Shown here: positions 1 to 64,000 of the stretch, piece after piece
How the letters are laid out: every line of letters begins with the position of its first letter
How positions within the stretch are numbered: the first letter of the stretch is position 1
Origin: Crambe crambe
Taxonomy: Eukaryota > Porifera > Demospongiae > Poecilosclerida > Crambeidae
DNA: 64,000 nucleotides
Reading direction: 5' to 3'
NCBI GenBank assembly: GCA_963924555.1
Contig: OZ004581.1
Coordinates: forward strand, 3,658,001-3,722,000
Position numbers and translations under genes: made by a program
Notes under the pieces: generated by a model
Database searches by the model: none
Told to the model about the DNA's origin: nothing
What the model saw: only the letters and a program-made list of their open reading frames with translations

Positions 1-3000
1 GTATGTTAATGCTATACACAATGTCATTATAACTTAATTGATTCGTTCATACTCTGATCTGGTATACATTTAACATCCAAGGAACTCAATTTGATACTGT
101 TACAATCAAGGTCATATTTTAATGTTCCATTTTTGCATGTAATTAGTCAAGGGCTTATCGACTGTTGATACAGGGTGAACCCCAGGAAAAAAAAATGGGA
201 CAAAATTGATAGTGATGCTGATGAATCAAAGGATACCTTGATGCTTCTAATTTAACCTTGTAGCAGGTTAATTAATCAACACGAGCATGATTTCATTATA
301 AAGCATTGTTGGGTGAGCGAAGCAATGTTGATAATGTGAAGTTATGTCCTCATGCACATGCATGCAGTTTACACAAATTATTGGGTGTGACATGCAGTGG
401 GAAGGGCACATGCATTTCTTTTGTCCAGCCTAGTTCTTATCTCTTTCTCTGTCTCCTTTTTCTCTTTTTAGCCTTTGGTGGCTCCATACTATAGTAGCTA
501 ATCACAAGATTAGTTTTTGCTAATCAACATTAAAATGAGTCTTTGTTGTCGCTTAGCAATTGGTTCAGCGCATGCGCAATGATAATTTTTTGACGTACGT
601 ATATATATATCTTGAGCTCCCATTGACATGACCAGAGAGTGGCTCGCTTCGCTCACTAATATGGCCAGTAGGCATGGATAACGTCCCTGATATGAATTTA
701 CAAGGTTGGAGATGCACATATTCTCATGTAGCCAGCTTCTTGATCAGATGTATCTCATCATTTGGATCAATGACGTCTCTCTTTCTCTCTCTCCCTCACA
801 CACACACACACACACTGTAGCTATATACGTACATAGTCATACGAAATATGATATTCCCATTGACACAAGCAACAGTTTAGTTTACGTATGTACATAGCTA
901 TTTATGAACAATAATACATCCAGTGCTGCAATCAAGGGACTGGCTACCCAGACACTATTATACAATGTGTAACTTAATTAAGTCGCACGAGCAAGTTGAC
1001 TCAAGCTTGACTCTCAAAAACTGAAGTGAAGTTAATTAAGGATGAAGTTGAATCTCAGGGCACTGTCACAGATGATGTCCCCCCATTCAACTTCATCCTT
1101 CTGTAATCTCGAGTTTATCCTTGTTCCTTCACTTTTTGTCTCATGCTGAGACACAGTGTGGATTTGGTCGGTGGGTGGAAATGATGTCTTGCTGTGCCTA
1201 TGCACTCATGAAGACAGATCTTGCAAGAAGTGAAAGCCTCAGAAATGTAATCAGAATGCCAAGCATACAAGAAGCTAGACAATATATTATATTTTAGTGA
1301 ACCAAGAGCAATGAGTATGAGCCAGGGGAGAAAGTTACAGGTTGAGGCAGCAGAGGGTAATTCCAGAACAACATAGAACACCATCTTGATTCATAAAGAA
1401 CACTAACCATCAAAAAGTTCAAGTTACACCTCGTGGTCATTCTGGAAAGAAGGAAGTGTCACAGGGTTCTGCCCACACTGGTCGACAGTGGCCATTTTGG
1501 CCTATTTCGGGCACCGCTTAGCTATTTCAGCCACCACTCATACTTAGCTGTAGTAACTTTAGGCTTGTACTGATAATTTTGAACATCCAATAAACGTAGT
1601 CCTTGGCATAGCCAAATAAATTTCGGCCACCACTCAAGAATTCTGAGCAAAACCCTGATTAGTGTCATCCATTTTAGCTCATCACCAGCCCTCAGAAACA
1701 AACTTTTCATACCTTACTGGAACAGATTGACCATCAATGATTTTACAAGCACTCATCCTCTATAGATATGCTTTCATTTCAGTGCCACCAAGAATAGCAA
1801 ACAATAACAACTGCAACAATGGAAATAGCCTGCTGCTTCAGGCTTTCTACTCGAATTGCTGCTAAACTAGAAACTACACTTCAAAACTGTACAAGTGAAA
1901 CACCTTCATACGCCTGCATATGTGGCCAACAATTGATAGCCGACAATAGGAATTGATGAATGACGCTACCTTTTATGTTTTATACATAATATGTGACCCA
2001 CTGGGAAAATCAGGCAGTCAACCAAATTAATATTTTGATGTAATGAGTCATAACAATTTCTGTACAAAACTGTGATCCTTGAACTAAACTCTCCCACTAT
2101 TTTTGGCGTACAATTTTTATAGTGTCTGGAAATTGTAGCTTACTCAGCAAAAAATGCTTATGGACACTTCCTTGAGAGCTGTTACTCAAGCATCATAGAA
2201 GGTAGCCAAAGGCTCATAAATAATGCAGTAAAATTTTTATTTTATTAATATTAATATTTCTAAGTATCTTATTCTCAGGTCAGTTAGTTTGTAGATTATA
2301 AAAATAATTGACTATTAAAATTAAGACTCTAAAAATAAATAGTATGCGAGTCAATGACTTCTGGTTCCATTGGTGTAAGGATTGGATAGTTCAGTGAGGC
2401 CTAAGAAAGGCTTCCTAGTCAGCCATGAAAGCTTCGTGCACGGAGAATCCAACAACAGAGTCGTGTAGAAAATCACCAAAAACTAAGGTAGGCTTTCCAG
2501 CTTGTACACTTGCAAATATAAACTAACTAAGCTATCTATGCTACTTCAGTACCTTGTTAGTCTTCCTTGTTGCATTAGTTGGTGCTTCATAGGATGAGCT
2601 AGCTTCTCTCTAGCTAGTTGGAAACCCCACCCCTTGTGCAGCATGGTTCTAAAATACTTGGTATGCAGTTCCACTTGTTACATACCACAGTAGAAAAATT
2701 AATAATTAATGTTTCTATAGTCTTATAGGCACTCTAGAGGTTTATTCTCCCAACCTTGGTACTACTATCATACTAGAGCCAAAAATTATATGCCATCTTC
2801 TAGTTCTTAGCCATTGCTGAGAAAAAATAACAACAGATAGTTCAGTGAGGCCAGCAGGACACAATTTTCTTTTCTCTAGGTATGTACATATAGATTGACA
2901 ATTTAGAGGCCTAACTCTGACACAGTTTAAAGCTCAGACTAAAGAAGAAAGGCTTCAAATATAGCACTAAAGAAGAAAGGCTTCAAATACAGCACTAAAG

Positions 3001-4042
3001 AGCCAAGAAAGCTTCATGCACTGAGAATCTGGCAATAAAAGAATGTGGAAATCACTAAACTAAGGTAGGCTTTCCAGCTTATACGCTTAGAAATAAAATA
3101 AGCTAACTATGCTACCTTCGGTACCTTGTTCTTCTCTAGGCTTTAGTTGGCACTTTGGAGCACCAGGGAGCAAGAAACTAGCTTCCCTCTACTCATACTC
3201 TAATTAGCAATGTGTGGATATGATGTTCATGTTGCTTTAATTTTTAATGTTCAAAAATGCCAATTAATTTTTCTGCTTGGTATGCAGTTGCCCTTGTAAT
3301 AATAATAATAATAATAACAATAAAAAGAAAGCTGGAGAGAAGTAACTGCAGAGCACTCAACACACTAAAAAAAAAATCACTGAATAAAAATTTGTGATTG
3401 CATTTGAGTCACAAAAACCAAAGATTTTATACAGTTACTCATTCTAGTTGTCATAATTATAATTAGTAACCTATGTACATAACCACTATGACTTCACTAA
3501 GCTATGTAATGTACCTACATGAATATGGCTACACCACTTTGACCTCCCCTCCCTCCTTATGGCAGCTACATAGTACCCTCTTCATGTGTGCATGCAACTT
3601 GCTTACGGTAGGTCTTGTTGTATTGTCTTCACTGGAATCTGATCTCTGTGCTCTCATCATCAGGAACTATGACCATACATATAGATTAAAAGATTATTTA
3701 ATACCAGGACTCGACTTTGTTTTTATACTAGTTTTGCACAATGAACACAACAAAAAAAATTAATCTTCTATTTTGAGGCAAATGATAACAGACAGCCTCA
3801 TAGTACCCACACTCTTGTGGGAGGAAATGGTATCTACATTGCACATGTACTGTCCATTGCAGGTTGGTTGTCAGACAGATTTGGTGGATACAATTTGTCC
3901 TATGGTTCACACAACTGCATGGATTGTATAGGGTATGAAAGGATCAGGTTTCTTACTACCCATTTCTCATTCCTTACTGACAACCATCCTGAAATCTACA
4001 GTATACTACTTGTACCATACAAAAAGCTTTTGATAACTATGA
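1..4042. other. gene-free flank with simple repeats and dispersed repeats
   Basis: I see no convincing coding exon here. It holds a CA microsatellite near 797-814, a small inverted repeat at about 1036-1104 (both arms read AAGGATGAAGTTGAA or its complement), and a TAA run near 3297-3316. It also holds two diverged direct copies of a dispersed repeat at about 2388-2620 and 2995-3200, sharing the phrase AAGGTAGGCTTTCCAGCTT. A reverse-oriented relative lies near 7575-7720. The open frames have no domain, splice context or composition suggesting genes. Confidence 0.6.
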
Positions 4043-5552
4043 TCACTTACTAGGATCTAGAAACAATTTCAGATGTTTATTACTAGAATTTGATGTCAAG
4101 CCGTCCACACCTTCTCTTCCATTTCTTGACACTGAACTTAGTGGTAGTTTTGAACTATGACCTCCATTGATTCTTTCAACTAACTCTGTCTTTTTTGAAC
4201 CACCAGTTTCTGGTATCGCATCAGGAAAATGAGGTGAACCTGTATATGATATTTTTTTAAATGTACCTTTCCTATTCACGTACATCATTACTGTCAGTGC
4301 AAATAAACTGTTGTATGTAGTTACATTACTATTACACTTGCTGTTTATAATATGTTAAAGTTAATATTAAAAACTTCAGATTAAGGAGGTGGGCTAGTGA
4401 CAGAAAATACGTGCGCAATAATTGAAAGGGGCATGGCCTCACATATATAGTGCTAGTGTAATGGCCAAATAGAAGCTTCTCTCACTTTCTGGACATTTGG
4501 TGAGTAACACTGATAGCTAGAGCCAGCGTTTTTCTTCTTAAAAGTCTCGTCTGAGGCCAATCTTAAGAACATTTCTAGTAAAGTGGAACCTTCATTATCT
4601 GGACACCCATATAGTATAATTAAGGTGGTGGGGAAGTAAAATCTTACATCATAAAAATTTCTTTTTAAAAAATTTTTTGTACAAAATATTTCTTCATGGC
4701 AGTATGAGGAGTAATTTTTCTAGCATGTACAGCTTACATAATACACAGCCAAAATTAGGACCTGGGATTTCTAGCCAGCCAATGGTGGGGAGATACGTAT
4801 ATTATGTGCATTATGGAGTGTAGGTCTAATAACACTTCTAGGATACCATGCATACCATCATAACTTCCAGTATCTTTTGGTTCTGTTGGAGGATCTTTAT
4901 GATCCGGCACATCATTTAGTGTGGGAAGTACTTCCTTTTTCTTTTTGAAGAAACATCTATAGATCACTGCTATGACTCCAGGTACACCAACAATCAATAC
5001 TACCGCAGCAATTGTTAGTGCCACTGCCATTGCAACTGCAAGAAAGAAATACATACCATATTCTTGGAGGCTGTATATAGCCCAGAGCACTCAATCACAA
5101 ACATATAACCTAATAACAATGTATGTAGATATTGGGAATTAACCCATTAAAATCAGACTTGCTCTTTCATTTGATGTGAAATTTGTGGACTAACATCACT
5201 GAAAAAAATTTCTTTTGAACAATGCAAAGGGTTCACTACAGGCTCACTTCTTTATGTTATAACATAATGGCCTTTGGCTCTCCTCAGTGAATATACATTG
5301 CAATGGCTCAAAGGCTTCTGAAACAGTGAAAGGCCTTGAGAAATAATGTACAATGACCAGTTCTAGCTGTATGTACACATACTACTACTCCAACAATTAA
5401 AGCTAGTACATTCTCCAAAAGGATGCTACATGCATAATACACAGCTACAGCTCTGGTCTTTTAATCACACTCTATAACTCATTCATTCATTTACTGGATA
5501 CTCGCTACTTGAAACCTTTCTTCTTTTCTTCTTGTATGGGGGCAGCAAATAC

Positions 5553-5598
<46 letters not shown>

Positions 5599-5925
5599 GG
5601 AACATTTTCTCACTTTTAGTTATTGGTGATGATGGTTTTGAAGGTGGTGTTGTAGAATGTGATACTATGTAAGTAGTATTCCAAGACTTCCCCCTTCCAA
5701 CAGGGTTAATAGGTGTGATAATAATCGTAATATTAGTGGCATTTCCAATGGATATAAGATAAAAAGAATCAGTCACATTCAACATATATGATGTATCATC
5801 CTTCTCTACTACCAATGAGAAATACATTGTGGTTCCAGGTTCAGTATATGGTGGTTTCCAAGATACATTCAGATCAACTCCGTCAACTAGGTCTCTCCTG
5901 ACAGAAGTTGGTGGACCAAGTAACC
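4043..5925 (-). CDS. FN3-TM-cytoplasmic tail exons of a type I membrane protein
   Basis: Three minus-strand exons join in frame: 5925-5614 (FN3), 5035-4856 (transmembrane) and 4239-4043 (tail and TGA stop). Acceptors ttgtctag, ttcttgcag and atatacag and donors GTGAGA and GTATGC fit consensus. Every junction is phase 1, giving Ile at the FN3/TM join and Gly at the TM/tail join. The FN3 exon shows the beta-strand B tryptophan (VSWKPPY) and the closing NPVGRG segment. The TM exon has a run of about 25 hydrophobic residues followed by a KKKK stop-transfer patch, so the last 90 or so residues are cytosolic. The tail is Ser-rich with no motif I recognise. Role is presumably adhesion or receptor at the cell surface; ligand unknown. 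A CT microsatellite lies directly after the FN3 donor. The 5-prime exon is probably the one at 17179-17491. Confidence 0.8.
5553..5595. repeat. CT dinucleotide microsatellite
   Basis: About 20 uninterrupted CT units just downstream (minus-strand sense) of the FN3 exon donor. It makes a spurious Arg-Glu repeat if the intron is translated. Confidence 0.95.
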
Positions 5926-6009
5926 CTAGACAATGTTATGTATAACAGGAAATAATTTCATGAAAATTTGTTTGCCTATCTGTTATTTTTTCTTATAATT
6001 ATTATGATA

Positions 6010-6513
6010 TCTCATCATATCAACATACTTCAATTATTAATATAATCTCGAAGTTTCGGTTGGAATACTCCAGAGACAATTAGGGACTAGAATAAAAGAG
6101 CATAAGGATGCGTGTATACATGGGTACACAGAAAAATCTGCTGTCTCAGAACATGCTTGGACTTTCCACCACCAAATCCTATGGGACAAGGTACAGATAG
6201 TGGACAGGGCGAGGAGACATGACATCTTACAAGTGAAAGAAGCCCTCCACATACAGACAACAGACAATCATTTCAACAGAGATGTTGGGGTTGAGGTACC
6301 ACCATGCTGGCCTGCTCTTCTGAATTTAAACAAGTAGTAGTGTCCTCTGGCTATTTTTTTTGCATCATTTTCATTTCACGCACATGTCCTCTGGCTATTT
6401 TTTTGTATCATTTTCATTTCGAATTTTATTTTTTTCTCCTGATGAAGGCTGGAGTATTCCAACCGAAACGTCGAGATTATATTAACAATTGAAGTGTGTT
6501 GATATGATGAGAT
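6010..6513 (+). mobile_element. Penelope-like retroelement fragment with flanking inverted pLTR piece
   Basis: The two ends are inverted copies of about 63 bp (6010-6072 against 6449-6513), each containing the phrase GGAGTATTCCAACCGAAAC or its complement. Between them, 6083-6337 on the plus strand is an open C-terminal coding segment. It resembles the GIY-YIG endonuclease end of Penelope-like reverse transcriptases: KEHKDAC, EKSAVSEHAW, DRARRHDIL, EALHIQ, NFNRD-like HFNRDVGVEVP, then a stop. The 3-prime part carries a hammerhead ribozyme. The arrangement of a 5-prime-truncated ORF with a short inverted terminal copy is typical of Penelope insertions. It lies in the long FN3-gene intron. Confidence 0.75.
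6439..6472 (+). ncRNA. Hammerhead ribozyme motif (Penelope type)
   Basis: The catalytic core is visible: CTGATGA at 6439-6445; stem II GGCTGG (6447-6452) with CCAACC (6459-6464), one C-A mismatch and an AGTATT loop; GAAAC at 6465-6469; and GTC at 6470-6472. This is the minimal hammerhead with almost no stem III known from Penelope-like elements, which is thought to act as a dimer. The inverted copy near 6037-6075 keeps the GAAAC side but lacks CTGATGA, so it should be inactive. Confidence 0.75.
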
Positions 6514-6572
6514 ATAATATAAGGAAATAATTTGCTGAAACCTCTCAGTTTATGATGGGCCTAGTATATGAA

Positions 6573-6805
6573 AGTAAAGGAAAAAATATTTATTCTAAAT
6601 AAAAAAGAGAAGTAGGGATGGCTGTGTGTGGTTCAAAAAAAGTTCAGCAACAAGAGAGTGAACTTCAGTCAAGTAATCCCTTACCCATCACCAACTACGA
6701 GCCAACTATTCCTACTTCAAGTTCACTCTCTTGTTGCTGAATTTTTTGAACCGCACACAGCCATCCCTACTTCTCTTTTTTATTTAGAATAAATATTCCT
6801 TTACT
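6573..6805. mobile_element. Palindromic MITE with GTAGGGATG subterminal motif
   Basis: A near-perfect hairpin of about 233 bp. The ends read AGTAAAGGAAAA, then a small palindrome ATTTATTCTAAAT, an A-rich spacer and GTAGGGATGGCTGTGTG, all repeated in inverse order at the right end. A close relative lies at 24595-24860. No coding potential. Confidence 0.85.
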
Positions 6806-6837
6806 TGTTCATCATCTTTTTTGCTTTATATTTTATT

Positions 6838-7460
6838 ACAGGCAACTGGATGCTATCAAAAGTTAAAGTTCACGTATTGTAGCTATGTAGTTCATTGGAG
6901 ATTTCATAATATTGTATGAGCCGAAATGGAAGATCTATACAGTTTATAATAAGATTGCTATTGACCTAATTTTGTATATAATTTTTAAGGCCTTTACTGA
7001 TATGTACTGTCGCATCAAGGGTTGATTCATAACCAGACTAGTGTCTAAGGTTTACGCTCTGAGCATCGAGAGACCGAGAAAGCTAATGACAGATTCACGT
7101 GTACGGGGCGGGGCATAAAAATGTCTGCCTTGTTGTAGGTTGAAAGCTAACAAGTTGGAAAATGACGTGCTATTTTTGAACATGTAGATTTAAAGGTAAA
7201 GGATTATAGCGCAGTCATTTCTGAGTAGTGTGGTATAAGAATTATAACATTTGAATGAACCATTTCTGAAATAAGTTGTTTGATGATGATGAACGACCAG
7301 ATGAAAACGGCGATTTTTGAAGTCACTGTAAAATGATACTGTTTTATTTGAGTCCGAAGGTGTTCTGTCTTCAAGTTAGGAGTTGCTGACTGCAGGAAGT
7401 AGAGTTATGAAGGAAAATATTAAGTACTACTCCAATGGAGCATCCAGAGCTAAAAATAAG
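6838..7460 (+). repeat. Dispersed repeat family, blocks L and R
   Basis: 6838-7080 (block L) recurs in the same orientation near 7936-8160, 16022-16140 and 24890-25155, sharing phrases such as GCATCAAGGG and CATAACCAGACTAGTG. 7086-7460 (block R) recurs inverted at 16430-16845, sharing the run GACAGAACACCTTC in complement. Copies differ by many substitutions and indels, so the family is old. No ORF. Confidence 0.7.
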
Positions 7461-7866
7461 GGTTCAATGTTGCCAGGACAACTTGTCCTAGCAAAATGAG
7501 ATTTGATTGGTCATTTAATAAATTGGTCGGACATATACACAGCAAAAAAAAAAAAAAAAGCAAAAAAAAAAAAGCTTAGTTAGTTCATATTTCCAAGCGC
7601 ATAAGCTGGAAAGCCTACCTTAGTTCAGCTGCTGGATGCATGAAGCTTTCGTGGCTGACTAGCTAGCTTTAGCACTTCATTTGAAGCCTTTCTACTTTAG
7701 TCTAAGTTCCAAAGCCTGGTTAGAAGTTTGTTCAAGGATCATTTTAGTCTGAAACTGTTGTTAGGACATTGTGGCAGTGCAAACTGTGAATTGATCGGTC
7801 AAATCTGATAATTGCTCGGAAAAGACCGATGTCCGCCTGTTATTTTTAGCTCTGGAGCATCTGTGC

Positions 7867-7899
7867 CATCCCTACTTAGAGAGTACTATTGTACTCTCT
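7867..7899 (-). repeat. GTAGGGATG-hairpin core motif, copy 1
   Basis: CATCCCTAC (7867-7875) is followed by stem AGAGAGTAC (7878-7886), loop TATT and the complementary arm GTACTCTCT (7891-7899): a perfect 9-bp hairpin. See the separate finding on compensatory changes. Confidence 0.85.
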
Positions 7900-7935
7900 G
7901 ATATGAGCAAGAGCATTTCTTTACAGACAGCAACT

Positions 7936-8160
7936 GATCAGTCAAAGATCTACCAATGATCTGAAGAAACTATAATTTTGATCATACTAGTACTATTCCA
8001 TATACTATAAGTAACTGGATGCTGTGATCCTGCTATCCCACGTATTATAGTATGTAATTTATTGTTCATCATAATAATGAGCCAAAATGAATCTGATCTG
8101 GAAGGATAAGTGCTGATGGAGCTCGTATCTATGAGTTAAGATTGACCTAATTTGTATCGG
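7936..8160 (+). repeat. Dispersed repeat block L, second copy
   Basis: Aligns with 6838-7000 and 24890-25060 through phrases such as AACTGGATGCTGTGA, GAGCCAAAATGAAT and GATGGAGCTCGTATCTAT. Truncated at its right end, where a MITE begins. Confidence 0.65.
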
Positions 8161-8167
8161 TAATTAT

Positions 8168-8876
8168 AGCCCGTTGCCATGGTAACGGGCCGATTTACAT
8201 GGATTTATAAATGTGATACAGTGCATGTAATCATAGCCTGGGGTGGTGTTTACAGGGAAAAGTTAGATATAGATTCTGCAAAGTTGATATTGCACTTTAA
8301 GGAGTTGTGACTAGACTGAAAGGTGAGCATGTGACAGTATAGAGTTCTGTCCTTATACTAACTACTTTCAGAAAAGAATTTTATCATTGAACACGGTGTG
8401 CACGCTATAATGATATTCATTGACCACATTCCACATTTCAAACCCAACAAGCTTTTCAGAAAGTAGCCAGCATAAAAGGCAGAACTTGCGAGCTGTGTAA
8501 CAGCGTGGCTGGTATTCTGCACTAGCTGCCCTACTTCTCATTCAGTGTCCAACCATAATTATGACGCTGTGCCCCTACCTTACGTGAGCAAGTTAAAGCA
8601 CAGCGAGTGGGTGGGTTATAGAGTGAAAGATAGTTCGGTACTGTATGAATCACGACGAATCACGACGTTGAAGTGGGATGGCCATATTCTTGTAAGCAGC
8701 CATAAAGTAGCTACATCGCTATAGAGACAGAAGCACTGAGCATGCGTAGTACACTCGCGCGGGCTATAAAATAGTTATTAACCGCGCGTGCGGTTTGTAG
8801 TGAATTATAACCACTCGCCCTCGGGCCTCGTGCTTATAATTCGACTACAAACCTAGCGCTTGGTTAATAACTATTA
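8168..8876 (+). mobile_element. About 710-bp MITE, first tandem copy
   Basis: Begins TAGCCCGTTGCCATGG and ends near CTAGCGCTTGGTTAATAA. It includes an internal hairpin around the phrases AAACCCAACAAGC and AGCCAGCATAAAAGGC, plus a GC-rich palindrome near 8790-8850. A second copy follows head-to-tail at 8883 and is split by the P element. A third, inverted copy lies at 39726-43128. No coding capacity. Confidence 0.75.
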
Positions 8877-9560
8877 CTTATAGCCCGTTGCCATGGTAAC
8901 GGACCGATTTACATAGATTTATAAATGTGATACAGTGCATGTAATTGTAGCCTGGGGTGATGTTTACAGGGAAAAGTTAGATATAGATTCTGCAAAGTTG
9001 ATATTGCACTTTTAAGGAGTTGTGACTAGACTGAAAGGTGAGTATGTGACAGTATAGAGTTCTGTCCTTATACTAACCATAGATATACTACACGGAACGG
9101 GATTGGAAACCGCCCACGCACTCTCATAGGCGCAATACATTTCAAAACGTGATATCCGCGTTGTGCAATAACCCTTTTCACTCGTAGTATTAGCCATAGG
9201 CATTATACTAGGCCCTGCACAAGCTTTGTGTAACAGTACTGCCTACAGCAGATGAGATTAAAGGAAGGTAAGTGTAAAATTAGGAAGCTGATATGTTTCT
9301 ACACAGGAATATAGCATTTTGAATGATATCAGATGGGTAACTCTAGAGTTCATGCTTTTTAGGGGCTTGACTTTGTGTAACTAAAACTGAACAGATAGCC
9401 ATCCAAATAGAACTTTTTTCTCACCATTCTGTAGTTTTAACATCGTTGTAATGGGATAAGTAAATACCATGATAGCAGAGTGTACATGAGCCCTATAACT
9501 ATTGGTGAAAGATGCACCGAACTTTGAACCCCTGTACTTAGTACCTTTTCTTGCCCATAG

Positions 9561-12510
9561 ATGAGTAGGAGAAAATTGAAGTTCGACCTCAGAAAGAACT
9601 ATGCTAGGAAGAAGAGTAAGGGATCAGTGACTCGTATCAATCCAGTTACTGAGCTACATATTAGTCTACCACTTTCAATATTTACTTCCTCACCAGCTCC
9701 CGATATACCATCTCTCCACAGGAGGTTGATGAAGGCTAGCATAGTGCCTTCAAATTGGATTTGCTCTTTAATACCTCCTGACCAAAATCTTGCTTTATAT
9801 AAGCTCCATGTTCAGCCGCACTCATCATCAGCTGATTTTTCAATTATCTTAACAATATCCAACAATCACTCATGGGCAGTACGGGTAGGACAAAAAGAAG
9901 TAGATATCAGCCAGTCGCTTTTACTTCAAGGATCACCTAGTTTTCTGAAGAGTATTGGTGAAATTGTTAGTGTTCTATCATTATTGGATGGCTCTAAGTT
10001 CTGTGTGGGTAATCAAGATGAAAAGTTCAAATATCTTGATCATAGTCATAAGGGAAAATTTATGGACCAGCAAGGTAAGCATTGTGTTTTCATAGTTTAT
10101 AAAACTTTTAGTTTTGAATTGTACAGGTAAAAAACTTGTTGCTTATAAGGATGAGAGTTTTAATCCAAATCCTACAATACGTCATAGCAGATGTGACATT
10201 ATCATTTCTATTCAGAGCAGTGATCGTTGCCTAATGTGTGAGGAGTACAGGTACTAGTTCATTTTTTGCTGTAAATTTACATAACACATTGGTTAATCCA
10301 ATCATAGGAAAACCCTCCATGCTCTACTTTGTCGTCAGAGGTCCCAAAGTGTGCCTAGAACAAGTAGCTATACAAATTTTAGGTACCTCAAGACACCTGA
10401 AAAGATCAACCAACTGCATGATATGCGTCGTAAAAGCAAGGTTACCCAGGTAACTAGCTAATCATCCTCATAATAATTATAGAAAGTTAAAATTGAAATT
10501 CTAATAGTTGATGATTAGTCGGCTTAAGGCAAAAGTGGCCAGTTTGACAGAAAGTATTGGAGTTGCTCTTGATAATGACACCACAAGTGACTTTCAAAAA
10601 ATTATGGATGAGGAAGATGGGAAAGTTAAGCAATTGTATCCTGAAGGTTCCTTTCAACAAATATTTTGGGAACAGCAAAAGGAAGCATCATCTAGGACTG
10701 GAAAAGGTAGACGCTGGCACCCCTTAATGATTAAATGGTGCATTTTTTTACGTCACTAGTCAAGTAAAGCATATGAGATGCTTAGGCAGTGCATACATCT
10801 TCCCTTGCAACGAACATTACGGGATTATACAAACTGCATCAAAGCCAAAGCTGGCTTTTCTGCCGAAGTTGACCAACAGCTAATAGAAGCTGCTCATTCC
10901 GAATCTTCTCCTGAATGGCAGAGATTGATTTTTCTACTTCTGGATGAAATGTACATACGCGAGGACCTTGTATATAATAAACATTCTGGGCAAATGATAG
11001 GATATGCAAACATAGGGGACATCAATAACCATCTTCTTGCTTTTGAGCGTTCCATTCAGAATGATATCCATGAAGAACAACCCATTGCTAAAACAATGAT
11101 GGCATTTATGGTAAGAGGTGTGTTCACTCCCTTGAGATTTCCATACGCCCATTTTCCATGTAAACGAGTTACTGGTGAACTGCTGTTCCAGCCATTTTGG
11201 GAGGCTGTGTACCGTCTGGAACGAATGGGACTCAAGGTAAATCGCAGTCTTATCAGTTCAATATCAGGATGTATAATTATTATTATTACATAATAGGTAT
11301 TGGCTGCAACGTTTGATGGAGCATCGATCAATCGCCGACTAGTGAAACTTCATGATACCAAGAGTGAGGTTTATAAGGTGGTAAATATACATGCTCCTGA
11401 TAAAAGAGATCTCTTCTTCTTTTCGGACCCCCCTCACCTTATTAAAACTACTAGAAATTGTTGGGCATCACAAACTCGAACATTATGGGTAAGGTTTATT
11501 ATTTTTGTCAGTCTTGTATTTTACGTTGTAACGTACAGAAAAATGGACGAGAAATAACTCGGAAGCATCTTGTAACTCTTTATGAAAGGGATCGAGGCAA
11601 AGGTTCAGGGCTTGCAATGGTGCCAAGATTGAAATTTGAACATATTCATCTGTCCTCCTTTTCTAAGATGCGAGTAGACCTAGCTGCTCAGGTTTGGTAA
11701 TTTAAAGACCACTGATATACATGCTATTACATTATTATGTAGGTTTTAAGTGAAACAGTTAGCAATGCTTTAATGCTTACTGGTGGGGAAGAAGCTGTAG
11801 AAACAGCAAAATTTGTTGGAGTCTTTGATAAGTTCTTTGACATATTGAATGTAAGCAACTTTACCAATGGCACCAAGAAACGCAAGAGATTTCAGCATCC
11901 ATATCGAAGAGCAGATGATTTCAGATTGGCAGTAAGTGTAGTAGTTGGTGTGCTCAATATAGAATCTGTGGCTTTCTTAATTTGATAGTGGCTAGAAGAA
12001 GTATTTTTGCCATATTTGGAGTGGGAAAAAAGTGTTGGTTCCCGTGAAGGGTACAAAAATGAGAAGGCACAACAAGAGCGCATGCTGTTGAGTGCTGAAA
12101 CTCGTTCAGGTCTTCGGATGACAGGTAAACATTGTACCTAGCTATTACCTTTTTTTTTAAAGTACTTTTTTATCATTATAGCTAAGTCCTTTGTAGGCTT
12201 GGTGAAACTTCTTTTCTCCCTGCCTGAAGTCAAGGACCAAAACTTGGCTTTCTTCAGTATGAATATATCTCAAGACCCCCTTGAAAACTTTTTTGGGTGC
12301 CAACGACAACAGGGTGGCACAAGTGATAATCCAAATGTATTGGAATATTATCAAAATACTCAGGCTCTCAGGGTAGTGGATTCATTTTGTCGTGCTCCTG
12401 TGCGGGGCAATTGCCGTGGTTCCACTTCAGCCATGCCTTATGATTTTTGTACTCCTCTCCCAAAAAGGAAGAGGCCAACTACCAATACTATGAAAGATAA
12501 GGATTTATAA
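9561..12510 (+). pseudogene. P-element/THAP9-like transposase with one in-frame stop
   Basis: Nine exons join in frame: 9561-10074, 10127-10250, 10308-10449, 10508-11236, 11297-11488, 11539-11691, 11743-11931, 11989-12124, 12182-12510, all GT-AG with matching phases (about 835 codons). Family hallmarks in order: CLMCEEYR and LLCRQR (C-rich pair), a coiled region after YLKTPEKI, WHPLMIKWC, TFDGASINRR, SDPPHLIKTTRN, and the C-terminal ISQDPLENFFGCQRQQGG and DNPNVLEYYQ. These match the P-element/THAP9 transposase family, which cuts and rejoins DNA with an RNase H-like core and a GTP-binding insertion. Codon 84 of exon 4 (10757-10759) is TAG where the reading LRH-stop-SSKAYEMLR suggests a former CAG. 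This single change would truncate the product at about residue 344. The rest is open, so inactivation is recent or the allele is rescued by readthrough or other copies. Confidence 0.9.
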
Positions 12511-12542
12511 TAATACACATACGTAATTATATACATTAATTA

Positions 12543-13651
12543 TTATTCATTAGATTTTTCTCCAGTTATTAAATTTTTCCTTAGTCCCTTTGACTTTTGT
12601 GTGGTTTTTTTATTCCTCTGCTTATATTTTTCCATACATGCGCTTGCATTTGAAAAACCACGAATGGTAACCCAATGTCTGGTTATAAATTCTCGTAATG
12701 TAGTAGCCTCCTTTGTTTCCCAGTTCACAGCTAATAAAGACCAGTAAAATGTAGCATCTTCATTGTCATTTATTTTCTGTATAATAGTCTCCTTTATTCC
12801 TTCATCCTCACTAGCAATCTTTTCATTGATATTTCTTCGAACTTCCTCTTCCATGGCATTAAAAAACATGTATAACATATCATTCACATGAATCAGCCCT
12901 CCTCTATCGATGGCATCTGTCCACTCTTCTGAAGTGTGGTCAATATTTACACTTCCTTTGAAATAATTAAGCATAATAATACACATACATAAGGCATTAT
13001 GCAGTCTTACCTACATCTTCTTCAAGGTCTTTTAGACATAATAAAATTTCTTTCTTCAGTGGGTGGGCAGAATCTTTGATTTTTTTTCTTAGAGATCGGA
13101 CAACATATCCAGCCATGTATCTCAAAGCGTTAGCTTCTAGATAATCCAATGGGGGTACTTCTTTTTCACTGTGTATTGACTTCAGTGGAAAATGTAACTT
13201 TATCATTTTTTTCATAACCTCATCAGTTATAAATTGGAAAAATATGGGGGATGCTTGTATAACAATGCTATCATGTAGGAACTTGCTCCACATGCTTCTA
13301 AAATCATCCCTTGAGCGTAACTTATAATAATTCTCCCACATTCTCTCTCTTTGTACTCTCATGCTCTTTGTGGTGTGAAAACATCCTTCAAGTTTAGACA
13401 CAAGCTCTTCACTGAAAATGTTTGCAGAAGCTTGGTTATCTGAATCTGAAATCCACTCAAGGAGCTTTTCAGCACAGTCACAGGCACTTCTGGCATGTGG
13501 TGAAGGAAGGCTAAATCCTTCATCAGTGAGAACTCTAGATATTGCTTCCCTCACATACTCTAGATAGGTGTATATAGGATATATCAGCTATGCTAGATAG
13601 CTATATAGTACCTCTTGGTGCTTTATCCTTTCCTGGAATCTTAGTAGCCAT
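12543..13651 (-). CDS. Accessory gene of the P-type element, convergent with transposase
   Basis: Three minus-strand exons: 13651-13612 (ATG start), 13559-13011 and 12955-12543 (TAA stop). GT-AG junctions are both phase 1, giving Glu and Gly, for a 333-residue product with no break. The N-terminus is MATKIPGKDK. The central part is acidic and helical with a conserved-looking EANALRYMAGYVVRSLRKK segment near residue 175. The C-terminal third is helical and ends in a basic tail (KQRNKKTTQKSKG). I recognise no catalytic motif; the AGYVV phrase resembles segments seen near the ends of other eukaryotic transposase-like proteins. Its stop lies 32 bp from the transposase stop, with no room for separate terminators. 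It is probably a transposition cofactor or DNA-binding partner; that is inference from location and preservation. Confidence 0.85.
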
Positions 13652-14258
13652 AGCTCATATTTTATATTTTCCCGCCAAAACTTTACCGGCAAACACGGGT
13701 GGCACGGGTTAATCTATGATCACATGAGCGGTTTCCAATCCCGTTCTGTGTAGTATATCTATGTACTAACTACTCTCAGAAAAGAATTTTAATATTATTC
13801 ATTGAACACGGTGCGCACGCTATAATGATATTCATTGATCACATTCCACATTTCAAACCCAACAAGCTTTTCAGAGAGTAGCCAGCATAAAAGGCAGAAC
13901 TTGCCAGCTGTGTAACAGTGTGGCTGGTATTCTGCACTAGCTGCCCTACTTGCCATTCAGCGTCCAACCATAATTATGACTCTGTGCCCCTACCAAATTA
14001 AAGCACAGTGAGTGGGTGGGTTATAGACTGAAAGATAGTTCAGTACTGTATGAGTCAGGACGTTGAAGTGGGATGGCCATATTCTTGCTAGCAGCCAAAA
14101 AAGTAGCTACATCGCTATAGACAGAAGCACTGAGCATGCGTAGTACACTCGCGCGGGCTATAAAATAGTTATTAACCGCGAGCGGTTTGTAGTGAATTAT
14201 AAGCACTCGGGCCTCGTGCTTATAATTCGACTACAAACCTAGCGCTTGGTTAATAATT

Positions 14259-14515
14259 TGCAGCAAAAAAATCTACAACTTATAAGCATTCTGTAACAGG
14301 TATGTAACAGAATAAAAATCCGTAAACCCTAGGCACCGGAAGTACTAATTTTTGATCTGTAGGCAGTTGGTGGGGCAGCAGGTCTGATACAGTCCAAAAA
14401 TACGGACCTGTTACAGACTTGTAGATTTTACTGACCCGTTACAGACCTGTGTACAGGTCATGACTGGTATGTGGGGCAGTCCAGACCTGTTACAAGTTGT
14501 AGATTTTTCGCTGTG
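14259..14515. mobile_element. TA-target MITE, ACACAGCGAAAAATC family, copy 1
   Basis: About 257 bp, ends AATCTACAACTTATAAG and its complement. It matches 38577-38832 in inverted orientation nearly throughout, including the phrases CAGCAGGTCTGATACAG and CACCGGAAGTACTAATT. Right end is followed by TA; the left end is eroded against the neighbouring MITE. Confidence 0.85.
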
Positions 14516-14758
14516 TATAATTGCATTCGAACTGTCTAAAATTGCACTCAGGCTTCCCCTCGTGCAATTACCTAGCCAGTTCCTCATGCAATTATACCCA
14601 AATTACACAAAAGCATGTAATTACCTATACCATAGATAATATAAATACTCCGTATGGATGTGAAACGTTTCCGGATTTTAATCAATGTAGCAATTCAATC
14701 ACTGTAACGCACGGTCACGGACTACGCGCACGGATACAATAGTAAATTACGGGTTTCT

Positions 14759-15108
14759 ATGGCGGAATACATAGCCACTAGCACTGGAGACGGGCTCATG
14801 GAGTCAAGTAGTGATACTGAGGGAGTGAAAGAGGTTTATTTGAAGAGGAAATAGATGCAAAGAAATGTAAGTTTTAGTGTAACAATTTTATTTATTATTA
14901 TTATACAGACACAATTTGTAAGCAGCAGCTACAACCAGTGAGAAAGCCATGTTCTGATCTTTTTCTCTCTATGGTTTCTAACATATTAAAAGAAGAATCA
15001 ATTAAGCTTTCTCCAAAAGAATATAGGAGAGCTCCTGGATTGCATACAGCATTTGGACTGTTCTTGTATCTTCAGCATCCATTGCAAGCATTCTTACTTC
15101 AGAGCTGA
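14759..15108 (+). pseudogene. Two-exon remnant of an unrecognised gene
   Basis: Exon 14759-14866 starts MAEYIATSTGDGLMESSSD. It has a one-base slip near 14830, after which the coherent frame reads GLFEEEIDAKK to a GTAAGT donor. Exon 14909-15108 follows a TTATACAG acceptor, keeps phase 1 (Tyr at the join), and runs about 66 residues (KQQLQPVRKPCSDLFLS onward) to TGA. Without the slip, the first exon would stop at TAG. I recognise no domain. The promoter side is the MITE cluster, so this may be a transposon gene piece or a decayed host gene. Confidence 0.35.
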
Positions 15109-16021
15109 ACAGATGTATTCAATCTGGAAACAAATATAGGCTACCCTCACTCTCACATGTTCTTGATCTGGCTCCTTTTTTTTTGTTTTTTGTGAAATTT
15201 GGTAGGATGGTTCCCATTTACTACTACAATATCAATTATAGCTAGCATCATAAGATTTATGCAACTAGTTAGCTAGCTACATTAGCTATCATACCTATGC
15301 ATGCCAATGGTTGAATGATACATTTGTTGCAGCAATGTTGCTGTGTTTGTTGCCATTTTTATTATCCAAAAACTGAATTATGCCATAGGCAATTTTTCAA
15401 TTAGCTACATAAAGAAAGCATGTGTGTTTTGATAGTGCCACAAAGTGTGAAGGAGTGACTAGTCCCTGAAAATGACGCTTTCTCCCAGTGCACTGACCCT
15501 TTAACTGTGTAAAGATGTGAAAAACTGCTATCCCAGCATTATCATGTGGATGAAAATCTAACAAAAATATCAGCCATTATTGAGTCTTGAGTTGCTATGT
15601 TTAACCACCATGATAATATTTTACATTTGTTTTACTTTCTCCCAGTCTCCCACAAGGTAAGGATTTTCAGGTTGCTCTTTTTTTTTTCAATGCATGATAA
15701 TAAGTGCTATTATAATCTAACAAAAGTATTATTTCAGTCCAAGTAACTAAATAATACCATCTTCCTTAAAATGTTTTGGTGTACTTTTAAGCTATAAACT
15801 AAGTAACATTCACTTACTACACTATTATATCAGTAAATTCCGCGCATTAAAGTTGCATGGAGTGAAAAGGTAAGTGATAAAATGGACAGAACTGTACTGC
15901 AGTTGGTGTTAGAACACTGTCCTCAAGCGTTACAGTGATTATTCCGCAAAAAGTCCATATATCATCCGTATACGCGGGCGTTTCATGTCCACCGGAGGTA
16001 CTGTATTATCTATGCCTATAC

Positions 16022-16140
16022 TAATTAGGTATATAAGGCCTTTACCTGATATACTTGATTAGTATTGCATCAAGGCTTGATTCATAACCAGACTAGTGCC
16101 TAGGGTTCATGTTCTGAGCATTGAGAGAAAGCTAATGAAA
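16022..16140 (+). repeat. Dispersed repeat block L, third copy
   Basis: Matches 6970-7085 and 25065-25155 (phrases AAGGCCTTTAC, GCATCAAGG, CATAACCAGACTAGTGCC). It lies head-to-head with an inverted block R copy at 16430-16845, so together they look like a rearranged single element. Confidence 0.65.
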
Positions 16141-16410
16141 AATTTGCTTGTCAGTTGTGATCAGCAGTGGCCTGAAATCTCCAAACTATCATGTTCTAGT
16201 CAAATCCAACACATACACTCTGTTCTCTGTCAGAGAAATATTACACTGGATCACATCACAAGAATATCTTCCTTGAGGGTAAGATGCAGATTCAAATTCC
16301 AATTTCAATTGGGGACTTTCTCTTAGGCATGATTTCTCTCTATTGGAATTTCAGGGACTGGCAAAAATTTTTTTCCTACTTCATAAAAATGTGCTTTATT
16401 CCATATATCA

Positions 16411-16443
16411 GAGAGTACAATAGTACTCTCTAAGTAGGGATGG
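16411..16443 (+). repeat. GTAGGGATG-hairpin core motif, copy 2
   Basis: Stem AGAGAGTAC (16411-16419), loop AATA, GTACTCTCT (16424-16432), then GTAGGGATG (16435-16443). It is the exact reverse complement arrangement of copy 1. Confidence 0.85.
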
Positions 16444-16845
16444 CACAGATTGCCCCATTGGACTAATGCTTAGTATTTTCCTTCATAACTCCAGAATACT
16501 TCCCTCCTACAGTCAGCAACTCCTAACTTGAAGACAGAACACCTTCAATGTCCTAGGACTCCAGTATGAAGAGCAGAAGACAAAGCAGTATCATTTTACG
16601 ACTTCTAAATTGTCGTTTTCATCTGGTTATTCATTATCCATCATTAAACAACTTATTAGAAATGGTTCATTCAAATGCTATAATTTTTATACCACACTAT
16701 TTAAAATTGACTGCGCTATAATCCTTTACCTTCAACTCGACCTGTTCAAAGATAGCATGTCATTTTCCAACTTGCTAGCTTTCAACCTACAATGTGGCAG
16801 ACATTTATATGCCCTGCCCTGTACATATGATTCTTGTAAAGACTT
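16430..16845 (-). repeat. Dispersed repeat block R, inverted copy
   Basis: The reverse complement aligns with 7086-7460 across most of its length (for example CAGCAACTCCTAACTTGAAG here). The open frame at 16610-16858 is repeat sequence, not a gene. Confidence 0.7.
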
Positions 16846-17178
16846 AAAGCTAAGCTAACCAGTTCTATCGGCTACTTGCAAGCTGCAAGGGGAATCATTA
16901 TGGATAAAGTTTGCTTGAAGCATTTTTGTACACATACATAGTACTTTGACTAGTAATACGTAGGACTGAAGCTCTCTCTCTCTCTCTACAGGAAGCTTTA
17001 AGCTAACCAGCTCAAATCAATACCTGCAAGGGAATCAAATTAGGTCATACGGCTATTGAATGGATAGTATATAACCACATACGTATGTACCCTAAAACTG
17101 TCTGGTTGCTCACTTGCTTTAAAGGTCCCTCCACAAAAATAAAACCGAACACAAAAAATAATTATAGTTTGTACATAC

Positions 17179-17491
17179 CTTGAAAAATCACAGTAGCAGA
17201 CGAGTTACTAGTAACATTGTTACAACGCTCATTACAAACCAATTTGGCCAGACCCAGCTGAGGTGCACATATCAGCTGAACTATACGTGGGCCCGAACAA
17301 TTCATATAGTTTCGAAGACGAGAGTTCACACATGAGAAACCATTCATCGACAACCTACTATGACACCCAGTACTTTGCTTACAAAGAACAGTAACAACTC
17401 CATTTTGGTAGCAGGGGATATACTGAGGACTATCAGACTGAGTACTGTTTAATACAATAGTTGCTGCAAATAATATAAGAAACGAGTTCAT
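17179..17491 (-). CDS. Signal-peptide and Cys-rich first coding exon, probably of the FN3 gene
   Basis: Read on the minus strand from ATG at 17491, this exon encodes a hydrophobic leader (MNSFLILFAATIVL) and then about 85 residues with eight or more cysteines and several N-glycosylation sequons, so a secreted or extracellular segment. A TTG-started reading would extend the hydrophobic stretch upstream, but an in-frame stop lies just beyond it. The exon ends CAAG at a GTATGT donor in phase 1, matching the phase-1 start of the FN3 exon at 5925 and giving Gly at the join. Together the four exons would make 333 residues: signal, Cys-rich domain, FN3, TM, tail. The implied intron of about 11.25 kb is filled with transposons. 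Further exons inside it cannot be excluded, and no second FN3 was found. Cys-rich fold not recognised. Confidence 0.6.
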
Positions 17492-17529
17492 CAATATAAT
17501 CAAAGATATGAGAATAAGAATTGACAACT

Positions 17530-19178
17530 CCTGTACTATTTTTTAGCCATTGTGGTACTATTAAATGTCCATATACGTACAACCATGTGGTTTTGTGGAC
17601 AAAAAGGTAATATTTTCACTGCTGGGATAGCTGCAACAATACTCTTACCTTCATAGCTCAAAAGTATCGAACCAATTACTGTTAAAGATTATGCTTGCCC
17701 AGTCACTAGTTGAAGTAGCTAACCGTTGCCATAAACTAACAGCTGCATGTAGTTGTCCATATCATATCATATGTGAGAAAATCACTCATGATTCAGGTCC
17801 TAGGTAGGTAGCTAGGCACTGTCACGGTGTAGCAAGAAATCACCTCAGACAATGAACATAAGTAGATAGTGAAGTCTTTGTTTTCAGGCTTGCAGCAGCT
17901 CTAATTATTCTCATTAGGCATGTGGCTAAAATGCTCTTTTTTCCCTTTTTTTCCTGCAGTGCTCCCCTAGCAGACCCATTATTCTTTTCATAGTTAGCCT
18001 CACCAATATAATATATTATTTTTGAACTGTGCGTAGCTTTAAAATGTATTTTTGCGAACAGTTTTCTTGCTTAAGGATGCAAAAAAAAAACTTACTCAGA
18101 ATGCAATGCTAGCACTTGATAATCATCAAGAGCACCCATGTCACAGCCATGTGCAGGCACGGGGGCGAGGTTATAGTAGCTATAACAATGACTGCAGCCT
18201 ATTATTCTGCCTATTCAATGAATCTTGACGCTCTAAGAGTCCAACGAAACAAAGAGGTGAGGAGAGAAAGAGAAATACGGTTCAAAGGTCAATAGCTACA
18301 GCAAGCCTAGCCAGGCTGGCGAAGATAGAAACAAGCAAGGGGCCTGAGACTGCAGTAAGCCTAGATACCAAGCAAAATGCTAGATAAGCTTACTGAAAAG
18401 CCTTACTGAAGGAAGAAGAGCAAAGCATAGGCATCACCAGCCCTAATTTCAAAGCAAAATAAGATGGTCACAGATTTTCTGTGGGTGCAGGCTAGTTTTG
18501 CTAACATATTAACCCCATTATGCTCAAAATATGCCCCGTTATTCTGGCATTATGCAGGAAGTCCCGATTATTCTCAGAATTATGCTGGCATAATCTACCT
18601 AAGCCCATAATATTAATTTTAAAAATGATGTACTCACTTGATCTCGTTGGCGATATTGCAAGTACGAAAAACACGCTAATCAGGCCTAAAGAAAGTTTCA
18701 ATCCCATGCCGCCAGATAATTTGTAAATAACTTTCATCCAATACAGAATTTGCACAGTCTACTCCTGATCCTTACACCCTGGATCCAAATACTAAAATAC
18801 ATAAGCTCAAGCCTAGGTACCACCACATGTATATGCAAACGACCCTTTACCTCTTTTAGTCAGACTAGCTATGCGCAGAACTGTGGACTGAAATGGTAGT
18901 GGATTAGAGTGTGATTGGGTGATGATCAAAGTTACTGGAATGGTTCTCAGTAAATGTAGCTTCATGGGAGCAGTTCTCTCTGAATAAGTAACTTTCCAGT
19001 TCCTGGTGCTGCTCATTTGAGAGCCGCTCATATGGTCACATTGATCAGTGGCCAGCCTCTATGGGATTGTATAACTTCATATTTGCAGTGAGATGCCCCA
19101 GTAATCAAAGAATTACTTTTGTGTTAATTCTAGCTAATAGTAGCTAGCACACATCTCATGAACCCTCTTTCCCCACAG
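17530..19178. other. Intergenic stretch, nothing recognised
   Basis: Upstream (minus sense) of the signal-peptide exon, so it should contain that gene's promoter and 5-prime UTR, but I see no clear TATA box or initiator. Short open frames on both strands overlap antisense and have no domains. Confidence 0.4.
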
Positions 19179-20078
19179 GAGCAGCTTCATAGCATAAAGA
19201 ATCAGATTCTTGCAAGGGTAAGTTTTCAAAAGTTTGTACATGATAGCAAGAATTTCACACCTGCTATAAAGAATCAGTATCCTGCCGAGTGTCATGCTAT
19301 GCATGCTAACCTTTTAGCAGGTCTGAAATTCCTGTTATCATGTACGAACCTTCAACACTTTTGACTTTGAAGTTTATTATTTCCTGACAGGAATTGCTTG
19401 GCTTGCCGAAATTTTTATATTTTTATAATACAGTATACTTGCCCTATGCCCTATGCTATCACTTGACATTGATAAGGGTTAGAATTGATATTTTACTTGG
19501 GTTAATTACTAGCATACTATAGCTAGACCTATATACTGTACAGGCTCTGCTAATTGAACACTTCAATCATTCTTAGAAACTTGGTTTTCATTTAAGTTAT
19601 TTATTCCACATGTCTAGAAGGATATTTAACTAGCTACTTGGAGCACACCACGAAACTTAATATCCAATATTGTAAGACAGGTGAAGGGGAATTAAACTCA
19701 TATAATGTACATAAAGGGGGTCAAACTGTTAAAGCTAAATTTAACATTCTGTAGTTGGGCAGGACCTGCCATAGTGGCCCAGTACCCCATGCTGGCTTCC
19801 CAAGGAATAGTGTTTTGGTAATGCTGCCAGATACACATAGCCATGATACAGTGATTGTTTGGGGACAGTTCATCATCAAGGTTCCAGATATGAATCCATC
19901 AGACCTAGATGGATTCATATTATTTACCCCATCCATGCATCCACCACTTTTTAGAGAGTACCACAAGTATGAGGTACAGCATAATTCCTTCACAGAGCAT
20001 CTACCAGAACACAGAGAGAAAGAGGTGATGCAGAAGAGCAGCCACAAATACATGCCTAATCTGAACCATAAAGAACAT
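19179..20078 (+). CDS. Two in-frame exons of an unrecognised gene
   Basis: Exon 19179-19217 (after CTCTTTCCCCACAG, before GTAAGT) encodes EQLHSIKNQILAR. Exon 19755-20078 (after CATTCTGTAG, before GTAAGT) encodes 108 residues and is phase 0 at both ends, matching the first. The larger exon contains VIVWGQFIIKVPDMNPSDLDGF-type sequence, mixed hydrophobic and charged, and a His/Glu/Lys-rich end. No signal, TM or known motif is visible. The short exon loosely recalls QLQ-type sequences (Q-L-x-x-I-x-x-Q-I) but is too short to assign. Start and 3-prime exons were not located. The antisense frame at 19721-20098 is a shadow. Confidence 0.4.
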
Positions 20079-21759
20079 GTAAGTGAAACAATACACAAGC
20101 CTTACCTACTATGATGAAAAGTAAAATGCTCCACAGGAGGAAAAAAGATGCACATCCGTATGTTCACAGTAATGTATGAAAGAATTATGTGCCTCAATTT
20201 TATCGATCATCTATAAAAAAAGATTTGTAGCTCAAAGGTATACATACATAATACTGAATATATAATTATTGAGGCAAAAATGAAATGCTGATCTGATCTG
20301 ATGTACATATCATTATTGCCTGTGCTTGTTCCATATCTATGGAACCTCCCACCCTGGAAAAACACCCACACAAAGCTACTCTGGTAAGAAAGTACTCCAA
20401 ATCCCCATGTGATACATCTTCTCTCCATTCTGGTGGGTCAAGCTCCCAAGTAACATGAAGTTTTTATTCTTTGGTAGTGCTAGCCCAACCCACCCATACC
20501 CTGTCGACCCCACAATAATTAAAGATTCAGACTCTGAGTCACTTAGAATTTGATACAATATTATTATGACCTATTATATTTGAACTTTGACTGATATGTG
20601 GTAGCATGGGAAGAGTGGAATAGTAAGAATGGCACATACCACCATGATTTGCTTCATGCATTTTTGACCATTCTCACACTCACTCTATCATCCAAAAGAA
20701 CTAGGATCGTACGTATGTAATGGTTGTCTGTTAACAGATCTCCATAATTTCATGGTGGCTTTAATATGAACATTAAGGAAAAGATAGCACTCCAATATTT
20801 CCATCTCTTGGTTTGTGTGTAGGGCTATTCCATACTCACACAATATTAAGTAAGGCTATACAAGGGGTTACTGTGATGTTAAATGCCGAGGCACAATGCT
20901 GGGAGTATCATTGAAATTAGATGGTCATTTGTTCCTATGTAGCTAGCTATATGCATGCCTACATCTGGCAAACAATGTTTGATAGTGATTATGATGTAAA
21001 ATACCTTAAATCAAAATGTTGCTGAAGCATTGGTCATATTAGACATATTCATCACTGATGGTGATGGACCTTCAACAGAAATGATTTGTGTAGATCTGAT
21101 ATTGGTAGCAGGTTGAGTTATGTTGCTGATTAAATTGAAAGCAACAACAACAACATTAAAAAAGACTTATTACCTTAGACCTAATACTGATCCAATTTTT
21201 CGAATATCACATTTACAGCACTGAGTAGCATCACTGATGCGTAACCATACAAACAGGTTCATTCGTCATCTTGATAAGCATAAGACCTCATTAGAGTTCT
21301 ACAGCTGGTACATGGATTATTTCACCGGAAATATTGTTTTGATGCGCATAGCAAGGATAAGTAATTGCTTTACTAACTATCCTATCATAATAATCAATAT
21401 TATGAGCCTTGATCACTTGATCACTTTATTATTGTTATCCATTTAAATGCTAGTGAAATGCAACCATGCATATGATCAGGAAGGGACTAATCATCTACAC
21501 TACTGCAGTTTGCTGAAGATGAGTGGAGTAATATTCAATGTGCTGTTCAACTTCTGTGCCTAGAATGAACTTCAATAGAAAGATTGTTTCTGCATCAAAT
21601 TGATTATGCCTCACTGAAAGTGTTTATTGAGCACAAGCCATAAACATTGGAAGCATTTTCTGATGGATGCAATAGCACAAGACTAATCAAAAGCATTCAG
21701 TTGAAAACTAGATTGACTTCAACTTGAATTCTGTATCAGAAACTATAGTCTTACCACCA
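20079..21759. other. Unassigned stretch before the transporter gene
   Basis: Contains no exon I can support. Minus-strand frames near 20207-20558 are open in more than one phase, but each is broken. The last few hundred bases should hold the transporter promoter; I saw no distinctive element. Confidence 0.35.
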
Positions 21760-23619
21760 ATGATGGCACCGAGAAATACCAGAGAGCAGCAAGTCAGTAC
21801 TCACGTGGTTCTTCCCAAACAGTCCATAGCATGTGATCTTTGCCCTCGATCCAAAGCAATCGCCATCATCTTTCTACTCACCTTTGTTTCAGGTATGATT
21901 GCTGGCATAATGGAATATAATGCTCCTGCTGCCATTAGCAGTGGATTGCAAAACAAATTCTTTTCTGATTAAGTTTGGGTCCTATTCTATCACAATTCTT
22001 GGTTTTATTCTATACCCACTCTGCGGATTTATGGCTGATATTTGCTGTGGGCGATACTGGACAGTTACAATGAGTCTGTGTCTGATGGCATTAGGTGCAT
22101 TGGTCAATTCAATTGCTTCTCCCCTTCATGAGGAATCTCAGCCTGATAATCCTGCTCCAATCGCACTGTCAGCAGTCTCTTATTTGCTGTGCTTAGTTGG
22201 TGTTGCTGGATTTGAGGCAAATGTGGTACAATTTGGTTTAGATCAACTGATGGATCACAATAGCAGATACCTCAGCTTGTACTTGCACTGGCTGGTTTGG
22301 TTTGAGACACTAGGAGGAACTATAAGCATTACCCCCCCAGCTTTGCCTGACTGTGATGTTTTAAGCATCTCATCGAATTTTGAGTTGAAGAGCACATTCC
22401 AGTTAATGCCACTACCTTACTTCCTTTTTTTTGATCTTTTCAGTCATAATCGTAATTCAAATGCGAAAAACTTTCTACACAGAACTTGGAAGTATCGTCC
22501 CATACAATAAAAATTATTAGATATGCTATTAGACACCACCATCCTCAACGAAGAAGAAGTGCATTTTTCTATTACTCTGGCTTGCAGCCTGGAAGGCTTG
22601 ACTTGGCTAAGAGTCATTATGGTGGCCTGTTTTCAACTGAAGATGTAGAAAATGTTAAAACGTTTCTTCAGCTATTGTGTTTGATACTCAGTATGGGACC
22701 CATATACATACTCTCAGTGTCGACATCTTATTTTATGTATCAACATTATGTCGAGCATTTAGTAAATATATCACTGATAACGAATCACTGTTTGAAATTC
22801 TGGCCTCTCTTAGGCAGTGGGAATTCGTCAAATATGGTATCGTTGCTATTCTTCCCTGTATACACTGTCATCATTTTCAAAATACTCAAAACGATTCCCA
22901 GAATACTCATTCGTTTGCTAATAGGATTTATAATACTGACAGCATGTGTACTCAGCATTTTATTAACAGAAATTCTGAGCTATCATCAGTTTGCGACCAA
23001 TGAAAGATACAGTAATGAAACACTTGAATGTGCATTTATAACTAACAATGGCACATCTAGTTTACATGCACACTGGACAGTTCTTATTGCACCAAATCTA
23101 TTGCATGGATTTGCTACTCTGATAATTCTTGCTACAATTTTCGAATTCATTTCTGCTCAGAGTCCAAAGTCTATGATTGGCCTGATAATCGGAACCTTGT
23201 ACTCCATTAAAGGAATATTTCAGTTGATTGGTGTTATCATTTCAGTGCCATTTACTTTGGAAAGTGTTTGGGGTCATGAACCCAAATTTGCTGACAATGT
23301 CACAGAGATTTGGTTGAGAGAAAGTGGCCATTATTCTAGCTGTGAGTTGTGGTACTTGGTTGTCACATCAGTAGTTGGAATTCTTGCAACTATTTTTTTC
23401 TCTGTTGGTGCTTGGAGGTACAAGTATAGAAAACGAGAAGAAGATCCATTTTCACAGGCTGATATCGAGGATATTGTAACTAGGAATATTGAACGGGAAC
23501 CTCGTGACTTGCAGGAAGTAGCATCAGTGGAGGTCAATAATAGCAAGAGACAACTACTTTATGATCATACAGCACACAATTTTAATTATAGGTCCACAAG
23601 TCATGACATGCATATGTAA
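21760..23619 (+). pseudogene. POT/PTR2-family (SLC15-like) transporter with frame breaks
   Basis: Proton-coupled oligopeptide transporter family, plasma or lysosomal membrane. ATG at 21760 (MAPRNTREQQ). Family signatures: TM2-3 loop GFMADICCGRYWTV, and the C-terminal FEFISAQSPKSMIGLIIG, which is the PTR2 signature. About 12 hydrophobic segments span the locus, and the cytosolic C-tail ends TSHDMHM before TAA. The frame changes three times. The change at about 22350-22445 can be an intron (GTGATG donor at 22353, TTTTCAG acceptor ending 22443, phase 1). The changes near 21965 (stop TAA after NKFFSD) and 22495-22515 (stop TAG after IVPYNKNY) look like +1 slips next to T and A runs. A 44-bp intron at 21893-21936 would also bridge the first. 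So it is either a young pseudogene or a working gene with assembly errors. Confidence 0.8.
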
Positions 23620-24594
23620 ACACTTTCACTTTCATGTGTGTATTAATTGTCATTTCATGTTATCATTCCTATACTTTGGCTGCTCATTTTTATTAAACTT
23701 ATCATGCACCAGTATGAGGCATGGACTGACTTTATTCATAATTATCTCACCTTCTGCCTTCGAAGGGAGAAATCAGGATTAATAATGCAATATATACCTG
23801 TAGAAATGTAGCACACAATCACATGCACGTGACAAGACTGAGCTGGATGCTGTTTTGAGCTATGTATTATACATTGAATCTAGGTAGGTAGTGTATTTAC
23901 TAGACTTGTTATCATATACAAAGCTACCTATATTTTTTATGGATATATATAGTATTGTCCCGAATATCTCCATTCATCAGTGCATTATTCAAGAGACTTT
24001 CACTTCCAGCTTGAATCTATGAAACAATGCAAGTAAAAATAATACATAACTTAATGCATTATACAAAAAAAAAGAGAACACTTCTCCAAGTACCTTAATT
24101 AGCTATCACTCATTCACAAAAGTTCTAATGTTGGGGTCAACTAATAACAAAATAAGTCAAGTGATTTCTGGAAGCAAGCATTTGGTCATAGCATCTACAT
24201 AACTATCTAACAGGTTCATTTGCATAACTGCTGTTGCACATTGATGCATGCATGAGGAGAAAGAGTACCTTTAAATCAATAGTTCCCTGATGTAATCAAT
24301 ACAGTCATTTAGCTATTGGTCGCATCCAAGGGTCAACTCGGCTGTATACCTATCTAACGAAAATTTCCCAATTTACAGTAGATAACTTATTGAATAGAAA
24401 CATGTGGAACATCATATGTAGGCTAGCTACTATAGCAATGGAAAAGTCTACCAACCATCTATAACACTATATGGGGGCATGGAAGCTCCCAGCCTTTTCT
24501 TCACCTGTAATACAAGAATGCATATAGCTACATGACCCAATGGGGTGTGTGATAGACTGGCCATCTTCACTGTGACAGGGTGGCACATAGCAAA

Positions 24595-24860
24595 GGAAAA
24601 AATATTTATCCTAAATGAAAAAGAAATGGCTGTGTGCAGTTCAAAAAAGTTCAGCAACGAGAGAGTCAAGTAGCCCCTTACCCATCACCAATATTACCAA
24701 ACTACGAGTTACTTCACTCCCATGACAGGCCAAGATGAGATATAGCTCGTAGTTTGGTAATGTTGGTGATGGGTAGAGTTCACTCTCTTGTTGCTGAACT
24801 TTTTTGAACTGCACACAGCCATCCCTACTTTTCTTTTTTATTTGTGAATAAATATTTTTT
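24595..24860. mobile_element. Palindromic MITE, relative of 6573-6805
   Basis: Ends AAGGAAAAAATATTTAT and its complement; arms contain GTTCAGCAACGAGAGAGT and the matching TTGCTGAAC phrase; central ACTACGAG palindrome. It shares arm sequence with 6573-6805. As at 6.8 kb, it is immediately followed by a copy of repeat block L, so the two may be parts of one composite element. Confidence 0.8.
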
Positions 24861-24889
24861 CTTGATGTAGCTAATGGTCTATCATTTTA

Positions 24890-25155
24890 TTATAGGAAAC
24901 TGGATGATGTAATTCTGCTATCCAAGTTAAAGTTCACGTATCACAGCTATGTAGCTAGCTAGTTCATTGGAGGTCTCATAATATTGCATGAGCCGAAATG
25001 AATATCTGGAAGGACTATAATGCTGATGAAGCTCGTATCTATACAGTCTAATTTTGTATATAATTTTTAAGGCCTTTACTGATTAATGTTGCATCAAGGG
25101 CTTGATTCATAACCAGACTAGTGCCTAGGGTTTATGGTCTGAGCATCAAGAGGGT
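24890..25155 (+). repeat. Dispersed repeat block L, fourth copy
   Basis: Aligns with 6838-7080 across its length (AGTTAAAGTTCACGTAT, ATGAGCCGAAATG, CAAGGGCTTGATTCATAAC). Confidence 0.7.
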
Positions 25156-26017
25156 GTTATATCTATGGTGTGGTACACACACATGGTGAAAACTGCTCAT
25201 GTGCATAGTGCACAGTAGAATAATTACCAATTACCCGGCACTTTTTCTGGCATCTGGTTTATAGCTACCATGCAGTACCTATGATTTAGGTATCAAAAGA
25301 TGGCCCATTGAAAACTGATTCAGAATCCTGACTTTTAGTCATGGCTGTTAATTCATATAGCTAGATTTTATACATCATTAAAGCAGGTGACCAATAATCA
25401 GACAGCTACGGCAGAGTTTTCTAGGTATGATTGTCAAAGTTGGAAGACAGGAAGTTCTATCCTTCCCCTATCTGTATCTCTATCTATAGAAGTCAAGCTT
25501 CCAATACAAACCTGAACTTTAGGTAATCGATCTTCAGACAGCAAAAAATGGATTGAGTTGTAATTTTGACCATTCACTCTGAATATAAGCCAATCAGCAC
25601 CTGCTGAATGTAGCCAATATACCCAAAGTTTCAAGTCCCGAAAATAAATGGTAGCATTGTTACTCTCATCTGTAGGTGTCAGCTCTCAATACCATAGCCA
25701 TATAAAAATTGAAAATGTGAGCTAATAGGTAAAAAGGGGATGCTGATACCACTCATAGTGTTAAATGTAGTTAATAGTGTGGTCAAACTAAACATTTCTT
25801 GTGGTCTGAATAATTATTGGTTACCTAAGTGTCTTAAATTCAGGTTTTTATTGCAGCGGTATTTGAAGCTTGACTTCTATGAATGGAAACACAGGGGAAG
25901 GATGTTTTCCAACTTTGATAATCATACCTAGGAAACTGCCATTGGTAATTGATCCGTCTGATAATTGATCACCTACTGCTGACGAATGTAAGTGAAAAAA
26001 TTGGGAAAGTGTAAAAG

Positions 26018-26125
26018 CTGGACTCTGGACTGGACTATGGACTGGACTCTGGACTGGACTCTGGACTGGACTATGGACTGGACTATGGACTGGACTATCA
26101 TGGACTGGACTATGGACTGGAACAT
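26018..26125. repeat. Minisatellite, CTGGACTGGACTATGGA type
   Basis: Short tandem array of GGACT-based units (GGACTGGACT with TCT or TAT spacers), about 8 higher-order copies. Confidence 0.9.
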
Positions 26126-26325
26126 GGAGTCAGGACTCAATTGTTCAAGCTTCTAGTTATGGTGATTCTACAGCAGCCCTTACACATTTTCAGGTGTCAG
26201 CAGAGCTTTCCACTTCTTGTACAGATCTCCCTCCCCCTATATCTAGCTATAGTCTTGATGCCAAGATTTCTTCTCCATGCCCCCCATGTGGAGAGGGGCA
26301 AAACTAGGTGCTATTAGTCTCGATC

Positions 26326-26658
26326 CTAGCCCCTAACACTGGAGAAATGATATAAAGCACCAATGATGGAGCTATGGTACCTGCCCCCACAACACTGAAC
26401 TTCTTGCTCGGTAGCTTGCTCAATAACATAATTATATGTACACGCTGTATCCACTACCAACAAGCTAGCTGGCGGCTCTCCTGTGTTATTACTAGCCTCA
26501 GCACTGCTCTTAGCCAAGTCCTCACTTGCTACCACAGCTAAAAGCTCAGTCCGTCCGTAGTCAGTCAACAACTCTACAGATCTGGGACGTAGTACGCATG
26601 CGCAAGCAAAGCCGGAGCCCGCGGCGCGCCGGCCGGAGCTCGAGGGGGGTGGAACCAT
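26326..26658 (-). other. 110-codon ORF abutting a transposon end, doubtful
   Basis: Open minus-strand frame in a locally GC-rich, CpG-rich stretch (26571-26655). Its ATG is supplied by the first three bases of the transposon inverted repeat at 26656. Pro, Ser and Ala-rich start, a Glu-rich end (EQATEQEVQCC), and a possible GTACCA donor after about 92 codons. No domain. It may be a first exon cut by the insertion or chance. Confidence 0.2.
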
Positions 26659-27368
26659 AGACTATAGAGGTTCCAGAATGGACTGGAAATGATTAATTAC
26701 ATCCGCCTTGCGGTGTTCCGTATATTTATGGTAATACTTACCGGATATTGTATTCTGGGCCGGCTGTTTCCATCAATTAATTAACTGTCTAGTGAATTTC
26801 TACAACCAAATATGTACCCCAAATGGATAAAAACAATACCATGCAACACTGCAAACTTTATATGAACTGCTTATATTATAGTATGAGCTGGATAGGTTAA
26901 ACTTGGTCCTAGAAAATTACGCAAAGCAGGTATACTATTTGACAAAGAAAGGTGTAGTAGTTAGTAACAATGTAGTAGAAAGTTGATATGTATCTTTTAA
27001 AACAATTTACTAACATGTACTTCAAGTCCTCAACCACATTAACTATGGATGATAGAACTACTTCAGGAGATAAAATTACACAAAGTATTTATATGCAATT
27101 TTAACTGCTAGAGCACACTTTAACTCGAGTTTTGCTCTGACAATAATCCCAGGGTCTTGGCATCTTGTAGTATAGTCTCCCTGGCAGAGTTCAGCCTCTT
27201 CATAGCCACTTACAAGCTTGTACGGTTAACCACTAAAGTGATCTTTCTTGTTCATGGAGATACAGCTGCAGCGCAATAGGCGCAACACGGATATCACAGA
27301 CCGGAAGTGCTTGTTAATATTAATTTAATAGGCGTTTCCAGTCCATGTAGGAACCTATATAGTCTATG
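26656..27368. mobile_element. P-related non-autonomous element (713 bp)
   Basis: Imperfect terminal inverted repeats begin CATAGACTATA and contain TGGACTGGAAA on both sides. The flanks are a perfect 7-bp duplication GTGGAAC (26649-26655 and 27369-27375). The first bases resemble the P element's CATAGATATAC. The subterminal phrase GTGATATCCG-GTTG-GC is shared with 9145-9175 in the P element, in matching end-relative orientation. It has no ORF, so it would depend on a P-type transposase. Confidence 0.8.
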
Positions 27369-27949
27369 GTGGAACGAGGGCTATAAAGGGGGTGGAACAA
27401 GAGGTAAAAGGAGATGGATTGACAAATTCACTACATTGCTGGTAAGTGTCTAGATGAATGCAGGGCATTTATAGGGAAAATGAGATAACTGTGTGTGCAT
27501 GTTCTTTATGATAACTCTGACTCATGTAGCTAGTAAGTATTAAAGCGAACCACTAATACATAACATGTGGATAGTCCTGCTCCCCTTAGTATGCTATACT
27601 TTGCACGCACGCTTAGTTGCACGCATGAAGAGAAGAGGAGAAGAAGAGTCTGGTGTTGAGGCCTCTGGAATGTTAGCGGTCAGAAATACGTGTGATAAAA
27701 GGGCTGACAATCACAAGGATGGGGTGTGTGTCTTCCACGTGGCTCTTGAGTAGTGCGATGGTTAACAGAATTCGATTGCTATTACAGAGAAGAAAGACTC
27801 GCAGATCTTGAGTGATTGCTCAGCCTGCTTCCAAATTCGCGACAAAGAATGTGATGTGATAATTTGTAATGACATCAACAGTCATATGGCAAGGGATCTG
27901 ATTGGTTCTGCCTACTCTTACAGGGATGTCTATTTACACCTAGTCTCGC
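27369..27949. other. Possible promoter region, no supported gene
   Basis: Directly right of the P-related element is a TATAAA-containing GC-moderate stretch (GGGCTATAAAGGG at about 27379). A 62-codon frame at 27565 starts MWIVLLPLVCYTLHA, which looks signal-like but has no identifiable continuation. I do not call a gene. Confidence 0.25.
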
Positions 27950-28548
27950 GTAGCCAGACCCTTTTTCTTGGGGGTGGGGGAAAGAAAGGGTCTGGTCAAA
28001 CTTGCATGAACATTTCGTTTCACCAGGTCCTGGATTTTTGACTGACCGGAAGGGGTGTGGTTACATGAATTTAAGTCTCGCGAAAGAAAAGTATGTATGG
28101 TCACAGCTAGCTCAGTGCTCCTTTTTCATTTTGACGGCTGGTTGCTAGCACTATAACAGTAGGATGGCTGCAAGCAATTCTTCTGTAGGTACCCGTATTG
28201 AAACAACAAGCTAAGTCTGTGCAGTTAGTTAGCTAATAATGATCATCTTGTCAAATTCACCAGGCAAAAGTGAAGACTTTCCATAGCCAGTAGGTAAAGA
28301 CGCGAATGTATCATGACCCTACACAAAAACGAATATGGCCTCGGCTTGCTTGGGCTTCAACTCCAATCCACAGGCTCTGGATTTACTAGTATCTCTATTT
28401 GATGTGCATTAATAGTACTAATGCGTGCATAAAATATTACTTGATATTATTGCCCACATTTAAAAATAATTGCTGACTGTGCAAAACAAAACGTTCATGC
28501 AAGCTTGACCAGACCCTTTCTTTCCCCCACCCCCAAGAGCAAATTCTA
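27950..28548. mobile_element. Inverted-repeat element, GACCCTTT family, copy 1
   Basis: Long terminal inverted repeats of about 65 bp (CCAGACCC with TTTCTTTCCCCCACCC on the complement, and TTGCATGAAC just inside) at 27950-28015 and 28480-28548. The same terminal pattern recurs at 45117-45729 and 60846-61442, each with different interior sequence. Confidence 0.8.
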
Positions 28549-28549
28549 C

Positions 28550-30309
28550 CAACATAGCTATCTAGCATTGCATAGGCGTTAGCCTCCATAGGCGTAGGAA
28601 GGTGGTGCTTGAGCACCCCCAGTATTTAAGCACCCCAATATTTGAACCTTTATTTAATCACATCATAGATATAAGAGGTTTTACGGGATTGGAAATGCCC
28701 AATGAACTGCACAACCGTGGCACGTTGACAGATACGCACGCGCATGCAGCATTAATTATATTAATTGTGAAAAGAGATCAATATTCACTCCTTTCAAGGC
28801 ATGTTCCCCCCCTACAGCTCACAGAATAGTACAAGTAAGCTAAGGGGAAGGTATTGAAGAAGTGAAGAGTCAGAGAGTTGAAGTTGGAGAGTCTGAGGAA
28901 GGAAGTTATTAATTATTCATAACTTTTTTCCTTGTAATTATAACTACTAGCGAGTACCCGCAGAAACTCTGTGCATGCCTGCGTCCGCAAAAACTCTACA
29001 CACGGAATGTGTGTGTGTCCACTCACTGGCAGTGAGTGGCTACCAGTGACATATATGAAGGGTACAGTTATGCATCAGCATGTCAAGTAAAGGTCTATTT
29101 GAGACTATTGCAAGGGCATTATCATGTCAGATTCTGTTGGGCTGGCCTCTTTTACGAGACACAGCACCAACAAGGACAGTTACAAGATCCACAAGACTAA
29201 TTAACATACCTATTCATACATTAGCTAATCTATTATCATCTCTAGCCACACCCATTGATTGAAGTATTTAATCTCATGTGTCATTGCATTCAGTCAGTTG
29301 TGCAGTAAAATCTGATTTCTAATTTCTAATCTTGCTGCGCGACTCAGTGGCTCCAAGAAGACCTAGACCCTCGCTCCCTGTGAGGCTGATCTTCTTGCCC
29401 AACAGATTCCACTAATTGTAATGTGCAAACTTTAAGCGAGATTTAATTGTGCAAATATTTTGATTTTAACTTGTACGCTTGAGTTTATTCTCCCTTTTCA
29501 CATGCATTAATCTGTAGTGAGTCTGATTATCCATCTAACACCATGCCACCAGTCCACATAGGTACCTGGAATCAAATCAAACTCTCAGCTGTGGGACTTC
29601 AGGTTCCCATACCACTTACTGGAGAAGTATAGTCAGTTTGAGACAATAATTGTGTACAGCTGACCATCTGCCTTTGCTGTCCTATATAGGATGTACGTAG
29701 GTTCTGACTTTATTAAGTACCACAACCTGCAATAGAGGGTTGCAAGTGTTTGCATAAGGATTGATTTTCTCACGTGCAACATAGCTAGCTAGTTACTCAA
29801 TCCATTTCTCAACTGGAGTAAATCCTTTTAGTGATCAATTCCAAGTTGTCCCAAATTTCATTTTAACCAGTAAACAGTTCTTTGAGTGCAGAAGGATAAT
29901 CAGTAAGAGGTAGCTAGTCCATTGTGACAGCAGTTGAGAGCTTCACTTGCAAACCTCAAACTTGACAATGGGCCCAAGGTGTTGTTTCATTAGCACCTAG
30001 CCTATGTCTTTGTTCTTCCCTGTTAGTTTACTCCTAATACTCTCTCTCTCTCCCTTCTCTCCTTCACTCTGTACCTCTCTCTTTCTCTTGCTCTTTCATC
30101 TTCTGTCAAGTGTGTTCTTCGACTTCTCTCCCTCTCTCTCCCTTGCTCTTTCATCTTCAGTGAAATGTGCTCTCTGACTTCTTTGCCTCTCTCTCTCCCT
30201 TGATCTTCTAGTTTCTGAACTTCGACTCTGCCTCTCTCTCCCTGAATTTTGCGCCATTGTATTTAAATCTGAGCATGCGCAGTCATGTCTAAGTATGCGC
30301 ACATTCGTC
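28550..30309. other. Intergenic stretch with pyrimidine-rich tandem repeat
   Basis: No exon supported. 30030-30240 holds two to three imperfect copies of a roughly 68-bp CT-rich unit (CTCTTTCATCTTCTGTCA, CTCTTTCATCTTCAGTGA). 29040-29410 may be part of an LTR, but I cannot show paired repeats. Confidence 0.35.
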
Positions 30310-30515
30310 GCAAGCTGACTTCCCATCTCTCATCTTGCTACTCTGTGGGAGTTGAATTTATCCCGCTTGTGGCTGAAACTCTAGGTGGCCTCGTGGAGGA
30401 TGCTATCACCTGATGCCACCTCGTCCACCAAGCACCTTTTCGGGCATGTCGCCATTGCTCTTCGGCATGGGAATGCAAGTTTATGGCTGCGACCCTGCCC
30501 CCTGAACTGGATGGT
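30310..30515 (+). pseudogene. C-terminal scrap of a retrotransposon polyprotein
   Basis: Plus-strand reading gives SVGVEFIPLVAETLGGL, then a stop and a one-base slip, then STKHLFGHVAIALRHGNASLWL. This resembles the far C-terminal segment common in reverse-transcriptase polyproteins of invertebrate non-LTR or DIRS-like elements (GVxFxPLVxExLGG followed by HLFxRLxxxLxxGNAxLW). Two lesions show decay. It is followed by T-rich and A-rich low-complexity sequence. Confidence 0.6.
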
Positions 30516-30849
30516 CTTTGTCTTACTGCTGTTGTGTTTTTGTTGTTTTATTTTATCTTTCTTTTGATTTTTGTTCACTTGTTTTTTGCTTGTCCCTTGT
30601 TTGTCCCTCTTTTGGTTTTATCTTTTCACAATCATCAGAATTCAATCAAAAACAAAAAATAAAAAAAAACCCAGCATATCTGATCTGTTTTTGTTTTTTG
30701 TTTGTCCCTTATTTGTTTCTCTTTTGGTGTTATCTTATCAGAATTCAGTCAAAAACAAAAAACTAAACCAAAAAAACAACAACAAAAAACAATAGCATAT
30801 CTGATTTGCAATACCCTTTGAAATCTTTTTAAAAATCAAATATTGATAG

Positions 30850-30925
30850 CATTGCCGTTGTAGTCGTGTGGTAGTGGGTTGGCCAGTGAGGTCCGAGGAC
30901 TCGGGTTCGAGCCCCAAATCAATTA
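30850..30925 (+). repeat. tRNA-derived SINE head
   Basis: Contains an A-box-like TAGTCGTGTGG and a canonical B box GGTTCGAGCCC with spacing typical of a tRNA. A run of seven T follows at about 30928, as for a pol III terminator. The T-arm pairs at about four of five positions and the acceptor stem is not convincing, so it is a tRNA-like SINE head rather than a functional tRNA gene. Confidence 0.6.
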
Positions 30926-32957
30926 GGTTTTTTTCTTTTTCTTTCTCAATTATTAACTGTGATGAATACCTTGACATAATGTGACGTAGTGCGTATGTAC
31001 GCACTGACAAGCACATTATTATATAGATTTAACAATAGCCTTAGTTTCTTTATTCTAGAGCTATGCAAAATAATTCCCATTGTGACATATCCTATCACCT
31101 ATTAGCTTTGACATTTCTGTTGTTTCTCCTTGCCCATCATGCAAGGATAAATTGACAGGTACAGGAACTCTCTTGTTGGACTGAGTATGGAATGTGTACT
31201 TGTACCATAATGAGGTGATTGAACAGAGTAACCATGTTTGATAATGGGCATTGAGTTTAATGAAGAAACTGATTACTGTGCCTTACTTGCAGTTATTTAC
31301 AATTTTGATACATGTACCATATCTGTATGTTGTTGACAGGTTGAGACACATCACATGTCATTCCCTATAAGTTATCAACTACTACACAATGTCTATAATA
31401 TAGGAACAATCATCTTCTATATTGGGATGACCTCATAATACTCATTGTCTATCACTATGTGGTACTACTATGATAGTAACACTAACCTTTACTCCACCAT
31501 CCCTTACTATTTGTCTTCCATAATGGGATAATTGATTTTTCCTTTAAGGTTTGGACAACCTTTCCACATCATGTTTATAGTGAGTGATTAGACACACTTG
31601 TTGGTGGTATCAGGTGAATATAATAATGTAATCTCCAAGGACACTTGCAATTATAGAGGAATATTCTTACTTGCTGCAGACACCATGACATGCAAGGCCT
31701 CTAGGAGTTCACTTGTCCTGTCATCTGCGAGCAGGAAAGTACCTTTATCAGCGTCGTCATTTTATGTTGAAAAAATTGGAAGAGCTGTGACTTACTGATA
31801 TCACATAAATAGTACCACACAGTATTCAGGCACTAGGCATGGCTAATCCATACTCTGATACCTGCCATCTCTATTGGTTTTAAAAGAGTTGCTTCATGTG
31901 TGTGTTCGGTTGCACTAGGAGTGAATTCATTTTGTGTGTGTGTGTTTATAGGTTACACTAGGAGTGAAACACATCATATGTTATTCCCTATAAGTTATTG
32001 ACTACTACACAATGTCTATTATTGGAACTGCCTTATCTATAATTATTATAATGACCTCATAGTACTCATCATTATTTCTTAATGCAACACTAGTATCATG
32101 GTATTACCTTTGTACTGTGTTACCTTTCCACAAAGTCATGTCATTGGAGTTCATACTGTGCAAAAGGGTCACTTGTAAAGATGTTGGAGTCTATCATTGT
32201 GTGTATGTAAAGCATTTCCTCATGTGACCAATTAGCTCAATTGCTTATGCTATAATAATTTTCTGTTCCCACGAGGTAAGACATATCCACTATTGGGCTC
32301 GCTCATTCACTGTCAATAAGTCTATTTAGATTTACCTTGCCCCTTGAAAGCTCAGGTCCCTAGAGTGTTTTGAGATGTGGTTACTCTATTCAGTCACCTC
32401 ATTAGAGTGCACATTCCAGGAGAGAGATCCTGTACCAAATATACAGTCATCCCCACATTCCTAATATCAAAAACTCATGCCATTACTTAGTGAAGAGTGT
32501 CACAGTGGTGAGGGAGGTGAGAAGGGAGAAGTTATACGGTCACAGTGATGTGAAGTTCTAACAACCCCTCCTCCAAGTCCCTCTGTACCTGCTAATTCAT
32601 TTACACTTTGTACTCTAACCCTTTCCTCTTATACTTGGCTAATTTATTACATGGCATTCATTTATGATGATTCCACTACCATCTTGTGGTTCCATCTCCA
32701 CTGGTTAGTGTCGCACAGATTTAATTTGTGATGACATTATTTGCCATGGTAACCTTAAGTGGGTCAGTTGTAGTGGGTGTGAGTGGTGTTTTCATGGCAA
32801 GTGTATCTGATCTGTGTGCATGGTAGGTGAGTCAGTAATGGTATCACATTTGTTGCACCCCTAAATCTATGTCTTATGAAGTTTTCTAGATAGTGAAGCC
32901 ATGTCCATATTATAGATATTATAATGATGACCAGATGGGGTCAATAGAGAACAGTGC

Positions 32958-32989
<32 letters not shown>
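32958..32989. repeat. CAA trinucleotide microsatellite
   Basis: About ten perfect CAA units. Confidence 0.95.
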
Positions 32990-33077
32990 ACTTTTAGCAG
33001 CAGATTTTCATAGCAATTTTATCACCCAAAAGTTTTATTTCCAGCATGCATAGCTATCTGTGGCTGCAGGAAATATA

Positions 33078-33206
33078 CCTATTTGCAGGTCAGTTGTCAC
33101 AAAAAGGGTCGTCAATTTGCATGCATGCGTGTTGATTCAATTAATTGAGATGAACTCACATGTGTGCAAATTGACGACCCTTTATGTGACAATCTGCAAA
33201 TCGGTG
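33078..33206. mobile_element. TA-target MITE, GGTCGTCAATTTGC family
   Basis: 129 bp flanked by TA on both sides. Arms contain GTTGTCACAAAAAGGGTCG and its complement, then the CAATTTGCATGCATGCG palindrome. It is the same family as the element at 42221-42363. Confidence 0.85.
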
Positions 33207-33739
33207 TAGACTGTCGATACAGGTGTATGTTTGATAATGGGTTTAATATTATCAAAAACCAAAAATTACATAGCCTCCTTTTGAGTAGCCCACAGTCCTT
33301 TGTTAAGTCCTTTGATAGGAGGTTATGGTATTGCTGTTCTGGGTGACCGGCCAGAATTTCCTAATGGAATGCCTTATGCATTAGAGTGGAGATCCTATAC
33401 ACCAGTAAAGGATCTAGAAGAGTTGTATTTGCAATCCCTTTAAACACTAAAAAACTAGAGCTCATAGAATTCAATGCCCCACTGTAATAAGCCTGTGGTA
33501 CTAGCCCAGCTCCAAATTTGATAAGGATTGATTATTAAATTTTAATGCACATGAGATCCTTATCTGGCAGGATCGAATTAACTGATAGCCAGAGCCAGCA
33601 AAAAAAACATACATTCAAGCCACCAAGAGAGCATTCTTTATGCTATCGGAATTATGGCTGCAAGAAAATATCATAGCTAAGTATGAAATCTGCTAGCAAT
33701 AAATGTCGAAAAAGCGGGTATTTTACAAGTTTTCTGCCA

Positions 33740-33922
33740 CAGACATAATTATATAGTGACTCCAACTGATTGCTTGACCCCTTGCTGAGCATGCGCAGCA
33801 GGGCAATATGAGCATGTCATAGCTAAGTATGAAGTGTCGAAAAAGACAACACAGACATAATTATATAGTGAACCCAACTGATTGCTTGACCCCTTGCTGA
33901 GCATGCGCAGCAGGGCAATAAT
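33740..33922. repeat. Tandem duplication of about 107 bp
   Basis: CCAACTGATTGCTTGACCCC, TTGCTGAGCATGCGCAGCAG and the following GGGCAAT occur at 33764-33808 and again at 33871-33915 with the same neighbours, indicating a recent local duplication. Confidence 0.85.
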
Positions 33923-35984
33923 ATTAATATGCTTGAACATTATTATGGCATGCTGCTGAGCATGAACAGTGTGCAATAGGCTAGATTGCCACAGATTATT
34001 CTCTGCAGGTGTAGGCTGGTAGTGACGAATGAAAATATTTTGAATGACTATTAAACTAAATTATTGATTGACCCTGGGGCCAGAGCCAGATTTTTTAAAA
34101 GGTTTTAAAAAAGAGGTGATCAGGCCAAATGCAAGGTAGAGTAAACCAGTTCTGGTAGCTGAAGTATACTCATGCTAGCCAGGTGACCTCAGTCCCGGAA
34201 TTACTCCCAACATGTTAATTAACATGTAGCTGTGTGTAAAATAATACTGACTAGCCAACCTTTGATCTTCTACTATGAAGTTTTAGGTTCTTTTGAAGTA
34301 GTTAAATATTATGTGCTGCCCAGTAACTAGAATATTCCATACCAGCACATTTCTAGAAATTTATGGGATTGCATGTATAGCTATATACATTTAGTTTTTG
34401 TTCCAGTTATACAAAATTCTCGATTGGCTGTAAGCAAAGCTAATGGGCCCATTACACTCTTCCATTGACCACTGCTTTCAGTGTTTCACCACCCTAGTAC
34501 TAACCATAACTGCACTGTGCATGTAGTAGTAATTAATACATTCATATTGTTCATATCATTCACTGTAATAGCTATAATTTTTCAATTCTAAACATTTCAG
34601 ACACCAGGATAATCAGCTTCCTGTTGGTGGTTATTGGGAATGATCAAGAGGCAATGTGAACATGCCAATTCAAGTAACCAAGTATACAGATTGCTTGCAA
34701 TAGGAAATCAAAAAACAGCATAACCAAAATTTACATAGCCTCCTTTCAAGTACATAGTCATTTGAAAGGAGGCTATATAAATATTGGTTTTGCTGGATCT
34801 CAGAACTTTTATACTGGGTTTAGGCAGTGATGTAGGGATTATTATTGAAGGCAGCATAATTTTGATGTTTGTTCACAGAAACTGCTATAGGTAAAAGTAC
34901 AGACTAACCCTACATGGCCTTTTTATTTAGCATAAATTTTTTTCCTTTCATATATATAAAGTTACTCATGGGGAGAGGGGGAGGAATAATGACATCATTG
35001 TTTGCAATAATCCCTGCTTGTTGGAAGGGAGGTGAGTGTCTGTATTGAGATGTTCATTATTAGTACACACCATAAGAGAGTTCCTGTACCCAATATACAA
35101 CTCATTAAAGGTTAAAAGTTGTCCATTGGCAGTAATAATGATGTGAATATTGTTACCCTGTGTGCACATGTGCAGTAAGGGGTTAAGCAATCAGTTAGAT
35201 GTCCATATAGCCCCCCAAAAATTTCAGAACCAGCAAACCTTATCTCAATACTTTATAGCCTCAAAAGTCAAGACCCTTTTGCTGAATCCAGTCAAAACCA
35301 GCTCAATATGTGTATAATTTGCTCTTTGTACCTGCTGCGAAAAATATATGGCATGCATACAATAGATCATGTGGGGTATGAAATCTCCAATAGCTCTAGT
35401 TATTGAAGGCAACAGATAGTGGTTATAGTCATTGTAGCATACTTGCCCATCAAGACATTTCTCTGGATCTGGGATATTTTTTCCCTGGATTTGAATTTAA
35501 TTAAATGTTATGATGTTATGTTAATGTATCTTGGATACACGCAAACATAGGCTTCAAGGAAGAATCTGATAATGTAGCCATTATCTAACCTATAAAGAGC
35601 ACTAATAATGATATTTCCCTGGATTTTTCTGTTGTTTCCTGAATATCTGGATTTGAGACCCAATCCCTAGATAATCCAGGGAAATCTGGATGGTTGGTAT
35701 GTATGTTGTAGGGATTTAGACTTCACTGCATCACTGTTCTTTATTGTGGGCAATGTTGATAATGCTGTAACCAATGCATAGGGACTATTATAGACTTATT
35801 ATTCCTCTGTATTGATGTTATACTCTCTAAGTAGGGATGGCGGGCCATTTTTTTAATTTTTAGGTGACCGGACATTTTGGTTCATAGCTCCTTCATACTA
35901 CCACCCATGACCTTGAAAATAGGCTCAAAAGAAAGCTTATTTCATAAGCTTTCCAATGGCCTACTACTAAAGACCTCCAATAAG

Positions 35985-36205
35985 AATATTCACATATTTG
36001 TGGTGGACCTTTGATATTCCTTTTATAGCTTCTATGGGCCTGGCTACAGTACATGAATGTTTTAGGGGGTTCAGTTCAAAAGAAATTTTCATTACATGTT
36101 GAGACAAAAAAATCTTTTGAACTGTACGTACCCCCTTAAAAAGATAAAACATTCATGTGGCCCATAGAAGAATATCAAAGGTCCACCACAAATATGTGGT
36201 GAGCT
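35985..36205. mobile_element. Palindromic MITE
   Basis: Hairpin with arms CACATATTTGTGGTGGACCT and its complement, AATATC-AAAGG, GGCCCATAGAAG and GTTCAAAAGA phrases mirrored around 36095. No ORF. Confidence 0.75.
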
Positions 36206-36711
36206 ATTGTTGTCTGACTTAATCTTCAGTAACCTTATATGCCTATAGTATACTGTAATCTTGACAGGGGGAAATATTCTGAGATAAGTACATGTAGAAT
36301 AATATTATTATGATCAGACTTCTACATAAATTGGAGGACACTCCAACATTTCTAACAACTTATAACCATAAAAGCTCTCTTGAATGAGTGTTTATCTATA
36401 ATAGTTTTATGTACCACATATTGATGATAATTAACGAGGACTTTTTTATATTTGTATCACGCCCCTTTCATCTCTAAATTAAGTGCAAGCCCAGCAAATG
36501 AATTTATAGCACATGCACATTTTACATGTTCTCTTATCTGTGTTGCTGTAATTGAAATTTTACCCTGATAAAACATTCATTCAATGTGTCCACACTTATT
36601 ATAATGGTGGACATGTAGTGATCTAGCACTCCCTCCATCTCTACTTGTTGACCTTTCCACTTATACATAGATGGCATTTATCATTTTCTTAACAATGGTG
36701 AATGGTATATA

Positions 36712-36851
36712 CAGCGAAACCTCCAAATAACAGGGACAGGTTTTTAGAGAGGTTGGCACTTCTTAGAGGTTATAATATTATAGGAAAGGTCATTTCTTCC
36801 ATCGAGTTGTTTGGCTTCTTTTCGGAGTCCCCTTGTTTGGAGGTTTCACTG
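36712..36851. mobile_element. TA-target MITE, CAGTGAAACCTCC family
   Basis: 140 bp flanked by TA. Arms CAGCGAAACCTCCAAA and TTTGGAGGTTTCACTG with inner GGGAC or GTCCC, the terminal pattern of pogo/Tc1-type MITEs. Single-end relatives (CAGTGGAACCTCTGATA) are visible at about 53344 and (AGTGGAACCTTCATTATC) at about 4579. Confidence 0.85.
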
Positions 36852-37140
36852 TAATCATGGCAGTTGTTTTATGAGGACTTTCTTGTGTTTATGTAGGAGT
36901 TCCTGTGGAGAGCTGGTTCATGGATGATTCTAATTCCCATTCCTGGAATCACCACCATACTGGATTGTCCACAGACATTTGGGACTAGTGGCGTATGCAT
37001 GCACTATGTATTAGCTATCATGCACCAGCACATTAATTATTCATCAAGTTGGTGGTTGCAACATTAACCATAATTATAATTTTGACATTCTTTGTGGTAA
37101 TACTGTACATTACATGGGAGGGGCTACTAACTGCATTGCG

Positions 37141-37843
37141 TATACCGTATAGCGCTCTATTTTCGAGGCACTAATATTTCGAGGATAGCTATTTCGAAAT
37201 TATTTCGCGGAATAATTTTCGAGGATCATTAAAATTATAAACTCCGCCTACAAAATGAATATAGCGTGTGCACATAGAAGCATGCATGCTGCCAGCGCTA
37301 GCTTTTAGTGTACGTGTAGAGTCGATGGTTCGTGGCTAACATGTTTATCAAAGTATACTCCCAGTGTTGGGGAAGAACTGCTGTGCAGAAAAGAACCAGG
37401 AAATAGTCATGACCTGTTTGCTGTGATACTACAGGTAGCATCGTGGGCCATGTTCTCTGCTGCTCTTCTTGCAATTTCAGCCCTTTTTTTCTGAAGAAAA
37501 CCTAGATTATGGCCCTCTGGTGCCAGGTAGATCCCTGCTTTAGCGCGGTAGAAACTTTCGAATTCGCTGCTTCTATAGAAGAGGAGGGAACTGACAGTGT
37601 GCCACAAGGATCTGGTAGTAAATAAGCTAGTAGGCAATGCTTTGGTTTAACGTTCAGAGCTAAAATATTAAACGATGATTTGACAGCTGCACTATACTAT
37701 ACTGTACTGTTTATACACTGCGCACGCGCGTACATAACACGTGGCAGGTAAAAATATTCGAGGGCACAATTTTCGTGTTTTGAGCAAAATCCGCGAAAAC
37801 CTCGAAAATAAAGCGCCTCGAAAATAAAGCGCTATACGGTATA
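37141..37843. mobile_element. Inverted-repeat element, TATACCGTATAGCGC family
   Basis: 703 bp. Both ends read TATACCGTATAGCGC then TTATTTTCGAGGC (complemented on the right); the right arm repeats the AAAATAAAGCGCC unit twice. A 76-codon minus frame inside (37407-37637) has no identifiable domain. Confidence 0.8.
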
Positions 37844-38574
37844 AAATTGACTACTTGCCATTTCTTTCTTCGCCCTCTCCTCTGTAGCGTGTCGGCTATT
37901 TGCCGGCTCACGGGTATAGATTACTAAAACTGTCCGTTGTGACTAGTTCTGGAGAATAGGAGGACGGTTAAACTTCTTAACTAGCAAAGAATTATATATC
38001 GGTGAGTGAACTGTTGAGATCAGTAGATCTGGTAGCTACATTAAGAGTTTTTCAATTTATTTTTTTTTTTTTTTTTGGAGGTTGACCCTGGGATGCTTTT
38101 GGGTCCATTAGATTAAGCTTATACCAGGACCATTATTATTATCAGCTACTGTACATCAACTTAAAGTTTGTAGCTATGATCTTATGGGTGTGTAATTAGT
38201 TCTTCACCCTTGAATTTTAGTTTGGTGACTATCAAATCATGTCAAAGAATTATGGTAAGCTACCTGTACAGTTACGACTTACAATATTATTGCTAGCTAT
38301 GTCTCATGTCTCAGGCACAAGTCTTAGTTGAACTGAGTTGTAGCTAGCTACAATTCCTGGGCTTTACCTAGACTGGCCAGCTATCGTGGGAGCAAAGGGC
38401 CAGGGGGTTTCAATGGAAACCACAGAAACCACTCTAAATCCGCCACTGATATGCGGCGTGCGTCATCCCTACATAGAGAGAGCTGCCGCTCTTACTCCGT
38501 ACAAATGTGAAACACTTTCAGATATCCTTCTACAGCAAATTCAATCATTGTCTCGTGCGCATAATGCAGACCAG
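37844..38574. other. Unassigned, possible 5-prime exon region
   Basis: Includes a GC-richer stretch near 37880-37980 ending in a GTGAGTG donor-like site, and a poly-T run at 38058-38076. A 5-prime UTR exon is possible, but no coding start follows. It also contains a partial GTAGGGATG-hairpin motif (CATCCCTAC at 38464, weak stem after it). Confidence 0.3.
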
Positions 38575-38576
38575 TA

Positions 38577-38832
38577 CACAGCGAAAAATCTACAACTTGT
38601 AACAGGTCTGGACTGCCCCACATACCAGTTATGACCTGTACACAGGTCTGTAACGGGTCAGTAAAATCTACAAGTCTGTAACAGGTCCGTATTTTTGGAC
38701 TGTATCAGACCTGCTGCCCCACCAACTGCCTACAGATCAAAAATTAGTACTTCCGGTGCCTAGGGTTTACGGATTTTTGTTCTGTTACATACCTGTTACA
38801 GAATGCTTACAAGTTGTAGATTTTTCGCTGTG
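38577..38832. mobile_element. TA-target MITE, ACACAGCGAAAAATC family, copy 2
   Basis: 256 bp with TA on both sides. Arms CACAGCGAAAAATCTACAAC and its complement. High identity, inverted, to 14259-14515. Confidence 0.92.
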
Positions 38833-39011
38833 TATGCATGCCTAATTGAAATTACGGGGCTTCCATGGTAATAACAACAATAATAATAATAGCTGCCTGA
38901 AGGAATCAGAGCTACATGATATGCATGCAAATCGAAACAAAATGAATTCAGAATCGAGTGATTGGCGAGCGAAGCGAGCCTCTCTCTGGTCATGTCAATG
39001 GAGCTCGAGAT

Positions 39012-39128
39012 ATAGATAAAGCATGTGCGCGAGGTTTCTGATTGATTTAGTGCACCGTAGCCCGAGGGCCGCAGGCCCGAGGGATGGTGCACTAAATCAA
39101 CAAGAAACCGAGTGCGCATGCTTTATCT
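39012..39128. repeat. Hairpin MITE with TTTAGTGCACC arms
   Basis: Arms AGATAAAGCATG-GCGC, GAGGTTTCT and GATTTAGTGCACC mirrored around a GC-rich centre (CCCGAGGGCCGCAGGCCCGA). The flanking phrase TGGTCATGTCAATGG-AGCTCGAGATA is also present in complement near 610-640. Confidence 0.75.
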
Positions 39129-39411
39129 ATTTTAGATCCCATTGCGCATGCGCGTAGCTACTGTAGTCCATAGTTACAAACATCAGTACTGTTTGGTTTG
39201 CTATAGCTAGCTAATTATTGTGTCTCCACTTCTTTCTTGAGTTGTGAAATGGCGGCAAGAATAGTCCACGTACCTGCTGATGCTCCTGTTATAGCTATCT
39301 ATAAATCGGGGATACTCCCCCCCAGCACGAAGGATACAAATATTTTGTGCCTGCCCAGTCCGAAGATCAAAGAAGGCGGCGGCGTGTGAAACACCAGCTT
39401 GCTGTGGACCA

Positions 39412-39570
39412 GCTAGAATGTTCCTTCTTTTATACTAGCTACTCTCAGAAAAGCTTGTTGGGTTTGAAACGTGGAATTTTAATGTTATTCATTGATGTTT
39501 ATAATGACATAACGTTTCAAACCCAACAAGCTTTTCAGAGAGTATAGTAGCCAGCATAAAAGGCAGAACT
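39412..39570. repeat. Hairpin related to the interior of the 710-bp MITE
   Basis: Palindrome built from CAGAAAAGCTTGTTGGGTTT and its complement, ending in CAGCATAAAAGGCAGAACTT. The same module forms the internal hairpin of the MITE copies at 8.4, 13.8 and 42.8 kb, so that MITE probably contains an older nested element. Confidence 0.75.
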
Positions 39571-40037
39571 TCAACAACTTCTTCAAGCTGTTTTGCAGCA
39601 TTCAGCATAGCCTGGGGATGCAAAAAATTAGTGCACTCCTACAAAATTAGTGCACTCCGATCCTACAGAATTAGTGCACACTTGCTGATTTAATGCACAT
39701 AGCAACCACATAGCAATCACATAGCAACGGGAAGCGCTAGGTTTGTAGTCGAATTATAAGCACGAGGCCCGAGGGCGAAGCCCGAGGGGCGAGTGCTTAT
39801 AATTCACTACAAACCGCATGCGCGCGGTTAATAACTATTTTATAGCCCGGCGAGTGTACTACGCATGCTCAGTGCTTCTGTCTCTATAGCGATGTACTGG
39901 GATTTTCGGATTCGTTGACAGTGCAAAAAAATTTAGTAAACCGGGTGCATCCGCATGATCAGGTTCGTTGACGGTTTAGTGCGCGCATGCGTCGATTGAT
40001 TTATACCTGAAAAAGGCGGTAATTTTCAAATCATGAA

Positions 40038-41000
40038 ATGCCTCGACCATATTCTACAGACTTGAGGTGGAGAATAGTGTGGCTTTATCTCTCCACAAAA
40101 AATCCTGCTAGAGTTGCTGGTCTATTGAATGTATCAGAGAGTACAGTTTGGCGGTATATTTCATTGTTTCAACAAACAGGTGATGTTAAAGTGAAAGCTA
40201 GAAGATATGGCCCTAGGCCATTGATGGAAGACTATGAGCAGATGATTTTACTTCAATTCATCCTTGAAAATCCTGGCATATACTTGCATGAGCTTCAATT
40301 GTTGTTGCTTCAAAGGTTTGGTGTGTCTATCAGTGTTCCCACTATCTGTAGAACCTTGAGATTAATGCGTTGTACTCGTCAGGCTATGCACCGAGTGGCA
40401 CTGCAGAGATCTGAAACAATGAGAGCAAAATTCATGCATGAGATCTCAGTATTTGATCCTTCCATGCTCATTTGGCTTGATGAAAGTGGGTGTGATCGCC
40501 GTCATGCAATGAGGAAGTATGGGTACAGTGTAAGAGGTACACCAGTATGCGATCAGAGACTTTTAATCAGAGGAATCAGGTACACAACTCTACCAATTGT
40601 GTCATTGGATGGTATCCTTGATGTATTAGTAACAGAAGGAACAATGGATGGGGACCGTTTTATTAACTTCATACGAAATGTTTTATCACCTCATTTGCTC
40701 CCTTTCAATGGCGTTAATCCACGGTCTGTAATTATCATGGACAATGCTAGCATTCATCATGTTGATGGTGCAATTGATCTGATTGAAAATCAAATTGGAG
40801 CGAGGGTATGTTTCCTTCCAGCCTATTCTCCGGATCTAAATCCTGCAGAAGGTGTGTTTAGCCAAATAAAAGCCATTATGAAAGAAAATGATAAACTTTT
40901 CCAAGTTTTTTCAGCACCAAGAGCACTGTTAGCTATGGCATTTGCTTCAGTCACTACTGAAGACTGCAAAGGGCACATACACAATTGTGGATACATTTAA
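40038..41000 (+). CDS. Tc1/mariner-type DDE transposase
   Basis: Single-exon 320-residue protein, cut-and-paste transposase acting in the nucleus on TA targets. The N-terminal helix-turn-helix (about residues 5-50, NPARVAGLLNVSESTVWRY) should bind the inverted repeats. A second HTH-like region covers about residues 70-115. Catalytic triad by eye: D148 (LDESG), D235 (MDNASIHH) and E271 (DLNPAEG), with 35 residues between the second D and E. This spacing is nearer IS630-like than the DD34E of classic Tc1. Typical family length (about 320-350). ATG at 40038 follows an in-frame short leader; no intron. The stop lies 54 bp from the end of the convergent accessory ORF. I see no lesion, so it is plausibly active. 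Confidence 0.95.
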   Translation: MPRPYSTDLRWRIVWLYLSTKNPARVAGLLNVSESTVWRYISLFQQTGDVKVKARRYGPRPLMEDYEQMILLQFILENPGIYLHELQLLLLQRFGVSISVPTICRTLRLMRCTRQAMHRVALQRSETMRAKFMHEISVFDPSMLIWLDESGCDRRHAMRKYGYSVRGTPVCDQRLLIRGIRYTTLPIVSLDGILDVLVTEGTMDGDRFINFIRNVLSPHLLPFNGVNPRSVIIMDNASIHHVDGAIDLIENQIGARVCFLPAYSPDLNPAEGVFSQIKAIMKENDKLFQVFSAPRALLAMAFASVTTEDCKGHIHNCGYI

Positions 41001-41054
41001 CATTAATAGCAAAATTAATAGTTTTTTGATGTTACACTAACCTCTTAAGCATAT

Positions 41055-41894
41055 CTAAAATTGTGTTTTTTCAGCACTGTATTCTTCTTCAGAGAGTATA
41101 TTGGATTCATGTAAGTTTTTAAGATCAGACAGCTGTTTATAGCATTTACTGCGATTGTCAATGACCTTTGTTGGACTTCCTGTAGAGGATGTAGGCTTAC
41201 TATTGAGAGATGAAGCATCAGTCTTCTTTTTTGAGCAATTCCCACCAGCTCTGACAAACATTGTTGTTGTTGGAGGCGTTTCTGTGCTAATATGGACACC
41301 ACCCACACTCATCTCAGCCCATACTCTATACTGCATTGGGGTGTATGCACTCTCACCATGTCTTTGTTTTAATTCTTTTAAAATCATTTCAACACGTTCT
41401 TCTCTTTCGACACCTTTTTTCTTTCTTTTAGCCTTTCCTATTTCTTCCTCTTCTTCCGAACTTGTATAATCTCTAACTCGCTTGTTAGTTTTCAATAATC
41501 CATCACACCACAAAATGATATTGGCTCCTTTATTCACATTTGACCATACCTCTAGTATATCTTCCTTGCTTCTCAAGCTGACAACACTACTCCCATGCAT
41601 ATAGCCCAAGTCAAATTTATTTGCAGCTTCACCAAGCAGCTGAGTCTTTATTAAGTCTTTAAGTCCATCAACTGATGTCACAGTGGCTGTGCTGACATTT
41701 CTTAAAGTAAACGTCTTGCTGTTCTTTTTACCTTTCGAAGCTACTTTGATAAGGATTTTTTGAATAATCTTGGGGGCAGGAATCTGAGGTGATGGGAGGG
41801 GAGTGATAAGTACTCTTCCTGCGGTTGGTGCCACAGTTGCTCTGTGGCCATTATTAACGGTAAAATTGACATTATATCCTTCAGACCCAGACAT
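41055..41894 (-). CDS. Accessory ORF of the Tc1/mariner-type element
   Basis: 279 residues from ATG at 41894 (MSGSEGYNVNF) to TAG at 41055-41057. In-frame codons upstream lack an ATG. The N-terminal half is a Val/Thr/Lys-rich segment reminiscent of a small beta-grasp or PB1-like fold (KILIKVASKGKKNSKTFTL then GLKDLIKTQL and EDILEVWSNV), ending with an ILWCDGL motif. The middle is acidic then basic (EEEEEIGKAKRKKK), likely a nuclear localisation patch, followed by RVWAEMSVGG. The C-terminus DLKNLHESNILSEEEYSAEK closely resembles the SHOCT short C-terminal motif. No enzyme signature. It faces the transposase tail-to-tail within the same inverted repeats. A role as transposition partner or regulator is inference. 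Confidence 0.85.
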   Translation of the reverse strand: MSGSEGYNVNFTVNNGHRATVAPTAGRVLITPLPSPQIPAPKIIQKILIKVASKGKKNSKTFTLRNVSTATVTSVDGLKDLIKTQLLGEAANKFDLGYMHGSSVVSLRSKEDILEVWSNVNKGANIILWCDGLLKTNKRVRDYTSSEEEEEIGKAKRKKKGVEREERVEMILKELKQRHGESAYTPMQYRVWAEMSVGGVHISTETPPTTTMFVRAGGNCSKKKTDASSLNSKPTSSTGSPTKVIDNRSKCYKQLSDLKNLHESNILSEEEYSAEKTQF

Positions 41895-42054
41895 AATCAC
41901 GGATAGCAAGTAAGCAAAAGCCACTGTACACGACACGTGCAGTTAACATGTCATGTGACATAGGCCTGCGAAGCAGGCGCGCGCCTACTGGTCATGCGCA
42001 TGCACCCGGTACACAAAATTTTTTTGCACTGTCAACAATCCGAAAATCCCAGTA

Positions 42055-42218
42055 CTGAGGTTTTCAGGTTGGTTGACACAAAATTTGCCAACAGTGCAGA
42101 ATTAAATTCGTGCTCGCAAAATTTAAGAGCATTGCATTTATATGACAGTATTTTTGCTCGCTTGAATTTATCTCGCACATGCGCAAATTCTACTGGTCAA
42201 CCAACCTGAAAACTTCAG
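42055..42218. mobile_element. TA-target MITE A of the stacked array
   Basis: 164 bp, arms CTGAGGTTTTCAGGTTGGTT and its complement, TA at 42053-42054 and 42219-42220. The first bases resemble those of the adjacent 2.16-kb element, but the arms are distinct. Confidence 0.92.
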
Positions 42219-42220
42219 TA

Positions 42221-42363
42221 CACCGAATTGCAGGTCGGTTGTCACAAAAAAAGGTCGTCAATTTGTACGCATGCGCGTTCATCTCAATTCAAACCAATGG
42301 AATTCAACACGCATGCGTGCAAATTGACGACCTTTTTTATGACAACCGACCAGCAAATCGGTG
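42221..42363. mobile_element. TA-target MITE B of the stacked array
   Basis: 143 bp, arms CACCGA-TTGC-GGTCGGTTGTCA and AAGGTCGTCAATTTG-ACGC mirrored; TA at both ends. Same family as 33078-33206. Confidence 0.92.
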
Positions 42364-42365
42364 TA

Positions 42366-42612
42366 CAGTGGTTTTACTCAATCTTGGTCGTCAGGCGTCA
42401 TCCGTATACGCATGCGCACTTTTGAAATTGCGCTCAGATTTGGAAAGAACTTTAGAGAAGTAAGCTTTGAAGAGCTAGCTAGTGACTGTTTTAGTATAGT
42501 TCTAACCTACTAGCATGCCACTCACCTTCTCCGGTAAGATTTTCGAGGTTCAAAAGTCGAGCATGCGCGAGAATGCACACTCAGCATTTTGCAAGATTGA
42601 GTAAAATCACTG
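42366..42612. mobile_element. TA-target MITE C of the stacked array
   Basis: 247 bp, arms CAGTGGTTTTACTCAATCTT and AAGATTGAGTAAAATCACTG, TA at 42364-42365 and 42613-42614. The interior carries two GCATGCGC sites and no ORF. Confidence 0.92.
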
Positions 42613-43147
42613 TAGCTACTTTTTGGCTGCTTACAAGAATATGGCCATCCCACTTCAACGTCGTATGGTACCGAACTATCTTTCACTCTATAACCCACCC
42701 ACTCACTGTGTTGCCCACGTAAGGTAGGGGCACAGCGTCATAATTATGGTTGGACGCTGAATGGCAAGTAGGGCAGCTAGTGCAGAATACCAGCCACGCT
42801 GTTAAACAGCTTGCAAGTTCTGCCTTTTATGCTGGCTACTCTCTGAAAAGCTTGTTGGGTTTGAAATGGGGAATGTGGTCAATGAATATCATTATAGCAT
42901 GCGCACCATGTTCAATGAATAATATTAATGAGAGTAGTTAGTATAAGGACAGAACTCTATACTGTCACATACTCACCTTTCAGTCTAGTCACAACTCCTT
43001 AAAAGTACAATATCAACTTTGCAAAATCTTTTCCCTGTAAACACCACCCCAGGCTACAATTACATGCACTGTATCACATTTATAAATCCATGTAAATCGG
43101 TCCATTACCATGGCAACGGGCTATAAATATATTTATTTATATTACCG

Positions 43148-43545
43148 CAGTCTCCTTGCCTGCAGCTTCCATCGCTACAGCAAGCTCACAAGCCTTTTCG
43201 ACCTTCTTGATTAGAAGTCTTCACTTCGTAGCATCAAAGAACAATCCGCAAACTAATCTGTCTCTCAATGCTTGTTCAAGAAAGTTTTCAAACTGAGAGT
43301 CCTTGGAGAGCGAACGCAGAGCTGCCAAATACTCGAGCACGGTTTCTCCTTGTCTCTGATTTTGCTGATGGAATTGGTACTGCTCGGCAATAACAGTTGG
43401 TTTGGGCTGGTAGTGTTCCTTTAGTTTCTCTGTCAAAATGCTTGAAACTTTTAGTATTCGGCTGGTCAGGTGCAAATAATGCTCGTAGGAGCTCATAGTT
43501 CTTAGTGCCTACTTCATTGAGCAAGATCGCTACCTTTCTTCTAGC
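43148..43545 (-). pseudogene. Ty3/Gypsy-type gag fragment
   Basis: Minus strand reads NEVGTKNYELLRALFAPDQP in one frame, then, after a one-base slip near 43450, KLKEHYQPKPTVIAEQYQFH, QGETVLEYLAALRSLS and ALRDRLVCGL, then an in-frame TGA and KKVEKACELAVAMEAA. These are hallmarks of the capsid part of gag in Ty3/Gypsy retrotransposons (structural protein of the cytoplasmic particle). A slip and a stop plus absence of neighbouring pol or LTRs make it a dead fragment. Confidence 0.8.
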
Positions 43546-43827
43546 ATTGTCTATCTAACTAAGGTGCTAATGCCCTAATGGCTCATAGTTTCACTGTTTT
43601 AAAAACCTCATTGTGGTCAAAACTTCAAAGCATATTATGGATGCCATAGTCTAATGTTAGGTTAGGTAAAGCTTCTACCACAGGACACTAAGAATATGAC
43701 TTTACATTATATCTTTTGAAGATGAACATGTGACCAAACGCAATCTTCAGAAGAAGAGGGGAAGTAGTTTCTTATAATTACATATGTCAGCCTAGCATAC
43801 TTTATAGCTCCCTGATAATAATTGCAG

Positions 43828-44092
43828 GTATCCGTCCTTGGGAGGATGTTGTTGAAGAAATTGATGATACTCCATTAGGTGAGTATGTAATAGCATGTGT
43901 GTAGTTTGTTGTTATTTTTTAATAGCTATAATGTATGCTGTACATAATTATCTGTCAAAAGGATTTTTTTGTAATCCAGAAATGGATGATATATCTGATA
44001 TAACAAGTGAATGTTCCGGAGTTGATGTACAGTATCTTGCACAAAATCTTCAGATACCTTATGACGACTTAATAATAAATAATCGAAAATAA
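43828..44092 (+). CDS. Last two exons of an unrecognised gene
   Basis: Exon 43828-43878 (acceptor AATTGCAG, donor GTGAGT) encodes IRPWEDVVEEIDDTPL. Exon 43980-44092 (acceptor TTGTAATCCAG) encodes EMDDISDITSECSGVD and ends in DLIINNRK with TAA at 44090. Both junctions are phase 1. Strongly acidic, so likely a cytosolic tail. Upstream exons must lie beyond the transposon cluster at 39.7-43.5 kb or be lost. An alternative is that exon 43828 splices onward to 46388, which is also phase 1. Confidence 0.5.
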
Positions 44093-44734
44093 TAAACGAA
44101 GTTTTAGTATTATGACATCATATATGACGATGATGCGCATGCGTGTGCAATGCGATATCGATAGCAGCTGGAAAAAAACCTGGAGCAGATAGTTCGTGAA
44201 ACAAAAGTATCGTGCTTCATTTCCAAGATCATGGCCGTTACCTGTCTCTCTTCTACAACGAAGCATCTCGCCTTCCGTAGCAATCTAGATTTTAGTCTGG
44301 CGTCACCAGCCCAGCTTTTCTTCTTTTTGGAGGACTTTCTCTGTAGTAGCCACGAATCACGAGAAGGTAGCCATCATGCATGTCACTTGGCCCCAGCAGC
44401 AGGCAATGATATAGCTATTATGCACATGCATTATTTTCCATGTGCTTGCTAAGAAAATTAGACCTGCAGAAATTTATTATAGCAGAAATCACGAATTTAA
44501 ACCTCCGAAAATTTATATGATTATGGTACATAACAACTCCAGGAAAATGGGCTCCTAAGTGGAGACTTATACCTTGTAAACAGGAAGACCAGTACCACAA
44601 GGGAAGGACCATGTACAAACTGACTATCATGGTTGGGCTCTCTGGCTGCAGAGCTAGTGCATTCAAGGTGCATATCCCATCCGTTTTTATTTTCCAGGGT
44701 AAACACGACCTTGCATACTTTTGAAATGGTGACT

Positions 44735-44791
<57 letters not shown>

Positions 44792-45116
44792 GTTATTATT
44801 GTTATAAATAATATCAAAACAAAATGCAGTGTAAATGGGGCCTAAGTTACAGCAGGTCACTTGTAACCTGATGCCGGGTAGGCTTCCTTCTATTTCCTTC
44901 TATACCAGTAAAATAAATAAATAAAAAAATAAATAAATAAATGAAATAAAATAAAAACAGACATCAAAGCTCAAATATTCTAATATGGGTAAGTGGGTAA
45001 GCCTTTTATACAACTTATATGTGGTCATCTTCTCCAAATTGTATAAGTCTTCATCATGGGATTAAGGTGAAGGTCCAGACTGAGTTGAGATTGTAGTAGC
45101 TAGTTAAAAACATTCT
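44093..45116. other. Unassigned stretch with TTA microsatellite
   Basis: Includes a possible start exon at 44231 (MAVTCLSSTTKHL, open to a GTAGCC donor-like site at about 44367), a TTA microsatellite at 44736-44795 and an A/T-rich TAAA run at 44908-44960. I cannot link the possible start to any downstream exon with confidence. Confidence 0.3.
44736..44795. repeat. TTA trinucleotide microsatellite
   Basis: About 19 TTA/ATT units, producing a spurious poly-isoleucine frame. Confidence 0.95.
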
Positions 45117-45729
45117 CCCCAGTCTGGCGTTGCCGACCCCTTTTATTGGTGGGTGGGGGAAGGAAAAGGTCTGGTGTCGTTAGCATCAACGACTTGTGCT
45201 GGTGTAACTGTTGTGCCCCAATTAGATTGCAGTATTCCTGATAATTGGATTCCAGGCACATGGCTAGGGGAAGTGAATAAAAACGGTTGAAAACTTTGCG
45301 TGAATCAACCGTGGCCGAGTTCGAGACTGTAGCATCTAGCTAAAGCATTCAGGGAGCTTGGAGTAAGAACTATCAAGCCAGAACAGTTGCAGGTCGTGGC
45401 AGGAATATTGGAGCACGATGTCTTTGCTGTTACTTGCTCACAAGTATTACCGCTTCCTCCAAGAACTCATCTGTCCGTCTGTCCTTTACAGCTGATTTGC
45501 CACAAGCCAGGCACAAGTCTAAAGTAGCCATCTCATCTGAAGTAGCCATCTCGGATAGACTGTTTTCGCAACAACATTTGTGCGCTTTTATTTTATCATG
45601 TGCCACTGTATAGTTAATGCAAATTCCTTCAGCACAAGTCATTGATGCTAACAACACCAGACCAGACTCTTTCCTTCCCCCACCCACTAATAAAGGGAAT
45701 GTAAAGGGTTGGCAACGCCAGACTAGGTT
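45117..45729. mobile_element. Inverted-repeat element, GACCCTTT family, copy 2
   Basis: Arms about 80 bp: CCAGTCTGGCGTTGCC, GGTGGGTGGGGGAAGGAAA and CATCAACGACTTGTGCT mirrored at 45640-45729. The interior carries a helicase-like coding scrap (45331-45440). Confidence 0.8.
45331..45440 (+). pseudogene. RecQ-like helicase exon fragment inside a transposon
   Basis: After an acceptor-like GACTGTAG, the plus strand reads HLAKAFRELGVRTIKPEQLQ then VVAGILEHDVFAV, matching the Q-motif side of RecQ-like helicases (LG-x-x-LKPEQ followed by DVFAVLPTGYGKS). The Walker A lysine segment that should follow is missing and replaced by unrelated sequence. Probably a captured exon. Confidence 0.5.
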
Positions 45730-46387
45730 CTCCCCTGGATTTATTGAAGGCATAGGGGAAAACCATAAAAGGGAGAGCCTGACAATTGAGTTTTCTGAGA
45801 TGACTCCTTGTGTAGTCTGAGAGAAAACCTATCACCACTTAATGATTAAGGCATTATGCATGGGGAAGAACTGAAGGTATTTAAGATGCCTGAAGAGAAC
45901 CCTGTGGTCCAGTTTACATAAAATGCAGCGAAGTGCTTGCATCAGTTCTGGTTCTGTTTACATAGGTTTTAGCAATACATTTGAACAGAAATGCAATGTC
46001 TCCAGAGCAACATTTTTTTAAATGTGCCATATAGCATTACTTCTCTTGCAGCAGTTATGGTTTATATTACAAAAGGCAAGAAACCAGGGCTACTATGGCC
46101 AGACTATTAAAAAAAAATTGGCGCTAGATTTTGAAGCAAAGTATTAGCCATCAAGGTCCTCCTTAAGCTTAACAGCAGGGTGGAATGGTTTGCGTGAATT
46201 TTGCTTTTTTTCATATAAAAGTAATCGTTGTAATATTGTGGAAGTCCAACTAACAACTCAGTCAGGTCATGGAGCAAAAAAGAAGTGGATAAAAAATTAA
46301 GGCTAACTTTAAATGCACATATCAAAAATAATCATGTATAATGCATTGTGCATGATGTTGTTATTAAAGCAAATTTACTTATTTTAG
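45730..46387. other. Presumed intron or promoter before the COR-like exon
   Basis: No exon identified. The minus-strand frames at 45629-45838 and 46107-46325 have no domain or splice support. Since the exon at 46388 begins in phase 1, an upstream coding exon is required somewhere to the left. Confidence 0.35.
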
Positions 46388-49300
46388 TTCCAGAAAACTT
46401 GCCACAACTATTTTTATATGATCATGAGTGTGATGAATTGAAGAACCTAGTGATTCTCCGTCGACAGTGGCTGTTCAATGTGATGACTGTCATTTTGGGG
46501 TTCAAGAGTAAAACATCAAACAAGGAAGGTGAGGACGGAAAGCAGAGCACAGCTGATGTGGCTAAAAAGCTAAAGCCTTCGGAGAAGGATGCTCTGGAAG
46601 AAGGTAGAGCTGATAGCAATGTTCTTCAAAAGTGCTGGGAAAATTTCACTGATAATGCAGATGTCGAGTATCTCATCCCTTGTATGCTTCCAGAGCTAAC
46701 AGAGGAAAGGAAAGAAGAGTTAAAAGACCAGTTGGAAAATTGTCCCTGGTTCTATATGTACTTTGATTTTGAGAAGTTTCTTCCTGCCCAAATTTACTAC
46801 CAGCTGGTCTGCTTGCTTGGTGATTCTAAAACTTCCTCACCTGAGGATATTTTCACCAGCACTGTGTGTGTTCTCAATGACGTCAAAGATTACCACTGGA
46901 AAGTGGAATATGAGAGAGATTCTCACGGACTCAAAGTTGGTGTTTTGTAAGTTTGCTAGCTGTGATAACTTTATACATATCTACTACTGTTACACTTCTG
47001 AATTATTTTGTTGCACAGGTCTTCCTGTGAAGATAAACTTGAGCACATTAAGGATATCCATAACAATCTTTCTTCAATATGTATGGATAGCAGTCTTGAA
47101 GGACTGAAGTACTATGGAGGGCCCTTTGAAGTAAAGTGCCCAGTCGAGAATTGCTCACAGTGTATTCTTCCTTATGTGTGCTATGGACGAGAAGAAATAA
47201 AAGATGTTGTCACATGTATCAAATGCAAGCAGACTACTGATGTACGCTCTAAGGTAAAGGCTTACTACGCTTTGGTAATATATATAAATTATCCACTAAA
47301 TTATTTTTAACATTATAGCTTGGTGGTGTTACAAGCAACAAAGGTAAGATTAATTGAGTACTTAAGTTATAGCTAAGTCTCTGTATTGTATTATAATACT
47401 CTCCAACTTTATTTATATAAAAATCAAGGATTTTGATTACCTTAAATTACCTCTTCTTCCCTTTCTTTGTACACTCCATAACATTACAAAAAATCTATGA
47501 CCTTCTGCAATCTCTGTTGTTTCTGTTCATTGCTGTCTTTTAGTCAGTTCTCTTCATGTCAGAATGGGCCTGATTTGTTGGCAAAGACGACCAAGAAGCA
47601 TCAGCTCTCTTCACGGTGTAGAGTTACTGTGTAGTGACTGCGAGCCTGAACCTGAGTCTGTCTGTCCTTAGTACTGTAGAGCTTGTGCTAAGACGTACGT
47701 ACCATAGTTGCCTCATTTAATGGATTTTTTGAGAGTATTATATTCTTGTACAGGCATATACAGTAACAACTGCACAACAACAATCAGTAGCAGCTAAACT
47801 GTTCTAGGCTGTTACTGCTAACTATGAATAAATTATAAACAATGCACTTCAGTTAACAAAAAACTAAGGAAACAAGAAGGATGGAAATGGGATCAATCTT
47901 TGTTCTGTATATCCAGCCAACAATCCCTACATATACATACATTACTACACTATAATCTGAAGCTACCCAACGTATATGTAGGGATTGTTGGCTGGATATA
48001 CAGAACAAAGATTGATCCCATTTCCATCCTTCTTGTTTCCTTACTTTTTTGAGCAGTGGTCATCCCTACATCTTTTTTTCATTTCAAGAAATGATTTTTC
48101 CCTTACTTGTATACATATATAGGGATGACCATTGCTCAAAAAAGTAAGGAAACAAGGGTAGGGATGAAGGATGGAAGGATGGAAATGGGTTTGTTCTGTA
48201 TATCCAGCCAACAATCCCTACATATACACACTATTATCTGCAGCTACCTGACGTATATGTAGGGATTGTTTGCTGGATATACAGAACAAAGATTGATCCC
48301 ATTTCCATCCTTCCATCCTTCATACCTACCCTTGTTTCCTTACTTTTTTGAGCAATGGTCATCCCTACATTTTTTTTCCATTTCAACTTACTTTTATTCC
48401 TAAAACTGTGCTGGCAGAATGTGTATAACCACCGTCCATGCAGGCGAGGGTACAGTGCCATGGTAGGGCACTAGCCAAGCTGGACAGCTGGCACATCATT
48501 ATACTAAAACAAGAAATAAGAATATTGCACAGGAATACAAAAGATGTATCATATTTGAAAAACACATTACCCAAACACATAAAAAAATGTCCTTCATCCT
48601 TCAGTGTAGATGGAGGACTACCGAAGGTCCTAGCAGCTTTAATTGATGAAGGACACTCCATATTATTCAGTGATACTCCATAATTATTACTTTGAGCTTA
48701 ATCAAACTTCCTAAGATGGAACTACCGTCAAAATCCATGAAATGGATGGGGATCTGCTTTTGAATTCTACTTCTGAATGTTAAAATTGGCAAATGTGGAA
48801 GGCACAGCCATAATTAAATGAATTTTTTTTTTTATCAGATATGGATAAATCATACCAACAGTACATTAAAAAATTCATCCATGCAAAGAAGCAATGGAGG
48901 TTGAAACAAATAATGGATTCTGATCATGCTCTTCCTGAATATATCACTGACTGGGAATCAAAGTTAGTGGTCCCATTGGGCATACCAGCGAATAAGGTCA
49001 AAGACATAAAGGCAGCTCATCCTACCCAGCCAGTGCTTGAAAGGTTAGTAGCTATCTCTTTAATGTCACATAACAGTGGAATAGTTCAAGTGATTATAAT
49101 TATAGCCAGTTAAATAATAACAATCGGACTGCTGTATTACGAATTTACAATAGCTACTTATTGTGCTATATAATATTGTACAGGAAAGAGGTATTGAGAG
49201 TTTGGAAAGCAATAGCAATATTTAATGCCACATATGAAAACCTCATAAAAGCCTGCATTGAAGGACATGAATATGCTGCTGAAGACATCTGCAAATATGT

Positions 49301-51511
49301 ACAGGAAATCACAAAAGGTATAATTATTTAGTCCCCCCTTCCCCCAGAGGTAGTTGTCTCCTATCCACAATTAGAACTAATATTAATAGATGGGTCTTAT
49401 CAAAGTTGTACTTGCTAAGCTCGACAACCAAAAGACAATTTTTTCATATGCTAATAAATGATTATGTAAACCAGAATTTAAATATGTGACCGAATTCACT
49501 TCACGGAGAATCGTCGCTGGCGTTCTTCGCGAATCTCCTTCTCGCGTTTAGCCGTCTCTTCCTCACGTCGTCGGTGTTCTTCGCGAATCTCCTCCTCGCT
49601 TTTAGCATTTTCCTCTTCTCTGAGCCTGCATTGTTCAGCTAGCTCTTGGTTTTGCCATTGTCTCTGGTCTGTAGCCTCTTCCTGATTGTGTAGTCATCCA
49701 ATCTCGTAGACTTTCTTTTGCGGGATTCTGACCCAAACTTGTTGCCGATGTATATCCCACCGATGCCACCAACTGTAGTAGCTACCAACAAGAGATCTAG
49801 ACTACCCCGAATCAGATTAGTAACCAAATGGCTCAACTTCAAACTCTCTAGCTAGAAAAACTCTCTCTAAAGACTCTCTAGAACTGTCTCTGCTACCTAC
49901 TTTTATACAAAACTCAACTAACACGCATTGACACAAAAAAACAGGAAAAATCTCACACACAAATTACAACCATGCAGGTGACAGGACAGCAGAATACAGA
50001 ACAGTTTGGATATGCACACCACACAACATAAATAATAATTTTAACTAACACATATACAAACTGTCAATGAGTCCATCACAATGGACTAGCCATTAGGATG
50101 GAGCTACATTAATACTAAATGAAGAAAATTTGTAAAATATTCGTAGGGATGCTTCCCTACATGTTTTTGACCATCACATAAAACTACTTTCACACTTAAT
50201 TTGAGCTAACTAGGCTATAGTTCCCATATTGAACTTCGCGCGTAATAATGCGTTAATTCACCGTCAAAATCGACGCGTAGTAACGTCATCTCACGTAAAA
50301 AAATCGCGGATTACGCGTTATTATGGCCACGTAAATTCGTGTAAGAGCGCCGTTTAGCGCACATTAACACGCAGTGCACGCTAGCGCATTTTCGCAAAGT
50401 TTAGTCCAATAATTTGGTGAAAGAAATATTTTTGGTGCTCATGGTAAAGCGATTAGCCAAGGCCATATCAACAAAAATAAAATCCACCAAAAAAATGTAA
50501 AGTCACTGCGCGAACGCGTGCGGATTTCCGCGATTTCGCACGTTTTTGCGTTGATGCATTGCGCGTATTCTGTAGTGCGATAAAAGGAGTTGAAAGGAGT
50601 TGATACGCATAATAGCGCGATTATCGTTAGATTGTGCGCTATTTCGCGCTAAGTTCTACACGGGTTAGACCAACAAGTAAAACTCAGTTTTATTCTTTCC
50701 AGTACATCAGAGAGTTATCGTACTCTCTAAGGGTTTCCCCATTCGACAATATGCTAGATTCAATTCGACAATGTGCTAGACTCAAGTATGAGAGCAGTAT
50801 TTTACAGCGACTTCTAAAATTGCCTTTTTCATGGTTGTTCATCATCACCATCTTTCACTGATTTATTCCAGAGATGGCTCATTAAAAACTGTCATCCCTA
50901 CATACCACTCTCTTTGATTATGTTAGCATTCATTCACCTGAAGCAGTATACAAAATCATCATTCTTATTGGTTATAATCATCATTTTTAGATATACTGTA
51001 GTGCTAACTTATAAACAATGCAACATGACCACAAAACATACACTTCAGTTAACCAGACTAATTCACTATCTAGCAACCTGGAAGAACATTTGGACAAAGG
51101 TATCCTGATAACTACTGTTTCACTGTAAATTGCGATGTTAATTTATTTTCGTGCATGGTCATGTTCAACAACGAAAATTAATCACATGAAAATTAAGAGT
51201 AATACGTATGTCATCCCTACATAGAGAGCACTATTATGCTCTCTGGTTCATCCATGAACCCTATCCCTATTGTCTGTTTTAATTAGAATATTTTTTTTTG
51301 ATGTAGCCAATGCAGATAGCTAGAGATGAAAATATGGTGCATGTATCCAGTCAGCATGAGATTTATAGAGTCAGAGACTCTAAATTTATAGGTGACTAGA
51401 TGCTCACTAGTGTGGTTCAGGTTGCTCACCTTTGATATCTTTGTTATCATGGTAATCTCTATGATCTAGGTTCATCTTCAGCAGAACAACCAACAAAAGA
51501 ACCTGCTTCTG
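46388..51511 (+). CDS. COR-like plus death-domain signalling protein (5-prime end not found)
   Basis: Six exons join in frame: 46388-46946, 47019-47253, 47319-47343, 48839-49043, 49184-49317 and 51470-51511, all GT-AG, about 400 residues. Exon 1 resembles the C-terminal part of the COR domain of Roco-type proteins: LKNLVILRRQWLFNVMTVIL, then WENF, DVEYLIPCMLPEL and FLPAQIYYQLVCLL. Exon 2 has a Cys-rich patch (KCPVENCSQC, CIKCKQ) like a small zinc ribbon. Exons 4 and 5 form a death domain (about residues 303-386; WESKLVVPLGIPANKVKDI, VLRVWKA), so it likely recruits adaptor proteins in the cytosol. The last exon is a Ser/Pro/Lys linker with no stop, so more exons follow. No ROC GTPase motif is present here, so the upstream part is missing or displaced. 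The introns hold two palindromic MITEs (47.9 and 48.1 kb) and a CpG-dense block (50.2 kb). Confidence 0.75.
47860..48106. mobile_element. Palindromic MITE, AGCAGTGGTCATCCCTAC family, copy 1
   Basis: Arms GGATGGAAATGGGATCAATC, TTTGTTCTGTATATCCAGCC and AACAATCCCTACATATA mirrored about 47960. The right end has GTCATCCCTAC then an A/T tract with ATTTCAAGAAAT. Nearly identical to 61947-62245. Confidence 0.88.
48112..48385. mobile_element. Palindromic MITE, AGCAGTGGTCATCCCTAC family, copy 2
   Basis: Same arms as the copy at 47860-48106, with an extra GGTAGGGATGAAGGATGGAA stretch in each arm. Lies immediately beside copy 1 in the same intron. Confidence 0.88.
49498..49842 (-). pseudogene. Small membrane/coiled-coil protein gene, frameshifted
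   Basis: Minus strand from about 49842 reads KLSHLVTNLIRGSLDLLLV and a Gly-rich hydrophobic segment (ATTVGGIGGIYIGN), then a basic stretch (RKRKSTRLDD). After a one-base slip near 49690 the other frame runs QEEATDQRQWQNQELAEQ and two diverged repeats of EEEIREEHRRREEETAK type, ending FSVK and TGA. This is a helix with a strong coiled-coil pattern. A single indel would restore one product: membrane anchor plus coiled coil. Family unknown. It may be a processed copy, since no introns are visible, lying in the intron of the death-domain gene. Confidence 0.45.
50225..50655. repeat. CpG-dense block, probable young insertion
   Basis: About 430 bp packed with GCGC, CGCG and ACGCGT strings inside an AT-rich intron. 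Both ends carry related strings (CGCGCGTAATAATGCG at 50236-50251; ACGCATAATAGCGCG at about 50605), suggesting inverted termini. No ORF. Confidence 0.5.
50709..50728 (+). repeat. GTAGGGATG-hairpin core motif, copy 3 (degenerate)
   Basis: Stem AGAGAGT (50709-50715) with ACTCTCT (50722-50728); the following GTAGGGATG is decayed to AAGGGTTTC. The surrounding 50.70-50.88 kb resembles 16.40-16.66 kb. Confidence 0.6.
51212..51244 (-). repeat. GTAGGGATG-hairpin core motif, copy 4
   Basis: CATCCCTAC (51212-51220), stem AGAGAGCA (51223-51230), loop CTATTA, arm TGCTCTCT (51237-51244). The CA/TG pairs differ from copies 1 and 2 yet remain paired. Confidence 0.8.
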
Positions 51512-51929
51512 GTAAGTATCATAACTAGCTCTAGCTACAAACTACATATATTAGCTATGTCTATAACCCTACATGTAACTACAACACATATCGAGGTATC
51601 TTCCCTTTGATTTTTGTTATGACAATTGTGAGAAATATCTTTATCCTCAAAAAAGTTACTTATTTTGGATATACTCAATTTTATCTCAAGAATAACCAAC
51701 AGTAAAGATCAGCCACTCAATTGACCAATTTATGAAAATGAGTAGCCTTCCTTGATACAGATCAGATGGCACTATAAGTACTGTTTGACCTGTTGACCTA
51801 TTTCTCTAGACTTTGAGGGATGTAACTACTCTAGCAAAATTCAGACCTTTTAATCATCTGGCTACAGACTCCCAGAGTTTCAGTTCCTGATTCACTACAG
51901 TTTATCTAATGTATTAGGTGGGATATATA

Positions 51930-52462
51930 AAAGACATAAAAGACACAGCATCATTTAAAAGACACAGCATCATATAAAAGACACAGCATCATTTTAAAAG
52001 ACACAGCATCATTTAAAAGACACAGCATCATTTAAAAGACACAGCATCATTTAAAAGACACAGCATCATATAAAAGACACAACATCATATAAAAGACACA
52101 ACATCATATAAAAGACACAGCATCATATAAAAGACAGCATCATAATATAAAAGACACAGCATCATATAAAAGACAGCATCATTTAAAAAGACACAGCATC
52201 ATATAAAAGACAGCATCATATGAAAGATACAGCATCATATAAAAGACGCAGCATCATATAAAAGACACAGCATCATTTTAAAAGACACAGCATCATAATA
52301 TAAAAGACACAGCATCATATAAAAGACACAGCATCATATAAAAGACGCAGCATCATATAAAAGACACAGCATCATTTAAAAAGACACAGCATCATAATAT
52401 AAAAGACACAGCATCATATAAAAGACACAGCATCATAATATAAAAGACACAGCATCATATGA
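51930..52462. repeat. Minisatellite, AAAAGACACAGCATCATAT unit
   Basis: About 530 bp of a 17-22-bp unit, roughly 25-28 copies. Variation is mostly in the AT spacer between CATCAT and AAAAGAC (ATAT, TTT, AATAT), with a few CACAG to CAG or CGCAG changes. It has no spacer diversity, so it is not CRISPR-like. Confidence 0.95.
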
Positions 52463-54060
52463 AATTATCACAATAGCTACCAGGATCAAAAACTGACAGT
52501 TATGGGCCTGTATGAGCCTAAGATGACGGGTAACAAAAAAGTTGGCCACAAGGACACTCCAGTTTTCTAGCATTCAGTCCAGCACCACAATTGGGGCACT
52601 GTTTTACCAAACGAGTCACGATCCAGAAGGAAGCAGATCAACAATAGTTGAGCTCTGGCTCTATCCACGTGTCATGTTTAGCATGTGCATGCACAAGGTG
52701 ATAAAAGTAACACAAAAAATAATTACCTACACTAGTGTAATTGTACATGCATCTTTACATAGGTGTGAGTACATACTATTAACTGATGGTCACATGACTT
52801 GTGACCAATCAGATCCTCTAACACTTCTCAGTGTTTATTTCACACTTTAAGAATTGTGTTGAAGGTACATAGCGGAAGATCCACTAGAACTATGACCTTT
52901 CAGCCTCAGTCCTAAGTGCTTACAGTAAGATAGGAACTGAATGTCTCCTTTGGCATTTCACTGGGTTTCAAACAGGAAACCTAAGGAAATTACCTCATTT
53001 ATTTTATAAGACACTTATGCCTTGCCTAACAAACTTTCCGTCTTTTAATGAGGCACACTCAGATGATGCGAAAGTGCACGAGGTTACATAAATGCACGAG
53101 CCAAAGGCAAGTGCATTTATGTAACCTTATGCACTATCACATCATCCTCATGTGCACACATTAAATGACTTAAAGTTAACTAGGCATGTAATAACTATTA
53201 CTTATGGCTTAGCTATTTACATAGGTCATTAGCCTCATTCCCAAGCCTTTCCTCTCTCACTATCTCTCTTACTTGCACTCCAACCCTGTATGGAGGATTT
53301 ATCATGCAACTGACGTCACAAATTGCAAGCTTTTATTATTAACAGTGGAACCTCTGATATGGGACAATCTAGCTACCCCCAAATGATTTTATACGCAACT
53401 AATGGAAGGCTACCTCTGAAAGCGACCACCTCTTAGAGAAGAACATCACTGCTCATCAAAAAGGGCCTGAAGCTACTGCTAGCTAGTTTCAGTACAGTAC
53501 ACTATTATAATAGGGTAGGGGGTGTGGCTGTGGTGTGGCTTCCTGGCTGCCCGCTAAAGGTAATTTTTTAAATTGAAATTGACAGTCAGGAGTCCACAAA
53601 TTTGCTCGATGTTCGGAGGTGGAAGACTGGGATGCTAACTTTATTCTAGCTAATGGAGATAATAACGTCATGCAAACATAAAATTATTTTAGGTTGATAA
53701 TTAAAATTCTTTCTACCTCATGTGATACAGTGAGGCCTTCCTCTCATTTTACTCTTCTTCTTCATTTTTACCTCTACATGGGGTAAGAGTCCAAATAAGG
53801 GATCAAGACAGTGCAAACGAAAAGAAGGCTATGGTATTCTTCCTACTCCACTGAAAAAGTATTATCATAAACTCAAACTGAATATACTGTTCATTTTGAA
53901 TGGATCTTTTGAAAAAGTTCTACAATCACCTTGAACATGCTTTTACTACTTGTATTCAGTGATAGTGGACTATAGGTGCAGCATACATAGTCTCGCATGC
54001 GTGAGACTAGGTGCAGCATTAGATGTATGTATGGATCTTATGATGCTTACTTTTCTACAG
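52463..54060. other. Unassigned intron or intergenic stretch
   Basis: No exon supported. Contains a hairpin at about 53062-53155 (arms GTTACATAAATGCAC and complement), a pogo-type end at about 53344 (CAGTGGAACCTCTGATA), and a small palindrome GTCTCGCATGCGTGAGAC near 53991. Confidence 0.4.
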
Positions 54061-55293
54061 AATTTTTCTGGGCCCATGTGTACCTTCAACCATTGGAAAC
54101 TCTTCTTATTGTATGTGTGAGTCAGAAGCTAATTTCTAAAGGTGAGACTCATGACAGCTAATGCAATTAATGTGACTTCACTTTCTGTAATACAGTAAAA
54201 AGTACCTACCATCAAATATCGTGGTATTGTCAAGAAGTGTTTGACTGTCAAACAAGCCAGATATTTCCATTGAACTACACAGTGAAGACTGTACACATAA
54301 AAGTAGCTACAGCTGTGGTTTCCGTAGCATTCATTGCTGCCAGTATCATCTTCTATCTACTATTGCTCTCTGGGGATGTGGAATTGAACCCTGGGCCAGC
54401 CATTTTCTCTGGCAAGGACTATAGTTAAATTCTTGAATTGTATATGCATGAGATAGCTACTATTTCCTTTTGTAGTTTCATTCTTCCTTTGCTTCATCGG
54501 GATGACTTCTGTCCACCTAGTGCACGCACCAGTCATTCGTCAAGTGATGAGTGACAACAACACTACAGGAGAAGGTGCAACTGGTAGCACATCCCTCCCT
54601 CCATCCCTCTCTGGTACGGCTGTTATGAATCAGTGGACCATTCCACTTGAATGGAGTGGTGGAATGGAATACTGGAACACTTTTTTTTTGTTATTGTTTG
54701 TATGTGAGCAAACAAATGTACCTATCCTTCACTCTCTCAGCCTATTCCCATGCCCTTCACTCCAGGTGCGTCCATTTCGTCATCCGCTCCCAGGGATAAC
54801 TATTTTCTCCTATGATTATGCTTCATATCTGGATTCTTGCAAAAATATTCCAAGCCATTTTTCCCACCATAGGACAAGGAATTGAGTGCCAGTCTTGATT
54901 ACCACATTATTTTGGAGATACCTAAAATTAATATATCATTTCCCAGCTCAGAAATACACACAAACAACTTCTTTTTTTACTGTGGAAGTCCAGCAACTCC
55001 TTTGGTCCCTTCCCTCTTGTATATTATAAATAAAAAATGAATTCCAGTATTCCATTCCACCATTCCATTCCAGTGGAATGGTCCACTGATTCATAACGGC
55101 CCTCTGGTACAGTATTCTATAATAATTATTATGTAATATTATCTAAATAATTGTAATGTTAACTCAGGTAATTCTGATAGTGACATTGCCGGAATTGTAA
55201 CAGGTGTCTTTGGAATGCTTACTGGCCTCATTGGAGCTATCATTGCTATTGCTGTCTTTAGCTTCAATGTGTGGAAACATTGCCTTCAACCAG
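54061..55293 (+). CDS. Membrane-segment exons with a 2A ribosome-skipping motif
   Basis: Four exons, all phase 1 at both ends: 54061-54141, 54196-54411, 54476-54583 and 55168-55293. Exon 2 ends in a run of about 22 hydrophobic residues (VATAVVSVAFIAAS, then YLLLL) directly followed by SGDVELNPGP (DVELNPGP at 54375-54398). That is the full 2A consensus, where the ribosome skips the last Gly-Pro bond. Exon 2 must use a GC donor (GCAAGG at 54412) or else stops at TAA 12 codons after the motif. Exon 3 continues with a second leader-like stretch (SFFLCFIGMTSVHLVHA). Exon 4 encodes a transmembrane helix (GIVTGVFGMLTGLIGAIIAI) and a short basic tail. The products would be a membrane-anchored piece ending in the 2A and a second membrane protein. 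Exon linkage and 5-prime end are unproven. Confidence 0.5.
54612..55110. mobile_element. MITE with GAATCAGTGGACCATTCC arms
   Basis: About 500 bp. Arms TATGAATCAGTGGACCATTC and GGTGGAATGGAATACTGGAA mirrored at 55048-55110. It lies in the intron between the third and fourth exons of the 2A-containing model. The open frame at 54600-54885 runs into it and is not coding. Confidence 0.85.
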
Positions 55294-55603
55294 GTATAAC
55301 GCTAACAGGATAATTAATTTACTTGCGCATGATGATGTTTCTTAGGGTCAAAAGGCTATCTTATGATTATACAGCAGTCTAATTTGTCAGGGCATACGAG
55401 TTAAGTACTATAGCTATATTATGTAGGCTTGATTCTTATTGCCGATAAACCCTCCGGCCTTAGTATAACGCCCTTTCTGCACTGGGATGCTACAGCTCAG
55501 GACCCATGGGATTCTAAACACTCTTGGTTTCAGAGCCTGTATAGAAACATGCAGGAAGTCATTATAATTCATATCCATTCTGGACTATTTTTTCCTCCTT
55601 TAG

Positions 55604-58600
55604 TGCGTCTCAAAATTGAACCTAATGGTACCAATGTCATTGGAAAAGATTACTCTCTAACATGTACTGCCATGACTGATATTCCTGGGGACACATTTGA
55701 ATTTTCTTGGATCTATAACAATGCTCCTGTTGATGGAAAGGTTGACTCCAGTGATACAAAGAGCAAACTGTCATTTGAACCCCTGAATGGTTCTCATAAA
55801 GGAGAATACACTTGTAAATGTTCACTAAAGCAGAGACGTGGATGCTTTTCAAGGATATTGCTTCCAAACTTAGACGGTTCGATATCATACCACTTGGATG
55901 TAACTGGTAAGCACCACCATGAACCGATCATAGAGGGCCATATTGTGAAAATAGTGTCATTTACCCTTTACTTCCAGACCCTATCATTTCAGCCACTATC
56001 AAGGATGATAAGTATCCAATAGTTGGAAAAAGTTATAAACTGGAATGCACTATAACTGGAGCAGAAGGTTTCACTCCCAAGTACCAATGGATGCGTGATG
56101 ACGTTGATATTCAAGGAGAGACAACTCACTCACTCTCCTTTGATTGCCTCAAATTCTATGATAGAGGACGCTATAGATGTAGAGTCACCATTGAGTGTGA
56201 TCTCCTCACTGAACCTCTCTCTGGCACAAGTAATCCTGTGGATGTACGACTAAGTGGTATGTTAGAATTACCATATTTATATATAAGAGAGTCCTTATTG
56301 TATGTTGCTATTATTAAACAGTGAGAGATTAAGAATGTGTGTATAGCTATGTGTGTGCCAATCTAAATTGCAATCCTAAAACACCACATCATAATCAAGA
56401 AAATGTAGTGTATTATAAATACTGAAGTTTATGGTATTTTGGTAATTGGAGGGCTAGGGCTAGTGCTTTGGGAGTCTCCCACACTATGATGGTACCTGCA
56501 TATTTTTTTCTACAAAAAATGTATCACAGTCAGGGATGGATCCAGGGTCCTATCCCCCAGTCTGTGATTTTATGATAAAACCTTATCACACATTTATGTG
56601 GATCATACCCAACAAAAAAATTACCTCCCATCTAATATGCCAAGGGTCCTGAGAGAACAACAGTATAGTAGAAGTGATTTTCTGGCCAGCCCCTTTCATG
56701 TGGAATATCTCTGTGATCCAACCCTTTGCAGTATTTACAAGAAGCATTAATTCCTGGTCACATGACATTTGACCAATCAAATTCCTTAAAAACTGTACTT
56801 AAACTGCAATTTGCAGAGCCACAGAGTGCCTAGACTCATACCCAGGCTCAGTTACTGAGAGTTCTTTTATAGAATTACCTGTTCAGCAAAACGCAATAGG
56901 TTTTTCAACCAGGAATGTAGTCAATGGAAGTTGATCATAGTTAATGTCATAAATTCCAACAAAACATTGAAACCGGACAAGCACAGTCAATTAGTAGCTG
57001 ATATAAATGGCTAGCTTCTACTATAGGAGGGACCATTACAGTCTATACTAAGAAGACCTGTGATTGTCGAACGTTTAATCAATTGAACTCATGATTACAA
57101 CAAGTCATGAACATAATTAAAATGCAGTGAAAGCCAGTATTGCAGGCTGGTGCAGCTATTATGCATGCGGTCATGCAAATAGTCATGAATCATGGGCATG
57201 CCTTCTCAGTGGGCAAACACTCTGGTCGAGGGGTGAAAGTTTCGTGATTTCTCTTCTGTCCGCGAATATTTAACCACGCTAATCACTTTGGCAAATCTCG
57301 CTCAGGCCAGACTCTTCACTAGAGTTGTGTCTACGGTCTTCATCATAAAAAAGTTTCCGTTGCGTTGCCGTACAACGTCCGTAGAACGCTCAAGCGTTGT
57401 AAAAAAAACCGTGTGCGAACGCTTTATGAACGCAAAGCAGGCGTTTGCGTTGAACGGCCCAATTAAACGTACGTAGTTGGGTTCGAAATTACTAAACGTT
57501 TTTACGGTATGAAAGCACGCAGTTATTCCAGCAAAAACGTTCATCAGCAGCAGATCGACAGCGAGATGACCTGCAGGCAGTCTCCGAGGAAGGCCTTGAG
57601 CTCTACGTAGCTAGATATCGACTTGTGCATGCTAGTGGTGGTACAATTTCTTCTGCCTTCATCGTGTCTGTAAAGTTTCATCTCACTGATAATAGAACAT
57701 CATGGTGGTGTTATACTATAGCTAGCTGTAAGTGCAGAACTAGCTAGCTAGCTAGCTCTAGTGCCAACATAAGCTAGTCAGCTTAGAGAGATAGCTAGTC
57801 AGCCTAGAGAGATAGCTACGCATAGTTCTATAAGCTTTTAGGCTTAGGGTTACGTTTTATAATATCGTTTTTTCACCTACGTACGTACATGGCTATACTT
57901 CTTACCGTTTCTTCGTGAACGTTGAACAGGCGTGCAACGCTTGATGTTAAACGGTGTAGAAAATTAAACGCACGGGGGACTGTGTGAAAACGGTAACGGT
58001 CAAGGCGTGCAACGCCAGTTCTACGTGGACGGAACGGGGACTTTTTTTTGCAGCCTACCGTAGTTCATGTGTCTGTGATTCTACAACGGATAGACTCACC
58101 TCGCTGAAGAAATCAGAGCTTCGAGGCGGCAGAACATCTGTCATCGCTATGCCATGGCAAAAGGATCGCTGCACAATATAATGCTTCGCTAACTACAGCA
58201 CTCCAGATATCGTTTTAAATTTAACCTCTCTAGCTAGAACTCAGTCTCAAACGAAAGATAGCCTGCCACCGAAGCTTCAGCTAGCTACCTCATAGCTCTG
58301 TGTGCATGCATACACGCACATGGCTGCTGGCCAGGTTTTTTTTTGTTTTTGTTTTTTGTTGTTGTTGTTTTTTTCAAAATCTAAACCGTGAATGATTTTC
58401 CCCGCAAAATAAGACTAATCGCGAAACTTTTGCCCCTTGAGATATATAGTACCTCTTTAACTTTTTGTTACTACTACCATTGAAGAGTTGATTTTCACAT
58501 AGACTATCATTGTTAATTTCGAACTTTTCGACTCTTAATTCCAAGGAAAAGGCAGCACCTGAATCAAGGTGGTGAAATTATGAAGAGAGGAGCTTCAGGT

Positions 58601-61600
58601 ACTTGCTGTTAAAGAGTGGAGGACCTACTGCAGTTCGCATCAGGTTGTCCAGTGAACTGCTGAAGTGGACAGCATCAAGAATTTTCACCTTGTAACTGAC
58701 TGACCCTCCCCTCTCCATCAGGGGACCTGCATAGCAGTTTTGTAGAGGATTGAGACATCCAGCATACATAGCTGCAGTCCATGGAAATGTTCAGCCAATT
58801 TCCATATTCCTGACTTTAAATGCACATTGAAACCCAACAAACACAGTCAAGTAAGCGTTATAAAATGGCTGGCTCTTCTGCTATAGCTAATGGCAGAAGG
58901 TGCCTTTGTTGTGGCCAGAGTGACCTCTAAAAATACAAACTTTAGCCTAGCTCATCAACTCTCTTACCACTGTGATATCACTATGAAAGTTCTTCAAACC
59001 TAGACAACCAAATGATAATGCATTAGCTATACTATACAAGTCTGGTAACTATCAGCAATTAATTTCATGATTTTAAGGTTTAATTTAGCAGAAGTTTTCA
59101 TATTAATTCCAATACTGGTACTAGACGAGATAGAGACAATACATCTTTCTGTGAATTTGCTTGGTAACTTCCTCGAAATACCGCATTTCAAACTTTCATT
59201 TTAAAAAGTCTTTGCAGGCTATATCCATCAGTTGGAGTAAATCAGTAGTGTTGGCTGGAAGTAAGTATATATACATGGATGTTATGGGCTTCAGGAAGAT
59301 TGTTGATTGTGCTGCCTTTAAGTTATCCATTAAAGCAGGACATCAACTCAGTAAAGTTATTGGAAGTCTGTGTCTAGCCTCATTGATGCAAAATGGTTGG
59401 TGGAATGGCGGAATACATCTCAGACAACCCCCAATTCTGAATGGAATTTGCAGAACACATGATAGAGATGCCAGGAAGAATCTGAAGACAAATCAGAAAA
59501 TGAGAATCTGATAATGAATCTGATGAAGATTATTTTTTCCAGCAATGAGAGTGACTGATAGCTAAAATATTATGTCTTATCCACTGCTTTAGCTTGACCT
59601 TTGCTTTGAACAACGGGCCACACGGAATCTCTTGGCCTCCTTGAAATAGATCTGCTGAGTGCCTTCTCCCTCCAGTTACTGTGCAGCATATGGATCTTCT
59701 TCTTCTTAGAAAGTGTGAGGCAATCTTTGAAATCTTTCTTGGAAGATGTCCAGTAATGGTAACAGCAACAGTGTACCTATTGCTAGAGTTTTCAGGTTCT
59801 CTTCTGCAAGAAAACTGTTTTCCGCATGCCATTATTTTGATACACATTTTAGCCTCTGATCCACCGCAGTACTTCCAAATCTTCCATAGTTGAACTGGCT
59901 AGCTAGCTAGCTAGCTATGGCATGTTTATCATGTGCACATTATGTGCTATATTTTTTGCGTTTTGGTCAGAGTGTGTGTGTGAAATTAATTTTTCAATAT
60001 GTGAATTATTACATACTGACCACGCAAACATCATAAATTGCTATTTTCTATACTTTCAGAGCCAAGCATTTCTGCCACTCTTAAGGATAGTGTTTGTCCG
60101 ACATTGGGAGAGCAATACTCACTGGAGTGCACAATATCTGCAACAGACTGTCTCATTGAGTATCATGATACGACTTGTGAAATAACATGGTACAAGAATG
60201 GAACAAGGTTACACACAGATTATCTTCAATTATCGAATGCTAAATCTGTTCAGTATGAATTGGAATCCCTCAAATACTCTCATAGGGGACGCTACACATG
60301 TGAAGTCACCATTACATGTGGTCTAGTAAATGCACTCCCCAGAACTGCATCCCTCAAAGCCACAAGTAATCAAGTGGATGTTCAACTAAGTGGTATGTTA
60401 GTTTATATGCATTTGTTGTATATTTATGTCTATAATTGCCTAGTGCAATTACCTAACCAAACTGCACAAAAAAAAAATTGATTACTTGTATCAGCCTGGG
60501 CAGCTGCATGTAGGAAGCTGTTTATGTGAACCTGTAATGCTTGCCACAAAACACTTACTTAAGCCTAGGGTGGCCTATTAGGCCAACAATCCACTTAGAT
60601 AAGAATGCTGTAGAAATCAATCTACCCAGTGGAGTAGGAACAGAAGAAATAACCACTAGCAGTGCACTGTAGTGTGAATTAACAACTTGTACAACAATGA
60701 ATGTACACATTCCATGCATCTTGTATCTTTTATTATATAACACTTCTATAATCATGCTGTAGTATTATTGCAGCTAGCGAGCTGACTCTCAGGTCATGAC
60801 TCATTGAAATTTTAAATAATCTAGGTCTACACTCCAAAATGCTAGTATTGCGGGCCCGACCCTTTACCAACCGCGAGGGAAGGAAAGAGTCTGGTCAAAT
60901 CCAATACATGATCTTGTTGTGCACAGTCAGCAATCTTCTGAAGGAAGGGCCCGGCTATGACGTTATTATACATCACAAATTTTAGGAAAAATCTGCACTC
61001 CGGATTTCTTAGCACCACATGGCTGAGCAGGAATATGATTACAGATTGGAGGCGGCTATCCAAGAGAGTGGGAGGAGGCTTGGAAACAGCTTTCTGGTCA
61101 GAAAGTGTCGGAATTTTTTTCAGTGCAACTCCTGCAAGTACCTGGAGCAGTTCTTTGGCTGATGCACACCCTGGACCATGCAGCCTTTTCTTTTTCCTAT
61201 GATCACTACCAATGAGATCTCTGCACAAGCAGCAGCTGGTTAACATGACTAAACTCATAGGACTACTCTAGCTCTGCAAGTGCACGCGCGAAAAAAATCG
61301 TTTGAGAGCCGTGACGTATCGTGACGTTTTGCGCATGCCCGCCACCAAATCTTTGGCAAGTTGAAACAAGATCATGTATTGGATTTGACCAGACTCTTTC
61401 CTTCCCTCGCGGTTGGTAAAGGGTCGGGCCCGCGAGACTACCAAAATGCCCCAGGCATACATACATACATGTACATACGTGTCCCGAAATAGTAGCACTG
61501 TGCGTGTGCATAATGCGCATGCTCCAATTGTTTTCTACAGCCTTTTGTCATAGAGGTGCTAGCTTATTTAAGTGGATTGTAGGCACTTGTTATCCAAGTG

Positions 61601-64000
61601 CTTGTGGTAAATATTTACAGCTTTCTATATATGGAGCTTCCCAGTTGGAACCACAACTTACATGACTCTTGTCTCTGACAGCAATATGAAGCACTGGAGC
61701 CTATCAGCTGCTCACTTGCTCACTGTCAAATGCTGCACATTGCTATAGTAGTCGTTGTAGAGGCTCTAGGCTTATTTACGTAAGTACTTTGTTACATATA
61801 AACTCAACAGCAAATCTTCGAAAGAGTTGTAGCACTAACTTGCTTGCTCGCTCACTGTCAAAATTAATGTTGCACATTGCCCGTTCCCAGGCCTTCCTCT
61901 CCACCTCACAAAATTAACGCCTGGGAATGAGGCTAGTATTATAAGGGAAAAACCATTTCGTGAAATGAAAAAAGAAGTAGGGATGACCACTGCTCAAAAA
62001 AGTAAGGAAACAAGAAGGATGGAAATGGGATCAATCTTTGTTCTGTATATCCAGCTAACAATCCCTACATATACGTCGGGTAGCTTCAGATTATAGTGCA
62101 GTAATATACGTATATGTAGGGATTGTTGGCTGGATATACAGAACAAAGATTGATCCCATTTCCATCCTTCTTGTTTCCTTACTTTTTTGAGCAGTGGTCA
62201 TCCCTACATCTTTTTTCATTTCACGAAATGCTTTTTCCCTTACTTGTTCCTGGTCTTTTTCCCTCTCTTTTATGGTTTTAGCTATGTATAGAGTTCATTC
62301 TTCTATGCAGGGACAGATGGAATAAGAATAGTTCTCCAATAGCATAGCAACGAGTCAAGGTGTTGTGTTATTGTTGAGCTATACTTAGAGGTCGAATATG
62401 CTAAAATAGAGTCTACCGGTAGCTGGATTGGTGAATCTAAAATCCCCAAATCGATAGTGTAGTCATTATCTAGAGATAGCTGAGTAACATTATAATTTCG
62501 AATAATTAGATATCAAATACATGCGCATGCGTATTATAGGCTTCATAATTGAACTAGTCGAGTGCTGTGCTCCGTAGTGTCTCCTTTTTTCATCGACTCT
62601 TTCGAGGATCAACGAGTAGAGTGGTTCAAGAGATATGGTTGTCTAAGAAGAATAATAATAAGAAGAAGAATAATAATAGTAGAGAAGAAGAAGAATCTAG
62701 CGATTTACCTGCTTGCCGTATTTCAGAAACGGTAAGCTTCCTGGTCCTGAAACTTGGTCTGCACATTGTAGTAGGCTCTAGTAGGCTGGATAATCATTCA
62801 CAGTAGCTTTTGTTAGGTCTAAGTGGGGGAACTAGAATTTCACTTTTGTATTAGTCTAAAGGCAGCGCGCGCGGCCGTCCGAGTCATCCCTACATAGAGA
62901 GTGCTACTGCACTCTCTAATATATGTTTGTGGCAGAAAATTTTAAAATATGCACTTATTCGACACTAGCTTATTTCATACTTGCAACATTTTCTTGAAGC
63001 CATAATGCTGATTTGAATTCCTGTTGGCTTCGCCTCCAAGGCTATCAGTTAAATCGATCATGCCTGGATATATAGATTGCATGTGAGTTTAAAATTAATG
63101 ATCCATCGATTGATCCATCAATTGATCCATTGATTGAACTCTGTGAGCTTTAGTGAATTTTTGAACACAAACATTGTTCCTTATAATTATAGGAGCAAAT
63201 CTGAAATGGTTATAAGCAAAGAGAGTGCAAGCAAAATCTTTTGGTGACTACACCCACTATGTGATCAACAGTTATACTATGGTAACATAGTACTTACCAT
63301 CAATGATCATGTACCATGAGAGTATACTATTTTACGGTCACGCTGTCACATTTTGCATTTTTTTTGATGTATTCAGAACCAAAACTCAAAGCTACTTTAT
63401 CTCTTCATCCAAAAGATGGTAACCTAGTTCTGGGGAAAAAATATGAACTGAAATGCAACCCTGAATTGGATATTCCAGGAATGGATATTGATTGTTCCAA
63501 ACTTGATTGTACCTACAAGTGGCACAAAAAAGGAAAAGAAGAACCCATAGACATTACAACAAAAGGAATCCTTAGCTTGAAATCTTTTGAATTTTCTGAT
63601 GCTGGATGCTATACTTGTACAGTTACTGTTAAAAAAAATAATCTTCTTGATAGTGACCTAACGGTCACAGAAGAAAGAGATGTGGAAGCAGTACTAGGTA
63701 AGACAAGATATGTTTTGTCTGTTCAAAGGAATGCATTGTGTAAAGCAAGGATTTGTGCAATAATATTATTATGAGGGATGGAGCCTGATGTTGGATAAAT
63801 GGGGGGAAGGAGGGGGGGTGGGGGCAGGAGATCCCTCAGAGGATATTCCTAATCCCGAGTCTTGAGTGCTTTTATGCTCAGCACTTACCAACTCTATATT
63901 CCAATTATTGCAGCAGAAAAATGCCGGGAAGAAATGAAGGAGAAGTATAAAACGATGCAGTTTGACCCCATTGATAACAATTGGACAAGGAGGCATGTGA
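55604..64000 (+). CDS. Multi-Ig-domain gene, runs off the right edge
   Basis: Four Ig exons, each phase 1 at both ends: 55604-55906, 55978-56256, 60060-60392 and 63377-63697. Then a fifth exon opens at 63914 and continues past the window. Each Ig exon has the B-strand Cys, core Trp (FSWIYN, YQWMRD, ITWYKN, YKWHKK) and the Y-x-C F-strand signature (GEYTCKC, GRYRCRV, GRYTCEV, GCYTCTV). Extra Cys pairs occur in domains 3 and 4. Domains 2 and 3 share ISAT-x-KD near the start and DV-x-LSG at the end, so one arose by exon duplication. The fifth exon (EKCREEMKEKYKTM, then FDPIDNNWTRRHV) is charged and helical and looks intracellular. It may precede a nucleotide-binding or kinase domain, which I cannot see. 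Role is likely recognition or adhesion. The 5-prime partner is unknown; phase permits joining to 55293. Confidence 0.75.
57329..58065. mobile_element. Non-autonomous element with AACG/CGTT subterminal arrays
   Basis: Imperfect inverted ends CTACGGT with AAAAAAGTTTCCGTT (57329-57360) and the complement at 58033-58065. Both ends are packed with AACG, AAACG or ACGG words: about 57350-57540 and 57905-58030. Clustered subterminal hexamers of AAACGG type are known transposase-binding sites in hAT elements. No ORF of note. Confidence 0.55.
59530..59847 (-). pseudogene. HIRAN-like domain fragment
   Basis: Minus strand reads CRREPENSSNRYTVAVT, GHLPRKISKIASHFLRR, ICCTVTGGRRHSADL and GGQEIPCGPLFKAK. 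This order (N-x-D/N-RYAVAV, VGHLPRKIS, a basic stretch, then CxVTGxRR and GGLEIPC) matches HIRAN-like modules found in many cnidarian and sponge uncharacterised and transposon-associated proteins. No flanking start, splice partner or second domain is visible, and the WxPxxGE-type start is absent. A stray or decayed piece. Confidence 0.5.
60846..61442. mobile_element. Inverted-repeat element, GACCCTTT family, copy 3
   Basis: Arms of about 85 bp: GCGGGCCCGACCCTTTACC, AACCGCGAGGGAAGGAAAGA and CAAATCCAATACATGATCTT at the left and mirrored at 61355-61442. Interior minus frame 60842-61258 is open for 138 codons (partly arm sequence) with no domain I know. Lies in the intron between Ig exons 3 and 4. 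Confidence 0.88.
61947..62245. mobile_element. Palindromic MITE, AGCAGTGGTCATCCCTAC family, copy 3
   Basis: The fullest copy. Outer AAGGGAAAAA with ATTTCGTGAAAT palindrome, spacer, GTAGGGATGACCACTGCTC, then long arms to a centre near 62090, and the mirror image. Defines the end structure for the two copies at 47.9-48.4 kb. Confidence 0.9.
62885..62917 (-). repeat. GTAGGGATG-hairpin core motif, copy 5
   Basis: CATCCCTAC (62885-62893), stem AGAGAGTGC (62896-62904), loop TACT, arm GCACTCTCT (62909-62917). The TGC/GCA pairs replace TAC/GTA of copies 1 and 2 and remain perfectly paired. Confidence 0.85.

Follow-up and report, generated by a model that had tools for sequence, protein, structure and literature searches.

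When a membrane segment runs directly into a 2A ribosome-skipping motif inside a host-like gene, does the gene make two proteins from one reading frame, or does it choose between two destinations? A locus in the sponge Crambe crambe raises this question. It lies in the window, by which we mean the whole 64,000-nucleotide stretch of DNA analyzed here (C1:3658001-3722000, in a genome of 143.1 Mb and 119 contigs); coordinates without a contig name are positions within it.

The 2A exon and its gene model

The exon that carries the motif (exon 3 of our model, 54196-54411) is open throughout one frame, with the translation VKSTYHQISWYCQEVFDCQTSQIFPLNYTVKTVHIKVATAVVSVAFIAASIIFYLLLLSGDVELNPGPAIFS. In that frame the DVELNPGP core is preceded by ...VATAVVSVAFIAASIIFYLLLLSG, and the exon ends in IIFYLLLLSG-DVELNPGP-AIFS, the membrane segment running into the 2A core and AIFS following it. 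The acceptor ACAG ends at 54195, the donor is a GC at 54412-54413, there is no stop between them, and the gene model gives phase 1 on either side. The first-pass annotation had described a complete D-V/I-E-x-N-P-G-P after a hydrophobic run in a phase-matched exon, and this description holds: as in 2A/StopGo sequences, a D(V/I)ExNPGP core is in frame within a coding exon. The skip would be predicted between the Gly and the final Pro. The model contains the following features.

53937-53958, plus strand: candidate exon 1 (MLLLLVF..) with the start codon; ATG in 9/9 copies by eye, donor GTGATA, phase 1
54061-54141, plus strand: exon 2 (KFFWAHVYLQPLETLLIVCVSQKLISK); 81 bases in 9/9 copies
54196-54411, plus strand: exon 3, with a fast-changing segment, the first transmembrane segment (TM1), the 2A and AIFS; 9/9 copies, KD19 peak 2.69
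54375-54398, plus strand: 2A core DVELNPGP; from the translation and the nine-copy alignment
54476-54613, plus strand: exon 4, a signal-like segment (VSFFLCFIGMTSVHLVHA) and a T/S-rich linker; tblastn in 9/9 copies, KD19 peak 2.01
55168-55293, plus strand: exon 5, second TM with positive residues on its C-side; 9/9 copies, some with in-frame deletions, KD19 peak 2.35
55604-55906, plus strand: Ig exon 1; Pfam Ig_3; 8/9 copies, the sequence covered for the ninth (L004) ending short
55978-56256, plus strand: Ig exon 2; Pfam I-set/Ig_3
60060-60392, plus strand: Ig exon 3; Pfam Ig_3 3.6e-8, acceptor and donor found
63377-63697, plus strand: Ig exon 4; Pfam Ig_3 4.3e-6, at 27.6 bits under the curated cut-off of 30
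63914-64000, plus strand: start of the NACHT exon, which continues to 65445 in the adjoining L068; Pfam NACHT 7.4e-19

The predicted order is a TM, the 2A, a signal-like segment, a TM, four Ig domains and a NACHT that reaches past the window end. The model has ten exons, with every intron in phase 1, and encodes 1116 residues, of which 101 lead up to NPG and 1015 start from the last Pro. TM and Ig exons had been proposed downstream of the motif at first reading, which did not extend to the NACHT; exon 5 and the first two Ig exons are present, and the latter together match Pfam Ig_3 at 6.1e-15. Our signal-peptide and topology readings are based on Kyte-Doolittle hydropathy and inspection. No part of the model is less certain than exon 1, which rests on 22 bases. 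Another upstream ATG, at 53900, was rejected: its frame cannot be carried into exon 2 free of stops, and other copies show non-triplet indels in that place (by eye).

Searching the genome with the TM-2A stretch gave nine matches with 95-100% identity. Every one lies on the C1 plus strand, in the interval 3.55-3.99 Mb, and the best match beyond them has an E of 0.003. With nine tandem copies of exon 3, a single-copy oddity is ruled out. These copies are 216, 219, 225 or 228 bases long, each length divisible by three, and all nine have the acceptor in common. The donor is GT in 7/9 and GC in 2/9 (the window copy and C1:3553873), and since the paralogous copies show a donor at this position, the GC donor at 54412, already predicted from the window by itself, is correctly placed. 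A search with the NACHT part gave nine close relatives; each 2A exon is paired with one of them, 3.6-17.1 kb downstream on the same strand, and in the copy at C1:3893713 Ig exons were located further downstream.

This arrangement bears on whether there are in fact two genes, the TM-2A exon closing a small upstream one and the Ig-NACHT part being separate with its own start. Some of the model introns between Ig exons span several kb, which favors such a split, but order and strand are fixed in 9/9 copies, phase 1 continues across the model, and exon 4, whose hydrophobic start ends in V-H-A, has no Met ahead of its hydrophobic core. We consider two genes very unlikely.

Two repeats were also noted. 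At the exon 4 donor sits a terminal-inverted-repeat insertion (54618-55101; ends GGC[T/C]GTTATGAATCAGTGGACC, 9-base duplication CTCTGGTAC) found in 2/9 copies, those of the window and C1:3553873, and upstream of the gene lies a short inverted repeat (53082-53126; GGTTACATAAATGCAC / GTGCATTTATGTAACC) seen by eye in 3/9 copies.

Across the nine copies, the last 33 codons up to NPGP contain six synonymous and zero amino-acid changes; the 40-codon stretch that starts at TVKT and ends with NPGP has nine variable codons, seven synonymous and two nonsynonymous, both of the latter before the TM. As uncorrected counts summed over non-independent pairs, pN/pS is 0.07 for the TM and 2A stretch (TVKT to NPGP; nine copies, 36 pairs), 0.71 for the pre-TM part of exon 3 (nine copies), 0.33 for exon 2 (nine copies) and 0.48 for exon 4 (8/9 copies). 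TM1 and 2A are the best-kept part of the 5' end of the gene, since pN/pS is lowest there. The 2A motif is kept by protein-level selection, to which the TM may contribute; a TM by itself can preserve hydrophobic residues. Cysteines in the segment before TM1 are not conserved across every copy. Damage is apparent in three or more of the copies (one NACHT contains a TAA, another is split, and one Ig exon has a stop), and the selection signal may therefore be partly historical. Altogether, nine tandem copies with a common exon structure, purifying selection on TM and 2A, and Ig and NACHT downstream bear out the earlier assignment of the motif to a host gene.

Hydrophobic-2A leaders across the genome

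Codon patterns for the motif matched 207 places genome-wide, 167 for DVExNPGP and 40 for DIExNPGP. Reversed-pattern controls gave 0 each, and by arithmetic about 0.1 match to the DVE pattern is expected at uniform base composition; a chance motif is ruled out by the controls (0 versus 207). The motifs lie mostly in tandem clusters and are spread on many contigs. Leaving the first Pro free gave 208 matches, consistent with the 207 plus one DMELNPGP, and a Pro was present at that site in all of the first 100 of the 208 matches listed. The DMELNPGP variant (C5:9085034-9085059, minus strand) is close to the C5 leader cluster. In the loci examined, 38 of 41 distinct leaders reach a mean hydropathy of at least 2.0 over 12 residues at no more than 30 residues from the motif, the three lowest values being 1.82, 1.69 and 1.44; among 2000 random open 30-mers from the window, 13.5% reach the threshold.

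It might be argued that the motif has no activity, or too little to have an effect, and that the leader is a signal or TM segment whose end by chance keeps the 2A form. Damage to some of the nine copies would agree with this, but the exact matches, clustered on many contigs where the controls found none, and the Pro kept at the freed site argue against it, and we think it unlikely.

For placement we used 203 of the 207 motifs, the omitted four being DVE places, one of them in L021. By Death-type we mean similarity to the Death-type queries used. With 150 of 321 and 150 of 491 first-look candidates scored, and hence as lower bounds, at least 83/203 motifs are followed on the same strand by a Death-type exon no more than 1.5 kb away, and for at least 75/203 the distance is within 500 bases; among the matches listed, 120/203 have none within 1.5 kb, and within 3 kb 0/203 have one upstream and 0/203 one on the other strand. 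Seen from the other side, a placed 2A lies no more than 1.5 kb upstream of 83 of the 300 Death-type stretches listed (two queries), and most have none. For the placement of NACHT, one split NACHT was treated as a single domain and overlapping rows were counted once. These counts are also lower bounds (103 of 232 and 98 of 198 first-look candidates scored): at least 12/203 motifs have a NACHT within 6 kb downstream, with 0 upstream and 0 on the other strand among the matches listed, and within 20 kb the figures among the matches listed are at least 22 of 203 downstream, 9 upstream (tandem arrays) and 0 on the other strand.

Pfam recognized Death after the 2A in L047 (1.5e-9), L030 (7.7e-8), L024 (3.3e-6) and L019 (2.4e-5), NACHT in L020 (2.3e-23) and NB-ARC in L038 (1e-8). 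Death matches in L050 and L056 fell under the curated cut-off, and in the exons of L025, L061, L062 and L070 Pfam did not recognize Death. A profile comparison linked the Pfam-unrecognized set A2 at 97.6% (E 3.1e-12) to set A1, a mixed set of Pfam-positives, three unconfirmed or sub-threshold sequences and L020 (Pfam NACHT only). Searching the PDB by sequence with set A2 gave nothing useful. Elsewhere in the genome, hydrophobic-2A leaders appear to sit at the start of genes of the Death, NACHT, NB-ARC and ankyrin types. In the 2A exons of other families that were read, a likely splice site comes soon after the 2A, and the next exon is often of the Death type.

Several loci are individually worth recording. 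At L023 (C6:8357334) the 2A leader is followed by a long ankyrin-repeat ORF (Pfam 8.5e-74) instead of Death or NACHT. L070 (C10:4694701-4698700, with L063), which belongs to another leader family, has Pfam Ig (7.4e-7), NACHT (3e-12) and LRR_6 (6.5e-8) downstream, together with a Death-type exon recognized by similarity. At C9:306738-572027 (L062, L069) a minus-strand tandem cluster consists mainly of DVESNPGP motifs at ~10 kb spacing, and a Death-type exon closely follows most of them. Many NACHT genes are found at C9:7.06-7.53 Mb, with no canonical 2A among the matches listed; three relatives adjoining this cluster, at 7.556-7.575 Mb, do have a canonical 2A, and the leader may have been lost or gained within this C9 family.

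Retrotransposons and viruses are known homes of 2A (PMC4981915, in the part available to us), and the motif could in principle stem from such an insertion. However, RVT_1 was found within 6 kb of the 203 motifs only at background, with one case downstream, one upstream and one on the other strand among the matches listed (lower bounds, 150 of 801 candidates scored), and none of the RVT_1 places among the matches listed is inside the window. A viral-contig scan with exon 3 gave 42 stretches that matched a short pattern, none of which was confirmed. The first-pass annotation had held that neither a reverse transcriptase nor an endonuclease follows the motif; what follows in the gene model is Ig-NACHT. 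On the candidates scored, we regard an origin by insertion as extremely improbable.

A possible pair of proteins from one frame

Judging from the sequence, we read the gene as a probable membrane Ig-NACHT (NLR-like) receptor in which one reading frame gives two proteins (probability roughly 0.6). In the sequence, a conserved TM abuts a canonical 2A and is followed by a signal-like segment, a T/S-rich linker, a TM, four Ig domains and NACHT. The ribosome would leave the Gly-Pro bond between NPG and P unformed and resume translation at the Pro. The first product would be a membrane protein of ~101 residues that ends in SGDVELNPG and bears the variable segment, and the second, of ~1015 residues, would begin with Pro. 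The first ~23 residues of this second product (PAIFSVSFFLCFIGMTSVHLVHA), now N-terminal, could serve as a signal peptide. It would then enter the membrane on its own and be anchored by the exon 5 TM, resulting in a type-I membrane receptor whose outside tail is short and whose Ig-NACHT part is cytosolic. Cytosolic Ig domains are unusual. Any unskipped fraction would be a single multi-spanning protein with its leader still attached, and the efficiency of skipping would therefore decide in what proportions the receptor is free or leader-tethered.

Alternatively, dual targeting may operate here too: the leader would be a detachable signal or anchor, the skip would release Ig-NACHT into the cytosol, with exons 4 and 5 either not inserting or being spliced out. 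The sea-urchin precedent (PMC4981915, as far as its available text goes) speaks for this, as do the Death-type exons that come within 500 bases of the 2A in other families, and since all introns are in phase 1, exons 4 and 5 could be skipped without a change of frame. Against it, both exons are conserved in 9/9 copies with hydrophobic cores, and we regard it as doubtful for the window family. There, two proteins seem to fit better than two destinations, since downstream of the skip the chain carries a signal-like segment and a TM of its own and would be membrane-bound either way. In families without a second signal, a skip would yield a cytosolic receptor and a failed skip a membrane-targeted one, as in the sea-urchin NLR model. 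Two destinations fit better for those other leader families that have a Death-type exon directly after the 2A; with so short a stretch after the 2A and a Death-type exon next, sea-urchin dual targeting is the simpler account there.

More tentatively, the two-protein reading can be extended to the genome. Hydrophobic-2A leaders might be an exchangeable N-terminal exon over ~200 intracellular immune-receptor genes of several architectures, and in the window family the skip might uncover a second, internal signal peptide, such that translation of one mRNA fixes a matched pair, in which an Ig-NACHT receptor bound to the membrane is accompanied by a membrane protein that is small and fast-changing. 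If the motifs do skip, then with ~200 in the genome skipping would be routine in the expression of this animal's innate immune receptors, there would be a concrete reason why sponge NLRs appear membrane-bound in predictions, and many natural leaders would be at hand for comparing efficiency with sequence. The presence of 2A leaders in sea urchin and here also raises a testable question, that of an old trait versus repeated invention.

Comparison with known systems

The 2A of non-LTR retrotransposons, reportedly described by Odon et al. in 2013, has the same octapeptide, but here reverse transcriptase occurs only at background. Rao et al. 2025 (Cell Rep) are said to have surveyed eukaryotic and viral 2A sequences, cellular proteomes included; it may include sponge sequences, which would limit any claim of novelty. 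In the open-licence literature, none of the matches listed dealt with 2A in the genes of sponges, and where '2A-like' appeared together with sponge and Amphimedon it was part of other gene names.

With viral 2A/StopGo sequences the window motif shares the core octapeptide and the Gly before it; viral 2A lies between viral proteins, whereas here the motif is in a host exon after a membrane segment (PMC12846837, in the passages at hand). The same passages call cellular use of 2A rare and state that activity depends on upstream context, chimeras often being inactive, and the available part of PMC11512398 names NLRs as the cellular case.

Among sponges, TM segments have been predicted in NLRs of Dysidea avara, with the first report credited to Amphimedon queenslandica (PMC12909245, available excerpts). 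The window family resembles these in that it is an expanded family of NACHT genes for which TM segments are predicted. Those excerpts make no mention of 2A; in the window family a 2A adjoins the TM, and the predicted TM may therefore be detached during translation.

The closest terms of comparison come from the sea urchin Strongylocentrotus purpuratus, where ~35% (85/241) of NLR proteins carry a 2A-like sequence at or near the N-terminus; one echinoderm NLR 2A leader gave ~80% recoding in vitro and acted as a signal sequence when recoding was blocked (Roulston et al. 2016, PMC4981915, in the sections accessible to us, which also underlie the comparisons below). As in sea-urchin NLR leaders, a hydrophobic leader abuts D(V/I)ExNPGP in the NACHT genes of an expanded immune family (PMC4981915), and the exon model together with the 9/9 pairing places NACHT in the same predicted gene as the 2A. 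A canonical Death/CARD-NACHT-LRR architecture was not seen, Pfam having given only Ig and NACHT, and no LRR, on pieces up to 65445. In sea-urchin leaders the 2A lies about 26 residues in, whereas the model puts the end of the window 2A at residue ~101; the window family has Ig rather than Death before NACHT; and its 2A is followed by a signal-like segment and a TM, with no cytosolic effector directly after (PMC4981915). What differs from this precedent is the second signal-like segment immediately after the skip site, the Ig-NACHT architecture, and the occurrence of such leaders on several receptor architectures.
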